64,000 bases of DNA, from NCBI RefSeq assembly GCF_019884785.1, contig NZ_CP082326.1, positions 2,101,355 through 2,165,354 of the forward strand, read 5' to 3'. The DNA is from Crassaminicella profunda (GTDB lineage: Bacteria; Bacillota; Clostridia; Peptostreptococcales; Thermotaleaceae). Position 1 is the first letter of the stretch, and every line of letters starts with the position of its first letter. Of this stretch, positions 1 through 64,000 are shown piece after piece. The translations under genes and the position numbers were made by a program. A model generated the notes under the pieces. The model saw only the letters and a program-made list of their open reading frames with translations. It was not told the DNA's origin and did no database searches.

Positions 1-897
1 TACTTCCTTAATAGCTGGAACTCCACCCATTTTTTCATATATTGGATGATAATTTCTCATATACGGCAAATCATATACTCGATCTAGCTCCACCTGTGTT
101 AAAGGCATAGCTGGAGGATTTTGTATAATATAAGTATCCTTGTGTTTCTGAGCAATTACTTGTCCTCTAATACTATCCTGTTCTTCATATTGAATTTTAA
201 AAGCTTTTGCATAAGCGGTTTTTTCTGCCTTAACTTTCTCGAAGGAAGGCACCTGAATATAATCATAAACTTCTTCTAAATCATCTACTCTATAACAAGT
301 TCCAGAAATGTGTCGAATATACTGAATATCTAATCCATTATTTAGATGATCTGCAATTTCTATAACTTGTTTTTCCCCCATACCATATATCAACAAATCT
401 GCTTCACTATCAAATAAAATAGATCTTCTTACTGAATCGTTCCAATAATCATAATGAGCAAATCTTCTTAAACTAGCTTCAATACCTCCAATAATAATAG
501 GTATTTTTTTATAGGATTGTCTTACCATATTTGTATATACAATAGTTGCTCGATCAGGTCTTAATCCCATTTTTCCCCCTGGAGCATATAAGTCTTGCTT
601 TCTTCTTTTCTTATTCACAGAATAATGGTTAACCATAGAATCTAAATTTCCTGCGTTTATTAAAAAGCCAAGTCTAGGTCTTCCTAATTTCTTAAAATCA
701 TTGGTGTTTTTCCAATTGGGTTGAGAAATAATTCCTACTTTATATCCTGCATCTTCTAAAACTCTTGAAATAATAGCTGTACCAAAGCTAGGATGATCTA
801 CATAAGCATCTCCTGTAACAATTATAAAATCTAATTGCTCCCATCCTCTTTTCTTCATATCTTCTTTGCATATTGGTAAAAAGTCATTTACTCTCAT
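1..897 (-). CDS. YgiQ family radical SAM protein (UPF0313), 5' part only
   Basis: The first 299 codons are present and the gene runs off the left edge. The start is ATG at 897, preceded by GTGAGGAAAAA. The N-terminal domain reads [19 protein letters not shown] and contains [11 protein letters not shown] and [16 protein letters not shown], which are hallmarks of the YgiQ N-terminal domain. The readable part ends in [12 protein letters not shown], the stretch that precedes the CxxxCxxC radical SAM motif in this family. The cluster-binding cysteines therefore lie outside the window and cannot be checked. The biochemical role of YgiQ proteins is not established. Family call is firm; function is open. 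Confidence 0.9.
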
Positions 898-988
898 TTT
901 TTCCTCACTCTCATATAATTCCTACATTTGTTTTTGTGTACAATAGATATATTATAGTATTTTTCCTTGTAAATTACTATCCTTAAAG

Positions 989-1014
989 CAAAAAAAGACC
1001 TCAAAAGAGGTCTT
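989..1014 (-). terminator. Intrinsic terminator of the ykuS-like gene
   Basis: An 8-bp stem, AAGACCTC/GAGGTCTT with a 4-nt loop, is followed on the minus strand by a run of seven T. It overlaps the stop codon of the YkuS-family gene, so it separates that gene from the downstream YgiQ gene. Confidence 0.9.
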
Positions 1015-1258
1015 AACTAAAACGATTTGTTATTTGTGCATGTACATCTTCTGGTGTCATTCCTTTTGCATTGATAACAGATGCTTTTGTTCTTGTATCA
1101 TGCATTCCTAGTAAATTGCTATTTTGTCCTGAAACTACAATTGCATCAAAGCCTTTCAAATTTGCTCTAGCACTTTCAAGATCTGTAACATCATATCCCT
1201 TTGTATTAAGATAACTTTTCACATTCTCTAATGATCTTTCTACAGCTATTTTTCTCAA
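1013..1258 (-). CDS. YkuS family (UPF0180) small protein
   Basis: An 81-residue protein starting RKIAVERSLENVKSYL, with the sequence VVSGQNSNLLGM typical of the UPF0180/YkuS family. No function is known for the family. The start chosen is TTG at 1258: AGGAGG lies 8 nt upstream of it. The longer reading from GTG at 1267 would place the start codon right against the ribosome binding site. It is a single-gene unit between its own terminator (989-1014) and the LacI-family gene upstream on the same strand, 64 bp away. Confidence 0.85.
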   Translation of the reverse strand: MRKIAVERSLENVKSYLNTKGYDVTDLESARANLKGFDAIVVSGQNSNLLGMHDTRTKASVINAKGMTPEDVHAQITNRFS

Positions 1259-1321
1259 AAGAACCACCTCCTATAATTATAATCTAATTCTATTATTTCT
1301 ACATAGAAGGTGAAATATTCT

Positions 1322-2338
1322 TTATTCTATATTCTTGCTACTTTCTCTTACCATTAATTCATGAGGAAGGGTAATCACATTGCTATCTACTTCTTCTCCA
1401 TCAATTTTTTTAACAATCATTCTCATGGCAACAGCGCCAATATCATAAATTGGTTGATGAATCGTTGTTAAGTTAGGTCTATATATAGATGCTAATTTTA
1501 TATCATTGAATCCAACAACAGAAACATCCTCTGGAACCTTGTATCCATTATCTAATAAACAGTTAATCGCTCCAATGGCCATTTCATCACTAGCTGCAAA
1601 AATTGCAGTTGGTAAAATCTTTTCATCTATAAATTCTTCTACAATTTCATAACTATTTTCTAATTTCCAATTTCCATATTTAACCAATTTTTCGTTAATT
1701 TCTAATCCATGCTCTTCTAACGCTTCCTTATATCCATTATATTGGTCAAGCCCAAAAGCATTTTGATCCAAGCTACTTCGAATCAACGCAATCTTTTTAT
1801 GTCCATTTTCAATAAGGAATTTTGTCATTTCATACGCAGCCTGAAAATTATCAATAGATACAGATGGAATATTTAAATTACTAGTATTTCTATTGACTAG
1901 TGATACTGGAATATCAATTGTTTCAAGATATTCAACCAATTTCTCCTCAAGCTTCCAAGTCATAAATACGATTCCTTCTACTTGCTTCGCTCTTAATAGA
2001 TTAAGATACCTTAATTCTTGTTCTAATTGTCCATAAGTATTACATAATAAAATATCATATCCATACATTTTTCCAATTTCTTCTATACCATTTAAAATTT
2101 CTCCAATAAATACATTGGATATATCAGGCACAACCACTCCAATTAATTGACTTTTTTTCATAACTAAACTTCTTGCTACAGGGTTAGGTCTATATCCTGT
2201 TTCTTCAATTACTTTTAATACTTTTTGTCGTATTTCACTACTTACAGGTTTCGAACCATTGATCACTCGAGATACTGTAGAAATAGAAACCCCTGCTTTT
2301 TTTGCTACATCTTTAATAGTTATGCTCACATTATTCAC
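1322..2338 (-). CDS. LacI family transcriptional regulator
   Basis: A 338-residue LacI/GalR regulator. Residues 7-55 form the helix-turn-helix and hinge ([19 protein letters not shown], then NPVARSL), and residues about 60-330 form the periplasmic-binding-protein-like effector domain ([17 protein letters not shown] near the front, [20 protein letters not shown] near the end). Two GTG starts are possible, 2338 and 2329. The second ([11 protein letters not shown]) gives the more usual N-terminus and has GGAG 8 nt upstream. No sugar operon adjoins it, so it probably acts in trans; effector and targets cannot be told from the sequence. It is divergent from the M23 peptidase gene across a 200-bp spacer in which I could not fix a promoter. 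Confidence 0.95.
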
Positions 2339-2539
2339 TCCAATTCCTATAATTTAATCTAAATTTATTTCAAATTTTTAAATGCTCTCCTTTATCATGT
2401 TATTTTTCTACACCCATTATAGAATCTCCTTCTTCTAATTAGTTTTTTTAATATTTCTTTATCGAATAAAAAAGGATTTTCAGAAATTTTGTAGAAATAC
2501 TATTGTTATGAGTAATTTATAGATGCGAGGTACATAACA

Positions 2540-3475
2540 ATGAATTTTTATAAAAAATTAAAACAAGTTGCAAATGAATCTCTCCATATTATGATTGTAC
2601 CACATTCTGGTAATCATGTTCGACAACTTAATTTTAAAAGAATTATTTTACACACCTTTGGAATTTTTATTATTACTATTTGTATTTCCTTAATGGTTTT
2701 AATTTATTCTAATGTTCATCTCAATCAACAGCTTGATGATCAAACAAATAATTTATCTAAACTTCAAGAGATTAATGAAGATCAAGCCAATAGAATCAAT
2801 CAATTAGAAAATATAACAAGTGAAGTCTCTGAAAAATTGTCTAGATTAAATGAATTAGAAATTCAAACAAGAAGTTTAGTCGGGTTAAAAAATAAAAATA
2901 ATACATCTTCATCTAAACCTGTTTCTAGATCTGCTTTTAGAAATAAACTCCCTATATCAAGCATAACAAATCAATCTTCCAATATAGAAGAAACCATGAA
3001 AACATTAGCCTCTGAAATGGATAAAGAAACTGAAAATCTCAATGTACTCATTGCTGATGTGAAAAAACAATTAAAATTTTTAGATGCTCAACCTAATAAA
3101 ATGCCTACACAAGGTCGAATCACTTCAAAGTTTGGTTATAGACGTTCGCCCTTTAGTGGTAGAAGAGATTTTCATACGGGCCTAGACATTGCAAACAAAC
3201 CTGGTACACCTGTTCGTGCCGCAGGTACTGGAATTGTATCCTTTACTGGTTGGAAATCAGCTTATGGCAAAGTAGTGATCATTTCCCATGGATATGGTTA
3301 TCGCAGTCTATATGCCCATAACAAAGAAATTCTAGTAAAGGTGGGTCAAAAGGTGCGTAAAGGTGATATCATTACGAAAATGGGGAATACAGGAAGAAGC
3401 ACAGGTCCTCATCTACACTTTGAAGTTCATTATAAAGGTCAACAAATCGATCCTTTAAAAGTTTTAAATAAATAG
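2540..3475 (+). CDS. Membrane-anchored M23 (LytM) family peptidase
   Basis: A 311-residue type II membrane protein: a short cytoplasmic N-terminus, one transmembrane helix (about residues 34-56), a coiled coil (about 58-112), a linker, and a C-terminal LytM domain. Zinc ligands are visible as H212 and D216 (HTGLD) and H291/H293 (HLHFE). Proteins of this build cleave peptidoglycan cross-bridges or, when the active site is intact but regulated, act at septa or in spore engulfment. The ribosome binding site is GAGG at 2526-2529. A bactofilin gene follows 15 bp downstream and presumably forms an operon with it; M23 peptidase plus bactofilin pairs are a recurrent morphogenesis module. Confidence 0.93.
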   Translation: MNFYKKLKQVANESLHIMIVPHSGNHVRQLNFKRIILHTFGIFIITICISLMVLIYSNVHLNQQLDDQTNNLSKLQEINEDQANRINQLENITSEVSEKLSRLNELEIQTRSLVGLKNKNNTSSSKPVSRSAFRNKLPISSITNQSSNIEETMKTLASEMDKETENLNVLIADVKKQLKFLDAQPNKMPTQGRITSKFGYRRSPFSGRRDFHTGLDIANKPGTPVRAAGTGIVSFTGWKSAYGKVVIISHGYGYRSLYAHNKEILVKVGQKVRKGDIITKMGNTGRSTGPHLHFEVHYKGQQIDPLKVLNK

Positions 3476-3490
3476 TTAGGAGGGACGAAA

Positions 3491-3889
3491 ATGTTTGGAA
3501 AAAATAATACTACATCCCATGAAAAGGTTGATACACTCATTGGTAAAAACTCAAAGTTTGAAGGAAAACTAAATGCTGATGGTACAGTTCGCATTGATGG
3601 TGAATTTGTGGGCAATATTTCTGTTAAAGGAGATGTAATCCTTGGTGAAGAAGGAAAAATGGTTGGAGATATTTCCGCAAGCAACGTAATCGTATCAGGT
3701 TCTGTGGAAGGAAATATTACTGCTGAAAACCAATTAAAGTTAAATGCTTCTGGTAAAGTAATCGGTGATATCCATGTAACAAGTCTTGTAGTTGAAGATC
3801 AAGCCATTTTTGAAGGAAAATGTGCAATGAAAAATGTTGCTGCTTCAGATAATATTTCTAAATTAAATCCTAAAAAACAAGAGGCCTAA
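3491..3889 (+). CDS. Bactofilin (polymer-forming cytoskeletal protein)
   Basis: A 132-residue protein with the bactofilin (DUF583) beta-helix, roughly residues 14-112, shown by repeating hydrophobic-glycine steps such as GEFVGNISVKGDVILGEEG and GSVEGNITAEN. The polar N- and C-terminal tails are short, as usual. Bactofilins polymerise without nucleotides and position cell-wall enzymes. The upstream gene in the same operon encodes an M23 peptidase, its likely client. GGAGG sits 5 nt before the ATG region. The stop codon lies inside the terminator hairpin. Confidence 0.93.
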   Translation: MFGKNNTTSHEKVDTLIGKNSKFEGKLNADGTVRIDGEFVGNISVKGDVILGEEGKMVGDISASNVIVSGSVEGNITAENQLKLNASGKVIGDIHVTSLVVEDQAIFEGKCAMKNVAASDNISKLNPKKQEA

Positions 3890-3905
3890 GAAAGCCTCTT
3901 TTTTT
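3879..3905. terminator. Bidirectional intrinsic terminator
   Basis: Stem AAGAGGC/GCCTCTT with an 8-nt loop, followed by T7 on the plus strand; the minus strand also reads into a T-rich run. It ends the peptidase-bactofilin operon and the convergent lipid kinase gene. Confidence 0.88.
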
Positions 3906-4800
3906 ATGGAATGATGATTTCTATGCCCTTTTGTACTACTTCAATAGTTGCAGGAAGACTACCGCCCTGTTCCCCGTCTATGTCTAAATCAACATGAATA
4001 TCTTTAGAACTCGTCAATTCAATCTTTGAAGTCTGTATATATAAAATCCGAGAATGATTAATATGTTCTCCTTTCATTATCTGTAAAAATAAAGAAAAAA
4101 ATTCTGGTATATCTGACTTTTTCACAATACATACATCAAATAATCCATCATCAATTTTCGCCATAGGTGCAATTTTTTTAAATCCTCCTACAGAGGGAGT
4201 ATTAGTAATAATAAACATGAAAATATCTTCTTGTCCTATAAACTCCTCTGAGTTAATTTCTATATTCATGCTCCTTAGCATCTGTCTTGGAATTTCTTTC
4301 ATTCCTTCTACATAGTAAGCATATTTTCCTAATACAGTTTTGATTTCAGAGGATACTTTATATCCTACATCTGTTAAAAGTCCTCCTGCTAAAACATTAA
4401 TAAAATATTTATTTCCTACTTTTCCAACATCTACTTTTTTTCTCTTATTCTTCTTGATCATACTACAAAAGCCTTTAACATCTGTAGGTAGATTTAAAAA
4501 CTTTGCAAAATCATTTACAGTCCCTGCTGGCAGTATGGCTATAGGAATTTCATTTTCTCCTATCATTACACCATTCACTACTTCATTAACAGTTCCATCC
4601 CCCCCTACAGCAATAATACAATCATATTCATGTTTTTTGATTCTTTTTACTTCCTCTAGGGCATCATCCTTTCCTTTCATTGTAAATACATCTACATATT
4701 TTACTGTTCCCTCTAATATTAAATTTCCAATCATTCTATCTAAATTTTTTTGTACAATCTGTTTTCCCGATGAAGGATTAAGAATGAATTTCACCTTCAA
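3904..4800 (-). CDS. YegS/DgkB family lipid kinase
   Basis: A 298-residue member of the diacylglycerol kinase catalytic-domain family. The ATP-binding signature GGDGTVNEVVNG and the early FILNPSSGK are present, as is the metal/active-site region DGLFDVCIV. These enzymes phosphorylate diacylglycerol or related lipids at the inner membrane face. The start is TTG at 4800, placed 6 nt after GAGGTGA. A GTG two codons in is less well spaced. It lies 69 bp downstream of the alanine dehydrogenase-like gene on the same strand and may be co-transcribed. Confidence 0.92.
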   Translation of the reverse strand: MKVKFILNPSSGKQIVQKNLDRMIGNLILEGTVKYVDVFTMKGKDDALEEVKRIKKHEYDCIIAVGGDGTVNEVVNGVMIGENEIPIAILPAGTVNDFAKFLNLPTDVKGFCSMIKKNKRKKVDVGKVGNKYFINVLAGGLLTDVGYKVSSEIKTVLGKYAYYVEGMKEIPRQMLRSMNIEINSEEFIGQEDIFMFIITNTPSVGGFKKIAPMAKIDDGLFDVCIVKKSDIPEFFSLFLQIMKGEHINHSRILYIQTSKIELTSSKDIHVDLDIDGEQGGSLPATIEVVQKGIEIIIP

Positions 4801-4869
4801 TTTATATCACCTCTTATTGTTTATCAAGATATTCAATGGTTTATCCTATTTCAATTATTTTGCTTATCT

Positions 4870-5982
4870 TTAACAAGTCTTCTCAAAGGGCACATAAGGT
4901 ATATGAAAATTCCTTGAAGCCTCCTTATGAATCAAATGACCCTTGTAAGTACACAAGCCTTCTCTTAACCCAGCATCATTTAATATGACTTTATGGACTC
5001 CTTCATTTGCGATTTTTATAATATAAGGGAATGTTGCATCAGCTAATGCAAAGGTAGCCGTTCTTGGAACTACTCCAGGCAAATTAGGTATTGCACAATG
5101 AATAACACCATCCACAATATATGTAGGATCTGTATGATTTGTCATCTTTGAAGTTTCTATAGCTCCACCTTCATCACAGGCAACATCAATGATCACACTG
5201 CCATTTTTCATTTCTTTTATCATTTGACTCGTCACAATATGTGTATCTTTATCTCCCATTAAATCAATAGTGTTAATCAATAAATCTGCTTTTATTACTG
5301 CATTTTGTACTGATTCAGGAGATAACTTTAAATAGTTCCCTTTTTTCAGAAGTTTCTCATTTAAAGTTCTTAACCTGGTTCTATTTTTATTAATAATCGT
5401 TATATTACATCCAATTCCCATAGCAATTTCTGCTGCTTTATAGGCTACACTACCTGCTCCTAATATAACCACTTCAGAAGGTGCTAAGCCAGTTATAGAT
5501 CCTAACATCATTCCTTTTCCTCCATGGAGGCTTTGCATAAACTCTATTCCTTTAAACACAGCCATTTTTCCAGCAACTTCACTCATAGGAATCAGTAGTG
5601 GTTTTCTTCTTTGTTCATCTCTAACCATCTCATAAGCTATCCCTACTATATTTTTCTCTAATAGGGTACATATTAATCTTTGATTTTTTTCTAAAAGCAT
5701 ATAACAGAATAAAATCTGCCCTGTTTTTAAATAATTCAATTCCACTGAAACAGGTGGTTTTACTTTCACAATTAGATCTGATTGTTCATATACATCTTTT
5801 TCATCCTTTAAGATTACAGCCCCTGAGTTTTTATACATTTCATCTGTAATACCGCTCTTTGCCCCTGCATCTTTACTTACAAAAACTTCATGTCCTAATT
5901 TGGTTAGCTTATGTACCCCTTTGTGAGTCATACTAACTCTTGACTCCCCATTTCCTAATTCTCTAGGCAAACCAATTTTCAT
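4870..5982 (-). CDS. Alanine dehydrogenase-like protein lacking the catalytic histidine
   Basis: A 370-residue protein aligning end to end with alanine dehydrogenase (Ald/PNT superfamily). R15 and K75, which bind pyruvate, are in place, and the aspartate-containing motif VACDEGG is kept. The family's catalytic His96 in FTYLHLA is replaced: here the stretch reads LFCYMLLE with Leu at position 96. The dinucleotide motif is GAGSVA instead of GxGxxG. The second Ald homologue at 60891 keeps the histidine. So this protein may use another substrate or may not be a dehydrogenase. AGGAGG lies upstream of ATG 5982. The MocR regulator gene is 55 bp upstream on the same strand. Confidence 0.85.
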   Translation of the reverse strand: MKIGLPRELGNGESRVSMTHKGVHKLTKLGHEVFVSKDAGAKSGITDEMYKNSGAVILKDEKDVYEQSDLIVKVKPPVSVELNYLKTGQILFCYMLLEKNQRLICTLLEKNIVGIAYEMVRDEQRRKPLLIPMSEVAGKMAVFKGIEFMQSLHGGKGMMLGSITGLAPSEVVILGAGSVAYKAAEIAMGIGCNITIINKNRTRLRTLNEKLLKKGNYLKLSPESVQNAVIKADLLINTIDLMGDKDTHIVTSQMIKEMKNGSVIIDVACDEGGAIETSKMTNHTDPTYIVDGVIHCAIPNLPGVVPRTATFALADATFPYIIKIANEGVHKVILNDAGLREGLCTYKGHLIHKEASRNFHIPYVPFEKTC

Positions 5983-6037
5983 GAAATTTCCTCCTTTATT
6001 TAACCTCCATTTTTAATAATCTATTTAATATTATGTC

Positions 6038-7531
6038 TTACAAAAGGGGCATATACGGGTCAGGTCCTTTTCTCCTATTTTTATCTTTTTTGATGAATCC
6101 TCTAATCACTTGAGATAGCCCCTTTATTCCTGTTTCAATATCCTTAGGATATACAGCAGCAATACTTAATCTAAAAAATCTACTTTCATTTTGAGATGTA
6201 AAGAATATAGATCCGGGTAAAATGAGAATATTACTTTTCGCCCCATCCACATATAGCTTATTTGCATCATAGCCTTTAGGTAGAGCAAACCAGAAATTCA
6301 GTCCTCCTTCAGGAAGACTATAGCTTACATCTATATCTTTAAAATATTTTTCTATGCAATTTTTCATCACATCAAAACGTTCTCTATAGATTTTTTCCAT
6401 ATATCTAATATGTTTTTTCCAAATCCCTTTCCTTAAATAAAGATCAAAAACTCTTTGATTAAGTCCTGAAGTTGAAATATCTGATGTATGCTTTGCAGCT
6501 AGAATTTTGTGATGTATTCTTTGGGGAAGTACTAAAAAACCTAATCTTAAACCTGGCATGAAAATTTTAGAAAAACTTTTAATATAAATAATACGATCAC
6601 TTTCATCTAAACTTTTTAAGGTAACATTATCATGATTATAAAAGCTTAAATCACTCAAGTAATCGTCTTCAACAATAAATGTATTATACTTTTCAGCTAA
6701 TTCAATAATTTTTAATTTTTTCTCTCTACTATAAGAGTATCCCGTAGGATTTTGAAAGTTAGGCATTAAATAAACAAATTTAGGCTTATGATTTTTCATA
6801 TTTTCTTCTAGTAAGTTTATATCTATACCATTCTTAAAAATAGGGATACTAACAATCTTAGCTCCTCTTGACTTAAATGTTCCAATAGCTCCTGTATATG
6901 TAGGACTTTCCACAATAATTGTATCTTTGTAATCAACAAATGCCTTTGCAATAACATCTATTCCTTGTTGCGCTCCTGAAATAATTTGAACATTTTCTGA
7001 ATTTGTCTTGATATTTATTTCTTCTAAATAATCTACTAGTGATTCTCTTAAGGGATAATAACCTTGACTCTCCTGATATCCAAAAGCATCTCCTTGATCT
7101 CTATCCAAAACCTCATTTAAAAGAATTTTAAAATCATCTACTGGAAATAAGTCAGAAGTTGGTGTAGCACTAGCAAAGCTAATCATATTTTCTTTTATTT
7201 GAATTTGACCCCGATCCATTAGTCTTATATCCTCATCTAAAGGATATTTCTGAAGTAGTGTATCCTCTAGCCCTTCCTCTTCCCTTGGAGAAACAAATGT
7301 ACCACTTCCAATTTTTTTATAAACAAATCCTTCTTTCTCTAAAAGACCATATGCGTTTACAATGGTACTCGTATTTACCCCAAGGGTATTTGCAAGCTGT
7401 CTAATAGGTGGAAGCTTTTGGTTAGCTTTTAGCTTTCCATCCATAATAAACTGACGTATTTTATAAAACAGCTGCATATATAAATGTTGCGGTGAATTTT
7501 TATCTAAATATATCTCTTTATATATGTCCAT
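6038..7531 (-). CDS. MocR family regulator (GntR HTH + aminotransferase-like domain)
   Basis: A 497-residue PLP-dependent regulator. Residues about 10-80 form a GntR winged helix (KLPPIRQLANTLGVNTSTIV), and residues about 115-480 form a class I aminotransferase fold. The PLP-lysine motif SFSKIFMPGLRLG is intact. MocR proteins usually sense an amino acid or PLP and control a neighbouring gene. The obvious target is the downstream Ald-like gene 55 bp away. GGAGG precedes ATG 7531. The C-terminus carries a short basic tail (IKKDKNRRKGPDPYMPLL). The 158 bp further upstream (7532-7689) holds only AT-rich, presumably promoter, DNA. Confidence 0.92.
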   Translation of the reverse strand: MDIYKEIYLDKNSPQHLYMQLFYKIRQFIMDGKLKANQKLPPIRQLANTLGVNTSTIVNAYGLLEKEGFVYKKIGSGTFVSPREEEGLEDTLLQKYPLDEDIRLMDRGQIQIKENMISFASATPTSDLFPVDDFKILLNEVLDRDQGDAFGYQESQGYYPLRESLVDYLEEINIKTNSENVQIISGAQQGIDVIAKAFVDYKDTIIVESPTYTGAIGTFKSRGAKIVSIPIFKNGIDINLLEENMKNHKPKFVYLMPNFQNPTGYSYSREKKLKIIELAEKYNTFIVEDDYLSDLSFYNHDNVTLKSLDESDRIIYIKSFSKIFMPGLRLGFLVLPQRIHHKILAAKHTSDISTSGLNQRVFDLYLRKGIWKKHIRYMEKIYRERFDVMKNCIEKYFKDIDVSYSLPEGGLNFWFALPKGYDANKLYVDGAKSNILILPGSIFFTSQNESRFFRLSIAAVYPKDIETGIKGLSQVIRGFIKKDKNRRKGPDPYMPLL

Positions 7532-7689
7532 TCCTACCTCCTATATTTTATGTCTATATTTCAAAATTTTTCTCTCTAAAACTATTAAAATTTAATGCTA
7601 TACAATATAGTTGATTTTATTATTATATATTATAAATTTCAATTACTACCATTAATTATACAAAATATTAGAGCATTTTGCTAGAAATA

Positions 7690-7719
7690 GAATAAAGTGC
7701 GACTTTGCGCACTTTATTC
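7690..7719 (-). terminator. 12-bp perfect hairpin at the end of the DUF1858 selenoprotein gene
   Basis: GAATAAAGTGCG and CGCACTTTATTC form a perfect 12-bp stem with a 6-nt loop. The stop codon of the DUF1858 gene (7714-7716) lies in the stem. The T tract after it on the minus strand is interrupted (TTTATTC), so termination strength is uncertain. Confidence 0.65.
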
Positions 7720-7908
7720 ATGCAATTTTTTCTCTAAAGTTTCTATCAACAATTTTTCATCTATTCCATATTTTTTTGAAGCGTATCCAACGCTTTTATA
7801 AAGAACGCCACCTCATCCAAAACATCTTATGCCAAATTCATTGAAAATCTCTTCAACTTTAGGAAATTTTATTAAAATATCATTGATAATCGTATCCCTA
7901 CAAACCAT
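7714..7908 (-). CDS. DUF1858 domain protein, probable selenoprotein (UGA at codon 32)
   Basis: A 64-codon gene read through an in-frame TGA (7813-7815). Translation gives a DUF1858 (ScdA-N-like) domain starting MVCRDTIINDILIKFP. The family's CxGC-type motif appears as GIRCFGU, with TGA exactly at the second cysteine, followed by GGVLYKSVGYASKKYGID and LLIETLEKKLHE, then TAA. GGAGG stands 7 nt before ATG 7908. A 6-bp hairpin with a UGGAU loop lies 17-34 nt after the TGA, as bacterial SECIS elements require. The clean reading frame on both sides argues for selenocysteine over a decayed gene, though a Cys-to-stop mutation cannot be excluded. DUF1858 proteins are small and possibly redox-active; function unknown. 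It lies downstream of hisIE behind a terminator-like hairpin. Confidence 0.72.
7779..7795 (-). promoter_or_regulatory. Bacterial SECIS-like hairpin
   Basis: On the minus strand AAGCGT pairs with ACGCTT around the loop TGGAT. The loop starts 24 nt after the UGA and has G at its second position. Both agree with the bacterial SECIS consensus (short apical loop with an early G, 16-37 nt from the UGA). It lies inside the coding sequence, as bacterial SECIS elements do. Confidence 0.6.
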
Positions 7909-7940
7909 AAAAATCCCTCCTATTATTAGGATGGATTTTT
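7909..7940 (-). terminator. Hairpin ending the his operon and burying the next gene's ribosome binding site
   Basis: AAAAATCC-C-TCCTA and TAGGA-T-GGATTTTT form a 13-bp stem with one mismatch and a TTAT loop. In the minus-strand RNA it ends in GGGAUUUUUAUGG, a terminator shape, 35 nt after the hisIE stop. Its 3' arm contains the GGAGG (7916-7920) of the DUF1858 gene. If transcription reads through, the same fold would mask that ribosome binding site. Confidence 0.65.
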
Positions 7941-7975
7941 ATATACTTTTCATACTACTCATATTCTATTATTTC

Positions 7976-8596
7976 TTACTTATTATACCTACTATATAAT
8001 TCTTTTTTGATATCCTCTAGGGGAATTTCTTTTTCTACCAAAAGTACTAATAAATGATAAATCAAATCAGAAACCTCGTAAATAATTTCATCTCTTTCAT
8101 CATTTTTTGCCCCTATGATGACTTCGCTGGCTTCTTCTCCAACTTTTTTAAGGATTTTATCAATTCCTTTTTCAAACAAATAATTGGTATAAGAACCTTC
8201 CTTTGGACTTTCTTTTCGATCTTTAATTAAAGTATATAGTTTTTGAACAATTTGTTTTTTTTCATCGTCTTCATTTTCTTCAACTATTTTATTAAAAAAA
8301 CAACTTTCTGCTCCTGTATGACAAGCATTTCCTAAAGGAATAACCTCTATCAACAATGTATCCCCATCACAATCATAACTCATTTTTTTTACAATCTGAT
8401 AGTTTCCACTAGTTTCTCCTTTATTCCAAAGCTTTTGTCTACTTCTACTATAAAACCATGTTTTTTTTGTTTCTAAAGTTTTTTGAAAAGATTCTTCATT
8501 CATATAAGCCATCATCAAAACTTTCTTTGTATTTATATCTTGTACAATTGCTGGTATTAACCCATGACCATCAAATTGAAGGTTTATATTTTCCAT
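7976..8596 (-). CDS. hisIE: Bifunctional phosphoribosyl-AMP cyclohydrolase / phosphoribosyl-ATP pyrophosphatase
   Basis: A 206-residue fusion catalysing steps 2 and 3 of histidine synthesis in the cytoplasm. The N-terminal HisI part (about 1-105) carries [19 protein letters not shown] and the metal-site motifs DCDGD and CHTGAESCF. The C-terminal HisE part (about 115-206) carries the MazG-like [12 protein letters not shown] and [12 protein letters not shown]. Its ATG overlaps the hisF stop (TAATG), implying translational coupling. It is the last his gene; a hairpin at 7909-7940 follows. Confidence 0.97.
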
Positions 8597-9360
8597 TACT
8601 TGATCCTCCTGATTTCTATCTCATTGTCATAAAGATATTCTTTTAATTCTTTAATACTGATTTCCCCATAGTGAAATACAGATGCAGCCAATGCAGCATC
8701 GGCAGAACCATCACGAAATACCTTTAAAAAATCCTCTCTTTTTCCAGCACCTCCAGAAGCAACTACAGGAATGTTTACACTTTTTGATATAGCTTTTACA
8801 AGTTCTATATCATATCCATCCTTTACACCATCTGTATCAATGCTGTTGATTACAATTTCACCTGCTCCTAATTTTTCTCCTTCTATTGCCCATTTTAAAG
8901 CATCTAGTTTTGTATCTACTCTTCCACCATTTATATATACTGTGTATAAATCATTATTATTTTTCTTGGCATCTATAGATAATACAACACATTGTCTTCC
9001 AAATTTTAAGGCTGCTTCTTGAATAATTTGGGGATTTTTCACAGCTGCTGAATTAACGGATACCTTATCAGCTCCTGCTCTTAATACTGCTGTAAAATCA
9101 TCTATGGTTCTAATTCCTCCCCCTATGGTAAAAGGAATATAAACTTCTTCTGCAGTTCTTTCAACGACGTTTAAAAAGATATCTCTATTTTCATTAGATG
9201 CAGTAATATCATAAAAAACCAATTCATCAGCTCCTGCTTGACTATAGAATTTTGCAAGTTTTACAGGATCTTCTACATCTACTAGGTTTTTAAATTTTGT
9301 TCCCTTTACAACCCTTCCCTTATTTACATCTAAGCAAGGAATAATTCTTTTGGTAAGCAT
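8596..9360 (-). CDS. hisF: Imidazole glycerol phosphate synthase, cyclase subunit
   Basis: A 254-residue (beta/alpha)8 barrel that, with HisH, turns PRFAR and ammonia into imidazole glycerol phosphate and AICAR. The catalytic aspartates are seen in [15 protein letters not shown] (Asp near residue 11) and in [13 protein letters not shown]. The phosphate-binding GGGIR and ASGGAG are intact. ATG 9360 is chosen because AGGAGG is 7 nt upstream; an ATG at 9366 would abut the site. It follows hisA by 11 bp and overlaps hisIE. Confidence 0.97.
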
Positions 9361-9371
9361 TATCATTCCTC

Positions 9372-10070
9372 CTATAATTCTTCTAAGGCAATATCACCCG
9401 TATATAAAGCTTTTCCTATGATTGCGCCATACAATCCTAAAGTACTTAATTTTTCAACATCTTCCTTCTTGCTAATCCCTCCAGATGCTATTAAGTCTAT
9501 ATTTATATTTTCTTTTAATTCTTTTAATTCTTTAAAATTTGGTCCTAAAAGCATCCCATCCTTTGCAATATCCGTATAGATGAGGGTTTTTAATCCTAAT
9601 CCTTCTAATTTTTTAGCAAAATCAATTGCTTTTATATCACTGGTTTTTGTCCATCCGTCTACTGCTACATATCCTTTTTTTGCATCAATAGACACAGCAA
9701 TTTTTTCACCAAAGGTCTTTAAAGCCTCCTCTACAAATCCATCAATTTTTACTGCTGATGTGCCTAGAATCACACGGCTAACTCCATAGCTTAAAACATT
9801 TTCTATGTCTTTTATTTTTCTAATTCCTCCTCCTAGTTGTACAGGAATATTTGTAGCTTTTATAATTTCTTTAATCACATGACTATTTTTAGATACCCCT
9901 TCTAATGCTCCATCTAAATCTACTACATGAATATATTTAGCTCCTTGCTCTTCCCACTTTTTAGCAATCTCTACTGGGTTTTTACTATATATATTTTCAT
10001 CTTGAAATTTACCTTGTTTTAGTCTTACACAATTACCACCTCGTAAATCAATGGCAGGAAAAATAATCAT
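9372..10070 (-). CDS. hisA: ProFAR isomerase (HisA)
   Basis: A 232-residue (beta/alpha)8 barrel that isomerises ProFAR to PRFAR, step 4 of histidine synthesis. Catalytic Asp is in [14 protein letters not shown] and the second acid in [15 protein letters not shown]. The phosphate-binding motifs LGGGIR and ASGGIS are present. Its ATG overlaps the hisH stop as ATGA, so the two are translationally coupled. Confidence 0.97.
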
Positions 10071-10672
10071 TTTATCAACTCCCCAAAGTTTTTGAGTAAC
10101 TTCATCCCCGTTTCCCCACTTTTTTCAGGGTGAAACTGCATACCCAAAATATTTTTCTTTCTAACAACGCCTGGTACATCTACGCCATAATCTGCCCAAA
10201 ATACCACTTCTTCTTTTTTTTGAGGTTTTACATAATAGGAGTGCACAAAGTATACATATTCATCATCAATATTTTCTCCTATAGGGTCATCTGACCCTTT
10301 TAATAGCTTATTCCATCCCATATGAGGCACCTTTAGGGTATTATCAAATCTCACTACTTCTCCTTTTAAAAGACCTAATCCTTCCCATTTTCCATCTTCA
10401 TAGCTTGTATCATAAAGAAGTTGCATGCCTAAACAAATTCCTAAAATAGGTTTGCCTTTCTTTACATTACTCTTTAAGCAGTTAATCAAACCACTTTCTA
10501 TCAGATGATCCATGGCATCTTTAAAAGCACCTACTCCTGGCAAAATAATTCCTTTACTCTTATTAATTTCTTCTTCACAAGACGTGATAGTTGCTTCAAA
10601 ATTCAATTTTTTTAAAGCCTTATAGACACTTTTTAGATTCCCTACACCATAATCAACAATAGCAATCATCAT
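10067..10672 (-). CDS. hisH: Imidazole glycerol phosphate synthase, glutaminase subunit
   Basis: A 201-residue class I glutamine amidotransferase feeding ammonia to HisF. The nucleophile Cys is in GICLGMQLL and the His/Glu of the triad are in MQFHPEKSG. Two adjacent ATG codons (10672, 10669) follow GGGAGG; the second has the better spacing. It lies 11 bp after hisB and overlaps hisA by 4 bp. Confidence 0.96.
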   Translation of the reverse strand: MMIAIVDYGVGNLKSVYKALKKLNFEATITSCEEEINKSKGIILPGVGAFKDAMDHLIESGLINCLKSNVKKGKPILGICLGMQLLYDTSYEDGKWEGLGLLKGEVVRFDNTLKVPHMGWNKLLKGSDDPIGENIDDEYVYFVHSYYVKPQKKEEVVFWADYGVDVPGVVRKKNILGMQFHPEKSGETGMKLLKNFGELIK

Positions 10673-10683
10673 TTTTCCTCCCT

Positions 10684-11268
10684 CTACAACGACCCCTTCG
10701 TAGATAATACCCCTTCAATTCGATCTTGCACTCTAGTAGCTTCATCTAATACCCTTCCTAGTCCCTTAAAAATAGATTCTATGAGATGATGGGTATTTTT
10801 CCCGTATTTTAAACTGATATGAAGGGTTATGGCCGCATGATTGACAAAGGCTCTGAAAAACTCTTCCACTAATTCCGTTTCAAATTGTCCTACATATTCT
10901 CTTTCAAAAGTTACATCAAAATGTAAATAGGCTCTTCCACTAATATCTATAGAAATCATAGACATAGCTTCATCCATTGGGGTAAAAATAGTTGCATATC
11001 TTGTAATTCCTTTTTTATCTCCTAGTGCCTTTTTTAAAGCTTTTCCAAAGACAATCCCTATATCCTCTACAGTATGATGATTGTCTACCTGAAGATCTCC
11101 AACACATTTTAACTTCATATCTAAGAAACCATGTCTGCACATTAAATCCAACATATGATCAAAAAAACCAATTCCCGTATCAATTTCTATCTTTCCTGAT
11201 CCATCCAAATTAAGGGATAAATCAATATTCGTCTCTTTTGTTTTTCTCTTTATTTCTCCTACTCTCAT
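10684..11268 (-). CDS. hisB: Imidazoleglycerol-phosphate dehydratase
   Basis: A 194-residue monofunctional HisB. The manganese-binding repeats are FFDHML, DNHHTVEDIG and, in the second half, FVNHAAITLH and NTHHLIESIFK. No phosphatase domain is fused; that step is provided by HisJ encoded divergently at 14458. The gene starts 3 bp after the hisC stop with only a weak GGTG-type site, suggesting coupling to hisC. Confidence 0.97.
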   Translation of the reverse strand: MRVGEIKRKTKETNIDLSLNLDGSGKIEIDTGIGFFDHMLDLMCRHGFLDMKLKCVGDLQVDNHHTVEDIGIVFGKALKKALGDKKGITRYATIFTPMDEAMSMISIDISGRAYLHFDVTFEREYVGQFETELVEEFFRAFVNHAAITLHISLKYGKNTHHLIESIFKGLGRVLDEATRVQDRIEGVLSTKGSL

Positions 11269-11271
11269 ATG

Positions 11272-12321
11272 CTACACCACTTTCCTAAATACCCTTAGTA
11301 GTTCATTATTTTCTTCTCTAGACCCTACACTAATGCGAAAACAATTCTTTAGAAGTTCTTCATTAAAAGCTCTTATGCTAATCTTTTCTTCTTTACAGAC
11401 CTTTATAATTTCTTCAGCCTTTTTGCTTCTAATTAAAATAAAATTAGCTCCTGTTGGAAAAACTTCAATAGTTTTAATATTTCTTAATTCTTCATAAAGA
11501 TATGTTCTCTCTTTCTTTATTTTTTCAATATATTCTTGAATAAGTTCAATATTTTCCATATAAATTTTTCCTATCATTTGTGAAAATACATTTAGATTAT
11601 AGGGTGCTTTTACCCGATATAATGCATCCATCATTCTTTCACTTGCAGCACCATATCCGATCCTTGCGCCAGCTAGTGCAAAAGCTTTTGATAGTGTCCT
11701 CAATACAATTAAATGATCATATTTTTTGATTAAATTGATAGAAGATTCATCTAAAAATTCAGAGTAAGCTTCATCCACTATAACAATAGACTTTGTTTCT
11801 TTAAGTACTTTTTCAATATCATCCATGGGGATAACCCTTCCCGTTGGATTATTTGGATTACATAAAAAAATAAGTTTTGCTGATCTTTCATTTGCCTCTT
11901 TAATGATTTTATCTACATCAATTTTAAAATCATCTTCACATGGAATTTGGGTAAAATTTCCACCAGCTATGGTTGTAAATATTTTATACATAGAAAAGGT
12001 TGGACTATGGGTAATGACATATTCATCTTCTCCGACAAAAGTGTTTATAATCGTCTGAATCACTTCATCAGAACCATTTCCACATAAAATATTTTCTTTT
12101 TTTAATCCTAAATAACTTGCAAAACATTCCCTTAATTCATCACTATTCGTATCTGGATATCTATTAAGTTCTAAAATTTTTAAATTTTCTATAAACTGAT
12201 CCTTTAATATTTCAAATAGATTATATGGATTTTCATTGGCATCTAATTTAGTTTTAATGATTTCATTAGAGATCTCATAAGGCTTTAAAAACCTTACTCT
12301 CTCTTTCATAAAATTAATCAT
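11272..12321 (-). CDS. hisC: Histidinol-phosphate aminotransferase
   Basis: A 349-residue class I PLP aminotransferase that converts imidazole acetol phosphate to histidinol phosphate. Seen are KLDANENPYN at the front, the CNPNNPTG motif, the PLP lysine in LRTLSKAFALAGARIGYG, and the C-terminal FRISVGSREEN. ATG 12321 is chosen: GAGGGG lies 7 nt upstream and the gene then starts 16 bp after the hisG stop. A longer reading from 12354 would overlap hisG without a binding site. In many operons hisD lies between hisG and hisC; here it is absent. Confidence 0.96.
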   Translation of the reverse strand: MINFMKERVRFLKPYEISNEIIKTKLDANENPYNLFEILKDQFIENLKILELNRYPDTNSDELRECFASYLGLKKENILCGNGSDEVIQTIINTFVGEDEYVITHSPTFSMYKIFTTIAGGNFTQIPCEDDFKIDVDKIIKEANERSAKLIFLCNPNNPTGRVIPMDDIEKVLKETKSIVIVDEAYSEFLDESSINLIKKYDHLIVLRTLSKAFALAGARIGYGAASERMMDALYRVKAPYNLNVFSQMIGKIYMENIELIQEYIEKIKKERTYLYEELRNIKTIEVFPTGANFILIRSKKAEEIIKVCKEEKISIRAFNEELLKNCFRISVGSREENNELLRVFRKVV

Positions 12322-12337
12322 CCTACATCCCCTCTTT

Positions 12338-12973
12338 TTAAATACTTTTTTCAAGACTATTTTTCAAACCCTTTATAATTTTATAAATTTGCTCATTTTT
12401 CGTCTTAAAACTCACTTTATTCACAATCAATCTTGCACTAATCTCACAAATATCTTCAATAACCTCTAGTCCGTTTTCTTTTAAAGTCGTTCCTGTTTCT
12501 ACAATATCTACGATCACATCCGAAAGTCCTATAATAGGTGCTAATTCTACAGAGCCATTTAACTTAATAATTTCTATAGGCTCCCCTTTTTTCTCATAAT
12601 GATTTTTTGCAACTTTAGGATACTTTGTGGCTACCTTTCTTTTTCTATCAAGTTTTTCTTCAAACCCCTTTGGTGCTGCTACTGAAAATTTACATTTTCC
12701 AAAACCCAAATCCATAATTTCATAGACATTTGCTTTACTCTCTATTAAGGTATCTTTCCCTGCAATCCCTATATCAGCAGCTCCTTGTTCTACATATATA
12801 GGTACATCACTAGCTTTTACAAAAACTACTCGGATTTTTTCTGTCTCATCTACAAAGATTAACTTTCTACTTTTCTTATTATATTCTGGAAAACATATTC
12901 CAATTTTTTCAAACCATACAAAGGCTTTTTCTGCTAACCTTCCTTTACCTAATGCAATATTTACATAATCCAT
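12338..12973 (-). CDS. hisG: ATP phosphoribosyltransferase, short-form catalytic subunit
   Basis: A 211-residue HisG(S), the first enzyme of histidine synthesis. The start NIALGKGRLAEKAF and the PRPP-binding loop DVIVDIVETGTTLKENGL are diagnostic. The C-terminal regulatory domain of long HisG is missing, so it needs HisZ, encoded 12 bp upstream, for activity and feedback by histidine. GGAGG precedes ATG 12973. Confidence 0.97.
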   Translation of the reverse strand: MDYVNIALGKGRLAEKAFVWFEKIGICFPEYNKKSRKLIFVDETEKIRVVFVKASDVPIYVEQGAADIGIAGKDTLIESKANVYEIMDLGFGKCKFSVAAPKGFEEKLDRKRKVATKYPKVAKNHYEKKGEPIEIIKLNGSVELAPIIGLSDVIVDIVETGTTLKENGLEVIEDICEISARLIVNKVSFKTKNEQIYKIIKGLKNSLEKSI

Positions 12974-12985
12974 GCTACATCCTCC

Positions 12986-14278
12986 CTAGTGAATAGACGC
13001 AAATATTTCTAAATTCTTTAATCCTTTAAAAAATTGTGAAACTGTGTTTTTGTATACTTTATTGTTTCTTAGATCAATCCTTTTTAGATTTTCTCCACAA
13101 ATCTGTACAATTTCCTTTATGTTTCTATCATTTGCGTTTATAATATGGTTTTTGATGTTTTTTTCACAAAGATCCGACTCCACAATAAAGCCTTTTTCTC
13201 TTAATTGTTCTGCTATTTGCAGTCCATTTTTACGATTATCCTTTTCATATAAAATCAGATAATCTGTACTACATGCAAAATCTTTATTCATTTTATACAT
13301 ACCAAACACCTCCAAAAGTGCATCAATATTTAATCCAAAGCCTGTAGCAGGCATATAACAACCATATTGTTTTGTAAGATGATCATATCTTCCGCCACTT
13401 AAAACTGTTCTTCCATAATGATTCACATATCCTTTAAAGATCACACCTGTATAATAATCAATATGGTGAATCATTCCAAAATCAATAGAAAGATATTTTT
13501 CATAACCATAATCCTTTAAGATGCTATATACATCCTTTAAATTATTTAATGATGTTTTCATTTCTTCATTGCAGACAAACTTTTCTGCTTCTTTGATAGT
13601 TTCTTCAGGTCTTCCATACAAATAAGGAATTTCGAGTAACGCATTTTTGAAAAATTCATCAATATTCAACTCACCTAAAATAGTCTGTAACGCTGCAAAG
13701 TTTTTTTCCTCTATAAAACTTCGAATTTGTCCTTGTATTTTTTCAGCTATACCACTTTCTTTGATTAACCCTTTAAAATATCTTGCTTGCCCTAAATCAA
13801 TTTGAAAGTCCTGCAACCCACAATTGATAAGACTTTTTATAGCCAATGCTACAACTTCAGCATCTGAATCCGGTTGATCATTTCCTAAATATTCAATTCC
13901 TGCTTGTGTAAATTCTCTTTTTTTCCCATTTTGTTCATCATGGATTCTAAAAATATTAGTAGCATAAGAAAACTTTAAATATCCAGTACATGATTTATAA
14001 TTTGTGGCTACCATTCTTGCAATAGGTGTTGTTACATCTGGTCGTAAAACCAATATTTTTCCGTTTCCATCTATAAATTTAAACATCTCATCTTTGTGTA
14101 TAGTTCCTTCAATTTCTGAAAACAAATCATAATATTCAAAGGTTGGCGTTAAAATCTGTCTATAACCAAAACTTTTAAATATACTTTTTATATTGGTAAT
14201 TGTATTTTCTTTGATTTCATATACATTGCAATGGATATCCTCCACACCTTCTGGAATGAAATGATTAACTCGTTCCAT
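12986..14278 (-). CDS. hisZ: ATP phosphoribosyltransferase regulatory subunit HisZ
   Basis: A 430-residue class II histidyl-tRNA synthetase-like protein. It opens with FIPEGVEDIHCN and carries motif-2 and motif-3-like stretches (FRIHDEQNGKKREFTQAGIEYLG; GGRYDHL). It does not charge tRNA but forms the hetero-octamer with short HisG. A C-terminal segment of about 95 residues after position 335 resembles the anticodon-binding domain of HisRS, which some HisZ proteins keep. It is the first gene of the his operon; promoter at 14337-14365. Confidence 0.95.
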   Translation of the reverse strand: MERVNHFIPEGVEDIHCNVYEIKENTITNIKSIFKSFGYRQILTPTFEYYDLFSEIEGTIHKDEMFKFIDGNGKILVLRPDVTTPIARMVATNYKSCTGYLKFSYATNIFRIHDEQNGKKREFTQAGIEYLGNDQPDSDAEVVALAIKSLINCGLQDFQIDLGQARYFKGLIKESGIAEKIQGQIRSFIEEKNFAALQTILGELNIDEFFKNALLEIPYLYGRPEETIKEAEKFVCNEEMKTSLNNLKDVYSILKDYGYEKYLSIDFGMIHHIDYYTGVIFKGYVNHYGRTVLSGGRYDHLTKQYGCYMPATGFGLNIDALLEVFGMYKMNKDFACSTDYLILYEKDNRKNGLQIAEQLREKGFIVESDLCEKNIKNHIINANDRNIKEIVQICGENLKRIDLRNNKVYKNTVSQFFKGLKNLEIFASIH

Positions 14279-14336
14279 CTCCCCACCACCTTCTACTTTA
14301 TTAATTTATCGCTTTATCGTGCTAAATCATATTAAC

Positions 14337-14365
14337 ATTCTAATATGCTTATCTCACAAAGTCAA
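14337..14365 (-). promoter_or_regulatory. Sigma-A promoter of the his operon
   Basis: -35 TTGACT (14360-14365), 17-bp spacer, -10 TAGAAT (14337-14342), about 55 bp upstream of the hisZ start. No T-box or other leader fold is visible in the short leader. Confidence 0.85.
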
Positions 14366-14393
14366 GTAATTTATTTATTTTTTCTAAAACAAT

Positions 14394-14422
14394 TTGACCT
14401 AACAATTTTATTAGATTACAAT
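14394..14422 (+). promoter_or_regulatory. Sigma-A promoter of hisJ
   Basis: -35 TTGACC (14394-14399), 17-bp spacer, -10 TACAAT (14417-14422). It is back to back with the his operon promoter, 28 bp apart, so a factor bound between them could control both. Confidence 0.85.
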
Positions 14423-14457
14423 AAGGATAATCTTTTAAAGGAGAGGAGCAAAAAAAT

Positions 14458-15252
14458 ATGTATGACTATCATGTTCATAGTCATTTTTCAACAGACTGTG
14501 ATGTAAATATGGAAGAAATGATACAAAAAGCCATAAGTATTGGTTTAAAGGAAATTTGCTTTACAGATCATATAGATTATGATTATCAAGATTCATCTAT
14601 CAATTTTGAATTTGATATCCCTTCCTATATGGCCCATATCAATAATTTGGTAGAAAAATACAAAAAAAACATAAAAATATTACGAGGAGTTGAAATTGGT
14701 ATTCAGCCCCACATTGTAAAAAAGTGTGATGAATTGGTGATGAAGGAAAAATTTGATTTTATCATCTCTTCTATCCATACGGCAGATAAAAAAGATATTC
14801 ATGTAGGAGATTTTTTTGTAGGGAAAACCCCAAAGGAAGCTTATACGCAGTATTTTAATGAACTACTAATATGTACAAAAAGCTTTAAAAATTTTAATGT
14901 ATTAGGACATATGAATCTTTTAAAAAGATATCATCATCATGTAGAAATTCAAGATATCAAAAATTATTTTGATATTATAGAAGAAATTTTTAGAACACTC
15001 ATCTATACTGGAAAAGGTATTGAAGTAAACACTTCAGGGTTTCGATATGGTTTAGGAGAGACGGTTCCTTGCAAAGAACTATTATCCTTTTACAAATCCT
15101 TAGGAGGAGAAATAATTACAGTGGGTTCTGATGCCCATACCCCCGAGCAATTAGCTTGTAAATTTAATGATACTTATGATTTGCTTAGAGAAATAGGTTT
15201 TAAATATATTACTATCTTTGAAAACAGACAACATACTTTTAAAAAAATATAG
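14458..15252 (+). CDS. hisJ: Histidinol-phosphatase, PHP family
   Basis: A 264-residue PHP-domain phosphatase, the step from histidinol phosphate to histidinol. Metal ligands are in DYHVHSHFSTDC, in FTDHIDYD, in the Glu of RGVEIGIQ, in ISSIHTADK, in LGHMNLL, and in VGSDAHTPEQL. The strong site GGAGAGGAG precedes ATG 14458. It is divergent from the his operon and supplies the phosphatase that HisB lacks here. Other PHP phosphoesterases look similar; the context makes HisJ most likely. Confidence 0.9.
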   Translation: MYDYHVHSHFSTDCDVNMEEMIQKAISIGLKEICFTDHIDYDYQDSSINFEFDIPSYMAHINNLVEKYKKNIKILRGVEIGIQPHIVKKCDELVMKEKFDFIISSIHTADKKDIHVGDFFVGKTPKEAYTQYFNELLICTKSFKNFNVLGHMNLLKRYHHHVEIQDIKNYFDIIEEIFRTLIYTGKGIEVNTSGFRYGLGETVPCKELLSFYKSLGGEIITVGSDAHTPEQLACKFNDTYDLLREIGFKYITIFENRQHTFKKI

Positions 15253-15270
15253 GATGCTTTTAGCATCCTA
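15250..15270. terminator. Bidirectional intrinsic terminator
   Basis: TAGGATGC/GCATCCTA stem with a 5-nt loop. The minus strand continues TATATTTTTTT and the plus strand CATTTTTATC. It serves hisJ and the convergent zinc ribbon gene. Confidence 0.88.
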
Positions 15271-15510
15271 CATTTTTATCCTTTGAATTGATACTCTTTT
15301 ATCATATTTGCATTCTTCGCAGTAAAATAAGTGTACACATTGATCATGGGCTGCACCATCAACTAATTGGGTAATATCCATAGCCAAATAAGGACTATAA
15401 TCATCTAAAAATTCCACAACGGTTCCTCTATTTTCCATCTGTTTGCCACAATGGGGACATCTTAACAAATATGTAGCCATTCCATTGCAGATAGGGCAAA
15501 CGTATTCCAT
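15268..15510 (-). CDS. Small zinc ribbon protein, uncharacterised
   Basis: An 80-residue protein with two candidate zinc knuckles at the front (YVCPICNG and RCPHCGKQ, residues about 5-25) and a third cysteine set near the end (QCVHLFYCEECKYDK). The pattern suggests two structural zinc sites. ATG 15510 is chosen because GGAGG lies 8 nt upstream; in a longer reading from 15525 that site would fall inside the second codon. No function can be assigned. Confidence 0.75.
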   Translation of the reverse strand: MEYVCPICNGMATYLLRCPHCGKQMENRGTVVEFLDDYSPYLAMDITQLVDGAAHDQCVHLFYCEECKYDKRVSIQRIKM

Positions 15511-15601
15511 ATATTTTTCCTCCATTCATTTTCTTTACATTTAGTGTCTGTCTCTCACAAAAATTCATACATGAAGAAAAATATTTCCTTTTTATAATTC
15601 T

Positions 15602-16168
15602 TTATTCTTTTGCTCCTAGCATTACTCTAGAAATCAGTTTTTTTTCAGGATCTAACTCTGGATGCCACAGCTCTAATTCATCAACAAAAGCCATCTCAGT
15701 TAATTTAAAATCTCTCATTTTACGAAAGGCTTCTAAACTTTCTTCTTCACTCCACGCTCTTCCATGTATTCCTGCTAAGGTAATATGAAATACTATTTCT
15801 TCAGGGCTAAAATCTCTCAACCGAAATCCTTTTTCTTTCATTTCATTATGAATAAAAGTATATACATTTTTTAATTCCTTTGTTTTTACAATATGAAGAG
15901 TTATACAATTATGAGGATGGGGAATATAACCAAATCCACTGGATCTAATTTCAAATGGAGATATTTTAGCTATTACTTTATGTAGTTCATTTTTTATTTT
16001 TTCTAATTCATTTAAATCTTCATAATAAAATGCATCTATGGTTAAGTGAATTTCAGGTAGCCTATCTATTCCTAAATTATATTCTTTCCAAAGAGATTCT
16101 TGTATTTTTCTACAGCAGTGATATAAAGGTCCCTTTGGAATAGTCACTAAAAAAATCATATTTTCCAT
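15602..16168 (-). CDS. 2H phosphoesterase (LigT/2'-5' RNA ligase-like)
   Basis: A 188-residue protein with the two HxT motifs of the 2H phosphoesterase superfamily: EIHLTIDAF and FHITLAGIHG. Members open cyclic phosphates or join 2'-5' RNA ends; the substrate here is unknown. ATG 16168 is chosen since GGAGG sits 6 nt upstream; the 23 extra residues of a longer frame have no ribosome binding site. It is a single gene transcribed away from the chemoreceptor gene. Confidence 0.85.
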   Translation of the reverse strand: MENMIFLVTIPKGPLYHCCRKIQESLWKEYNLGIDRLPEIHLTIDAFYYEDLNELEKIKNELHKVIAKISPFEIRSSGFGYIPHPHNCITLHIVKTKELKNVYTFIHNEMKEKGFRLRDFSPEEIVFHITLAGIHGRAWSEEESLEAFRKMRDFKLTEMAFVDELELWHPELDPEKKLISRVMLGAKE

Positions 16169-16264
16169 ATATGTCCTCCAATGTAGTAAAATTTTATCTA
16201 TATTTAATAATACAACAAAACTATACGGTTTAAACATTATTTTTGTAATAGCTAAAAATAATTA

Positions 16265-16282
16265 TTTAACAGAAATTTAACA
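16265..16282 (+). promoter_or_regulatory. Candidate Pho box upstream of the chemoreceptor gene
   Basis: Two perfect TTAACA repeats separated by GAAAT (16266-16271 and 16277-16282), an 11-bp period. This equals the PhoP-box form known from Bacillus (TT(A/C/T)ACA with about 5-bp gaps). A TATAAC (16287-16292) follows as a possible -10. Almost the same 18 bp recur upstream of the flippase gene at 23951. Confidence 0.4.
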
Positions 16283-16309
16283 GGACTATAACTTTCCATT
16301 AATCAAATA

Positions 16310-16349
16310 CCCCTACAATGGTCTTGGGAAAAAATTCATTTTGTAGGGG
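16310..16349 (+). promoter_or_regulatory. Hairpin covering the chemoreceptor ribosome binding site
   Basis: CCCCTACAA (16310-16318) pairs perfectly with TTGTAGGGG (16341-16349) around a 22-nt loop. The 3' arm is the AGGGGG ribosome binding site of the gene that starts at 16359. Folding would block translation. Confidence 0.5.
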
Positions 16350-16358
16350 GATATTCAT

Positions 16359-18140
16359 ATGATCAAAAAACTTAAGTCAGAAATTAAAATGAAAATAAAC
16401 TTCAGAAAGCTTATAAACAACAGAAAAATTTTAAATAGGAAGCTCTTTTTAAGAAAAGTAAATTTATCATCTATAAAGCATTTTTTCATTTCTTATGAAA
16501 AAAGTCCTATCCATAAAAAAATTTTTAGAGCTTTTATTTCTTTAATTCTATTGATTTTATTTGTTTCCATCATCACAAATTTTTCTCTACATATTACTAG
16601 TAGTAATCTAACAAAAATAGAAAATCTTATTCATCATCAGCTTATGCTTTCTTCTAAACTTCAAGTTTATACGTTACAAACAAATATCCTATTTCAAAGA
16701 TATCTTACTGGAAATAATTCTATTAACGATGTAAAAAAGAAACTTCAGGAAATTGATACAACAAATAAAGCTTTCCTTTTATCTTTCAATGAACATAAGG
16801 ATAGTATAATAAGAAATCATATCTTAAAAGAAATTGAATCTTTCCAAGATATTTGCAAGAGACTTGAAGAATATACAAATCAACTTCCTACTACCTTCCT
16901 AGACGCATTTGAAGCTACAAAAGATATGCATGTTCTCTTATCTTTAGACCGCCTAAAAAAAATGGATCATGTGGCTAATAAAATCAATACGGATACTATA
17001 CAATATACAAAACCAATTATTCAGGATATCCATCAACAAAACAATATTTACTCACGTGTATCTATTCTTATGGGTTTAATATCCGTAGCTCTATCCTTAT
17101 ATTTTGTAATTTCAATTACTACAAATGTAAAATCCTTTAGGCATATTCTCCACCAATTGACAAAAAAGTTAGTTACAGAAACAGATGAGGTACTAGAAAT
17201 ATCAAACAATCTAAAGGGGGATGCTTCTCATTCAAGTGAACATCTACTTTCTACATCCAATCATATTAATTTTTTTCTCTCAGAATCAGATGAGATTGGC
17301 GCTTGTGTAGATGAAGTAAGCAATGGTATTTCCCATGTAAGCCAGCTCAATCAAGAATTAACCTATTCTTCTCATTCTATGATTGAATTTGTTAACCAAA
17401 CACAAAATACTATTTACAGTTTTGACAATAAGCTAAAAGATGATGTTAAACATATTCACCATATTATTGACAACCTTAATAAAAATTTATTACAAATTAC
17501 ACATGCTTCAGATGAAGTATTCATCCTATCAGATAAAATCAATAATATTCAAAGTATCTTAACAAGCATCACAAATATTTCAAAAAAAACAAATTTGCTA
17601 GCTATTAATGCTTCTATTGAAGCTGCCCATGCAGGAGAATTCGGAAGAGGATTTACCATTGTTGCCGAGGAAATAAGAGAATTAGCCAACCAATCTTCTC
17701 AAAACACCTTGCAAATTAAAAATATTATTAATGAATTAATTGAGTTTAGCACTTCCACCATTAGTACATTGCGAAAAAGTACTCATGAAGCTTCTGTTTC
17801 CATAGAAGGGACAAAAGAAATTATCACAACCTTTGATACAATAAGTAATATATTTTTATCTATTATTCATGATATAGAAAATATTAAAAATCTTACACTT
17901 TTAGTATCCAATAATTCATCTACAACAAATAGTAAAGCTGAACAAATAAAAATATATTCTCATAATATTGCCGCTAAAATACAATCTTTTTTATCTTCTA
18001 TTCAAGATTTCGGGAACACATTAATAAAAATTACAGATACGACAAAAACTTCTCTGAATGGTATCCATCATCAATTTGAGCTCATTGATGAACAAAAGAA
18101 AAACATTGAAAACATCTATAGAACTGTGAAGAAACTATAA
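16359..18140 (+). CDS. Methyl-accepting chemotaxis protein, divergent
   Basis: A 593-residue receptor with a basic cytoplasmic N-terminus of about 55 residues, a first membrane helix (about 58-75), an extracytoplasmic helical sensor (about 78-232) and a second helix (about 234-255). The cytoplasmic tip is recognised as [20 protein letters not shown], residues 411-430. No clear HAMP domain follows the second helix. The tip departs at several usually invariant sites (His for Arg, Phe for Ala). AGGGGG precedes ATG 16359, and a hairpin masks it. Ligand unknown. Confidence 0.88.
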
Positions 18141-18167
18141 AGTCTAAGCAACCTCTTAGACTTTTTT
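18140..18167 (+). terminator. Intrinsic terminator of the chemoreceptor gene
   Basis: AAGTCTAAG/CTTAGACTT, 9-bp stem with a 6-nt loop, followed by a T-rich run, directly after the stop codon. Confidence 0.9.
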
Positions 18168-18170
18168 ATT

Positions 18171-18229
18171 TTTGTCTCTTCATAACAAGAGAGGCTATAA
18201 TAAAATTCTAGGATTATCTCTTATTTTAG
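18171..18229 (+). pseudogene. 59-bp fragment of a flippase (spoVB/murJ-like) gene
   Basis: These 59 bp match 24255-24313, inside the flippase gene, at 55 positions. The reading frame is kept: TCT CTT CAT AAC encodes SLHN and it continues NKILGLSLIL, then GCG GCA TAA. Three of the four differences are silent and one is Cys to Tyr. That pattern suggests a remnant of a once-functional paralogue rather than a fresh copy. The remaining bases up to 18263 hold nothing I recognise. Confidence 0.7.
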
Positions 18230-18263
18230 CGGCATAATAGGTGGTTTTCATTTATACATAAAA

Positions 18264-18304
18264 TACCCTATAGGGTAGACTTTTTTTGTCTACTCTATAG
18301 GGTA
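18264..18304. terminator. Long hairpin between chemoreceptor and SLH protein genes
   Basis: Two 17-nt arms, TACCCTATAGGGTAGAC and its complement with one mismatch, around a T7 loop. On the minus strand it is followed by TTTTATG. It probably terminates the surface-protein cluster, whose last stop is 68 bp away. Each arm also contains the self-complementary CCCTATAGGG or a variant of it. Confidence 0.65.
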
Positions 18305-18371
18305 CATTTTAATTTTGAGAAGGCATTTTTATTGTATTAACACCAAAGTAAAACATTACTCCCTTTTAAAA

Positions 18372-20006
18372 TTAGAAAGGCACCTTTTCAGCACTAAATG
18401 ACACATAATCTACATCCGCATTCCAACCCCTAACGCCTATATATCCATCTACATCTAGTAATTCATTTCTAACAGATATATATTTTTTCCCTTCTACGTA
18501 GACGTCTATGTGGCCTCCGATTTTTTCTACACGTATATTATAATTTCTTCCTTTTTTTACATCAAAACCCAATTTAACCTCTTTGAGCATATTCCACTTA
18601 TAATTAGACCATCCGACTAAAACAGTATCGTTTTTAGGACTTAGTCCTACATAATAACCTGTGTATTGATCATTCCCAACATTCGCTCTTGTTACATTAA
18701 AAACAATACCCGCATTACTATGTTCTTCGTTATTAAACTTCATAGTTGTTTCATATATTCCTGATGATCTATAAACAATAGGATTCTCAAATTTATTTGC
18801 TACTAAAGCTATTGGTCCATCGCTACGATTATCTATAGTCATATTAAGAGTTTTCCCTTTGTTCCAGCGCCCTCCATATTTTTTCATTGTATAATGTTTT
18901 TCTTCTTCTATATCGAAACTAAAATTATATGCTGCTTCTATATAGCCCTCTACTGTATAAGGATCTAGTGTATATACCTGCCCTACCTTTTCAAGGTTGG
19001 TATCATAGGCAATAGCTCCTGAATCACCCTTTGGTCTTACAAGATAATATCCTTCATACTTTCCTTTCTCTACAAGTGCATATCCACTAATAAACCCTAA
19101 CTCATCTATGTAATTATAGTAGCTATCCTTTTTAACATCATAGGAGAAAAGTCTACCATCTTCATCTAAAAAATAAACCTTTCTATAATCCATAGTGATC
19201 TGAACATCACTTACCTTAGATAATTCCATTCTAAAGTTATTTGTTGTTTTAAATTCTTCCCCATACTTTACAATAGGCTCCTTATTGCCTGTATTATTAA
19301 ACTTCACATAAAGTCCATCATTCTCTATAACTGTTTTATAGCCTTTTCTATAATCATTTTTTGCAACAGTTACTGAACCTGCATACTTTTTATAAACTCT
19401 ATTGGTAATTGCAACAGCTTGCTCTATTGGCGTAGTACTCTTAGGGTTAAATTTGATGCCATCCCCTCTCATAAGGCCACTTTCATAAACAAAGTCAACA
19501 CCATTAATGGCCCACGAAGACACATCTGCCTTATCTGTCATAACAAGAATTCCATCACCTTTTTCATACTTTACACCAAGTGCCTTCACTGCATTGAGGA
19601 TCATCGCGCCCATTTGCTCCCTTGTAATAGGGTTATTAGGTGCAAATTTACCTCCTCCTACACCATTGATTATGCCAAGCTTATAAGCTATTCTTACAGA
19701 TGGGTCTTTCGTATCAGTAAAGGTAGATGTAGGTGCTGGTATAGGATTGTTCTTCTTTGTTGCTTTGTAAAGATTTACAGCCAATTTTGCAAATTCTTGT
19801 CTTGTTATATTTTTTTTGCAATCCTCTAAAAGAGCCGGGTCTAACACAATACCATTTGTTACCGCATCTATTAACTCCTCATATGCCCAAGCGCTCGCAT
19901 TTCCATAATACCAGCCTTGTGCTTCTTCTTTTGTAATAGCAAAGGAAGTAAAACTACCCATTAAAAGCATAAGTGTAACCATCAAACATAATGTTCTCTT
20001 TTTCAT
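18372..20006 (-). CDS. S-layer homology (SLH) domain surface protein
   Basis: A 544-residue exported protein. A signal peptide (MKKRTLCLMVTLMLLMGS...) is followed by three SLH repeats (about residues 30-215; ITRQEFAKLAVNLY, ITREQMGAMILNAV and PIEQAVAITNRVY mark their second helices), which bind cell-wall polymers. A middle part repeats a module seen in the lipoprotein at 20073 (FNNTGNKEPIVKYGEEF). The C-terminal 150 residues look like a concanavalin-type beta-sandwich (SGIYETTMKFNNE... IDVYVEGKKYISV). ATG 20006 has AGGAGG 5 nt upstream; a reading from 20036 has none. It is the last gene of the four-gene surface cluster. Ligand unknown. Confidence 0.88.
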   Translation of the reverse strand: MKKRTLCLMVTLMLLMGSFTSFAITKEEAQGWYYGNASAWAYEELIDAVTNGIVLDPALLEDCKKNITRQEFAKLAVNLYKATKKNNPIPAPTSTFTDTKDPSVRIAYKLGIINGVGGGKFAPNNPITREQMGAMILNAVKALGVKYEKGDGILVMTDKADVSSWAINGVDFVYESGLMRGDGIKFNPKSTTPIEQAVAITNRVYKKYAGSVTVAKNDYRKGYKTVIENDGLYVKFNNTGNKEPIVKYGEEFKTTNNFRMELSKVSDVQITMDYRKVYFLDEDGRLFSYDVKKDSYYNYIDELGFISGYALVEKGKYEGYYLVRPKGDSGAIAYDTNLEKVGQVYTLDPYTVEGYIEAAYNFSFDIEEEKHYTMKKYGGRWNKGKTLNMTIDNRSDGPIALVANKFENPIVYRSSGIYETTMKFNNEEHSNAGIVFNVTRANVGNDQYTGYYVGLSPKNDTVLVGWSNYKWNMLKEVKLGFDVKKGRNYNIRVEKIGGHIDVYVEGKKYISVRNELLDVDGYIGVRGWNADVDYVSFSAEKVPF

Positions 20007-20072
20007 AAAATCCTCCTTTTTCAAATTATTTACCATTATATTATATATTTTTAATAGATAATGTAATGTATT

Positions 20073-21947
20073 CTAAAAACCTAACTCGTTTCTGTATAGC
20101 ATTGGTTCTATCTTCTCTCCTAACCCTTGATATATTCTCACATGTTCAAGCTGTCCATTAGGATATCTAATATCACATTCTAAACGAACACCAGAAGAAC
20201 CTTCTATTCCATATCTGCTTCCATATTCAATCTCTATGATCACATCTTTAAAACTTCCATCACCTAATAATGTTATCTGAGGTTTAGGTGGTCCTTCTGG
20301 ACCTGTGAAAGGGTTTGAAAAAGTTCTTATGGCCGTAAGATTTTCTACTTCTCCTATTATTGTAAAATAGGTTTTAGTCCCTTCTCCACCAGCACAATAT
20401 TTTTTGCTTGCAAGTTTATTTGCATTTAACCCATCATATCTCCATGGAAAAATTACATTTCTAAACTTATCATAATCAATATATTTGCCATGAACTTCTT
20501 CATTTATATAGCCTTTATCACTCCTATCAACTGAAGAGACCTTATCATCGGTATTATCGTTAGATTTAGCAGTATGTTGATCATTTTTATCATTATCTTT
20601 ATTCTTCTGAGCTTCAATTGCATTTGTTATTTGAGCTACTAAATCTTCTTTAATCTCTTTCCCTAATTTACATACCTGTTCCCCATTATTTTTTACTAGA
20701 GTCTTTTGTCCAAGCTCTACAATGATGTAGTCTATATAAGGATCTGTTTTGATTAATGTAAAAGGTTCTTCACTATAATGATTCGTTATAAACTGCAATC
20801 TTGAAGTATATACATCATACATATAAACTTGATACATCCCTTTATTACTTGAATCAGTAGTAAAATAAATTTTAGATCCATCTTTTGATTGATCACAGTA
20901 TGTAACATTAGAAAATATTGGAGCAAATGTTTTATCTGAATTATGATTATGATAACATTCATATTTTTTACCACTTTCAAGTATTTCTACCTTATTGCCT
21001 GTATTATTATATTGTATATTTAAATTATTGTTTTCTACATAATCAACATACCCTTGACTTAAATCATCTTTTACAGCAACAGCATTATCCGTATCATTGA
21101 TTTTTGAAGGTTCATTTTTTATGTTATCAAAATTATTATTTAAATGATCAAATCCACCTGGTAATTCTGTAATGATAAACGCTTCTTTTTCACTATCGAA
21201 TTTATAATGTTTTCTAATGTCTTGAGTATGCTTATTTTCTTGGGTATTTTCATTATTTATATATAAATTATAATTGTATTCAAATTCTTTATACCCATCA
21301 ATACAATTAATGGTACTATCTCCCTTCCAAATAACACCATGACTACCTGCACCATAGTTTAAATCAAATTGTGCTACCCCTTTAACTTCGCTTCCATTAT
21401 AATGACCTATATTCAACATATCAAGATGTTCACTAGAACCACCATGTCTGGTTTTTAACATAACAAATCCGCTATCCAACCATACCTCACTAGCATATCT
21501 GCCCGAATGTAAATCACTAGGTAAAATTTTATAATGCCCATTATCTAATGTTACAAATACAATTGGTACAGCGTTAGAACCCTGATCTACTAAAATAGCT
21601 TCCTCACTTCCATTACCAGTAACATCTAAAATATAGATTACAACATTACCATCAAATTCATCATAATTTTCATATCTAAATTGATCTTTAACAAATTCGA
21701 ATAAGGTAGACTGATTATATATATCATCATGAATAGAATTTGAGTTTTCTTCTTTTTCCATCTCAGCTTCAATCTCTTTCTTTAGTTGTTCTTTTAATTT
21801 AACTTCTGCTTCCATCTCTGCCTTTACTTCTTCTCTTAGTTCTTCCTCTGTTTTTTGTGATGTAGATGCTTCTTTACTACCTGAACAGCCTACAAAGATA
21901 TTAGATATTAGTGCTATGACTAATAAAAAAAACGTTACTTTCTTCAT
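20073..21947 (-). CDS. Large lipoprotein with coiled coil, uncharacterised
   Basis: A 624-residue lipoprotein with the lipobox NIFVGC (Cys at residue 21). Residues about 34-66 are a charged coiled coil (EEELREEVKAEMEAEVKLK) nearly identical to those of the two lipoproteins upstream. The middle contains YNNTGNKVEILESGKKYEC, matching the SLH protein's module, and a beta-propeller-like stretch (SKDGSKIYFTTDSSNKGMYQVY). The last about 120 residues resemble a NPCBM/discoidin-like sandwich (EYGSRYGIEGSSGVRLECD). The function is unknown; binding of wall or extracellular glycans is a guess. It lies 66 bp upstream of the SLH gene. Confidence 0.82.
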   Translation of the reverse strand: MKKVTFFLLVIALISNIFVGCSGSKEASTSQKTEEELREEVKAEMEAEVKLKEQLKKEIEAEMEKEENSNSIHDDIYNQSTLFEFVKDQFRYENYDEFDGNVVIYILDVTGNGSEEAILVDQGSNAVPIVFVTLDNGHYKILPSDLHSGRYASEVWLDSGFVMLKTRHGGSSEHLDMLNIGHYNGSEVKGVAQFDLNYGAGSHGVIWKGDSTINCIDGYKEFEYNYNLYINNENTQENKHTQDIRKHYKFDSEKEAFIITELPGGFDHLNNNFDNIKNEPSKINDTDNAVAVKDDLSQGYVDYVENNNLNIQYNNTGNKVEILESGKKYECYHNHNSDKTFAPIFSNVTYCDQSKDGSKIYFTTDSSNKGMYQVYMYDVYTSRLQFITNHYSEEPFTLIKTDPYIDYIIVELGQKTLVKNNGEQVCKLGKEIKEDLVAQITNAIEAQKNKDNDKNDQHTAKSNDNTDDKVSSVDRSDKGYINEEVHGKYIDYDKFRNVIFPWRYDGLNANKLASKKYCAGGEGTKTYFTIIGEVENLTAIRTFSNPFTGPEGPPKPQITLLGDGSFKDVIIEIEYGSRYGIEGSSGVRLECDIRYPNGQLEHVRIYQGLGEKIEPMLYRNELGF

Positions 21948-22003
21948 AAAATCCCCCTATCACTTTATCTAAAATCTCATTTGAATCAAATCCTTTTAAA
22001 ATA

Positions 22004-22711
22004 CTAATCATATTCACTAAAGAATCGAATACTTTCAATAATCACATCTTTCCCAATCTCATCTTTACTAAAATATCTCTCACCAGTATTATATGTAAAA
22101 GATAGAACATATTGTGTATCTATGCATTTACCTGAACTATTCTTTTCTTTATATATAAACCAATCTGGTAGTTCTTCTTCCTTTGCACTATGCATATTCT
22201 TAACATTTTCAAAGTTATTTTCACAATATTTAATGGCATCTAATGCGTGATTTCCTATTTTAATATCATCGTTGTATTGATATTTGTTTGAAAGAATCTC
22301 AATGAAAGCAGGATATGCATCACCAGGTAATTTCTCTGGAATATACTCAAAAGTAAATATTATATCAGGATACTTTATTCTAGTATCCAAGTAACCATCC
22401 ATATCCTCTATTGTATCAATAGTATAGTTATTTCCTAAGTTTTCCACAATCTCATCTTTTGTCATCTTTACAGATAAAAGAATTGGCTCTTCTTTTGGCA
22501 ATGCTACATTATTTTCTTCTTTTTTCTCTTTTTCCATCTCAGCTATAATCTCTTTTTTTAATTTTTCTTTTAATTTAGCTTCTGCTTCCATCTCTTCCTT
22601 TACTTCTTCTCTTAGTTCTTCCTCTGTTTTTTGAGTAGCTGTTTCCTTTGAACAACCAACTACTGCTAACCCAAGTATTAAAATGAGTAATAAACTAATT
22701 ATTTTTTTCAT
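22004..22711 (-). CDS. Lipoprotein with coiled coil, uncharacterised
   Basis: A 235-residue lipoprotein with the lipobox AVVGC (Cys20). Residues 28-68 form the shared acidic/basic coiled coil (EEELREEVKEEMEAEAKLKE). The C-terminal about 160 residues (MTKDEIVENLGNNYTIDTIE onward) form a separate domain, with SVKMTKDEIVENLG resembling proteins that begin with a small helix-strand unit; no family recognised. GGAGG precedes the start. It sits between the other two lipoprotein genes with gaps of 56 bp on both sides. Confidence 0.8.
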   Translation of the reverse strand: MKKIISLLLILILGLAVVGCSKETATQKTEEELREEVKEEMEAEAKLKEKLKKEIIAEMEKEKKEENNVALPKEEPILLSVKMTKDEIVENLGNNYTIDTIEDMDGYLDTRIKYPDIIFTFEYIPEKLPGDAYPAFIEILSNKYQYNDDIKIGNHALDAIKYCENNFENVKNMHSAKEEELPDWFIYKEKNSSGKCIDTQYVLSFTYNTGERYFSKDEIGKDVIIESIRFFSEYD

Positions 22712-22767
22712 CTTAACCTCCTAATTTTTCAATTACCTTATTCTATATCTTATTATTTTTTTATAAA

Positions 22768-23733
22768 TTAACTCTCAAATCTTATTCCATCAAATTGAAA
22801 TTTAGAGTCTTCTCCACTGTAGTCTGGAGGACTAAGTTCTACTTCATCGCCGTTAATCCATAGTTCTTGATCTTTCCATTTAATATTTAACCAGTTATCA
22901 ATCTCCCCATAAATAACCATCTCTTCACCTGGTACAATTTCTACATAAGATGCTTCTGTTGTTTTATCCTTGTATACTCTTATTTTTTCATTAACTTTTG
23001 ATGTTATTGGTGTTTTATAAGTATATATGCCTTTTTGAGGTACAAGTTCTATATTACCTGTCTCTCCAATAATATATTTTTTATAATAAATACCCGCTTC
23101 CATTATATGTGAATAGGCTTCTACAATAAATTCACCCTTTCCATCTGTAGTTAATTTATCTTCTTCGTCAGCACAATGGTCCGTTATGACTATAGAGCCC
23201 AAGCTATAGAAATCTCTTCCATCATATCTGTAAAAATACAAATATCTTACTCCAGGTGTATCGTGTTCACCCAATACAAATTCTACACTATTATCACTCG
23301 TATCTATATCAATTATCCCAAATTTGTCCTCAGCCATATCTGCGTAAATATCATTAATCTCATATTTATTCCCATTTATTTTTATATCTGTAATATATTC
23401 TATATCTTGGAAATCATTATCATATATTATTTTATCAAGTTGTCCATCTTTATTTAAATCTATAGAGTATTCCGTATTTGCTGCATATTTACGTAATTCA
23501 TTTTCAGCTATTTCTTCATCAAGCTTTGATTCCTTTTCTTGTTGCACATTATTGTGATCTTGAGCATCATTAGAAACATTTGCACTTTCTTTTTTCTTTG
23601 CTTCTGCTTCTAGCTCTGCTCTAATTTCTGCTTTTAACTCTTCTTCTGTTTTTTGAGTAGTTGTTTCCTTTGAACAACCAGATACTGTTAAACCAAGGAT
23701 CAAAATGAGTAATAAACTAATTATTTTTTTCAT
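22768..23733 (-). CDS. Lipoprotein with C-terminal SH3-like domain, uncharacterised
   Basis: A 321-residue lipoprotein with the lipobox TVSGC (Cys20) and a signal sequence almost identical to that of the next gene. A shorter form of the shared coiled coil follows (EEELKAEIRAELEAEAKKK). The middle region has DLNKDGQLDKIIYDND, a calcium-loop-like or FG-GAP-like motif. The last about 75 residues look like a bacterial SH3 domain (KINVRVYKD-type start, then WLNIKWKDQELWINGDEV), which usually binds wall peptides. AGGAGG stands 6 nt before ATG 23733. First gene of the surface cluster. Confidence 0.82.
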   Translation of the reverse strand: MKKIISLLLILILGLTVSGCSKETTTQKTEEELKAEIRAELEAEAKKKESANVSNDAQDHNNVQQEKESKLDEEIAENELRKYAANTEYSIDLNKDGQLDKIIYDNDFQDIEYITDIKINGNKYEINDIYADMAEDKFGIIDIDTSDNSVEFVLGEHDTPGVRYLYFYRYDGRDFYSLGSIVITDHCADEEDKLTTDGKGEFIVEAYSHIMEAGIYYKKYIIGETGNIELVPQKGIYTYKTPITSKVNEKIRVYKDKTTEASYVEIVPGEEMVIYGEIDNWLNIKWKDQELWINGDEVELSPPDYSGEDSKFQFDGIRFES

Positions 23734-23950
23734 ATTAACCTCCTAAAATTTTTTTTAATACATCATCACATACAATCCTTAACATCCTCTTTTAGCACTA
23801 TATAAAATTAGTACTTTTTTCCTATTATGTTAATAATAATATATTTTTGATAAATATTCAATTTATTCAGAATATTTAATAGTTCTTCTCATAAAAACAT
23901 TGAGTAAAAAATTCTTGAACTACGATAAAGTAAAAAGAGATCTTCAATTG

Positions 23951-23968
23951 TTTAACAGAAATATAACA
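23951..23968 (+). promoter_or_regulatory. Candidate Pho box upstream of the flippase gene
   Basis: TTAACA-GAAAT-ATAACA (23952-23968), 17 of 18 bases identical to the element at 16265 and at nearly the same distance from the start codon (89 against 94 bp). The rest of the 306-bp spacer 23734-24039 is AT-rich and holds the divergent lipoprotein promoter region; I could not assign further sites. Confidence 0.35.
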
Positions 23969-24039
23969 TCCTTTAGGCATATCTCTATCTATATTGGAAT
24001 ATTTATTAAAGTAAATTTCTATATAAAGAGGGGACCTCC

Positions 24040-25587
24040 ATGAAAAAAAATTCATTTCTATATGGAACTTGCATTCTTATTATTGTAAATTTTATTGTAC
24101 GGTTTTTAGGTTTTGCTTATAAAATTATACTTTCCCGAATCATTGGGGCAGAAGGAATTGGATTATTTCATTTAGTATTTCCTATATTAATGACCCTAAT
24201 TACCTTTACCACAGCTGGTATTCCTGTTGCAGTATCCAAGCTTGTAGCCTATAATTTGTCTCTTCATAACAAAAGAGGGTGTAATAAGATTCTAGGATTA
24301 TCTCTTATTTTAGGTTTACTGGTTAGTAGTCTTTTATCTATCTTTTTATTTTTTTATGCAAAATATATCAGCATAAATATCATAAGAAATAAAGATACCT
24401 ATTTTAGCCTCATAGCCTTAACTCCTGCTATTCCTTTAATTACATTATCTTCAATCTTTAGAGGCTATTATTATGGTATTAAAGATGTAGGACCACCTGG
24501 AACATCTCAAATTTTAGAGCAAATTTTTAGAATTGTATTTGTAATTGGAAGTTTGTATATGGTCTCTCCCTTACCTACAAAATATGCTTCCATGATTGCA
24601 GTGATGGGCATTTCCGTAGGAGAGTTAATAGGACTTTTGTGGCTTCTTTTTAAATTCAAAATTCTTGAAGCACTTCATTTAAGACGAACTTATCATGTTT
24701 TAAAAACGAAAAGTAAAGCCATTTTGAAGAAAATCATCATCATTTCCATCCCTATTACCATTACAAGACTCGTTGCTGTAATCATGCAATCCATCAATGC
24801 TGTATTAATCCCTCAGAAACTACAATTAGCAGGTTTCACACCACAAGAAGCCATAGCTACCTTTGGAAAGCTTGCAGGAATGGCCATGCCTATCCTCTTT
24901 CTACCCTTCATTGTGACTTCTGCATTAGTTGTAAATATTATACCGACTGTATCACAAGAAATGGCCTTAAAAAACTGGAAAGATATCCGCCAAAAATCAA
25001 ACCTTGCAATTCGCATCACCTTGCTTGTTGCCATACCCACAACAGCATTATTTCTCTTTTTTGCAAATCCAATATGTATGTTTATCTACAATCAACCAGA
25101 TGTAGGAACATTTCTTTCATTATTAGCCTTTTCAACTGCGTTTTTATGTCTTCATCACACAGTATCTGGCATACTTCATGGAATGGGTAAACAAGTAATC
25201 ACTACCATTCATCATCTCATAGGTATGAGTATTCAGGTTCTATGTACTTATTATTTAGTTGCTAATCCAATGTTTGCTGAGAAAGGATTTATATTGGGGT
25301 TTTTATTATCTACTTTTTTAATATGCATTCTTAATCTTAAAAGTCTAAACCATTATGTGAATTTAAATATAAAATTAATAGATCATATAATAAAACCTCT
25401 CATAGCAACCGTCTTCATGGTTTTTGTTGTTATTTACGTCTATAAACTATGTATATATATAAATTTACAATCAATCATTAGTATTTCCTTTAGCATAAGT
25501 ACTGGTTTTTTAAGTTATATAGCTATTATTATTCTATCTGGCAGTATCAGCTTTGAAACAATAAAATATATTTTTACAAAAAAATAA
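24040..25587 (+). CDS. SpoVB/MurJ-type lipid flippase (MOP superfamily)
   Basis: A 515-residue polytopic membrane protein with about 14 predicted helices, of the polysaccharide transporter/SpoVB group. Seen are LGFAYKIILSRIIGAEGIGLF at the front, TTAGIPVAVSKLVA, and [22 protein letters not shown], motifs typical of SpoVB. Such proteins flip lipid-linked wall or spore-cortex precursors. AGAGGGG precedes ATG. A 59-bp match to codons 73-91 lies at 18171. A Pho-box-like repeat lies 89 bp upstream. It could equally be a wall-polysaccharide flippase; the sporulation role is an inference from similarity. Confidence 0.9.
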   Translation: MKKNSFLYGTCILIIVNFIVRFLGFAYKIILSRIIGAEGIGLFHLVFPILMTLITFTTAGIPVAVSKLVAYNLSLHNKRGCNKILGLSLILGLLVSSLLSIFLFFYAKYISINIIRNKDTYFSLIALTPAIPLITLSSIFRGYYYGIKDVGPPGTSQILEQIFRIVFVIGSLYMVSPLPTKYASMIAVMGISVGELIGLLWLLFKFKILEALHLRRTYHVLKTKSKAILKKIIIISIPITITRLVAVIMQSINAVLIPQKLQLAGFTPQEAIATFGKLAGMAMPILFLPFIVTSALVVNIIPTVSQEMALKNWKDIRQKSNLAIRITLLVAIPTTALFLFFANPICMFIYNQPDVGTFLSLLAFSTAFLCLHHTVSGILHGMGKQVITTIHHLIGMSIQVLCTYYLVANPMFAEKGFILGFLLSTFLICILNLKSLNHYVNLNIKLIDHIIKPLIATVFMVFVVIYVYKLCIYINLQSIISISFSISTGFLSYIAIIILSGSISFETIKYIFTKK

Positions 25588-25588
25588 A

Positions 25589-25611
25589 AAAGTCTTTCAT
25601 TGAAAGACTTT
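25589..25611. terminator. Bidirectional terminator between flippase and ncRNA
   Basis: AAAGTCTTTC/GAAAGACTTT with an ATT loop; T-rich runs follow on both strands (ATTTTTT on plus; TTATTTTTTT on minus). It ends the flippase gene and the convergent structured RNA. Confidence 0.9.
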
Positions 25612-25795
25612 ATTTTTTGCCCAGAATGCCGTCCACCCTTAAATTCACACCCGCCACTCACCTAAGTGGGTGATCTATCCTTTACTTCTGAATTCCACTC
25701 ATTGATGGCTTTTCATCTATAAAGGAACACGAACTCCCGGATGTCTTTTGTAGGTTGAATTTTCAGGCTTTAACGCACACCCCAGGATCAACTGT
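25612..25795 (-). ncRNA. ssrS: Structured RNA, probable 6S RNA (SsrS)
   Basis: About 185 nt of GC-richer, non-coding sequence with its own promoter and terminator. Its ends pair over ten positions (CCUGGGGUGU with GCAUUCUGGG, including wobble pairs). Nested inside are AAAUUCA/UGAAUUU (7 bp), UCCUUUAU/GUAAAGGA (8 bp) and a GAUG/CAUC apical hairpin. A long rod closed by terminal pairing and broken by a central loop is the 6S RNA architecture, which mimics an open promoter and binds sigma-A RNA polymerase. The identity is inferred from size and shape; a covariance search would settle it. The transcript end points are estimates. Confidence 0.55.
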
Positions 25796-25801
25796 AAATA
25801 T

Positions 25802-25840
25802 ATTATACCTTATTATGTTGCAAATGAAAAGGCTTGACAA
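25802..25840 (-). promoter_or_regulatory. Promoter of the structured RNA
   Basis: TTGTCA (25835-25840) is 17 bp from CATAAT (25812-25817). A better TATAAT (25802-25807) lies downstream with TTTCAT 16 bp ahead of it. Either pair places the RNA start at about 25795-25805, just before the closing stem. Confidence 0.65.
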
Positions 25841-25902
25841 CCTTCGATTCATGTGTTTATACGAATTTATGATGCTTTTTATTGATTATATGCAGTAATT
25901 TC

Positions 25903-27669
25903 TTACTTATAAAGTTTGGACTGTTTTATTAGTTGATCAATGTCTTCCTCATTTAATGTCTCTTTTTTGAGCAATTCTTTTGCAAGGATTGATAACTGTT
26001 CAATATGAGTATAAACCATATTTTTTGTTTGCTGATATAAATCTTCCATCACTCTTCTGGCTTCTTTAATAATTTCAGCATCAATTCCCGCTCCTCTTAT
26101 TCCTTGAAGAACATCATAATTTAACAAACCAACCTTCTTATTCATTCCAAATTTTTTAATCATAGATACAATAATTTCTGTGGCTTTTTCTATATCATTA
26201 CTTGCACCAGTTGTAATATTTTCTTCACCAAAAATAATTTCTTCTGCTACTCTACCAGCTAATGCAATTTTTATATTATCAATCATATCTTTTTTCGTTC
26301 TATACATTCTATCTGGTGGTATGTTCATGCTAAATCCACCAGCACCTTTTGTGCTTGGGATAATGGTAACTTTCGTTACCTTATTAAGAGGAGCAATTAA
26401 TTTAGTCATTAGAGCATGTCCTGCCTCATGGTATGCCGTAATCTCTCGATCTTTCTCTGAAATTGTACTTCTGTCTTTCTTCTCTTCCCCTGCTATTACC
26501 GTATAGAACGCTTTATCTATATGTGCTTTATCTATATATTCTGCACTTTCCTTCGCAGCCAAAATAGCTGATTCATTCATTAAGTTTTCAAGTTGTGCCC
26601 CACTAAAGTACACTGTCTCATGGGCTATTCTCTCTAAGTCTATATTTTTTCCTAAAGGCTTTGTTTTACCATAAAGCTTTAAAATTTTATGTCTTGCATT
26701 TACATCAGGTAGGCCCACTTCAATTTGTCTGTCAAATCTACCTGGACGAAGAAGTGCTTCATCAAGAGTATCTAGCCTATTGGTTGCTGCAATAACAATA
26801 ATTCCTTCATTTTCATGAAAACCTGACATTTCAGTAAGTAGTGCATTTAATGTTCTATCTGTCTCATCATTTCCATTGAGTCCATCTCTTTTCTTTCCTA
26901 GTGCATCAATTTCATCAATGAAAATCACACATTTTCCCTTTTCTCTTGCTTTTTTAAATAAGCTTCTTATTCTTCCTGCACCTAATCCTGCATAGATTTG
27001 TACAAAATCAGAACCGGATACAGCAAAAAATGGAACATTTGCTTCTCCCGCCAATGCTTTTGCAAGAAGTGTTTTTCCTGTTCCTGGAGGTCCATAAAGA
27101 ATTACCCCTCTAGGAATTCTTGCTCCATATTTTGCATACTTTTCTGGATTTCGTAAAAAGTCTACTAAATCCATTATATTTTCCTTTGCTTCATGATTTC
27201 CTGCCACATTTGCAAAAGTTACTTTTATATCTCCTTGATCCACAGCTTCCATATTGGACATTTTAGAAAATTCTCTTGATGTTTGTTTAGAAGACTGTCT
27301 AGACAAAAATATACCCATCGCTCCAAATGCTATAATAAATCCAATGAAACTGATAATATTTGTCAACATGAGATTTCCTTTATTTTCTTCTACCCCAACA
27401 TTATTGATTAAAAGAATTTCTTTAAAATTTTCTGTTCTCGGATGATCTGTTGCAAAACTCATTCCATTTTTTAAGATTCCTTTTAATTTAGGATCATCTA
27501 CAAGATAAACTGTTTTTACTTGTCCTGCTTTCATTTTTTCTATAAATTGATTATAAGATAAATTTATAGTTTCTTCTTTATCATACAACTTAAAATAAAC
27601 TAAACTTGAAAGCAACCCTAATATTAAAACAATCATAACAATGATTATGTTTTTTTTCTTTAATCCCAT
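25903..27669 (-). CDS. FtsH-family AAA+ metalloprotease, divergent paralogue
   Basis: A 588-residue membrane protease. Two membrane helices (about 8-26 and 103-122) flank a short extracytoplasmic domain. The AAA+ module has GPPGTGKT (193-200), FIDEID (Walker B, about 250-255) and RPGRFDRQ. The peptidase zinc motif HEAGH is at 414-418. It would degrade membrane and short-lived cytosolic proteins. The pore loop reads QIYAG in place of the usual MFVG, and the C-terminus is short. This looks like a second FtsH rather than the housekeeping copy. It is monocistronic; extended -10 TGCTATAAT upstream at 27725. Confidence 0.92.
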
Positions 27670-27724
27670 AATAATACCCCCTTTAAATTGTTATGTACAT
27701 AGCGGGGGGTGGTTTACATAATAT

Positions 27725-27733
27725 ATTATAGCA
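27725..27733 (-). promoter_or_regulatory. Extended -10 element of the ftsH-like gene
   Basis: TATAAT (27725-27730) preceded by TGC, an extended -10. The -35 region is poor (TTTAGT at the right distance). Confidence 0.5.
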
Positions 27734-27836
27734 TATTTTGATCATAAACTAAACCCATTGATCTTATTATTTATATTACAATTTTTCATTATTTTTACAT
27801 AATCAGGATCATCCTTATAGCAGGCAATTTTCATTA

Positions 27837-27868
27837 TACAAAAAGAAAAGCCATTTTTATTGGCTTTT
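27837..27868 (-). terminator. Intrinsic terminator after a possible small gene
   Basis: AAAAGCCA/TGGCTTTT with a 7-nt loop; the minus strand continues CTTTTTG. It begins at the stop codon of the frame at 27857-28015, which suggests something is transcribed across this otherwise gene-free 428-bp spacer. Confidence 0.75.
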
Positions 27869-28015
27869 ATGGTTTCTTATAGTATTCTTCAATGTCTCTA
27901 TATATGAATTTACTAGCCTATAATTATTTGATAGATCATGTGTTTCTTCTAAAGTATTCACATCTTCAAGGGTATAAGAAGCATCTTTATTATTCGAAAG
28001 ATTTCTTTCTTTTAT
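27857..28015 (-). CDS. Possible small protein with an unusual start codon
   Basis: A 52-codon open frame bounded by an upstream stop. It reads KERNLSNNKDASYTLEDV and on to NSYIETLKNTIRNHKSQ. An excellent AAGGAGGGG lies upstream and a terminator sits at its stop, the marks of a real gene. No ATG, GTG or TTG follows the ribosome binding site: 8 nt downstream stands ATA (28013-28015). A GTG further in would leave only about 33 residues. Either a rare ATA start is used, the start has been lost, or the frame is fortuitous. No family recognised. Confidence 0.35.
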   Translation of the reverse strand: MKERNLSNNKDASYTLEDVNTLEETHDLSNNYRLVNSYIETLKNTIRNHKSQ

Positions 28016-28097
28016 ATCGATCCCCTCCTTTTACTACTATTTTACGCATAACAAAGAATTTTCATACTTTTCCTTATACTATAAAAGATCATATTCT

Positions 28098-28553
28098 CTA
28101 TAAATAAAAAATCATTTTTTCATAGTTACCATGACTTTCTATTTCTTTTTCAAATCCTAATTTTCTCCAAAACTTTATTGCTCTAGGCTTTGTAGCTGAT
28201 AAACGTATTGTTTTAACTCCCTCTAACGCTTTTACTCTTTTCAAAAATTTTTTCCAAATCTTTGTGCCTATTCCTAACCCAGTGGGATCTACCCTGATAT
28301 AAAAAACTTTTAGTAAATTTATATTTCTAATCCCCTCTATTTTTTGAGCTAATCCTTCATCTTTTTCATGTTCACATCCGAAAGTAAAAACCAATCCTTT
28401 TTCTGTATTACTTACATATACAGTATACGCCTCTTGATCCATATTCTTTATGGTTCGAAGCATTGGATTAAACCCTATAATTTTTTCAAAATCATTATTT
28501 AAATACTCACATAAAAACTTTAGTATCATTTCATTTTCTGTAGGTTCTTTCAA
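28098..28553 (-). CDS. GNAT family N-acetyltransferase
   Basis: A 151-residue GNAT. Motif A is seen as FYIRVDPTGLGIGTKIWKKF (acetyl-CoA pyrophosphate loop GLGIGT), and the C-terminal KPRAIKFWRKLGFEKE is the usual strand-helix end. The substrate is unknown. The start is uncertain: TTG 28553 has only a distant AGGGG, and ATG 28529 is the next choice. It is a single gene. Confidence 0.8.
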   Translation of the reverse strand: MKEPTENEMILKFLCEYLNNDFEKIIGFNPMLRTIKNMDQEAYTVYVSNTEKGLVFTFGCEHEKDEGLAQKIEGIRNINLLKVFYIRVDPTGLGIGTKIWKKFLKRVKALEGVKTIRLSATKPRAIKFWRKLGFEKEIESHGNYEKMIFYL

Positions 28554-28682
28554 TACCGAATTTTTTTCTATCCCCTTCTGACTATATATTATCCCCCCAT
28601 AGATTTATCCCCCCATTCTCATCTCTTAATTACCTCTATTATACCATTTTTGAATGAATTTTCAGAATGTTTGTTTTTCAAT

Positions 28683-28709
28683 AAAAAAAGAGCGCTCTTC
28701 TGCACTCTT
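28683..28709 (-). terminator. Intrinsic terminator of the gene pair 28725-30225
   Basis: AAGAGTGC/GCGCTCTT (one G-U pair) with a 6-nt loop, then T7 on the minus strand, 16 bp after the stop at 28725. Confidence 0.85.
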
Positions 28710-28724
28710 AAAAATTTCATATAT

Positions 28725-29171
28725 CTATTCTATACTGCTATCTTCCGATTCTATCATCTCTGAATAAATAAACCTATCAATAATAATCTCTTCTATATCA
28801 GGATTATTCTTTTTAAGTACTCCATAAACAAAACCAAATAAATCCTCTGATAAATGCTTATAATTTTTGTTAATATTCATAATCACATGAATCATTGGCT
28901 CACAGATATTTTCAAAGAATTTTTCTTTCATTTCTTCATTTGGAAGTTCTGTTTCTATGTATCCTCTCCATAAGGGTTGTTCCATCATCATTTTTTTATT
29001 GTTTTCTGGAGATATATAATGAATATACACATCACAAATACCCTCTTCCTTTTTCGTATTACTAAAAATCCATGCTTGAGAAGTATCTGTAATAAACTGT
29101 GCATTCATATTTACAGATATTCCTTTCATACTCGTAATATTTTGCTTAGAAATATTTAAAAATTTTAACAT
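28725..29171 (-). CDS. Uncharacterised protein of about 150 residues
   Basis: A 148-residue soluble protein, acidic at the C-terminus (SEMIESEDSSIE), with alternating beta-rich (DVYIHYISPENNKKMMMEQ) and helical (MKEKFFENICEPMIHVIMNI) parts. I recognise no domain or catalytic motif. AGGAGG precedes ATG 29171. It is 13 bp downstream of the nucleoid-associated protein gene and almost certainly co-transcribed with it, so a role with that protein is possible. Confidence 0.75.
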   Translation of the reverse strand: MLKFLNISKQNITSMKGISVNMNAQFITDTSQAWIFSNTKKEEGICDVYIHYISPENNKKMMMEQPLWRGYIETELPNEEMKEKFFENICEPMIHVIMNINKNYKHLSEDLFGFVYGVLKKNNPDIEEIIIDRFIYSEMIESEDSSIE

Positions 29172-29184
29172 TCCTTTCTCCTCC

Positions 29185-30225
29185 TTATCGTTCTTGAAAA
29201 CTTCTTACATTTTTTATCATGATATTGATAGTTCCATCTCCATTTTTATAGATTTCAAATTTCATTCGATCTTCAAAATCTTCATATTCCCCTTTGATCT
29301 CCATCCCTGTATCTGTTTTCATAACTCTTTTTTTCATTTTCTTCTCAACCCAAGACTTATCAATTTCAAAAGCTTCAAGTTTCAATCCTTCATTGTCCAT
29401 ATGACTTATAAAATTATCTTGTGCTTCTACATCATTGCCAAAAACATTTTGACTAAACTTTTCTACATCTACTTCTGCACAGTTTTTAAAAGAAGATATA
29501 ATTTCTTCTCGCACCTCTTGGGCTTTATCAATATCTTCCTTTAAATTTTTTCTTGTCCACTTCTCTGCAGCTCTTTTAAATAGCTTTGTCTTATCCCTAT
29601 TATCCACTAACACTTGGCAGTTTAAAAAATCCTGAACAAAGAATTGCGCAATTTCACCATCTTCATCTTTTCCATATACTTGCTTATCTAAAACAATCAT
29701 ATCATATTCATCATCTTCATCTATTTTTTTGATAAAAGCACATTTTTGAAGTCTTTGACCAAGTCCTGGAAGACCAATGCTTTGAGGAATAATAGATACT
29801 TTTAATTGGTCATCAACAAATTCAATATTATGGATAAAAGATTTTTTATAATCTAATTTTAATACACCAATATAATCTTGATCCCCTGCTGTATATAAGC
29901 ATATTACTAGATCTGACGAAGAAATGTTGTTATTTTTCTTCATGGCTTTAAATAATTGTTCTGCAATAGCCTTTGAAGATTCTACAAAAGTTTCTTCATT
30001 TTGAAATATATTGTTACTTGCATCTTTTACAACACTTAATCCTCCACGAAATTTCCCTTTTCTATTTTCTTCATCCTGTAAAGATTTGATAATATGTTTT
30101 TCTAAAAATTCATGAATATCTTCATTGATTTCCTGTTCAAAATCTGTAAGTATAGGAGCATCTCCATTTCTATCTAATACATGAATAATTGCCTTTTTTA
30201 TCATGACAGCATCTGTATTTCTCAT
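29185..30225 (-). CDS. Nucleoid-associated protein, NA37/YejK family
   Basis: A 346-residue member of the NA37 (YejK/NdpA-like) family. It begins with MIKKAIIHVLDRNGDAPILTD, matching the family's conserved N-terminus, and continues with DLVICLYTAGDQDYIGVLKL, LDYKKSFIHN and a helical C-terminal half ending in a beta tail. Family members bind the nucleoid; their precise task is unclear. AGGAGAG precedes ATG 30225. First gene of a two-gene unit. Confidence 0.85.
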   Translation of the reverse strand: MRNTDAVMIKKAIIHVLDRNGDAPILTDFEQEINEDIHEFLEKHIIKSLQDEENRKGKFRGGLSVVKDASNNIFQNEETFVESSKAIAEQLFKAMKKNNNISSSDLVICLYTAGDQDYIGVLKLDYKKSFIHNIEFVDDQLKVSIIPQSIGLPGLGQRLQKCAFIKKIDEDDEYDMIVLDKQVYGKDEDGEIAQFFVQDFLNCQVLVDNRDKTKLFKRAAEKWTRKNLKEDIDKAQEVREEIISSFKNCAEVDVEKFSQNVFGNDVEAQDNFISHMDNEGLKLEAFEIDKSWVEKKMKKRVMKTDTGMEIKGEYEDFEDRMKFEIYKNGDGTINIMIKNVRSFQER

Positions 30226-30301
30226 AATTTCTCTCCTCTGGTTATAATAATAAGCATCAACTTTTATTATACTATAGTTGCCTTTACCTTGAAAGATATA
30301 A

Positions 30302-31363
30302 TCATTTTAACCAATCTGGTTTTTCTCTTATAATAGGACGAATACCGTGCTTTTTATTATATTCTTTTAATATTTTTTCTCGTACTGAAGGCTTCCCTAT
30401 ATTTTCTATTAATTCTTTAGGAATCTCATCACTAAAAGGACAGTTTGCAAGACAAATACCACAATCTGTTCCTAATGCCCTCCATCTTCTATAACATTCT
30501 TCCGATTGAATCTGCCAACGTTTCGTCCCTTCTATCTCTTTTTTTTCTCCAGAAGGGATTGCTTTTCCAGGACAAGTTCTTACACATCTATTACATACAG
30601 AACAAAATTCTTCTAAACCAAATTCATCCCTTTCATCACAAATGAGGGGTAAATCTGTGGTCACTACACCTAACCTTACTCTAGATCCAAACTCTTTTGT
30701 AACTAAAAGACCACTTCGTCCAATATCACCCAGTCCCGCATCTCTTGCCACAAGAGGAAGCACCGTTAGATAATTTCCATCCATATGATTTCTTGCATCA
30801 TATCCTAACTCACGAATATAATAAGATAAAACCATTCCAATAATAGCTGCTTGTATATATCCTTTTGTAACCGCTACAGACTCAGCAATCTGTGGTGCTC
30901 GAAAGATCATTTCTTTCTCCATCTCAACAGCAAAAACAATTCCATATTTGTGGTAATTCTCTATTTTTTGTCCATAATCTTTTGTTTCTCTTCCTCTATG
31001 AGAATAATAATGATATTCTTTCATTTCAGTAATGCCTACTAGTTGAGCATTATAATACTTAGAAAGGCTCTTTAATTTTTTTGTCATCGTTACTGGATCA
31101 ATTTCATCTACTTTCTTATTATTAATTTCTCCTTCTGATAATTTTTTTATATCTCCTAAGAATCTAAAACAAGCATCCATAATAGGAGAATTAATAGGGT
31201 CATAAGTAGCTGTTCCTTCTCCACCTATATTAGGCATATCCCTTAATACATCATCTATTTCTTTTTTATTAGGGTTTCTTTCATAATAATCCCTATATTC
31301 TTTTGTTCCTTTTTTATAATTCATCCGAGAAAACATGACGTCTCTTTCGTCAATTCTTTTCAT
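30302..31363 (-). CDS. Reductive dehalogenase-like / QueG-like iron-sulfur protein
   Basis: A 353-residue soluble protein with a reductive-dehalogenase-type fold. Near the C-terminus are two ferredoxin-like motifs: CSVCNRCVRTCP and, further on, CYRRW with CGICLANCPF. The preceding region (GYIQAAIIGMVLSYYIRELG, ARDAGLGDIGRSGLLVT) is the cobalamin-binding-type core shared with QueG and RdhA. There is no twin-arginine signal and no RdhB anchor gene, so a respiratory role is unlikely; a cytosolic corrinoid reductase fits better. ATG 31363 has GGAGG 8 nt upstream. The substrate is unknown. Confidence 0.82.
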   Translation of the reverse strand: MKRIDERDVMFSRMNYKKGTKEYRDYYERNPNKKEIDDVLRDMPNIGGEGTATYDPINSPIMDACFRFLGDIKKLSEGEINNKKVDEIDPVTMTKKLKSLSKYYNAQLVGITEMKEYHYYSHRGRETKDYGQKIENYHKYGIVFAVEMEKEMIFRAPQIAESVAVTKGYIQAAIIGMVLSYYIRELGYDARNHMDGNYLTVLPLVARDAGLGDIGRSGLLVTKEFGSRVRLGVVTTDLPLICDERDEFGLEEFCSVCNRCVRTCPGKAIPSGEKKEIEGTKRWQIQSEECYRRWRALGTDCGICLANCPFSDEIPKELIENIGKPSVREKILKEYNKKHGIRPIIREKPDWLK

Positions 31364-31439
31364 TCTTTTTCCCTCCAATTTTTCTTTATCTTGATCTCAC
31401 AGCCCCCATGATTCTTTGTATAAGAAATAATCTATATTA

Positions 31440-31468
31440 TTACAAATTTCTTTATTTTGCGATATAAT
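31440..31468 (+). promoter_or_regulatory. Possible promoter of the three-gene nucleotide operon
   Basis: A perfect -10 TATAAT (31463-31468) with TTACAA (31440-31445) 17 bp upstream as a poor -35, 36 bp before the start codon. Confidence 0.55.
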
Positions 31469-31504
31469 ATTCGTAGTAATCAATGTAATTTTAAGGAGGC
31501 TTCT

Positions 31505-34500
31505 ATGGAAAACTCGTCAGTAATGCAATTATATGATAAAATTTCTATCAAATTATTAGATCTTAAATGGTTAGAAAAATTATCATTAGATAGAGTATTC
31601 ATCAAAAAACACCTTACAGACTCTTCTTTTTTAGAAAATCTAAAGAGTATATTAAATGATCAGAACTATAGCTGTAGTGCTGTTTTAAATTTATGTAAAA
31701 ATATACTTAACGAATTATCAAAAAATCATATTCCTAAAGATTGGCTTTTTTATATCTATCAATTTACCCTACAAAAGTCCTTTCCTCATGCAGTAGAAAT
31801 CACCCTTAAAAAGGAGCTTGATTCTTCATGCTATTTATATTTAGAAATTTTAAGAATCATGTCAGAGTTTCAAAAATTTGCAAATGATGCTACTTTGCAA
31901 AGCCAATACCCTTTGATTTTTTTGACAGAAGAAGAAATCAATGATCTTGAAGATTCTGCAGAATATAAACAATTCTTAACTGCATTTCAAGATAATTATG
32001 TTTATGAAATGATGAAATTAAATCATGAAGTAGCAGGGTACAATACCATTGATCATATATGTGGTGTACATTATCTAGCCCTTTTTATTGCACGTCAACT
32101 AAAATTACGCGGTCTCCCTATAGATTTAGGAAGAGTCTCTGGTGCTACAGCAGGCCATGATATTGGTAAATATGGTTGCACTAAGGATGAACAACATAGA
32201 GTGCCTTACCTTCATTATTATTATACAGATTTATGGTTCTCAAACCAACAGATTGTTTATATTCGTCATATTGCCCTAAATCATTCTGTATGGGATTTAG
32301 AACTGGAAAATCTATCACTAGAATCTCTTATATTAATTTATGCTGATTTCCGTGTTAAAAACCACCTCGACGACACAGGGAAATTCTCTATGCACATATT
32401 TAGTCTTTCAGAAAGTTTCAAAGTCATCTTAGAAAAGCTTGACAATGTTAATGTAGAAAAAGAAAAAAGATATCGCCGTGTATATGCAAAATTGAAAGAT
32501 TTTGAGGATTACATGCTTTATTTGGGTATAAATGTAAATGCAGTTCCTGAGCTAGTAGTCTCTCCAATTGAAAATAAAGAAAAAAAAGCTCATTATGCTT
32601 TGATGAAGGGAAAAGAAATTATTGATCATGTAAAATACCTTTCCATTAATCATAATATCAACCTTATGTATTTACTTCGTAACGAATACGCTCTTGATGC
32701 TATATTACAATTAGCACGCAGTGAAAAAAACTGGACAAATCTTCGTGAATATCTACGAATTTTCGAAGAATATTCTACTTATTTAACACAAAAACAAAAG
32801 CTCATTACTTTAAACTTTTTATATGAAAATTTACTTCATCCAGAAGATGATATAAGAAAACACTGTGCAGAACTCATTGGTGCTTTAATTGCTATGTTTG
32901 ATGAAGTTTATCGAAAGGAAGTTCCAGAAAATGTAACTTTGGTTTCTCCAGATATAACCAGTCTTGAATTATTAGAAAAATATTTAAAGCTTTTTATTTT
33001 TCCTGGCCATAAAATCATTCCAAAGCATCGCAAATGGATTGGTTATAGTCTTAGTACTATGGTTGCCTCTTTATTTAAGCACAGCAAAAAAAAGCATAGT
33101 AATATATTTCTTCCACAAGCAGATGCTTATACCAACCTGCTTTTAACCTATTATCCTAAAGTACCTTACGAAAATCAGGATATTTCTTTTTATCTTCTTG
33201 AAGCATTAAAATATATTCCAATGATTCATGATTCTATACGATTTACAAATTTTTTTGAATTCCTTTTTAAAATGCTAAAAGATAAAAATGAGTCTTTGAG
33301 AATTGCTGCTTTAGAAACCACTTATAAATTAATCTCTCATATTTGTAGCAATCATGAATTAATAGATAAACTTTCGTCAATCCTTACTAATGAGCCATTT
33401 TTATCAGACTGTACAACAGAAAATTTCTTAAAGATAAAAATTGCAAGCAGTTTAAATAGGCCCTTACTTATGCAATATGCCTCTTCCTTCGAAATAGATA
33501 AAAGTAAAATAACTTCCATGTTTCTAAGTAACTTAAAGACTGCTACAGAACATATTATCAAAAAAGTTCAAATAGAAGTATTATTAGAACAAGCCCTTAG
33601 CAATCCTAAAAATCATGGGCTCCAAACAGCCCTTCATTTTTGTAATCTGCTAAAAATCAGTGCATCTGATGGAATCAAAACTCGTGCTGGTGGAGCTATT
33701 TTAGAAATCGCCCATTATTTATCCTTTGAACAAAGAAACGAAGTAGCAGTTGAGCTATTAAGCGCCCTTGAATTAGATGGATATCAGTTTACAGAGTACA
33801 TTCCTCCATTTTTAGGTCAATTGATCTTAATGCTTCAGCCAGTAGAATTAGATGAATTGATTGATGATTTAATTGAAAAAATCAAACAATCTAGTGCAAT
33901 TCTTAGCTCATTGCTTTTAAAAACCCTTGGTATTGCTATTGCCAATTATCCAAAATATGCACTCCTCTTTCATGAGGATGAAGAAGCTTTTAAGAATCGC
34001 CTTATGAAAATGCTTGGTATTTTGTTAAATGGTCTTGTACATTATAATTCTAGAGTAAAACAAGTAGCTTTTTCTGTTATTGGTAAAGAAATATTTGGAT
34101 CAAACTACCTAAGCTTTTCTGAAAAGAATAACATTTTTCAATTGATTGCTAAAAAAATTCTTACCTTGTTAACAAATAACAAAGAAGAAACATTATTGTT
34201 TTTAGGCAATGCAGCAGCGCTACATCATATATATAGGTTTATTTCTGACTATATATTCTTTAAGGGAGATTATGATCTTCCAGTACCTGAAAAAATCGCA
34301 TTTTTCCCAGGTACTTTCGATCCATTTTCTTTAAGTCATAAACAAATTGCAAAATCCGTAAGAAATCTTGGATTTGAGGTATATCTTGCTATTGATGAAT
34401 TTTCATGGTCAAAACAAACACTGCCTCATTTACTTCGTAAAAATATTGTTAATATGTCTATTGCAGACGAACTAAATATTTATCTATATCCAGAAGATTT

Positions 34501-36421
34501 CCCTACCAATATTGGAAATCACAAGGATCTAGAAGAGTTAAAAAAGAATTTTCCTTATTCTGAAATACATGTTGTTGTGGGAAGTGATGTAATCTTAAAT
34601 GCTACAAGCTACCAAAAACCAAAGGAGATAGGTTCTATCCATACTTTCCCCCACATTATATTTGAAAGAAATGGTTCTTTCCCTATTAAAAAGGATACCC
34701 TTTCCCTTACTTCAGCTATGAAAAAAATTGAAGGGAAAGTTAGCATTTTATCCCTTCCATCACAATATGATGAAATTAGTTCTATTCAACTACGTAGCTA
34801 TATAGATGACAATCGGGATATTTCAAGTATTGTTGATCCTCTAGCACAAAAATATATTTATGAAAATGGTTTTTATCGCAGAGAACCTCAATACAAAACC
34901 CTTATACAAGGTATGTCTATAAAAATTGATTTTGTTCGTCATGTAAACCTAGATCTAATTAACCAATTATCTGCTACCTTTTATAAGGGTGAAGGCTTAC
35001 ATGAAAAATTTATTCAATTTTTCAAAAAGCCTTCTTCTAAATTGTTAATCATAAGAGATATGAATAATCATGGAAAAATCATAGGATTTTCTGCTCATCA
35101 TCGAGTAAGACTAAACAATCTATTCCACGATTTAGAGGACAGTAGTGTTTCTGAATATATTCGAAAACATTCTCAAGGAAGAATTGTCATCATCGATGGT
35201 ATCTTTGCACTTCCTTCAAAAGAAAAAGAAAGAATCGAACAAATTTTACTTACAGAAACATTATCCTTTTGCTTATCTAAGGATTATGAATATGCCGTAT
35301 TTCATAATATGTTAAAGGAGTATCCCTCTTTTTCCTTAGAAAAAATATTGAAAATACAAGGTTTCCAAAAGCTTTCTTTTAGCCGTGAGAAAAATCCTGT
35401 TTTTGTTGTAAATATGAGTTCTCCTTGTACATTAAATCTAGATATGGAAACAATTATTAAAGAGCCATTTAAAAGCAATGAAAAAGTACTAGAAATCATC
35501 CTTAAGTCAAGAAGAAAGCTTCAAAAAACTATTACAAAGCTCTACCCTGGAAATCTTATTTTATCCTTTGATAGAGATGTACTTTATGAAACCCTTGTGA
35601 AAAAAATTTGTGAAGAAAACAATGTACCAATGCTCCCCCTAACACCTCGTAAGTTAGGGCCTAATATGTGTGTACCCTTTGGTACAATACTCAATAGAAC
35701 CATTATTCCAAACACAGTGAGCAAATCTTTACACACCGAAAAACTGTTTTTACCTCATATGAAGGATTTTTTAATAGGACCGTTTCCACATTATACAGAT
35801 CTTAAAACACAAATTAAAATGCTTCGTTCTTTTGATAGACCCATTATTCTAGTAGATGATATTCTTCATAAAGGCTACCGTAATAATGTAATTCATCCAC
35901 TCCTTCATAAAGCAGATATTCAAGTTAAAAAGACAATTGTAGGAATCCTCTCAGCCAGAGGAAAAGAGTTAATGGACAGACAAGGAAGGCAAGTAGATAG
36001 TGCTTACTATATTCCAAAATTGAAAGCATGGTTTAATGAGAATGCCATGTATCCATTTTTTGGAGGAGATACGGTATGGCGTGGTCGTACTCCTCAACGA
36101 AACTTAGTACCATCAATAAATTTAATACTTCCATACACTTCTCCTACATTTATTAAGGATGCTCCAAAAAATTCACAGTATGAACTTTCAAAAATTTGTA
36201 TCCAAAATGCAATAGATATTTCTACAGTTATTGAAAATGAATACCACAATCTCCATGAAAGAAAATTAACGCTCGCATCCTTAGGGGAAGTATTTATATC
36301 TCCACGCTGTCCCGACCATGGTAAAAATATGCAGTATGATTTAAACTTTGGACCCTCTCATTATTTACAAAATGATTTAGAACAGCTGAGTCGTCTTGAA
36401 AAAATTATACTAAATGAATAA
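31505..36421 (+). CDS. Giant HD - helical - NadD-like - GNAT-like - phosphoribosyltransferase protein
   Basis: A cytoplasmic 1638-residue protein with no signal or membrane helix. From the N-terminus: an HD domain (metal set H184, H218-D219, D281; GATAGHDIGKYG); a long helical region, HEAT-like, about 370-920; a nucleotidylyltransferase like NadD (about 925-1120) with FFPGTFDPFSLSH (936-945; the first His of HxGH is Ser, the second kept), VVVGSDV and ISSIQLRS; a GNAT-like segment (about 1130-1300); and a type I phosphoribosyltransferase (about 1370-1560) with the PRPP loop IILVDDILHKGYR (D1451, D1452). AGGAGG sits 5 nt before ATG 31505; a TTG at 31457 lies upstream of the -10. HD, NadD and PRTase all handle nucleotides or PRPP, so a pyridine- or related nucleotide pathway is inferred. 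The real substrate is unknown. Confidence 0.85.
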   Translation: MENSSVMQLYDKISIKLLDLKWLEKLSLDRVFIKKHLTDSSFLENLKSILNDQNYSCSAVLNLCKNILNELSKNHIPKDWLFYIYQFTLQKSFPHAVEITLKKELDSSCYLYLEILRIMSEFQKFANDATLQSQYPLIFLTEEEINDLEDSAEYKQFLTAFQDNYVYEMMKLNHEVAGYNTIDHICGVHYLALFIARQLKLRGLPIDLGRVSGATAGHDIGKYGCTKDEQHRVPYLHYYYTDLWFSNQQIVYIRHIALNHSVWDLELENLSLESLILIYADFRVKNHLDDTGKFSMHIFSLSESFKVILEKLDNVNVEKEKRYRRVYAKLKDFEDYMLYLGINVNAVPELVVSPIENKEKKAHYALMKGKEIIDHVKYLSINHNINLMYLLRNEYALDAILQLARSEKNWTNLREYLRIFEEYSTYLTQKQKLITLNFLYENLLHPEDDIRKHCAELIGALIAMFDEVYRKEVPENVTLVSPDITSLELLEKYLKLFIFPGHKIIPKHRKWIGYSLSTMVASLFKHSKKKHSNIFLPQADAYTNLLLTYYPKVPYENQDISFYLLEALKYIPMIHDSIRFTNFFEFLFKMLKDKNESLRIAALETTYKLISHICSNHELIDKLSSILTNEPFLSDCTTENFLKIKIASSLNRPLLMQYASSFEIDKSKITSMFLSNLKTATEHIIKKVQIEVLLEQALSNPKNHGLQTALHFCNLLKISASDGIKTRAGGAILEIAHYLSFEQRNEVAVELLSALELDGYQFTEYIPPFLGQLILMLQPVELDELIDDLIEKIKQSSAILSSLLLKTLGIAIANYPKYALLFHEDEEAFKNRLMKMLGILLNGLVHYNSRVKQVAFSVIGKEIFGSNYLSFSEKNNIFQLIAKKILTLLTNNKEETLLFLGNAAALHHIYRFISDYIFFKGDYDLPVPEKIAFFPGTFDPFSLSHKQIAKSVRNLGFEVYLAIDEFSWSKQTLPHLLRKNIVNMSIADELNIYLYPEDFPTNIGNHKDLEELKKNFPYSEIHVVVGSDVILNATSYQKPKEIGSIHTFPHIIFERNGSFPIKKDTLSLTSAMKKIEGKVSILSLPSQYDEISSIQLRSYIDDNRDISSIVDPLAQKYIYENGFYRREPQYKTLIQGMSIKIDFVRHVNLDLINQLSATFYKGEGLHEKFIQFFKKPSSKLLIIRDMNNHGKIIGFSAHHRVRLNNLFHDLEDSSVSEYIRKHSQGRIVIIDGIFALPSKEKERIEQILLTETLSFCLSKDYEYAVFHNMLKEYPSFSLEKILKIQGFQKLSFSREKNPVFVVNMSSPCTLNLDMETIIKEPFKSNEKVLEIILKSRRKLQKTITKLYPGNLILSFDRDVLYETLVKKICEENNVPMLPLTPRKLGPNMCVPFGTILNRTIIPNTVSKSLHTEKLFLPHMKDFLIGPFPHYTDLKTQIKMLRSFDRPIILVDDILHKGYRNNVIHPLLHKADIQVKKTIVGILSARGKELMDRQGRQVDSAYYIPKLKAWFNENAMYPFFGGDTVWRGRTPQRNLVPSINLILPYTSPTFIKDAPKNSQYELSKICIQNAIDISTVIENEYHNLHERKLTLASLGEVFISPRCPDHGKNMQYDLNFGPSHYLQNDLEQLSRLEKIILNE

Positions 36422-36432
36422 GGAGGAAGCTT

Positions 36433-37674
36433 ATGTTTTATTATGAATTAGAAAACAAAATATTCATCTCTCAAAAACAATATAAAACAATGAAAGAAGT
36501 CTCTGAAAACAAAGCAAAAGCAAGACAAGGAACTATTTATTTACTCCATGAAAAAAATCCTGAAATTTCTCGTAGAAGTTTTTCCGTAAAAGATCCATCC
36601 CTTGTATTTTTAGAAAGAGAGGGGATTGATCTTTTACAAAAATCAGAAATAAAAAAAACATTACCTGACTGGTTCATCTCCCGAATCCATGAAGGAAACG
36701 TTCAAGCAATTAACACAGCTTATCCAACTTGGAAAGATGCTTTAAATTATACTTTACCTAACAACTGGAAAATCCACATTGCTGGTATGGGAGATGTAGG
36801 AGGAACTCTTGTAACAGGTCTTCGTTTATTGGGAGGGGATAAAATTTCAGAAATCGGTATTTACGATAAAAATGAAAATCACACAAAACGTTGGGAACTA
36901 GAAATCAATCAAATTCTTTCCCCTTGTCCTGAAAAAAAACATCCTAAAATATGTATTCTCTCTGAAGATAAAATTTTTGATTGTGATTTATTTATCTTCT
37001 GTATTTCTGTAGGCGTTCCACCTATTGGAAAAGAAAAAAAAGATGTTCGAATTGCCCAATTTGAAGGAAACAAGAAAATCGTAAAAGCTTATGCAAAAAT
37101 GGCTCGAGAACAGAATTTTAAAGGAATTTTTGCAGTTGTTTCAGACCCAGTAGATTTATTATGTAAAACAGCTTTTTTAGAAAGCAATAAAAATGATGAT
37201 CATCATTATGACTTTAAAGGATTAGCTGCTGATCAAATAAGGGGGTATGGTCTTGGTGTCATGAATGCTCGTGCTGCTTATTATGCAAATAAAGATCCTT
37301 TGTTAAAACATTACTTAAAAGAAGGAAGAGCCTTTGGCCCTCATGGAGAAGGACTTATTATTGCTGATAGCATTCAAAACTATAATGAAGAATTGTCTAA
37401 ACAACTTACAGAAAAAGCTAAAACTGCAAATTTAAAGGTTCGATCTACTGGATTTAAACCCTATATTGCACCAGCTATATCTTCTGGAAGTCTGTCCATC
37501 CTTGCCACAATCATGGGAGATTGGCATTATAGTGCAACTTTCATGGGAGGTGTATTTATGGGTGCTAAAAATAGAAATACTCCTACGGGAATAGAAGTAG
37601 AAAAGTTAGATTTACCAAGCAGTCTAGTAAATGAATTAGAAAACACCTATAACCTTTTAAGGAGCTTCCTATGA
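36433..37674 (+). CDS. Lactate/malate dehydrogenase superfamily protein
   Basis: A 413-residue protein. After about 110 residues of unfamiliar N-terminal sequence comes a Rossmann domain with AGMGDVGGTLVTGLRLLGG, an acid at the end of strand 2 (EIGIYDKNE, as in NAD-binding forms), VVSDPVDLL (the NPVD motif of LDH/MDH), GYGLGVMNARAAYY, and FGPHGEGL, where the catalytic histidine is expected. It is therefore an NAD-dependent 2-hydroxyacid dehydrogenase homologue, although far from true LDH or MDH. It starts 11 bp after the giant gene (AAGGAGG) and overlaps the next gene by 4 bp. Confidence 0.85.
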   Translation: MFYYELENKIFISQKQYKTMKEVSENKAKARQGTIYLLHEKNPEISRRSFSVKDPSLVFLEREGIDLLQKSEIKKTLPDWFISRIHEGNVQAINTAYPTWKDALNYTLPNNWKIHIAGMGDVGGTLVTGLRLLGGDKISEIGIYDKNENHTKRWELEINQILSPCPEKKHPKICILSEDKIFDCDLFIFCISVGVPPIGKEKKDVRIAQFEGNKKIVKAYAKMAREQNFKGIFAVVSDPVDLLCKTAFLESNKNDDHHYDFKGLAADQIRGYGLGVMNARAAYYANKDPLLKHYLKEGRAFGPHGEGLIIADSIQNYNEELSKQLTEKAKTANLKVRSTGFKPYIAPAISSGSLSILATIMGDWHYSATFMGGVFMGAKNRNTPTGIEVEKLDLPSSLVNELENTYNLLRSFL

Positions 37675-38717
37675 AGCTACATGTGATTATTCCCGGGGAA
37701 ATATCTACTGAACTTTCTAAGATCCTTAAAGCTTCAATAAGCCATATTAACACCGTCATCATAAAAACACCTGATGACCTCCCTAATTTAAAAAACAAAA
37801 AAATACTCTTTATTGTGGAGCTTAATGAATTAGGTCACAATCATTCTTTTTTTGAAATGCTTTTAAATCTATATCACAAAGGAGGCGATGCCCTTTTAGG
37901 TGCATCTGCTGCAATGATCATTCACAGCCCTAATGAACTACATACAAAAAGCACAGCACGAAACATTATATTCTTAGCCAATCAATTAGGGTGTCGTTTT
38001 ATGGGACACCCCATGATTGAAGTAACAGGAAATTTTAATAACTTTAAAACATGGCAAAAAACTTATAACTTATCCTTAGAAGCAATTTGTCATAAACTAT
38101 GTAAAAGGTTAGTTGATCGATTAATCACTGATCATCCTATATTCATTCATAAGCCTAAAATTTTAGCATTGCATTCTAGTTCCTATAAAACATCTAACAC
38201 CCTTATGCTTTGGAGTATGGTAAAAAAACACCTTGCCTCTTACGAGGTTAAAGAACTTCATGTTGAAAATGGCACAGTGAAAGACTGCATGGGTTGTTCT
38301 TTTAAAACTTGTTTACATTATAGTAAACAAAGTAGCTGTTTTTATGGAGGTTTTATGGTGGAAGAAGTATTACCTTCCATCGAAGAAGCAGATGGAATTA
38401 TATGGCTATGTCCAAATTACAATGACGCTGTATCTGCAAATCTTATGGCAGTTATTAATCGATTAACGTCTCTTTATAGAAAAACACCGCTTTATAATAA
38501 ATCACTTTTTTCAGTGATTGTGTCTGGAAATTCTGGTAGTGATTCCGTTGCTAAGCAACTCATTGATGCTTTAAATATCAATAAGGGTTTTAGACTTCCA
38601 CCCTATTTCACTTTGATGGCTACAGCAAATGATCCTAAAACGGTACAATACCTACCAGAAATTGAAGAAAAGGCAAAAACTTTCTCTCAAAATGTTTTAC
38701 GTGAAATCAAAGGATAA
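37671..38717 (+). CDS. NADPH-dependent FMN reductase-like flavoprotein with cysteine cluster
   Basis: A 348-residue protein. The C-terminal half (about 162-345) is a flavodoxin-like NADPH:FMN reductase domain: ILALHSSSYKTSNTLML for the phosphate loop and WLCPNYNDAVSANLMAVINR for the isoalloxazine side. Between them lies CMGCSFKTCLHYSKQSSC, a compact cysteine set close to that of iron-sulfur flavoproteins. The N-terminal about 150 residues form a second alpha/beta unit (LGASAAMIIHSPNELHTKS) that I do not recognise. Its ATG overlaps the dehydrogenase stop (ATGA), so synthesis is coupled. It probably supplies electrons for the operon's reaction. Confidence 0.82.
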   Translation: MKLHVIIPGEISTELSKILKASISHINTVIIKTPDDLPNLKNKKILFIVELNELGHNHSFFEMLLNLYHKGGDALLGASAAMIIHSPNELHTKSTARNIIFLANQLGCRFMGHPMIEVTGNFNNFKTWQKTYNLSLEAICHKLCKRLVDRLITDHPIFIHKPKILALHSSSYKTSNTLMLWSMVKKHLASYEVKELHVENGTVKDCMGCSFKTCLHYSKQSSCFYGGFMVEEVLPSIEEADGIIWLCPNYNDAVSANLMAVINRLTSLYRKTPLYNKSLFSVIVSGNSGSDSVAKQLIDALNINKGFRLPPYFTLMATANDPKTVQYLPEIEEKAKTFSQNVLREIKG

Positions 38718-38719
38718 CA

Positions 38720-38744
38720 AAGACTGCCACAAAATGGCAGTCTT
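38720..38744. terminator. Bidirectional terminator after the nucleotide operon
   Basis: AAGACTGCCA/TGGCAGTCTT, 10-bp stem, 5-nt loop, TTCTTTAG after it on the plus strand and TTTGTTATC on the minus. It serves this operon and the convergent panF gene. Confidence 0.85.
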
Positions 38745-38746
38745 CT

Positions 38747-40237
38747 TTAGATTCCCCAGAAATTCTTGATAATTTCCTTTGATGGTTTTTTTGTACTTAC
38801 ACTTACAATGACAAATGCTATCAGAGATAATATGAGTGGCATTCCAATGGTATGCATTCCTAATGGTCTTGGCCATACCTTACTAAATAAAACATAAGTT
38901 CCTACACCTGTAACGATCGAAGCAAAAGCCCCTGGTGCATTTGCCCGCTTCCAGTATAAACCTAATATGATTGGCCAAAGAAAAGTTGAAATCAATCCTG
39001 CATTAGCATAAAGATTCAACCAAACCATAATAGGCGGCGGATTAAATGCAGTCATAAATACTAAAACTCCAACAATAAGGGTGCTTGCAAAACTAATTTT
39101 GGCAGTTTTTCTTCCATCCTTTTTAATACTAGGATTCATATAATTTGCATATAAGTCGTTTACAATAGCCCCTACTACAATCAACAGTTGCGAATCTACT
39201 GTTGACATGACAGCCGCTAATGGTCCTGCTAAAATAACTCCTGCAATCCATGCTGGAAATAATTTTGTTGTTATAGTTGGAATCACTAAATCTCCTGATT
39301 CAATTCCAGGAACTACAACAATCCCAAAGGCACCTATTAAATGCATTCCTAATATTAACACGATAGAAACAACTGTCCCATAAATAATACCTTGCTTTAA
39401 ACTCTTACTATCTTTATAACTCATAGCACGCATTCCTACACTAGGTAGTCCTACAACAGCAAAGCCTACTAAAATCCAAAAGGATGTAACCCAAGCCTTT
39501 GTAGCAAATCCTTCTTTAATACTGTATGGCGTAATGAGTCCTGGATTGATCTCATACATCTTTTGAATAATATTAGATACGCCGCCTCCAGCATGGATGG
39601 TTGCTATGAACAGGGCTATGGTACCAATAGTCATAATTACCCCTTGTAGTGTATCCGTTAGCGCAACTGCACGAAAGCCTCCTATTGTGGTATAAATTAA
39701 AACGGTTATTGCAAAAAATATAAGGGCTACCTTATAAGGAATACCTACTGAACCTTCAATCAATCTAGCTGCACCAATCCACTGAGCTCCCATTGCTGCA
39801 ATAAAAAATGCGATAATAGATAGAGAACACAGAATCACTAATGCATCATTTTTATATCGTTCTCTAATAAAGTCTGTAATCGTTACTGCATTAATTTTTC
39901 TAGCAACAATAGCAAATTTTTTTCCTAAAACTGCAAGGGTAAAATAACCCGTAGGCATTTGGGTCATAGCTAAAAAAACCCAAGCCATTCCAAAAGTATA
40001 AGCAGCTCCAGGACCCCCTATAAAACTTCCTGCACTTAAATATGTAGTGACTAATGTCATAGCCAACACAAATCCTCCAAGATCTCTTCCACCTGCTAAA
40101 TATTCTGATAAAAAACCATTATGGCCTTCATCCTTTTGAGCACTACTTACAAATCGCATACTATAAAAACCTATTAAAAATACACCTAAAAAATAAAGTA
40201 TTAATGGCACCAAAACGTTCCAATGAATATTTGTCAT
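38747..40237 (-). CDS. panF: Sodium/pantothenate symporter (PanF), SSS family
   Basis: A 496-residue sodium:solute symporter with about 13 membrane helices. The motif GGRDLGGFVLAMTLVTTYLSAGSFIGGPGAAY marks the sodium site region in two blocks (SAGSFIGGPGAAY conserved in PanF), followed by GGFRAVALTDTLQGVIM and GPLAAVMSTVDSQLL. The neighbour upstream is a YhdT-type small protein, as in panF loci, which supports pantothenate as substrate. AGAGGTGA precedes ATG. It is co-transcribed with the upstream gene from the promoter at 40637. Confidence 0.9.
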   Translation of the reverse strand: MTNIHWNVLVPLILYFLGVFLIGFYSMRFVSSAQKDEGHNGFLSEYLAGGRDLGGFVLAMTLVTTYLSAGSFIGGPGAAYTFGMAWVFLAMTQMPTGYFTLAVLGKKFAIVARKINAVTITDFIRERYKNDALVILCSLSIIAFFIAAMGAQWIGAARLIEGSVGIPYKVALIFFAITVLIYTTIGGFRAVALTDTLQGVIMTIGTIALFIATIHAGGGVSNIIQKMYEINPGLITPYSIKEGFATKAWVTSFWILVGFAVVGLPSVGMRAMSYKDSKSLKQGIIYGTVVSIVLILGMHLIGAFGIVVVPGIESGDLVIPTITTKLFPAWIAGVILAGPLAAVMSTVDSQLLIVVGAIVNDLYANYMNPSIKKDGRKTAKISFASTLIVGVLVFMTAFNPPPIMVWLNLYANAGLISTFLWPIILGLYWKRANAPGAFASIVTGVGTYVLFSKVWPRPLGMHTIGMPLILSLIAFVIVSVSTKKPSKEIIKNFWGI

Positions 40238-40254
40238 CTACAAGCTCACCTCTT

Positions 40255-40557
40255 CTATATATTATCCTCATCCTCTAAATCTATTTTGTCTAGTGGCATA
40301 TCTTTAAAAAATTTACTTACCATAATAATTGCTAAACTTGAAAAAAGTACTGCTCCCACAATACAACTCATAAAAAACCACATAGGAAGACCCATTATAT
40401 AAGTATAATCTTCTGGTGCTTTTGAGCCTAAACCATATCCAAAAACATACCACCATATCAAATTTAAAATCCCTAAACCGATACCCATTAAAGCTTCTTT
40501 ATTACATTGTTTATATCTAGGATCTTCTATAAATCCTTCTTTTTTATGATCATCCAT
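40255..40557 (-). CDS. yhdT: YhdT/DUF997 family small membrane protein
   Basis: A 100-residue protein with two membrane helices (about 22-42 and 55-80). RYKQCNKEALMGIGLGILNLIWWYVFGYGLG matches the DUF997 (YhdT) family in two consecutive blocks; the pair YhdT-PanF is the usual arrangement. Probably an accessory subunit of the symporter. AGGAGG precedes the start; 17 bp from panF. Confidence 0.87.
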   Translation of the reverse strand: MDDHKKEGFIEDPRYKQCNKEALMGIGLGILNLIWWYVFGYGLGSKAPEDYTYIMGLPMWFFMSCIVGAVLFSSLAIIMVSKFFKDMPLDKIDLEDEDNI

Positions 40558-40636
40558 GATTCAACCTCCTTTTTTAGTCACAATTTTCATCATTTTAAAA
40601 CATAATCATCTATTCTTTTGACCCTAATCCCTTTAT

Positions 40637-40665
40637 ATAATATAAGGGCTACAGATTCCTGTCAA
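40637..40665 (-). promoter_or_regulatory. Sigma-A promoter of yhdT-panF
   Basis: -35 TTGACA (40660-40665), 17-bp spacer, -10 TATTAT (40637-40642). The 80-nt leader shows no fold I recognise. Confidence 0.88.
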
Positions 40666-40750
40666 ATACTTTTTAAACAACCTTCTCATATAGACTAGTA
40701 TTGCTGTTTTTTGAAATTTTTACTTCAGAATATACGAAAAATTTAGTTGA

Positions 40751-40782
40751 AAAAAACACCTATGGTTGAGTTCATAGGTGTT
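40751..40782 (-). terminator. Intrinsic terminator of the dCache chemoreceptor gene
   Basis: AACACCTATG/CATAGGTGTT with an 8-nt loop, followed on the minus strand by T6. Confidence 0.9.
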
Positions 40783-40789
40783 ATGTCTA

Positions 40790-42775
40790 TTAAATTTCAA
40801 ATTTTGAAATTACTTGTTGAAGTTCTTGTGCAAGTTGTGTCAAACCTTCACTAGAGTTTGCTATTTCTTCCATTGACGCACTTTGTTCTTCTGTTACAGC
40901 AGAAGTTTGCTCTGTACCTGCCGCATTTTCCTCTGCAATAGCTGATAAATTTTGCATAATAGCAATGATTTCTTCTTTTTTCTTTTCCATTTCTTTTCCA
41001 GAAATATTCAGTTTTTCAATTACTTCCTTTGTTCTGTTTATGGCCTTCCCAATTTGATTATATTTTTCCTTTGTAATTTCAACTTTTTCTACCTGTTTAT
41101 TGGTGATTTGTGTTACCTTTTCCATTATTTCAACAGAAGCCTTCGCATTCATCTGCAATTCTTTTACCACTTCATCTATTTCTTTTGTTGATGCAGTAGA
41201 TTGTTCTGCTAATTTACGAATTTCTTCTGCTACTACTGCAAATCCCTTTCCTGCCTCTCCAGCTCTAGCAGCCTCAATGGCTGCATTCAATGCTAATAAA
41301 TTGGTTTGTTCTGCTATAGATGTAATCACATTACTTGCATAGCCTATTTGTGCTGAACTTTCATTTGTTTTTAAAATTCCTTCATAAATTTCTTTTGTAG
41401 CACATTCACTTTCATCTGTTTTTTCTGCTAAATCCTTAATGATTTCTTGTCCTTCATGAATCAATCCCATCACTCTTTCTGATGATGTATTTAATTCCAT
41501 CAGATAATATTGATCTTTTTCTATTATTTTTCCTAACTCTATTGTTTTAAAAGAACCTTCTTCTGTATTTTTTGCTTGTTCTGTTGCCCCTTGAGCAATC
41601 TCGTCAACTGTTCTTGCTACTTCTTCTGTAGCTTTTGCAGATTGCTCTGAAATAGCTGTTAATTCTTCAGAAGATGATGCTACATGTTCTGAAGATTCTA
41701 TTATATTGTAGATCAATTCTCTCATATTGTTAGTCATATAGTGAAATGCTTTTGCTAATTTTCCAACTTCATCATTCTTAGCTAAAAATGCTTCTGGTAC
41801 TTCCCTTGTTAAATCTCTACTAGCAATTACCTGGGCATGCTCTGTAGCTAAAATAATTGGCATTGCAATAGCTTTTCCTATGAAGTATGCAACAATCACT
41901 CCTATTAATAAGAATACCCCTATTGCCCATAAAAATTTCATCTTCATATCTTGAAGCATTCCTAAACTTTCTTTTGTAGAAGATGTAACAGCCAACGACC
42001 ACGTTGTTCCTTTTATAGGCGTATATCCCATAAGTTTATGGGCTCCTAAGAAATCATACTCTCCTACACCTTTTTTCCCTGCAATCATTTCTTGTGTTAA
42101 TCCTACTAGCCCCTTTGAATTTTTATCATTTTCTATTAAGTTATATTCTTTTAATACAAAATCTCTATTTTTATGTCCTATAATAGTTCCTTTTTCATCT
42201 ATTATATATGCATATCCTGTTTTTTCGTAAATAACAGCTTCAACCATTTCACTTAAAACATTGGCGTCCATTATTGCTACAAGTACACCTGTAATCTGCT
42301 TATTATCTTTTATAGGAACAGCAAAGGCCATAATCAAGGAACCATCTTCTTTACTAACAATTGGTTTTGTTACTACTCGCTCTCCTTTAATAGCCTTTTG
42401 AAAATACACTCGATCTTTTAAATCATATTTCTTACCATTTGTCGCTATTGCATAACCATTCTTATCTACTACATCCATAATCAAATATTCACTTCTCTTT
42501 ATTTCTTCTTGAAGTGCTAAAACTTTATCATCTATTGGATTATTTTTATCTCTAATACGCGTTCTTCCTGCAATAATTTCCAATTGCTTAAATTCACTGT
42601 CTATTCTAGTTTCAACAACTCTTGTTACTTCATTGGTTATTTGAGGCAAAGTTTCTTTTACATTATTCACAATTGAATTACTAGAATAAATATAGGCAAT
42701 AATTCCTAATCCCCCGCTTACAAATAAGAGTAAAATTGAAAAATAAATAATCAATTTTGTTTTTATACTCTTCAC
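40790..42775 (-). CDS. Methyl-accepting chemotaxis protein with dCache sensor
   Basis: A 661-residue receptor: membrane helix (about 10-30), extracytoplasmic double Cache domain (about 35-275; [19 protein letters not shown] and [16 protein letters not shown]), second helix (about 285-305), HAMP, and a long signalling domain with the tip [20 protein letters not shown]. The end resembles receptors that bind amino acids or organic acids. GTG 42775 is chosen: AAGGAGAG stands before it, and the 27 codons upstream coincide with a perfect sigma-A promoter, so they cannot be coding. The ligand is unknown. Confidence 0.92.
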
Positions 42776-42827
42776 AAATCCACTCTCCTTTTTATACTTT
42801 TTTCCATTTTCTATGAAAACTGTCATT

Positions 42828-42856
42828 ATTTTATATGTTTTATCGAAAATTGTCAA
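42828..42856 (-). promoter_or_regulatory. Sigma-A promoter of the dCache chemoreceptor
   Basis: -35 TTGACA (42851-42856), 17-bp spacer, -10 TAAAAT (42828-42833), about 45 bp before the GTG start. Confidence 0.85.
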
Positions 42857-42881
42857 TTAATTTATTAACATTTTTTAATTC

Positions 42882-42921
42882 AAAAAAAAAAAGAAAAAAT
42901 GCTAACAAATTTATGTCAGCA
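42882..42921 (-). terminator. Intrinsic terminator of ndk
   Basis: TGCTGACA/TGTTAGCA (one G-U pair), 6-nt loop, then a long T run (T6CT10) on the minus strand. Confidence 0.85.
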
Positions 42922-42929
42922 TCTATTTT

Positions 42930-43328
42930 TTAGGAAAACCAAATAGCTATTTCCCTCTCAGCAGATTCTTTTGAATCAGAAGCATGTACAATATTTTCAG
43001 TCTTCCTATTTGCAAAGTCTCCTCTTATTGTTCCTACCTCTGCATCTAAAGGATTTGTACTTCCATGCATTTTTCTAATCAATTGTATTACATTGTTTCC
43101 CTCAAGGATCATCACCAACACTTTTCCTCTCATCATATAAGTAATTAAATCTTCATAGAAAAATTTGCCTTTATGTTCAATATAATGTTTTTCTAAAATC
43201 TCTCTATCTGCTTTGATCATTTTACATTCTACTATATTTAATCCTTTTTTCTCATATCTACTAATAATCTCCCCAATCAAACCTCTTTCAACGCCATCAG
43301 GCTTTATAATCACTAATATTCTTTCCAA
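42930..43328 (-). CDS. ndk: Nucleoside diphosphate kinase
   Basis: A 132-residue NDK, slightly short compared with the usual 135-150. It exchanges phosphate between nucleoside di- and triphosphates through a phosphohistidine, seen here in ENIVHASDS. The start LVIIKPDGVERGLIGEI and the Kpn-loop-like region RGDFANRKTENI are typical. The start codon is TTG at 43328, 7 nt after AGGAGG. It follows the YebC gene's terminator and stands alone. Confidence 0.95.
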   Translation of the reverse strand: MERILVIIKPDGVERGLIGEIISRYEKKGLNIVECKMIKADREILEKHYIEHKGKFFYEDLITYMMRGKVLVMILEGNNVIQLIRKMHGSTNPLDAEVGTIRGDFANRKTENIVHASDSKESAEREIAIWFS

Positions 43329-43452
43329 TATTCTTCCTCCTTTTCCTTTTAATATTTAATACCCGATTTATTGATTTTTAAATACTTTTTATATTTTTCC
43401 CTATTCTTTTATCTTTAGATGTACAAAAATAAAACTTTTTTATTTTTGACAC

Positions 43453-43505
43453 ATAAAAAATACACCTTTTATGTTATTTAAAATAATCTACATAAAAGGT
43501 GTATT
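43453..43505 (-). terminator. Intrinsic terminator of the yebC-like gene
   Basis: A perfect 15-bp stem, AATACACCTTTTATG and its complement, with a 17-nt loop and TTTTTTATG following on the minus strand. Confidence 0.85.
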
Positions 43506-43528
43506 GATCATTATTCATAAATCCTTAT

Positions 43529-44257
43529 CTATTCCTCTGGCATATCCCAGTTATGATAAATCTGTTGTACATCATCATCATCTTCAAGAGCATCAATCAA
43601 CTTATTCATTGCTTTGATTTGTCCTTCTTTATCAAGATTTACCATTGTTTGAGGAATCATATTTACATCAGCTTCTAGAAGTTCATATCCTTTTTCAGCT
43701 AATGCATTTTTTACATCATAAAAATCTTCTGGTGCTGATAATACTTCAAAAACTTCTTCATCATCTGTGATGAAATCCTCAGCTCCAGCTTCTAATGCTG
43801 CTTCCATTAGTTCATCCTCATCGTAATTCTCTTTCTTTTCAATAAGGATTTGTCCTTTTCTATCGAACATATAGCCTACACAACCTGGTGTTCCTAAATT
43901 TCCACCATGCTTATCAAAATAGTATCTTATGTTACTACCAGTTCTATTTCTATTATCTGTAAGCACTTCTACAATAACAGCCGTTCCATTTGGACCATAT
44001 CCTTCATAGGTGATTCTTTCAAAGTTATCACCATCTGTTCCGCCTGCACCTTTTTTAACAGCTCTATTGATATTATCATTTGGCATGTTAATAGATTTAG
44101 CTTTATCTATTGCATTTTTAAGTGATGCATTATATTCTGGATCTGCTCCACCTTCTCTTGCTGCAACAATAATAAGCCTTGCATACTTTGTGAATATCTG
44201 AGCTCTTTTTGCATCTTGTTTATTTTTTCTGTTCGCAATGGTTCCGTGTCTACCCAT
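43529..44257 (-). CDS. YebC/PmpR family DNA-binding regulator
   Basis: A 242-residue YebC/TACO1-family protein. It opens [20 protein letters not shown] and continues [20 protein letters not shown] and [13 protein letters not shown], all family signatures. Members act as transcription regulators or, as shown for some, help ribosomes through polyproline. The form starting MGRHG rather than MSGHSKWANIK belongs to the second common subgroup. ATG 44257 is chosen; a GTG at 44269 would abut the AAGGAG. Confidence 0.92.
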
Positions 44258-44354
44258 CTTTTTTATCACTCCTTAATCCTTCTACGCAATTTACAAACCT
44301 AATTCTATCATAAAATGAAATTTAAGTAAATAAACAGCAAACACTCCTATTCAA

Positions 44355-44382
44355 AAGAGAATCCCAACTTTAGGATTCTCTT
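44355..44382 (-). terminator. Intrinsic terminator of the TRAP operon
   Basis: AAGAGAATCC/GGATTCTCTT, 10-bp stem with an 8-nt loop, followed by TTTTGAAT on the minus strand. Confidence 0.75.
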
Positions 44383-44411
44383 CAATAAATCATTATTTTA
44401 TTTCTTTTAAT

Positions 44412-46355
44412 TTAGGCAATTACTTCCTTTTTGCTTTTAGACCTTTGAATCATATATCCTCCTATAATAACAATTGCCCCTAGAGCATTTAATCTGTAAT
44501 CAGTAGTTACTAGAAGAATTCCACCTATAGCAAACAATAAGCGTTCCATAATAGACATATTTGCTTTAAAATATCCTGTCAATGCTGCTGCAACACTCAC
44601 AATACCTATCAATGCTGTTATAACAATGAATATTACCTGAACAATTGATACATCAATCAATAGAAGTTGTGGACTATATACAAAAATATAAGGGATTAGA
44701 AAGGCTGCTATAGCAAGTCTTGCTGCCTGCACCCCTGTTCGCATAGGTTCTGATTTAGCTACACCTGCACCCGCAACAGCTGCAAGACACACAGGCGGCG
44801 TTACATCGGCTATGATTCCAAAGTAAAAAGCAAACATATGTGCTGCTAAAATAGGCACTTTCATCATCAAAAGAGCCGGTGCTGCAATAGTAGAGGTAAT
44901 TACATAATTTGCAGTAGTTGGCACACCAATTCCAAGTATTAAAGAAGTAATCATGGTAAAAAATAATGTTAATAAAAGTTTACCATTTGCTATACTTACG
45001 AGCATTGACCCCATTTTTAATCCTAAACCTGTTTGAGTAACCACACCAATAATAATCCCTGCACAAGCGCAAGCAGATACCACTGTCAATGCACTTCTAG
45101 CACCTTTTTCAAGACCATCAAGAATATCTTTAAAACTAAGTCTTGTTTCTTTCTTAAGTCCAGCACATATAATAGATGAAGCAATAGCTCCTAATGCTGC
45201 TCTAATAGGTGTATACCCTGCAACTAATAAATAAATGACAAAAACAATTGGTATTAAAAGATGACCTCTCTCTCTCATAATACCCCCAATTTTAGGAAGT
45301 TCTTCTTTCGGAATTCCTTTTAACCCAAGCTTCTTTGCTTCAAAATGCACTCCAGAAAACACTCCAAAATAATATAATAAGGCAGGAATAGCAGCTGCTG
45401 TAATTACTCTCACATATGGAGTATTCGTAAATTCAGCCATCAAAAAGGCTGCAGCTCCCATAATTGGAGGCATCAACTGTCCACCTGTAGAAGCAGTAGC
45501 TTCAACAGCTCCTGCAAATTCACTTTTGTATCCTAATTTTTTCATCATAGGAATGGTAAAACTTCCTGTACCAACAACATTAGCAACAGAACTTCCTGTA
45601 AGGGTACCCATACATCCACTAGAAATTACTGCTACCTTTGCAGGTCCACCTGCTGCAAAACCAGCAATTGCATTTGCAGCATCTATAAAGAATTCTCCCA
45701 TACCTGTTTTTTCAAGATATGATCCAAAAAGTAAGAACATAAAAATAAAAGTTGATGATACACCTATTGGTATACCAAATACACCTTCTGTAGTAAAGAA
45801 CAATTGTTGCACTAAGTTTTCCATATCAACGCCTCTATGGGCTAACTTTCCTGGAATACTTCGCCCAAATAAAGCATATGCAATAAACAACAGTGCAATA
45901 ATAACCATTGGCCATCCTATTACACGTCTCGCTGCTTCTAGCACCAAAACAATGGCAATAAGTCCTACAATCATATCAAGGCTTGTTACAGTTCCTGCCC
46001 TTAACACTAAATCTTTATAAAATACTACTACATACATGCATACAGCTGCTGCAATAATGGCTAAAGCCATATCCACTGGATGCATTTTCTCTCTTGACCA
46101 ACTCTTTCTAGATGGATACAAAAGATATACTAAACACAAACCAAAAGCAAGATGAACTGCCCTTTGAAGCATTGCATCTAGCACACCAAACACCCCTGTA
46201 TATAATTGAAAAAGCGTAAAACATATTAAAATAGCTGAAATAATCTTAGCCCCAAATCCTTTTAATTCACGATAGTCTGAACCTTTATCATACTGTCTTA
46301 AAATGTCTTTTGCATTTCCTGCTTCCTCTAACTGAAACTGTCTATTTTCTTCCAT
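44412..46355 (-). CDS. TRAP transporter permease, fused small and large subunits (TAXI type)
   Basis: A 647-residue membrane protein with about 16-17 helices, a DctQ-DctM (4TM/12TM) fusion typical of TAXI-TRAP systems. Seen are STFIFMFLLFGSYLEKTGMGEFFIDAA, GCMGTLTGSSVANVVGTGSFTIPMMKKLGY in two blocks, ATASTGGQLMPPIMGAAAF and GIGVPTTANYVITSTIAAP. These are the conserved DctM blocks. It imports a carboxylate or amino acid with sodium, given by the binding protein encoded at 47034. AAAGGGG precedes the start. A strong hairpin (46445-46477) lies between it and the preceding gene. Confidence 0.93.
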   Translation of the reverse strand: MEENRQFQLEEAGNAKDILRQYDKGSDYRELKGFGAKIISAILICFTLFQLYTGVFGVLDAMLQRAVHLAFGLCLVYLLYPSRKSWSREKMHPVDMALAIIAAAVCMYVVVFYKDLVLRAGTVTSLDMIVGLIAIVLVLEAARRVIGWPMVIIALLFIAYALFGRSIPGKLAHRGVDMENLVQQLFFTTEGVFGIPIGVSSTFIFMFLLFGSYLEKTGMGEFFIDAANAIAGFAAGGPAKVAVISSGCMGTLTGSSVANVVGTGSFTIPMMKKLGYKSEFAGAVEATASTGGQLMPPIMGAAAFLMAEFTNTPYVRVITAAAIPALLYYFGVFSGVHFEAKKLGLKGIPKEELPKIGGIMRERGHLLIPIVFVIYLLVAGYTPIRAALGAIASSIICAGLKKETRLSFKDILDGLEKGARSALTVVSACACAGIIIGVVTQTGLGLKMGSMLVSIANGKLLLTLFFTMITSLILGIGVPTTANYVITSTIAAPALLMMKVPILAAHMFAFYFGIIADVTPPVCLAAVAGAGVAKSEPMRTGVQAARLAIAAFLIPYIFVYSPQLLLIDVSIVQVIFIVITALIGIVSVAAALTGYFKANMSIMERLLFAIGGILLVTTDYRLNALGAIVIIGGYMIQRSKSKKEVIA

Positions 46356-46444
46356 GGTCCATCCCCTTTCGCAACATCTTATCTTGTTGCTACTCTGTCA
46401 ACATAGTTTTTATCCTTCAAAAACTTTTATGAAAATTTAAAATG

Positions 46445-46477
46445 ATTCTCAAACCTCTCTTAAAGAGGTTTGAGAAT
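46445..46477 (-). terminator. Hairpin inside the TRAP operon
   Basis: ATTCTCAAACCTCT and its perfect complement (14 bp) with a CTTAA loop, 10 bp after the DUF1850 gene. The bases after it on the minus strand (CATTTTAAATTTTC) make only a weak T tract, so it probably attenuates or protects the upstream mRNA rather than ending the operon. Confidence 0.55.
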
Positions 46478-46487
46478 ATTATGTAGT

Positions 46488-47018
46488 TTAAAACAACTTA
46501 ATAAATTTTTTTCTGATTTTAAAACCCCACTGATCAACTACATATATTTTTACTAAATCTTCTGGTACTTTTACTAAATCAATTAGCTCATAACGATCTT
46601 TCCCAATACTCACCCAATGTTTTGGAATGGGAGATACTCTTAAATGAATTACATCAGTAACCCTTTGTATCTTTAATATAAATTTTCCATCCTTTATATC
46701 AAAATCCCATTTTTCTTGAGAATATGGAAGACCTACTCCAAAAGATTCATATATGGTTTTGTAAAGCTTTAACTGATTATTATCAGCTACAGAAAAATAT
46801 TCTTCTGCTGGTGTTAGTAAAACGGAATGAATATATCCTAAAGTAAACTCTCCATCTGGAAGGTATAGTTCCGTTTTCATAGGATGATCCACATCTTCAA
46901 TAATCAAAACTTTTTCATCTTTAACAAAGTTTGTTACTCCTAACACCATCAAGATTAGAACAATACATAAAATGCTAATCTTTTTTCCTAAGCTGCCCTT
47001 TTCTTTAAAGTCATACAA
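46488..47018 (-). CDS. DUF1850 domain protein of the TAXI-TRAP operon
   Basis: A 176-residue protein with one N-terminal membrane anchor (about 13-29). The DUF1850 region has FTLGYIHSVLLTPAEEYFSV and YESFGVGLPYSQEKW. This family is almost always found between TAXI-TRAP binding protein and permease genes and is thought to assist the transporter. The start codon is TTG at 47018, 11 nt after AAGGAG. Confidence 0.88.
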   Translation of the reverse strand: MYDFKEKGSLGKKISILCIVLILMVLGVTNFVKDEKVLIIEDVDHPMKTELYLPDGEFTLGYIHSVLLTPAEEYFSVADNNQLKLYKTIYESFGVGLPYSQEKWDFDIKDGKFILKIQRVTDVIHLRVSPIPKHWVSIGKDRYELIDLVKVPEDLVKIYVVDQWGFKIRKKFIKLF

Positions 47019-47033
47019 AGTTCTTCAAACTCC

Positions 47034-48044
47034 TTATTTTCCTTCTTCATCAAAGAATTTTTGTGCTCCTGGATGTACTGTAACACTCATTCCGTCTAAT
47101 GCTGTTTCTTTTGTAATATATTTACCTACATTATGAGCAGCTACTACTCTATCATGATTATCGTAAATAGTTTTTACTAGATTATATGCTAAATCTTCAT
47201 CTAAATCTGCATTTACAGCTAACATTGCTTTAACTGTTAAAGTCTGTACATCTTCCGTTTGTCCTTTATAAGTGTTTGCAGGAATTGTGAATTTTGTAAA
47301 GAATTTATATTTTTCCATTAAGTTATTTGCTACTTCATCATCAATAGGTACTACATGTACATCATGTTGTGCGCCAAGGTCTTGAATAGCAGCAGTAGGA
47401 ATTCCAGCTGTTAAGAATGCTGCATCTACTTGCTTATCCTTAAGACCTGTGGATGCTTCCCCAAATGAAAGGAATTTAGCATCAATATCTTTTTCAAAAT
47501 CAAATCCAGCAGCTGCTATAATTTGTCTAGCATTTGCTTCAACACCACTACCAATTGCTCCTACAGCAACTCTTTTACCCTTTAAATCTTTTACTGATTT
47601 GATACTTGGATCAGTAGTAACAATTTGAAGTGGCTCATTATACATTGTACATAATCCTCTTATATCCTCATATTTCTTGTCTTTAAACATTTCTGCTCCA
47701 TTTCCTGTATACCAAGCAATGTCATTTTGTACAATAACAACTTCAACTTTTTTATCTTTTAATAAGTTAATATTTGCCACTGAAGCCCCTGTACTTTGAG
47801 CAGTAGCATTAATTCCTTCAATATTATTATTCCAAATTTCAGCAAAAGCTCCACCTAGTGGGAAATATGTACCAGCTGTTCCACCTGTTCCAATGTTAAC
47901 AAAAACTTGTTCTGCAGACTCACTACCTGCATCCTCAGCTGGTGCTTCTGTATCTGCTGGTTTACTTCCACATCCAGCAAATAATCCAATCACCATAACA
48001 AATACTGTTAACAATGCTAATAATTTAAATTTCTTTTTCATCAT
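47034..48044 (-). CDS. TAXI family TRAP solute-binding lipoprotein
   Basis: A 336-residue lipoprotein (lipobox GLFAGC, Cys25) with the TAXI signature NIGTGGTAGTYFPLGGAFAEIW in two blocks. The fold continues with DLKGKRVAVGAIGSGVEANARQI in two blocks and ends VHPGAQKFFDEEGK. Glutamate or other dicarboxylates are common substrates of TAXI proteins; the substrate here is unknown. Two adjacent ATG (48044, 48041) follow GGAGGAGG. It is the first gene of the operon; the 480-bp upstream region carries two promoters and an operator. Confidence 0.93.
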   Translation of the reverse strand: MMKKKFKLLALLTVFVMVIGLFAGCGSKPADTEAPAEDAGSESAEQVFVNIGTGGTAGTYFPLGGAFAEIWNNNIEGINATAQSTGASVANINLLKDKKVEVVIVQNDIAWYTGNGAEMFKDKKYEDIRGLCTMYNEPLQIVTTDPSIKSVKDLKGKRVAVGAIGSGVEANARQIIAAAGFDFEKDIDAKFLSFGEASTGLKDKQVDAAFLTAGIPTAAIQDLGAQHDVHVVPIDDEVANNLMEKYKFFTKFTIPANTYKGQTEDVQTLTVKAMLAVNADLDEDLAYNLVKTIYDNHDRVVAAHNVGKYITKETALDGMSVTVHPGAQKFFDEEGK

Positions 48045-48122
48045 TTTTCCTCCTCCAATTATTTATTAATCATTTCATTTTGAAAAATCTAATCTTTTAT
48101 ATTATCAAACCTCCGTTCCCCC

Positions 48123-48151
48123 TTTATATAGTCAGTTGCATAACTATACAA
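48123..48151 (-). promoter_or_regulatory. Proximal promoter of the TRAP operon
   Basis: -35 TTGTAT (48146-48151), 17-bp spacer, -10 TATAAA (48123-48128). The -35 lies inside the palindrome at 48133-48154. Confidence 0.6.
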
Positions 48152-48154
48152 CTG
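48133..48154. promoter_or_regulatory. 22-bp palindromic operator candidate
   Basis: CAGTTGTATA-GT-TATGCAACTG on the minus strand, 9 of 10 positions symmetric. Its core TTGTATA resembles operators of GntR regulators of the FCD type. It covers the -35 and spacer of the proximal promoter, a position expected to repress. Confidence 0.55.
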
Positions 48155-48385
48155 CTGAATAAACTTATTTTTTTACAAAAACAATAAAACTCCAGAACAA
48201 TAAACCCTTATGTTATGTTGTATTGCCCTAAGTTGATATGTTTACTATGCTGGGACAGAATCTATTATCTTTGCTACTATTAGGAATTACATACAAACTA
48301 TAAATACCTCGTGTTTTGTTTCATTAAAGGTCTTTATGTCGAAACTTTCATCTTGTTGAATTTTGAAAATATTTTCTTTAATTCG
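48155..48385 (-). other. Long leader or untranslated region upstream of the TRAP operon
   Basis: About 230 bp between the two promoters. It contains no open frame with a ribosome binding site, only two frames shorter than 10 codons, and a direct repeat AACAATAAA at 48181 and 48197. I see no known riboswitch motif. Confidence 0.45.
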
Positions 48386-48414
48386 ATTATAGAATATTTC
48401 TGTGTTTCAGTCAA
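48386..48414 (-). promoter_or_regulatory. Distal promoter upstream of the TRAP operon
   Basis: -35 TTGACT (48409-48414), 17-bp spacer, -10 TATAAT (48386-48391): a near-consensus sigma-A promoter 340 bp from the first gene, pointing toward it. Confidence 0.8.
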
Positions 48415-48525
48415 GTTTTTTATGGAAACAAAGGTAAATATATGAAGTTGCTCTTTATATTAATTGCAGTATCTTATATTATATATGTCTTGTACATTTT
48501 TTATATTGTTACAAATAACCACACA

Positions 48526-48563
48526 AAAAAACTTGATTCCTCAGTAGAGGAATCAAGTTTTTT
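48526..48563. terminator. Terminator of pflBA
   Basis: AAAAACTTGATTCCTC/GAGGAATCAAGTTTTT with an AGTA loop, overlapping the pflA stop; T-rich on both strands. Confidence 0.9.
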
Positions 48564-49269
48564 AAACAATATTTAAATATTTTTCAAGTTCCAACGTTCT
48601 TTCTTTACTCATTGGTTGAACCCCATCTAGTTTATAGCATATTCCCATTTTTTCATATTTATTAATACCTAAATGATGATAGGGAAGCAATTCAATTTTT
48701 TCTACATTTTCAAACTCTTTTATAATCTTTTTAAGTTTCTTTATATGCTCTTTACTGTCTGTTATTCCTGGAACAACCACATGTCTTATCCATAGTTTCA
48801 CAGATGTCTTTATTAAAGCTTCTTTGAATTTTTCAAATGCTTCAATATTTCCACCTGTCAATTTCTTATATCCATTTCCATTTACATGTTTTACATCTAA
48901 AATTACTAAGTCTGTATACTTTAGTATTTCTTCATATTTTCCGTTTCCAAAGCCAGATGTATCTAAAGCTGTATGAATACCATGTTCTTTACATGATTTC
49001 AAAAACTCTATTAAAAACTCAGGCTGCACGAGGGGATCGCCTCCTGAACAGGTTATCCCTCCTCCTGAAGTCTTGAAATAAGGTTTAAATCTTAACACTT
49101 TTTTCATAAGTTCATTAACTGCTATTTCTTTTCCTTTATGAACATCCCAAGTATCTGGATTGTGACAATAGGCACATCTTAACTTGCACCCTTGAAAAAA
49201 TACTACCGTTCTTATGCCAGGACCATCTACAAGTCCCATACTCTCAATAGAATGAATTCTTCCTATCAT
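48562..49269 (-). CDS. pflA: Pyruvate formate-lyase-activating enzyme
   Basis: A 235-residue radical SAM enzyme that generates the glycyl radical on PFL. The cluster motif is GCKLRCAYCHNPDTW (CxxxCxxC). Also seen are SGGGITCSGGDPLVQPEF and the C-terminal LLPYHHLGINKYE. It lies 12 bp after pflB and ends at the shared terminator. Confidence 0.96.
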   Translation of the reverse strand: MIGRIHSIESMGLVDGPGIRTVVFFQGCKLRCAYCHNPDTWDVHKGKEIAVNELMKKVLRFKPYFKTSGGGITCSGGDPLVQPEFLIEFLKSCKEHGIHTALDTSGFGNGKYEEILKYTDLVILDVKHVNGNGYKKLTGGNIEAFEKFKEALIKTSVKLWIRHVVVPGITDSKEHIKKLKKIIKEFENVEKIELLPYHHLGINKYEKMGICYKLDGVQPMSKERTLELEKYLNIV

Positions 49270-49281
49270 ACAATCCCCCTT

Positions 49282-51516
49282 CTATACAACCATATTTTCA
49301 TGGAATGTTCTACTGATTACTTCTAGCTGCTGTTTTCTTGTAAGCCTATTGAAATTAACAGCATAACCAGATACTCTAATCGTAAGTGTTGGATACTTTT
49401 CAGGATGATCCATAGCATCTATAAGGGTTTCTCTATTTAACACATTTACATTCAAATGATGTGCTCCTTGAGAAAAGTACCCATCTAATATGCATACTAA
49501 ATTATTAATTCTATTCTTTTCATCTTTCCCTAAGGCTTCAGGTACTATTGTAAATGTATTTGAAACCCCATCTTGACAAACATCCTTATAAGGAATCTTT
49601 GCAACAGAATTGAGGGATGCCAACGCACCATTTTTGTCTCTTCCATGCATAGGATTAGCTCCTGGTGCAAAAGCTTCTCCCATTTTTCTTCCATCTGGTG
49701 TTGCTCCTGTCTTTTCACCATATACCACATTTGAAGTAATCGTAAGTACTGATAAAGTATGTTCTGCATCTCGATAGGTCTTATGTTTTTTCAATTCTTT
49801 AATAAATTTCTTCACAATTTCAACAGCTATTTCATCTACTTGATTATCATCATTTCCATACGTAGGAAATTCTCCATCTATTTGAAAGTCTACTGCTATG
49901 CCCCTGTTTCTAATAGGTTTTACTTTTGCATATTTTATTGCACTTAATGAATCTGCTGCTACTGATAAACCTGCCACTCCAAAAGCCATAATTCTACCAA
50001 CCTCTGTATCATGTAAACTCATTTGTCCTGCTTCATATGCATATTTGTCATGCATATAATGAATAATGTTCATGGTATTTACATAAAGCTTGGCTACATA
50101 TTCTAAAACTTTAAAATAATTTTCTTTTACTTTATTATAATCTAATACGTCATCTTCATTTTTTTCAATATCAGGTACAACTAAAGTCCCTTTTTTCTCA
50201 TCTATCCCACCATTAATTGCATATAAAAGAGCTTTTGCAAGATTACATCTAGCACCAAAAAACTGCATCTGCTTTCCAAGCTTCATAGCTGAAACACAAC
50301 AAGCAATGCCATAATCATCTCCATAAATAGGTCTCATAATATCATCATTCTCATACTGAATAGAATCCGTCATAATAGACATCTTCGTACAATATTTTTT
50401 GAAGTTTTCAGGAAGTTTTTCAGACCATAAAACAGTTATATTGGGTTCTGGCGATGAACCTAAATTGGTCAAAGTATGCAAAAATCTGAAAGACGTTTTA
50501 CTAACCAAGGTATTTCCATCAATTCCCATTCCTCCAATAGCCTCCGTAATCCAATTTGGATCTCCTGCAAATAATTCATTATACTCTGGTGTTCTTAAAT
50601 GTCTTACCATTCTAAGTTTTATGACAAATTGATCAATGATTTCTTGCGCCTCTCTTTCAGATATAACACCATTTTTCAAATCTTTTTCAATGTATATATC
50701 AATGAAAGTACTGACTCTTCCAAGAGACATAGCAGCACCATTATTTTCTTTTATACCTGCTAAATATCCAAAATATATAAATTGAACGGCTTCTTTAGCA
50801 TTTTGAGCAGGTCTTGAAATATCTATTCCGTAAGTAAGTGCCATATTTTTTATTTTCTTGAATGCTTTTATTTGTTCTGCTACCTCTTCTCTCTTTCTAA
50901 TGAGCTCTTCATTCATAGCTCCCTTTAAATTTTCAAGATCCTTTATTTTTTCCTCTACCAAAAAGTCTATTCCATAAAGTGAAATTCTTCTATAATCCCC
51001 TATAATTCGTCCTCTTCCATAAGCATCTGGAAGGCCTGTCAGAAGTCCTGCAGATCTTGCTATTTTTGTCTCTTTTGGATATACATCAAATACTCCTTGA
51101 TTATGAGTCTTTCTATAATTTTGAAATACCTCATCCATCACACTATCCATTTCATATCCATAAGACTCAAGAGCAGACTTTGCCATTCTAATACCACCGA
51201 AAGGATTGACAATTCTCTTTAATGGCCCATCTGTTTGCAGTCCTACAACAACTTCATTTTCCTGATCTATATAGCCTGGCTTAAAATTATCTATTCCTGA
51301 AACATTTTTTGTATCAATGTCAAGTACTCCTTTTTTTAATTCGTCTTGACACATATTTTTACAAATATTCCATACCTTTTCAGTTTTTTCTGTAATCCCC
51401 CCTAAGAAGCTTTCATCCCCTTCGTAAGGAGTATAATTTTTTTGTATAAAATCTCTTACATCTATTTCTTCTGTCCAATTCCCTTGTATAAATCCTGTCC
51501 ATTCTTTTCTTAACAT
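49282..51516 (-). CDS. pflB: Formate C-acetyltransferase (pyruvate formate-lyase)
   Basis: A 744-residue glycyl radical enzyme that splits pyruvate with CoA into acetyl-CoA and formate. The catalytic cysteine pair is in [15 protein letters not shown], and the radical glycine is in [13 protein letters not shown] near the C-terminus. The presence of both, and length, fit true PFL. CAGGGAGGG precedes the ATG. Transcription passes through a ZTP riboswitch with an overlapping terminator, so formate production is tied to folate/one-carbon status. Confidence 0.97.
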
Positions 51517-51557
51517 AAAAATCCCTCCCTGACTTAGATGAACAAGTCGGAGGTCTC

Positions 51558-51658
51558 AAAAAATAGAAAGACCCCCTGGACTTGTCGCCCAGGCGGTCGG
51601 CATTTCTCAAAATCACACTCCCATGTGGTTTATTCCACTTCCGCCAGTCATGTGATTT
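51558..51658 (-). promoter_or_regulatory. ZTP (pfl-motif) riboswitch with terminator
   Basis: The aptamer (51584-51658) has the pfl-motif parts: pairing ends AAATCACA/TGTGATTT, then GACTGGCGG, the GTGG-CCAC hairpin, GGGAG, and the distal GCCGACCGCCTGGGC. The last block also forms a terminator, GACCGCCTGG with CCAGGGGGTC (one mismatch), followed by TTTCTATTTTTT. Ligand binding should keep this block in the aptamer and let transcription continue, an ON switch for ZTP/ZMP, signals of 10-formyl-THF shortage. Confidence 0.92.
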
Positions 51659-51682
51659 GTTTCATAAAAATGATCTATGCTT

Positions 51683-51711
51683 ATCATACCAACAGACGCA
51701 TTTTTTGTCAA
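51683..51711 (-). promoter_or_regulatory. Sigma-A promoter of pflBA
   Basis: -35 TTGACA (51706-51711), 17-bp spacer, -10 TATGAT (51683-51688), placing the transcript start just before the riboswitch. Confidence 0.85.
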
Positions 51712-51732
51712 TAATTTGGGGAAAATAATTTT

Positions 51733-52272
51733 TTACGCTTCAAGCAACTCCTGTAGTTTTTCTTCAACAAATTCTACAAGGTCTTTCTCTCCTATCCATG
51801 TCTTGTCCTCATATAAATCTGGCTTCACTCTGAAAAAATTGATAATCAGCTTATTATCAATAATTTTGTATTCATCCAAATGTCCAGGTAAAAATATCAC
51901 TTCAATTTCTTCATATTTTGCACAGTTTCCTAAATTATTTAATTTTTCAACCAAATAATCTAAATTCAGAACTTTTAAAGGTTGTACCATCATATTTGTA
52001 TATTCTAAATCTTCTAGCATCCACATATGATAATTCCAAAATCTTCCTTCTTTTTTATTCTTACTTGAGAGCATCTCTCTATTTGAAATAGCGCTTAAAA
52101 CTTTTCTTACCGATTCTTTCGTGAATTCACTATCATAAAAATAACTCATTAAAGGAATGTTTGAAATGTCATTGATATAACTCTCTCCAACTTTTTCTTT
52201 TTCACTTGTAGCCTGCCAAAAATATAACATTCCTTCCATCACATCTAAATTTGTTTTTATTCTCTTGATCAT
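51733..52272 (-). CDS. Uncharacterised protein, possibly TDE2712-like
   Basis: A 179-residue soluble protein, helical at the front (IKRIKTNLDVMEGMLYFWQA) with several aromatic-rich stretches (RFWNYHMWMLEDLEY). It has a beta-rich end (IEVIFLPGHLDEYKII). It recalls a family named after Treponema TDE2712, but I cannot confirm that. ATG 52272 follows AAAGGGG by 8 nt. It lies just upstream of the pfl promoter on the same strand, with no terminator seen in between. Function unknown. Confidence 0.75.
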   Translation of the reverse strand: MIKRIKTNLDVMEGMLYFWQATSEKEKVGESYINDISNIPLMSYFYDSEFTKESVRKVLSAISNREMLSSKNKKEGRFWNYHMWMLEDLEYTNMMVQPLKVLNLDYLVEKLNNLGNCAKYEEIEVIFLPGHLDEYKIIDNKLIINFFRVKPDLYEDKTWIGEKDLVEFVEEKLQELLEA

Positions 52273-52385
52273 CCCCACTACCCCTTTCTTTCAAAATTTT
52301 TCCTTTTATTTATTATACGCTATATTTTCTTTCAAATCAAAGTATAATAAATATTCCGAATCCTTCTCTAATGAGTTATATTTTT

Positions 52386-53654
52386 TTATTTTTCATATTT
52401 AGGAGGTGATGCAATAAAGGCAGCTATACTTCCAAGAGCAGGTATGATCATCATCAATAGTATAATTTCTTTATATCCATGAAATAAATCATAAGCAAAA
52501 CCAAAAGGTAAAGGTCCTAGTGCTGAACCAACAACAATAGCTGTCATAGAAAAACCTCTTATACTGCCTAAATGCTTTCTTCCAAAGTAATTTGGCCACC
52601 ATACACCTGTACTCACAGAGTCAAAAGCAACAAAAACACCATTTAAAACTGCATAGGCAAAAAGAATATGCTGATTTTTTGCATAAAGAAGCACCCCCAT
52701 TGCACTAATTAAAACCCAATAATTCACAGCTTTTACATAACGCACTTTTATCTTATCTAATAAATATCCTGCTAAAAAGGTAAGAGGAAATTGTATAATT
52801 GCTGTAATACTTAATAAAGAAGCTGCAAAGGTTGATGTAAAACCTTTTATTTCTATCATAGAAACCATATGAAAAATAAGTCCTGTATTAATCATAGATG
52901 GAATAACCATACAAAATAGCATAAGCCAAAATGTACGTGTCTTCATAGCTTCCTTTAATGTCAAAGATCTTTCTAATGTATCTGACTCAACAAAAGTATT
53001 TTTTTCAATAAATTTGTTCTCTCCATCTGGTAATAACCCAACATCTTCCGGTCTATTCCTTACAAGAATCCACCCTAAAGGAGCCATAACCCCTATGAGT
53101 AATATAGTCCAAAATCTCCAAGCAAATCCTACACCTGAATTTACAATTAACCAATTATTCAGTGGAGGAAATACTGCTGATCCTAATACACTTCCTATAG
53201 CTAATAAGCTTAAAGCAAAACCCCTTCGTTTTATAAACCACTGAGGTACCAGAGTATAGGGAATTAGACACATTGTCCCTTGTCCAAAAAGTCTTAAAAA
53301 TACAAAACCTACAAAAATCATCATAGGATTTGCTACAAAACTCATCCACAAACAAATAAATCCTAAAATAATAGGAACAACCGAAATCATCTTTCTATGC
53401 CCTATTTTGTCTATTAATTTTCCCATATAGGATAATGTCAATCCAGAGATAAGAGTAGCAGCAGAATATAAACTAGAAATCATTGTTCTACTCCATCCAA
53501 AGCTATCTACATAAGAATTAATAAAAACAGAAACAGAATAAGTTTGCCCTGGTCCTGAAAAAAATAATCCCATTGATCCTATAAATACAATCACCCATCC
53601 ATAAAAAAAAGGCGCTTTTATAGTTTTTTGCTGATCTAATTTCGTATAATCCAT
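52386..53654 (-). CDS. MFS transporter, oxalate/formate antiporter-like
   Basis: A 422-residue, 12-helix major facilitator. The front (FFYGWVIVFIGSMGLFFSGPGQTYSVSVF) resembles OFA/monocarboxylate carriers; motif A is GKLIDKIGHRKM. The second half opens after a cytoplasmic loop (EKNTFVESDTLERSLTLKEAM). Formate exchange is suggested by similarity and by pflBA nearby but not shown. AGGAGG precedes the start. A single gene, divergent from the DUF3810 gene. Confidence 0.85.
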   Translation of the reverse strand: MDYTKLDQQKTIKAPFFYGWVIVFIGSMGLFFSGPGQTYSVSVFINSYVDSFGWSRTMISSLYSAATLISGLTLSYMGKLIDKIGHRKMISVVPIILGFICLWMSFVANPMMIFVGFVFLRLFGQGTMCLIPYTLVPQWFIKRRGFALSLLAIGSVLGSAVFPPLNNWLIVNSGVGFAWRFWTILLIGVMAPLGWILVRNRPEDVGLLPDGENKFIEKNTFVESDTLERSLTLKEAMKTRTFWLMLFCMVIPSMINTGLIFHMVSMIEIKGFTSTFAASLLSITAIIQFPLTFLAGYLLDKIKVRYVKAVNYWVLISAMGVLLYAKNQHILFAYAVLNGVFVAFDSVSTGVWWPNYFGRKHLGSIRGFSMTAIVVGSALGPLPFGFAYDLFHGYKEIILLMMIIPALGSIAAFIASPPKYEK

Positions 53655-53914
53655 GATTTATTCCTCCTAATCATCTTGCTGTATTTATTCCTGCATATTT
53701 TTTGTTAAAAGCCACTTATCAGTATACAATAAATTCCCTATTTACGCGAGAATTTAACTACATAAAAAAAGCTAGATTCCTATATTTTATGATTTATTGT
53801 TGTATACTATTTCTTATGAATATTTATCATTCTAAATATAACTTCTTTCTACTTTTAGTAAATATAAGTATAATATTGTATATAAATACCTAATAGAAAG
53901 TTGAGGAAACTTTT

Positions 53915-55018
53915 ATGAAAAACAAAAAAATATTTAACAAATTTCTTTTTATACTCCTTATTCCTATAACTGCATTATTATTTTATATAGCTTCATTTTA
54001 TCCTTATTTTATTGAAAAAATATATGCCCATACTATCTATCGACCCATTGTACAAATTTTAAGTGTTGTCACTGGATTTTTCCCATTTTCTGTAGCTGAA
54101 TGTTTTGTTATATTGCTTATATGTCTTTTCATGTGGATGCTTCTTCGAACCATCATAAAAGCAATAAATAATAAGCATCAGAGAAAGTCTACCGTACTCA
54201 ATTTTATAGGAAATATGATTGTTTTTAGCAGTATTACTTATTTCCTGTTTATTATGATTTGGGGTTTTAATTATTGTCGACTCCCTTTTTCTGAAATTGC
54301 AAACCTTGAAGTAAAACCTGCTTCTATTGAAGAATTAGAAAACTTATGTGAGCATCTTATACAAAAAGCAAATACGCTAAGAGATCAAGTAGTTGAAAAC
54401 AAAGACGGTGTCATGACCCTTCCAAAGGGTACTTCAGATGTTTTTCTTCGCGCATCTAAAGGCTATGAAAAAGCAGCAAATATTTACCCTGAACTAGGGG
54501 GAAACTATGGTAAACCTAAAGGAATTATTTTCTCCCATATCATGTCTTATACAGGTATCGCTGGAATTTATTGTCCATTTACAGGAGAGGCCAATGTAAA
54601 TATATCTATCTCTAATAGCTCAATTCCTAGCACAACCTGTCATGAAATGGCTCATCAGAGAGGTTTTTCAAGAGAAGATGAAGCAAATTATATTGCTTAT
54701 CTAACATGCACCATGCATAGCGATGTAGATTTTCAATATTCAGGAACACTCTTAGCTTTAATCCATTCTATGAATGCATTATATAGAATAAATCATGAAA
54801 AATATTTCAAGCTAAAAGAAAAATATAACGGAGGATTAAGAAGAGATTTAGCTTATATGAGATCCTTTTGGCAGCAATACGAAGGCCCTGTAGAACGTGC
54901 ATCCACAAAATTAAATAATACTTATCTAAAAGCAAATCATCAAAAGGATGGTGTTCGTAGTTATGGACGAATGGTAGATCTTTTGATTGCAGAAAATCGT
55001 TTGAAAATGTCGAAATAA
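53915..55018 (+). CDS. DUF3810 family membrane protein, metalloprotease-like
   Basis: A 367-residue protein with three N-terminal membrane helices (about 10-28, 45-75 and 92-115) and a large extracytoplasmic domain. This contains TTCHEMAHQRGFSREDEANY, an HExxH zinc motif with a nearby second acid as in gluzincins. DUF3810 members have not been characterised. GAGG precedes the ATG at 53915. It is followed by an FAH-family gene 93 bp on. Confidence 0.88.
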   Translation: MKNKKIFNKFLFILLIPITALLFYIASFYPYFIEKIYAHTIYRPIVQILSVVTGFFPFSVAECFVILLICLFMWMLLRTIIKAINNKHQRKSTVLNFIGNMIVFSSITYFLFIMIWGFNYCRLPFSEIANLEVKPASIEELENLCEHLIQKANTLRDQVVENKDGVMTLPKGTSDVFLRASKGYEKAANIYPELGGNYGKPKGIIFSHIMSYTGIAGIYCPFTGEANVNISISNSSIPSTTCHEMAHQRGFSREDEANYIAYLTCTMHSDVDFQYSGTLLALIHSMNALYRINHEKYFKLKEKYNGGLRRDLAYMRSFWQQYEGPVERASTKLNNTYLKANHQKDGVRSYGRMVDLLIAENRLKMSK

Positions 55019-55111
55019 ATAAAGGATTTACGATTTCAATGTAGAAACTTATTACAACAGTTTTTAAAATTTTCAAAACTATATATTTTAAACAAAGGAA
55101 GGAGTAATTCT

Positions 55112-56008
55112 ATGTATTTTGCTACTTTTCAGTATAATGGGGAAGAACAATTTGGAATTTTAAGCAAAAATAAAAAAAATATAATCCCTATAAAAAAAGT
55201 TTTTCAAAAGTTGGATATCATTCCACCAAAAACTTTAAGGGATTTTGTAGAGAATTCAGACGATACTTTTGTTGAAGATATAAAAGATATCCTTAAATCA
55301 CATACTTTTGAAGGGATTCCCGTTGAAAACATCAAATTATGTGCACCCATCCCTTATCCTCGTAGAAATATAATCTGTCTTGGGAAAAATTATATTGATC
55401 ATGCAAAAGAAGTTGTAGGATTGCCTGGAGCAGATGATGATATTCCAAAATTTCCAATATACTTTACAAAGATTGCCGACCCAGCCATAGGAGATGGAGA
55501 TCTTATTAAAAATCATAAAGATATAACAGATATGGTCGATTATGAAGTTGAATTAGCTATTGTAATAGGAAAAGATGGCATCAATATAAAAAAAGAAGAC
55601 GCTGAAAGATTCATCTTTGGCTACACTATTGTAAACGATATTTCTGCAAGAAATATCCAAAGAAAGCATTCCCAATGGTTTAGAGGAAAAAGTCTTGAGA
55701 CCCATTGTCCAATGGGACCTTATCTTGTACATAAAAGTGAACTTCCTTTTCCTGTAGAATTAGACATACAATGTAGCATCAATGGTGAAATAAGGCAAAA
55801 TTCTAATACAAAAAATTTAATATTTGATATTCCTTATATTATCAGTGACTTATCAAAAGGAATGTACTTAAGAGCTGGAGATATTATTCTAACAGGTACT
55901 CCTTCCGGTGTTGGATTAGGCTTTAAACCATTTAAATTCTTAAAATCAGGAGATATAGTTAAATGTTTTATTGAGAAAATTGGATCCCTTACAAATACAT
56001 TTGAGTAA
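55112..56008 (+). CDS. Fumarylacetoacetate hydrolase (FAH) family protein
   Basis: A 298-residue FAH-superfamily enzyme. Residues about 95-295 hold the core: LGKNYIDHAKEVVG, FTKIADPAIGDGD, VDYEVELAIVIGKD (metal-binding acids) and GDIILTGTPSGVGLGFKPF. Members hydrolyse or decarboxylate 2-oxo-acyl compounds such as acylpyruvates. The substrate is unknown. GGAAGGAG precedes ATG. No catabolic partners adjoin it. Confidence 0.9.
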   Translation: MYFATFQYNGEEQFGILSKNKKNIIPIKKVFQKLDIIPPKTLRDFVENSDDTFVEDIKDILKSHTFEGIPVENIKLCAPIPYPRRNIICLGKNYIDHAKEVVGLPGADDDIPKFPIYFTKIADPAIGDGDLIKNHKDITDMVDYEVELAIVIGKDGINIKKEDAERFIFGYTIVNDISARNIQRKHSQWFRGKSLETHCPMGPYLVHKSELPFPVELDIQCSINGEIRQNSNTKNLIFDIPYIISDLSKGMYLRAGDIILTGTPSGVGLGFKPFKFLKSGDIVKCFIEKIGSLTNTFE

Positions 56009-56122
56009 TCAATAAATTCATATTGAAATTCTATATCCTATGCATCTATTTACACCCTTAGTTATATAAACAATATTCCTATACACATTTAAAACATAAT
56101 TCTACAAAGTATAACAATCACA

Positions 56123-56144
56123 AAAAGCCTAGATATAGGCTTTT
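56123..56144. terminator. Bidirectional terminator
   Basis: AAAAGCCTA/TAGGCTTTT, 9-bp stem with a GATA loop and T-rich runs on both sides, between the FAH gene and the convergent TtcA-like gene. Confidence 0.88.
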
Positions 56145-57020
56145 TTAATATTTATCATCTTTATTATAAAAATCTAAATACGAATAATGCTTTCCATCTT
56201 TTTGCCAACCTAAAATAGCATTCATGTTTACATTTTGTGCTGCTTTAAAAATAGATTTGTCCACATCTTTAATATCTTTCTTCAATTCCTTAATCAATTC
56301 TTTTGTCTCATAACGTTTACTTGCTACCTTTTTAGCAGTTACTATACAGGCACAATTTAGTGGTTCAACTCCACAATATTTTGTATAGCTTTCAATATGC
56401 TTCTCTCTTATATAGTAAAGGGGACGAATGAGTTCTAACTTTTTGGCATCTGATGATTTTAGTTTAGGAAGCATGGTTTTAAAATTTCCTGTATAAAACA
56501 AGTTGAGTAACGTTGTTTCAATCACATCATCAAAATGGTGTCCAAGGGCTAGTTTATTACAACCTAGCTCATTTGCTTTTCTGTATAGTGCCCCACGACG
56601 CATTTTTGCACACATAAAGCAAGGATTTTTATCCTCCATATTGTCTACAATTTCAAAAATACCTGATTCAAATATTTGAATAGGTAATTTTAAGTATTGA
56701 CAGTTTTCAATTAATTGTTTTTTATTCTCTTTATGATAACCTGGGTCCATAACAATAAAACATAGTTTGAATTTAGTTTGTCCATATTTCTGAAATTGTT
56801 GAAATAATTTTGCCATTAACAAACTATCCTTACCACCTGAAATAGCCACTGCAATTTTATCACCATCATCCACTAAATTAAATTCACTTACTGCTTTAAC
56901 AAATTTTGACCATATGTTTTTTCTGAATTTTGTCATAACACTATGTTCTATTTCTTTAAAGGTTTTTCTATTATTCGATAGGCGCCATACTTTATAGTCA
57001 TGTTCTTCAATTTTATTCAT
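56145..57020 (-). CDS. TtcA family tRNA 2-thiolation protein
   Basis: A 291-residue PP-loop ATPase of the TtcA/TilS superfamily. The ATP motif is AVAISGGKDSLLMAKLF. Cysteines that can hold an iron-sulfur cluster are in NPCFMCAKMRRG and LNCACIV, and LALGHHFDDVIETTLLN is the family's second motif. It would activate and thiolate a tRNA base, perhaps C32. GAGGTGA precedes the start. It stands alone. Confidence 0.88.
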   Translation of the reverse strand: MNKIEEHDYKVWRLSNNRKTFKEIEHSVMTKFRKNIWSKFVKAVSEFNLVDDGDKIAVAISGGKDSLLMAKLFQQFQKYGQTKFKLCFIVMDPGYHKENKKQLIENCQYLKLPIQIFESGIFEIVDNMEDKNPCFMCAKMRRGALYRKANELGCNKLALGHHFDDVIETTLLNLFYTGNFKTMLPKLKSSDAKKLELIRPLYYIREKHIESYTKYCGVEPLNCACIVTAKKVASKRYETKELIKELKKDIKDVDKSIFKAAQNVNMNAILGWQKDGKHYSYLDFYNKDDKY

Positions 57021-57092
57021 ATTGTCACCTCATCTTTTTGTAAATTACACTTCTTGAAATTTCTCTTCGTACTAGTGTCTTTTGTCATTTGG

Positions 57093-58565
57093 TCATTTTT
57101 TACTCTCTACACTATGAATCGTATCATTCCACCTATCTACATACGTACCTGTTGCCCACTCTGCCATGACAATCCTTTCATCTTCTTTTAAATCTATTTT
57201 TTTCATATACTTATAAGACAGTTGATTGTTTTTTATTTCATATACATAAATGGCTTCTTTTGTAACCACAAGAGCTATATCCATCGAAGGTGAAGTAAAA
57301 ATATCCTGTGCCTTTGGTACTCTTTCCTTTACTTCATTCCAAGATACATGTAATTTATCATAATGAACAATTTTGTAAGGTGGAATCATTTGAATATTAA
57401 ATTCTAAAAATTTCTCTTTCTCTTTCTTATTGTACAATCTTCCTTTCATAATCCAATGACCATTTCTTCTTGCCAATGTAAAATTTTTTTCCCTAGGCTT
57501 GTAAAATTTACTTGCTTGTATTTCATTTAACTTTGAGAGCGTTCCTTTTGCTGAATTGAAAAAAGCCTCTTTCCCTTCATCTCCTGCAAGATCTGATATC
57601 TTCATCCCTTCTTTCACATGGTCTACAAGAAGCATTTCAATTCCTGATAAATTTTTTATATTTTTTCCATAAGCTGTTCCAATATAATCATTTCCTACAA
57701 ATAGAATTTGTTTTACTACATTTTCTTTCAATCTTTCCTCTTTATATAAACTACTTTCCTTCTTTTCTTCTATCTCTTCTTTTATTATATTTTTTTCTAA
57801 TGGATAGGCAAAAATTTCATCCTTTCTATATCCTTCTTGTATAACTTGATTCTTTCTAACTATCCAAAACCCACTTTTCCTTGGTACAAATAAATCTTTC
57901 ATTTCTACTATCGGATATAACTTTCTATTTTCTGCAGCAATCCATAATGTCCTATATGTTTCCTCTCCATTTTCATCATTAAAATCTCCTAATCCTATTA
58001 AAACCCCTGCACTCAATGGATTAGATTCTTTTTTCTCTTTTTTATTAATCTCTTTGTTTTGTAAATATTTATTAATTCTCTCTTGATTGATTATATCTGA
58101 GATTTTACTTAAATAATAATATCCATCATCCATATAAACCATTAGTCTTTGATCATTTGCTCTAATAAAATCATAAAAATATTGATCCTTTGAAGTAACA
58201 GAAATCACTTCAATCCTTTCACTATCAAACTTTAAATCATTATAAACTGCTTTATGGGTATACAAAAAATAGTCTTTTGCATTCACATTTTTTACTTTAT
58301 ATTCTGGTTCTTCACATATTTCATCCCCTAAAGCAGCCACCCGTTCACTAAAGACTGCTGTTTTTCCTAACAAATCTTTTAGATCCTCTTTCTCCGCATC
58401 TCTTTGTGTTTTATATTTTTCAATCTTCCAAGTTCCCTTTATAGGAATTGTCTTATTTTTAGGTGCTTGAATACTCTTTCCTATATCTAATTTTATATCC
58501 ATACATCCCTGTAAAAAAATAATGGACGTCCATAAAATAATCCAAACAATTATTCTTTTTTTCAT
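57093..58565 (-). CDS. Lipoprotein of a two-component operon, uncharacterised
   Basis: A 490-residue lipoprotein (lipobox FLQGC, Cys21). The remainder is extracytoplasmic with many repeated beta stretches (YYLSKISDIINQE, RTLWIAAENRKLYPIVEM, SMDIALVVTKEAIYVYEIKN), which suggests a propeller-like or sandwich build, but no family is recognised. It is the third gene of the operon, 18 bp after the kinase, and may sense or modulate the signal for it. Confidence 0.82.
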   Translation of the reverse strand: MKKRIIVWIILWTSIIFLQGCMDIKLDIGKSIQAPKNKTIPIKGTWKIEKYKTQRDAEKEDLKDLLGKTAVFSERVAALGDEICEEPEYKVKNVNAKDYFLYTHKAVYNDLKFDSERIEVISVTSKDQYFYDFIRANDQRLMVYMDDGYYYLSKISDIINQERINKYLQNKEINKKEKKESNPLSAGVLIGLGDFNDENGEETYRTLWIAAENRKLYPIVEMKDLFVPRKSGFWIVRKNQVIQEGYRKDEIFAYPLEKNIIKEEIEEKKESSLYKEERLKENVVKQILFVGNDYIGTAYGKNIKNLSGIEMLLVDHVKEGMKISDLAGDEGKEAFFNSAKGTLSKLNEIQASKFYKPREKNFTLARRNGHWIMKGRLYNKKEKEKFLEFNIQMIPPYKIVHYDKLHVSWNEVKERVPKAQDIFTSPSMDIALVVTKEAIYVYEIKNNQLSYKYMKKIDLKEDERIVMAEWATGTYVDRWNDTIHSVESKK

Positions 58566-58583
58566 ACTTTTTTCTCCTGAAAT

Positions 58584-59978
58584 TTAGGTATTTTTGAGAA
58601 TAGGTAATCTTATGTGCACAGTAGTTCCTTGCTCTATCTTACTTTCTATGATAAATTTTCCTTCATGCAATTTTATAATCTCATCACAAATAGACAATCC
58701 TATACCATTTTTTGATTTGCTATTTTTTCCTTTGTAAAATTTTTCTTTCACCTTTGGTAAATCTTCACTACTAATTCCACAACCATTATCTTTTATAGAC
58801 ATATGCAGATATTCTCCATCTTGTTTTGCAAAAAAATCTACTTTTCCTCCTTGACCTGTAAACTTAAATGCATTATCTAAAACATTAATCAACACCTGTT
58901 TCATTCTATTTTCATCTATACACATAGCTGGCATCTGTTTTTCATAATCTACATGTAAGTCTATTTTTTCTCTCGCTGCACGAGGTCCCATATATTTTTC
59001 AATATATTGAATCAAATCTTCTATCATCATTTCTTGTTTATTTAAAGTGATTTTCCCAGATACAAATTTTGAGAAATCTAAAAGTTCTTCTACCATAGTT
59101 GTTAATCTTTCACTTTCCTTTTCAATAATCTTTAGTCCCTCTCTCAATGTCTCTTTATCTTCAAATTCTTCTTTATTTAAAACAATAGCCCATCCTTTAA
59201 TGGCTGTCAAAGGTGTACGTAATTCATGAGAAACAGAAGAAATAAATTCATTTTTTAACTCATCTTTTTTTACTATTTCCTTGGCCATAAAGTTAAATGT
59301 ATCTGATAACTTCCCAATTTCATCATCAAATGGATTTTTACTTCTTACCGTAAAATTTCCTAATGCCATTTTTTCAGCTACTCGAGTCAATTCTTTTATA
59401 GGCTCTGTAATGGTATTAGATAAAATAATACTTACAACACCTGCTACCAAAATGACCACAGCTCCTATACTTAAAAATGAAATAGCTATTCTTTTAATCC
59501 CCTTATTCACTTCTTCTAATGATGTAATAAATCTCAAAACACCCACGGTTTTTTCATCAGATTTTAGTGGACAGGAAACTGACATTGCATTGTAATCATC
59601 ATAATTTATTTTTCCAATCCATGTCCCCTTATGACCCTTTAATGCATTTTTTACATCAATTGTTTCCATTACTTCTTTATGTTCTACACCAATTGAATCC
59701 ATTAGAACTTTTCCTGAAAGATCAATAATTTGTACTTGAGCAGATGTTTGCTTCCAAAATACATCTATATTATCTAATACATTATCCTCAAGGGTAGCAT
59801 TAGAAAAGTATCTTGAATAAAATTCAGAAGAAATGGTAATTTGATTGGTTAAAACATCTTCAACATTTTTATAGTAATACTGCTTAACAAAATTAATCAA
59901 CAATATTTCAAAGAACAACACACTAAAAAAAACTACTAACATAAAATTAATGGCTAATCTCTTCTTTATACTTTTCAT
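58584..59978 (-). CDS. Sensor histidine kinase (HAMP, HisKA, HATPase)
   Basis: A 464-residue membrane kinase. Two helices (about 9-30 and 165-187) enclose an extracytoplasmic sensor of about 130 residues with a Cache/PAS-like look (QIIDLSGKVLMDSIG). A HAMP follows (about 188-240). The phospho-accepting histidine is H251 in SVSHELRTPL; N-box LINVLDNAFKF and G1 DNGCGISSEDL are present. It partners the regulator encoded 24 bp upstream. The target genes are unknown. Confidence 0.95.
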   Translation of the reverse strand: MKSIKKRLAINFMLVVFFSVLFFEILLINFVKQYYYKNVEDVLTNQITISSEFYSRYFSNATLEDNVLDNIDVFWKQTSAQVQIIDLSGKVLMDSIGVEHKEVMETIDVKNALKGHKGTWIGKINYDDYNAMSVSCPLKSDEKTVGVLRFITSLEEVNKGIKRIAISFLSIGAVVILVAGVVSIILSNTITEPIKELTRVAEKMALGNFTVRSKNPFDDEIGKLSDTFNFMAKEIVKKDELKNEFISSVSHELRTPLTAIKGWAIVLNKEEFEDKETLREGLKIIEKESERLTTMVEELLDFSKFVSGKITLNKQEMMIEDLIQYIEKYMGPRAAREKIDLHVDYEKQMPAMCIDENRMKQVLINVLDNAFKFTGQGGKVDFFAKQDGEYLHMSIKDNGCGISSEDLPKVKEKFYKGKNSKSKNGIGLSICDEIIKLHEGKFIIESKIEQGTTVHIRLPILKNT

Positions 59979-60002
59979 ATGTTCTCCTTGCTTTTCATTC
60001 TT

Positions 60003-60692
60003 TTATTCCGTTTTTTTCCATCTATACCCTACGCCCCAAACCGTTTCAATAAAATTTGGTTCAGATGAATCCTCTTCTATTTTTCTTCTTAATCTTCGAA
60101 TATTTACATCTACAATCTTCGTATCCCCAACAAAATCCCATCCCCAAACTAAATCTAATAATTCATCTCTTGTAAAGGCTTTTCCTGGGTTTTCTATAAA
60201 TATTTTCATCAACAAATATTCTTTTGGTGTCATATCAATCACCATTTCTTTTTTATATACAATATGTGCATCTATATCAATTTTAAAAGGGCCGCTTCCA
60301 ATAATTTTATCTTTTCTTGCCTTCCCATCATCCATTCTTCGAATAAGAGCCTCCACACGAAGTACTAATTCCATTGGATTAAAAGGCTTTATAACATAAT
60401 CGTCTGCCCCTAACTTCAGTCCAGAAATTTTATCTATATCTTGACTACGAGCCGTAAGCATAATAATCCCTATATAGGGATATTCTTTCCTTAAGCTCTC
60501 ACATACCTCAAATCCATCAATCCCTGGTAGCATTACATCTAATAAGGCAACCGTTGGCTCTTCCAACCTTGCTTTTTCTAAGCCTTCTTCTCCAGAAGCT
60601 GCTTCTATAATAAAATACTCACTATTTTTAAAACTTACCTTTAACAAACTTCTAATACTACTTTCATCTTCTACAATTAGTATTTTATGCAT
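60003..60692 (-). CDS. OmpR/PhoB family response regulator
   Basis: A 229-residue regulator. The receiver (about 1-120) has the acidic pair in VEDES, D52 in ALLDVMLPG and the conserved lysine in YVIKPF. The winged helix (about 130-227) ends VDVNIRRLRRKIEE and VWGVGYRW. ATG 60692 is chosen, with AAAGGAG 10 nt upstream. A longer reading to 60803 runs through the inverted repeat and has no binding site. Confidence 0.95.
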   Translation of the reverse strand: MHKILIVEDESSIRSLLKVSFKNSEYFIIEAASGEEGLEKARLEEPTVALLDVMLPGIDGFEVCESLRKEYPYIGIIMLTARSQDIDKISGLKLGADDYVIKPFNPMELVLRVEALIRRMDDGKARKDKIIGSGPFKIDIDAHIVYKKEMVIDMTPKEYLLMKIFIENPGKAFTRDELLDLVWGWDFVGDTKIVDVNIRRLRRKIEEDSSEPNFIETVWGVGYRWKKTE

Positions 60693-60737
60693 TCTTTTAT
60701 AACTCCTTTTGCCAGGATCTTTATATTCAAATATCCA

Positions 60738-60787
60738 CAGTCCTCCTGAATACACCACCTTCTTTAATTCACTCTTCAGGAGGACTG
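60738..60787 (-). promoter_or_regulatory. Inverted repeat in the leader of the two-component operon
   Basis: CAGTCCTCCTGA and TCAGGAGGACTG, perfect 12-bp arms separated by 26 bp, 46 bp before the response regulator start. In RNA it would form a strong hairpin. No T run follows, so it is not a plain terminator. It could be an operator for the regulator or an mRNA structure. Confidence 0.6.
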
Positions 60788-60890
60788 CAAATACTTTCTT
60801 CATTTAGTATATCACACTTTTTTTATTTCTTTCATCTACTATATAATGATATAAGCTACCCTAAAATTAGTAATCTATATCATTATTTTA

Positions 60891-62006
60891 TTATATATTA
60901 AGAACTTGTTCAGGAGTTTTATACGGTCTATTTTGTTTTTTACCTGTTTCTTCTAAAGTTAATACGCCGAAATAAAAACATAAACCTTTCCTTAAATACT
61001 TATTTTCTTTTAACGCCCTTTCATATCCCTTGTTTGCAATTTCTATAGCATAAGGTAACGTAGCATGACAAAGGGAAGTCGTCGCTGTTTGCGAAAAAGT
61101 TGCTGGAATATTATCTACACAATAATGCATAACACCTTCCTCAAAATATATTGGATGATCATGAGATGTAGCTCTGCACGTTTCAATAGCTCCACATTCA
61201 TCACAGAATACATCTACAATCAAGGTTCCTTTTTTCATGAATTTTAACATATCTCTTGTAACTAGATGGTCTTTTCTCCATTTAGGCCATAAAATGCAAT
61301 TCATTAAAACATCACTTCTTTTTAAACACATTACTAGGTTTTCTTTATTAGAATATAGTAATTCTACATTAGACGGTAAAACATATTTTGCCTTTTCAAG
61401 TTTATCTAAATTAATATCTAGAATGGTTACTTTATTCCCTAAATTAGATGCAATTTCTGCAGCACCTAATCCTGCTACTCCAGCCCCTATAATTGCAACT
61501 TCAGGTGTTCTAATTCCATGTATTCTAGCCAACAACAACCCATTTCCATCATTTATTTTTTGAGTATATTGCATGGCCATTAAAAATCCACCTTTACCTG
61601 CGATCTCACTCATTGGTTTAAGTAGTGGAAATTTACCATCCTTATCTTCAATATCTTCATAGGATATACCCACTACCTTATTTTTAAGAAAAACATCTGT
61701 TTGTGCTCTAAATGCATTAGAATGTATATAGGTAAATATGATCATCCCTTCTCTAAGGTACTTAAATTCTTCTTGCAAAAATTCTTTTACCTTATAAATC
61801 ATTTCTGCTCTTTTAAAGACTATCTCTCTTTCAACTATTTCAGCCCCTGCTTTTCTATAATCTTCATCTCCAAATCCACTTCCTAGACCTGCACCTGTTT
61901 CTATCAAAACTTCATGACCATTTTTTATAAATTCTTCTACGCCACTTGGTATCATTGCAACCCTATACTCATTATTTTTTATTTCCTTAGGTACTCCTAT
62001 AATCAT
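60891..62006 (-). CDS. ald: Alanine dehydrogenase (Ald family)
   Basis: A 371-residue protein close to Bacillus-type Ald over its length. R15, the lysine in KVKEF and the catalytic His in FTYIHSNAF (residue 95) are present, as are the NAD motif GAGVAGLGAAE and the aspartate in VDVFCDECGAIET. It would interconvert alanine and pyruvate plus ammonia. It follows the opine dehydrogenase gene by 33 bp and is the last gene of the operon. Some substitutions at the end (NIPATFSQTATTS in place of NMPGAVPRTST) leave room for another substrate. Confidence 0.85.
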   Translation of the reverse strand: MIIGVPKEIKNNEYRVAMIPSGVEEFIKNGHEVLIETGAGLGSGFGDEDYRKAGAEIVEREIVFKRAEMIYKVKEFLQEEFKYLREGMIIFTYIHSNAFRAQTDVFLKNKVVGISYEDIEDKDGKFPLLKPMSEIAGKGGFLMAMQYTQKINDGNGLLLARIHGIRTPEVAIIGAGVAGLGAAEIASNLGNKVTILDINLDKLEKAKYVLPSNVELLYSNKENLVMCLKRSDVLMNCILWPKWRKDHLVTRDMLKFMKKGTLIVDVFCDECGAIETCRATSHDHPIYFEEGVMHYCVDNIPATFSQTATTSLCHATLPYAIEIANKGYERALKENKYLRKGLCFYFGVLTLEETGKKQNRPYKTPEQVLNI

Positions 62007-62039
62007 CTATTTTCACCCCTTTTGAAAAAACTTATTTTT

Positions 62040-63119
62040 CTACAATAATTTTTCTAATTCTTTTAGTGAATATTTTCCTAATCCAAGACAATCCATTGTT
62101 CTTTTCTTCTCACCTCTATAATTCTTTTTCATAAGTACAGATACTATATCTATAACAGCATTCATAATAGGCGTATCCACTCTCACTTGTTTACCTAGTT
62201 CTGCCATAAATACTAATCCATAACCTACATCCTCATTGAAATACCTATAATCCAGTTTACTTTGAGCTTTAATTCCCTTAAATCCAGGAGCCTCTGCATA
62301 ACCTTTAAAATAGGTTGTATCCTTCATATACCCCTGTCTCATTCCTAAAACGGGATCCGGAATAACATGAATACTTAATTTTTTACCAATTTCTATACGT
62401 TCTTTATCTACCGCTTCTATCAAATTTCCAACTGCAGGAGTCACTCCATCTTCATAAAAACAAAAGTCTCCTTGTGTTCTTTCGATCAATCCTGCATTTA
62501 AAAGAGTAACGGATGGATGGATCACAGGATTTGCATTTTGTAATGCAGTCTGTAATACATTTTTAGCTGATTCCATATTTGGATAAACCTCTTTTATTAA
62601 CTTCATTACAGTATTATTATATTTACAAGGAAGAGCAGCTAATAAAAGTCCTCCCTTAAGTTTTAAGAATACATGTATTTTGCCAGGTTCAGTTAATCTT
62701 ACAGCATAGGGAAGTGTAGAAGTTTCTGCAATGATCATATCTTCATTTTTTATATCTAATCCTAGCGCGTTTTTAAAAACAATGCTTCCTCCACAAGAAC
62801 TTGGACATACAATAACTATTTGCCCTTTTTTTAAGTAAGGTCTACATACTTCCCCAAAGGATTGTGTACTATATGCTGGTCCAACAGCAAATATAATATC
62901 AGCTCCTTCTACTACCTTTTTTATATCATGTCCTGCATATTTAATCTCTGCAAATCCAGTAAGCTCTCCTTCTGAAAAAATACCCTTATTTTCTGATATG
63001 GTACTAATATTTTTAGGGAATTTTTCAAAATCAAACATATAAACATGATGTCCTGCTTTTGCCCAATCAAAAGCTACTGCGCATCCGCCATTACCTGAAC
63101 CCAATACCCCAATCTTCAT
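62040..63119 (-). CDS. NAD/NADP octopine/nopaline dehydrogenase family protein
   Basis: A 359-residue opine dehydrogenase. The Rossmann motif is IGVLGSGNGGCAVAFDWA; the C-terminal domain has NANPVIHPSVTLLNAG, the histidine of which is the expected catalytic residue. Opine dehydrogenases join or split an amino acid and a 2-oxo acid. Together with Ald and the NhaC-type carrier it suggests use or export of an amino-acid derivative. AAGGGGG precedes ATG. Confidence 0.9.
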   Translation of the reverse strand: MKIGVLGSGNGGCAVAFDWAKAGHHVYMFDFEKFPKNISTISENKGIFSEGELTGFAEIKYAGHDIKKVVEGADIIFAVGPAYSTQSFGEVCRPYLKKGQIVIVCPSSCGGSIVFKNALGLDIKNEDMIIAETSTLPYAVRLTEPGKIHVFLKLKGGLLLAALPCKYNNTVMKLIKEVYPNMESAKNVLQTALQNANPVIHPSVTLLNAGLIERTQGDFCFYEDGVTPAVGNLIEAVDKERIEIGKKLSIHVIPDPVLGMRQGYMKDTTYFKGYAEAPGFKGIKAQSKLDYRYFNEDVGYGLVFMAELGKQVRVDTPIMNAVIDIVSVLMKKNYRGEKKRTMDCLGLGKYSLKELEKLL

Positions 63120-63150
63120 ACACTTATCCCCCTTATCCTATTTTAATTAT

Positions 63151-63178
63151 GCTAGTGAGTATTTAACTACTCACTAGC
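63151..63178 (-). terminator. Hairpin between nhaC and opine dehydrogenase genes
   Basis: GCTAGTGAGT/ACTCACTAGC, 10-bp stem with an 8-nt loop, without a proper T run (ATAATTAAAAT). It is probably an attenuator or mRNA-processing site within the operon. Confidence 0.45.
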
Positions 63179-63188
63179 ACAGTTATTT

Positions 63189-64000
63189 TTATACAATACC
63201 AATGATCAAATATAATACCAGTGCAATTCCAGCTGCTACACCCGCATATGGGAGTTGTGTCTTTACATGATCTATATGATCACTAGCTGCACCAAATGAT
63301 GAAAGAATCGTTGTATCTGACAGTGGTGAACAATGATCTCCAAACACACCTCCGCCTGCAATTGCCGCTACTGTTGCAAATACCAATGTATTAATTTCTC
63401 CTCCTGTAAATTCAAATGCCAATGGTACACAAATTGGTATTATGATTGCATAAGTTCCCCATGATGTTCCTGTTGAGAATGAGATAAATGCACATAAACC
63501 AAATGTCAATACAGGCAACATTGATGGTGATAGCCAATTCCTTGTAATTTCTATAACATATTGTGCTGCTCCTAATTCTTTACTAATCGTATTAATACTG
63601 TATGCTAATCCCAATATAATGATTGCAGGCATAACCCCTTTAATACCCTGTACAGCTGTTTTGAAAATTTCTTTTAATGGTATTTTCTGTATCCATAGTG
63701 CAATTCCTAATACTAATACTGCCAACATGAATGCCTCTAGAGTCTTTGTTGAGCCTAATACTAAATAAGTTCCAATAGCAAATATTATAACGATGAGTAC
63801 TGGTAATATAAAATTTACAAGCAATCTTGGTTTTTTAATTTCTTTGGCTACTTCTATACTAGACAACTCTACACCCATCATTGGCATAGCATCATCACCA
63901 AGGACTTTCCCCTCTTTCATAGCTCTCTCCTCAGCTTTTTTCATAGGTCCAAACTCTGGTATAATTCCCGCTGCAATTAATCCAACCATCCCCACTGCTA
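63189..64000 (-). CDS. NhaC family sodium/proton antiporter, C-terminal part
   Basis: The last 269 codons; the gene continues beyond the right edge. Six or seven membrane helices are visible. VFGDHCSPLSDTTILSSFGA and FISFSTGTSWGTYAIIIPI are the conserved NhaC blocks. Members exchange sodium for protons or carry amino acids with it. As it heads the Ald-opine operon, an amino-acid substrate is plausible. The upstream region is outside the window. Confidence 0.92.
   Translation of the reverse strand, partial: AVGMVGLIAAGIIPEFGPMKKAEERAMKEGKVLGDDAMPMMGVELSSIEVAKEIKKPRLLVNFILPVLIVIIFAIGTYLVLGSTKTLEAFMLAVLVLGIALWIQKIPLKEIFKTAVQGIKGVMPAIIILGLAYSINTISKELGAAQYVIEITRNWLSPSMLPVLTFGLCAFISFSTGTSWGTYAIIIPICVPLAFEFTGGEINTLVFATVAAIAGGGVFGDHCSPLSDTTILSSFGAASDHIDHVKTQLPYAGVAAGIALVLYLIIGIV

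Follow-up and report, generated by a model that had tools for sequence, protein, structure and literature searches.

Small proteins described as "DUF1858 domain-containing protein, CxxU" appear in two selenoprotein catalogues, with WP_012065717.1 as an example; in the portions of these sources that were available, they are table lines without genomic context or function (PMC9312934, PMC13188914). The gene described here belongs to the same Pfam family and shares with them the motif and the single selenocysteine (Sec) per protein; it is thus a further member of an already catalogued group, differing from the table lines in having both a context and a proposed role. The term DUF1858 is absent from the main texts of PMC2398784 and PMC5029168, which the catalogue cites for it.

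The gene neighborhood of sister genes at other loci (termed type B here) resembles the sulfane-sulfur operons of the CstR/YrkD type (cst of S. aureus and the yrkD cluster of B. licheniformis; available parts of PMC9918477 and PMC9774590), in that both combine a regulator, TusA, a DsrE-type carrier, and a rhodanese. In the accessible text on the latter cluster, the repressor YrkD controls YrkE, YrkI, and YrkF (DsrE, TusA, and rhodanese, respectively), which are presented as potential carriers of sulfane sulfur (PMC9918477). Unlike these operons, type B loci include an NAD(P)H CoA-disulfide reductase–rhodanese, i.e., a reduction step, and a Sec-DUF1858 gene, whereas the gene studied here lies outside such a cluster. 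Furthermore, the available part of the paper on the NADH-dependent persulfide reductase (Npsr; PMC7969121) mentions no DUF1858 selenoprotein partner. Neither a place in a his operon nor a linkage to persulfide handling or sulfur relay was found for Sec-DUF1858 in the open-access PMC literature, within the text that could be consulted.

The window, that is, the whole stretch of 64,000 nucleotides that was analysed, corresponds to G000:C1:2101355-2165354, the source being a single 4.59-Mb contig. The features relevant to this work are the following (types A, B, and C are locus types, see below):

7714 to 7908, minus strand: coding sequence of a 64-aa candidate selenoprotein of the CxxU DUF1858/TIGR03980 type (type A), ATG 7908-7906, stop TAA 7716-7714
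7813 to 7815, minus strand: in-frame TGA, putative Sec codon 32, second Cys position of CFGU (CxxU); TGA in 14/14 type A/B genes, including that of the window
7916 to 7921, minus strand: Shine-Dalgarno sequence AGGAGG
7779 to 7795, minus strand: bSECIS-like hairpin AAGCGU-UGGAU-ACGCUU, with a 6-bp stem, the loop UGGAU, and 23 nt from UGA to loop
7906 to 7943, minus strand: leader hairpin burying the Shine-Dalgarno sequence and the start codon (-16.5 kcal/mol, z -3.4)
7690 to 7719, minus strand: intrinsic-terminator-like hairpin of 12 pairs, overlapping the stop codon
7976 to 8596, minus strand: hisIE, ending 67 nt before the selenoprotein start
8596 to 12973, minus strand: hisF, hisA, hisH, hisB, hisC, and hisG, closely spaced (names from reading the translations)
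25614 to 25791, minus strand: 6S RNA (73.6 bits)
51580 to 51661, minus strand: ZMP/ZTP riboswitch (Rfam)

The last two were the only matches in an Rfam scan of the window at the gathering threshold. Downstream of the riboswitch, the translations read as a pyruvate formate-lyase-type glycyl radical enzyme-like gene (49282-51516) and an activating enzyme (48562-49269). In addition, three genes in tandem were seen by eye at 20073-23733 (minus strand), whose products are related, lipoprotein-like, and charged in N-terminal stretches.

A first-pass annotation, made from the DNA letters, had proposed a hidden selenoprotein gene at 7714-7908 without giving the strand. The position proved exact, and the strand is minus: a frame of 64 codons runs from ATG 7908 to TAA 7716-7714, its sole interruption being the TGA at 7815-7813 (codon 32), so that it is open on either side, as had been claimed. 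With the TGA read through, the translation is MVCRDTIINDILIKFPKVEEIFNEFGIRCFG-U-GGVLYKSVGYASKKYGIDEKLLIETLEKKLHE. The gene is absent from the standard-code frame list (at least 40 aa), in line with the statement that ordinary gene callers would miss it, and the announced ribosome binding site corresponds to AGGAGG at 7921-7916.

The same annotation spoke of a full DUF1858 domain, which is slightly generous: judged from its sequence, the product is a clear DUF1858/TIGR03980 homologue, but both scores lie below the curated cut-offs. The best family match is TIGR03980 (41.5 bits against a cut-off of 44.95, E 1e-10, residues 4-58), from which the product also differs in carrying Sec for the second Cys; Pfam DUF1858 (PF08984) scored 27.1 bits (gathering 32.2, E 4.5e-6) and ScdA_N 25 bits. 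The type B relative L054 passes the TIGR03980 cut-off with 47.6 bits. An AlphaFold2 model built from a 14-row alignment with C for U (pLDDT 87.2, pTM 0.70) has helices at residues 8-14, 16-24, 40-46, and 51-63 and places the C29-x-x-U32 pair between the second and third of them, as expected for the CxxC-type redox pair of TIGR03980. The best PDB matches by Foldseek were 2k53 (TM 0.80) and 2k5e (0.79), followed by YtfE 5fnn (0.72), none of them reaching E 0.001; 2k53 was also the best PDB match by sequence (E 0.0015). 2k53 and 2k5e are small DUF1858-type proteins; the similarity of fold to them supports a relationship to DUF1858, as does the Pfam E-value.

The search for the selenocysteine machinery, which the first-pass annotation had proposed as a check, retrieved all the genes from the genome, namely tRNA-Sec (74.5 bits, anticodon TCA), selA (638.9 bits), selB (403.9 bits), and selD (401.4 bits), within 1.939-1.953 Mb. 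The selD gene itself (L071, G000:C1:1951713-1952636) has an in-frame TGA near the N-terminus; therefore, SelD is probably a selenoprotein in this genome. All 12 genomes with the 14 best matches of the window gene harbor selA; as many as 207 of the 297 genomes of the order score above that cut-off, so that the co-occurrence, taken by itself, is weak support.

The order-wide search (297 genomes) gave some match at E <= 0.001 in 145 of them. The 14 best matches (E <= 9e-12; the query plus 13 others, from 12 genomes) each contain exactly one in-frame stop, which in all 14 is a TGA at the same codon, and no other in-frame stop was found within them. Most of the weaker matches listed lack a stop; TGA occurs in five further ones that were fetched (type C), and TAA or TAG in a few. 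L060, the one TAA row that was examined, is a Cys gene, and the stop within the match is the one at its own end. A pattern requiring Cys at the TGA site returned 18 Cys homologues, so the alignment of homologues bears out the claim that the TGA replaces the second Cys of a CxxC (here C-F-G-U). Among the matches listed from a phylum-wide sample of 398 genomes, 20 high-scoring places were fetched, with TGA at this site in 16 and Cys in 4. Within the family, type A or B occurs in 6 of 16 genomes at E <= 1e-10. A scan of the genome collection for close relatives gave no match with the single protein and nine named loci with alignment A1; the relatives named there include Anaerosolibacter carboniphilus and Geosporobacter subterraneus. 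Seven fetched loci were not caught by the motif pattern and are absent from the hairpin counts and the tree described below; five of them (L087, L099, L102, L103, and L104) have TGA at the same codon, and two (L029 and L039) have Cys.

Purifying selection acts on the frame before as well as after the TGA, and the frame is not in decay. For the five type A genes, pN/pS is 0.32 before the TGA and 0.24 after it; for the nine type B genes, the values are 0.30 and 0.35. Past the hairpin only, they are 0.32 (type A) and 0.57 (type B); in type B, constraint on the C-terminal part is weaker. The differences after the TGA are distributed over the first, second, and third codon positions as 65/29/136 in type A (260 codon comparisons) and 259/177/494 in type B (936). 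It might be argued that the TGA is a true stop, leaving a 31-aa peptide or a decayed pseudogene. TGA is indeed an ordinary stop in this DNA, ending 4 of the 44 open frames of at least 200 codons in the window, and the leader hairpin buries the Shine-Dalgarno sequence. Against this, the TGA is kept at one codon in 14/14 type A/B genes with no second in-frame stop in any of the 14 matches, the downstream frame is under selection, and homologues with Cys at the site exist; a true stop is therefore very improbable.

As a chance control, both strands of the window were scanned in six frames for stop codons preceded by an open run of at least 25 codons from a start, then at least 30 open codons after, then a bSECIS-like hairpin of -5.7 kcal/mol or better. 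For TGA, 117 codons had the first property, 21 also the second, and a single one, that at 7815-7813, also the hairpin. Under the same criteria, the counts were 239, 41, and 0 for TAA and 114, 22, and 0 for TAG.

According to the available part of PMC13188914, a bSECIS has an apical loop of 3-9 nt, a stem of 4-16 bp, a G in loop positions 1-2, and 16-37 nt between UGA and loop; the hairpin at 7795-7779 agrees with all of these (UGGAU, 6 bp, 23 nt). It had been described as a 6-bp hairpin with loop UGGAU starting 24 nt after the UGA: the hairpin is real, but nt 24 is where its loop begins, the stem starting at nt 18. The published energy criterion is an MFE <= -7.5 kcal/mol. The hairpin alone has -5.7 kcal/mol, and the 42-nt downstream stretch folds with it at -6.4; the free 57-nt RNA (MFE -8.9 kcal/mol) goes under -7.5 only in a different, wrong fold, this alternative being preferred, with P = 0.18 for the hairpin core. 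If the first 12 nt past the UGA are held back, as they are in the ribosome, the hairpin has P = 1.00; in the same setting, the core hairpin is in the MFE structure of 16 of the 19 Sec genes and missing in 3. Plain MFE folding was rejected as proof of the hairpin, the 57-nt folds varying between relatives. When the codons of the window gene were shuffled synonymously, an equally stable hairpin arose in 34 of 1000 cases; for the other 18 Sec genes, between 10 and 256 of 1000 shuffles reached the observed stability.

All 19 Sec genes (types A, B, and C) have a hairpin of at least 5 bp at the same place (at least 6 bp in 18 of them), and 3 of the 18 Cys homologues have one of at least 6 bp. In these three (L023, L025, and L036), the 6-bp hairpin sits at the bSECIS position, and in two of them the loop starts with GG; they are perhaps remnants of a Sec-to-Cys change. 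In the 19-row alignment, 91.0% of the cells are paired versus 82.1% in shuffles, both sides are changed in 14 cells versus 5.9, and the covariation score is 0.278 versus a shuffled mean of 0.115, with none of 500 shuffles as high. Two of the five measures gave no excess, namely the pairs with two-sided change (2; 410/500 shuffles) and the pair types (4; 496/500). The serine codon AGC is present in 19/19 Sec genes and the alanine codon GCT in 18/19, and in the stem GTx goes with TAC in the five type A genes, while ATx goes with TAT, GAT, or AAT in the other 14. Because this pair, one of the two that covary, splits type A from all the others, the covariation may go back to just one event at the root of type A. 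As for more distant Sec forms, L091, L095, L096, and others of L086-L101, from other families of the phylum, seem by eye to have inverted repeats rich in GC that lie some codons further 3' (e.g., GAGCAGGGTGCTC), possibly a shifted bSECIS.

A different reading of the UGA, i.e., near-cognate insertion of Trp or Cys or a changed code, would fit the Cys that homologues have at this site. Nevertheless, the long frames of the window, of which several or more may be cited that end in TGA, are consistent with the standard code, the Sec machinery including tRNA-Sec(UCA) is present, and a bSECIS-like hairpin with compensatory changes lies inside the coding region; we consider this the least probable of all the readings discussed here.

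Reading frame, conserved UGA, hairpin, Sec machinery, purifying selection, and the position right behind hisIE, with a terminator-like hairpin overlapping the stop codon, together argue for a true selenoprotein gene, a reading to which we assign, on sequence grounds, a probability of about 0.92. The decoding of the TGA at 7815-7813 as Sec appears even more secure, close to certain, and the product would almost certainly be a small selenium-containing redox protein. The outcomes that the first-pass annotation had set beforehand as refuting (no Sec machinery, or frame decay in relatives) were both not found; its selenocysteine interpretation is supported by the machinery, the conservation of the TGA, and the low pN/pS after it.

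The gene lies at the end of the his operon. The spacer between hisIE and the type A gene is exactly 67 nt in 5/5 loci, which belong to three genera. Together with the terminator-like hairpin that follows the gene in the window, this constancy might suggest a role of type A in histidine biosynthesis or its regulation. However, two congeners (G090 and G078) have a very similar leader and terminator around an unrelated, Cys-free ORF of 63 aa (L117:2173-2361, plus strand, and L118:1241-1429, minus strand). Since similar leader and terminator sequences enclose an unrelated ORF there, the his-distal slot looks like an exchangeable cassette, which in turn speaks against a function specific to histidine; the idea that type A is a histidine regulator was set aside for this reason, and any role of this kind seems improbable.

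The 63-aa ORF of G090 is weakly similar to DUF2383 (23.6 bits versus a cut-off of 30.8), and G111 harbors the same ORF further downstream, with a different leader. In the congener G035, no hisIE match was retrieved. A search of the genome of the window for this DUF2383-like ORF of the congeners found none, a result that proves little. The leader hairpin could block translation; at the other four type A loci, the corresponding stretch folds more weakly (-6.3 to -10.5 kcal/mol).

The relatives fall into three locus types. Type A comprises the window gene and those of G106, G084, G067, and G116. In the four relatives, a LytS-type kinase gene lies downstream (assigned by Pfam for one and tblastn for the others); downstream of the window gene, there is a GntR/aminotransferase-like gene on the same strand (translation read). 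At the nine type B loci, the Sec-DUF1858 gene is, in 8/9, directly upstream of the gene for a CoA-disulfide reductase–rhodanese (CoADR-rhodanese), followed by TusA and DsrE2. The reductase has Pyr_redox, dimerisation, and rhodanese domains (Pfam), which is the layout of Npsr. Seven of the nine type B stretches include a CsoR-family regulator, the exceptions being L051 and L062, whose contigs run out shortly afterwards; at L052, the regulator gene adjoins the Sec-DUF1858 gene directly, and the reductase is absent. All four kinds of gene (regulator, TusA, DsrE, rhodanese) are found together at 6/9 loci but not at the window locus, which is a his operon. All nine type B genes are preceded by a promoter-like TTGAC and by ACCCC...GGGG, seen by eye and not before type A genes; the latter may be a CsoR/CstR-type operator. 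The CsoR-family neighbours, assigned by Pfam, keep Cys and His-x3-Cys, the copper-type CsoR ligand pattern, so that persulfide is only a possible signal for them.

Type C (five loci fetched) consists of Sec forms near purA and/or dnaB. At this site, the genome of the window has its own TIGR03980 paralogue, with Cys. The only Sec form of G130 among the matches listed is of the purA/dnaB-linked type C (L059), on another branch than the window gene; if G130 is Alkaliphilus metalliredigens, from which WP_012065717.1 presumably comes, the catalogued protein would presumably be of type C and lie outside the branch of the window gene. The genome of the window also has its own CoADR-TusA-DsrE2-CsoR cluster at about 4.476-4.479 Mb, with no DUF1858 gene in front. 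The surrounding stretch (L074:4484-8979) comprises genes for a rhodanese, CoADR-rhodanese, TusA, DsrE2, a CsoR-family repressor, and DUF3189, with CACCCCC...GGGGGTG upstream and no DUF1858.

A tree was built from 52 rows, taken from the best of the matches listed, and 64 columns, hence from few characters. Type A is a supported clade (100/98), and so is a wider group of 15 rows, all of them Sec, that unites A and B with the Sec gene L085 (100/98) and leaves the Cys rows outside. No support was obtained for type B as a group (46/0), and the split between A and B is poorly resolved. The type C Sec genes are drawn scattered among Cys genes but may have a single origin. Both type A and type B are present in G106 and G067; therefore, type A probably arose by duplication and relocation. 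According to this scenario, the type A gene would have moved to the end of the his operon and would probably be co-transcribed with the histidine genes, instead of being expressed from the type B promoter with its ACCCC...GGGG operator-like sequence.

The genes for CoADR-rhodanese, TusA, and DsrE2 adjoin the sister type B genes and are present elsewhere in this genome, which points to a sulfur-relay role. The linkage runs through paralogy, the window gene lying outside the sulfur cluster. We propose tentatively, at somewhat less than even odds, that the product is a selenol/thiol partner in persulfide reduction or relay. SelB with Sec-tRNA(Sec), guided by the hairpin at 7795-7779, would decode UGA 7815-7813 as selenocysteine, giving a helical DUF1858 protein of 64 aa with the redox pair Cys29-x-x-Sec32. 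The selenol/thiol pair would take up or reduce sulfane sulfur (persulfide or polysulfide), cycling between selenol-thiol and selenenylsulfide, and would be re-reduced by, or hand its sulfur to, the NAD(P)H-dependent CoA-disulfide/persulfide reductase–rhodanese, TusA, and DsrE2.

Alternatively, the selenoprotein might be a partner of the hybrid-cluster protein (Hcp) or act in Fe-S repair rather than in sulfane-sulfur chemistry, as suggested by the name of TIGR03980 ("hybrid cluster protein-associated redox disulfide domain"), by the ScdA_N match (the N-terminal domain of ScdA/RIC), by the fold match to YtfE, and by G017, where a Cys-type homologue (L060) is about 2.4 kb from an Hcp-like gene recognized by reading its translation. 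The coordinates of this pair of genes are L060:1967-3613 and about 6039 (minus strand). None of the stretches surrounding the 14 type A/B loci gave a match in tblastn with the Hcp-like protein of G017 (E <= 1e-3), and the sulfur genes adjoin 8/9 of the type B genes. We therefore regard a role with Hcp or in Fe-S repair as a less likely explanation than the sulfur relay, if still a substantial one.

In a broader and more speculative view, which we hold to be possible and somewhat doubtful, the type A/B clade would be a distinct, Sec-only carrier of sulfane sulfur (or electrons) for a relay of NAD(P)H persulfide reductase, TusA, and DsrE2 under a CsoR-family sensor; in some clostridia, it would have moved into the exchangeable his-distal slot, so that a selenium-dependent sulfur relay would be linked with amino-acid biosynthesis. 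The locus also represents a conserved selenoprotein gene missed both by a standard-code frame search and by curated domain cut-offs. The catalogued DUF1858 CxxU selenoproteins, functionless in the table lines available, would thereby gain a testable role: as the closest relatives are locked to persulfide-handling genes, the part that a selenol may play in sulfur relay can be tested on a protein of only 64 residues.
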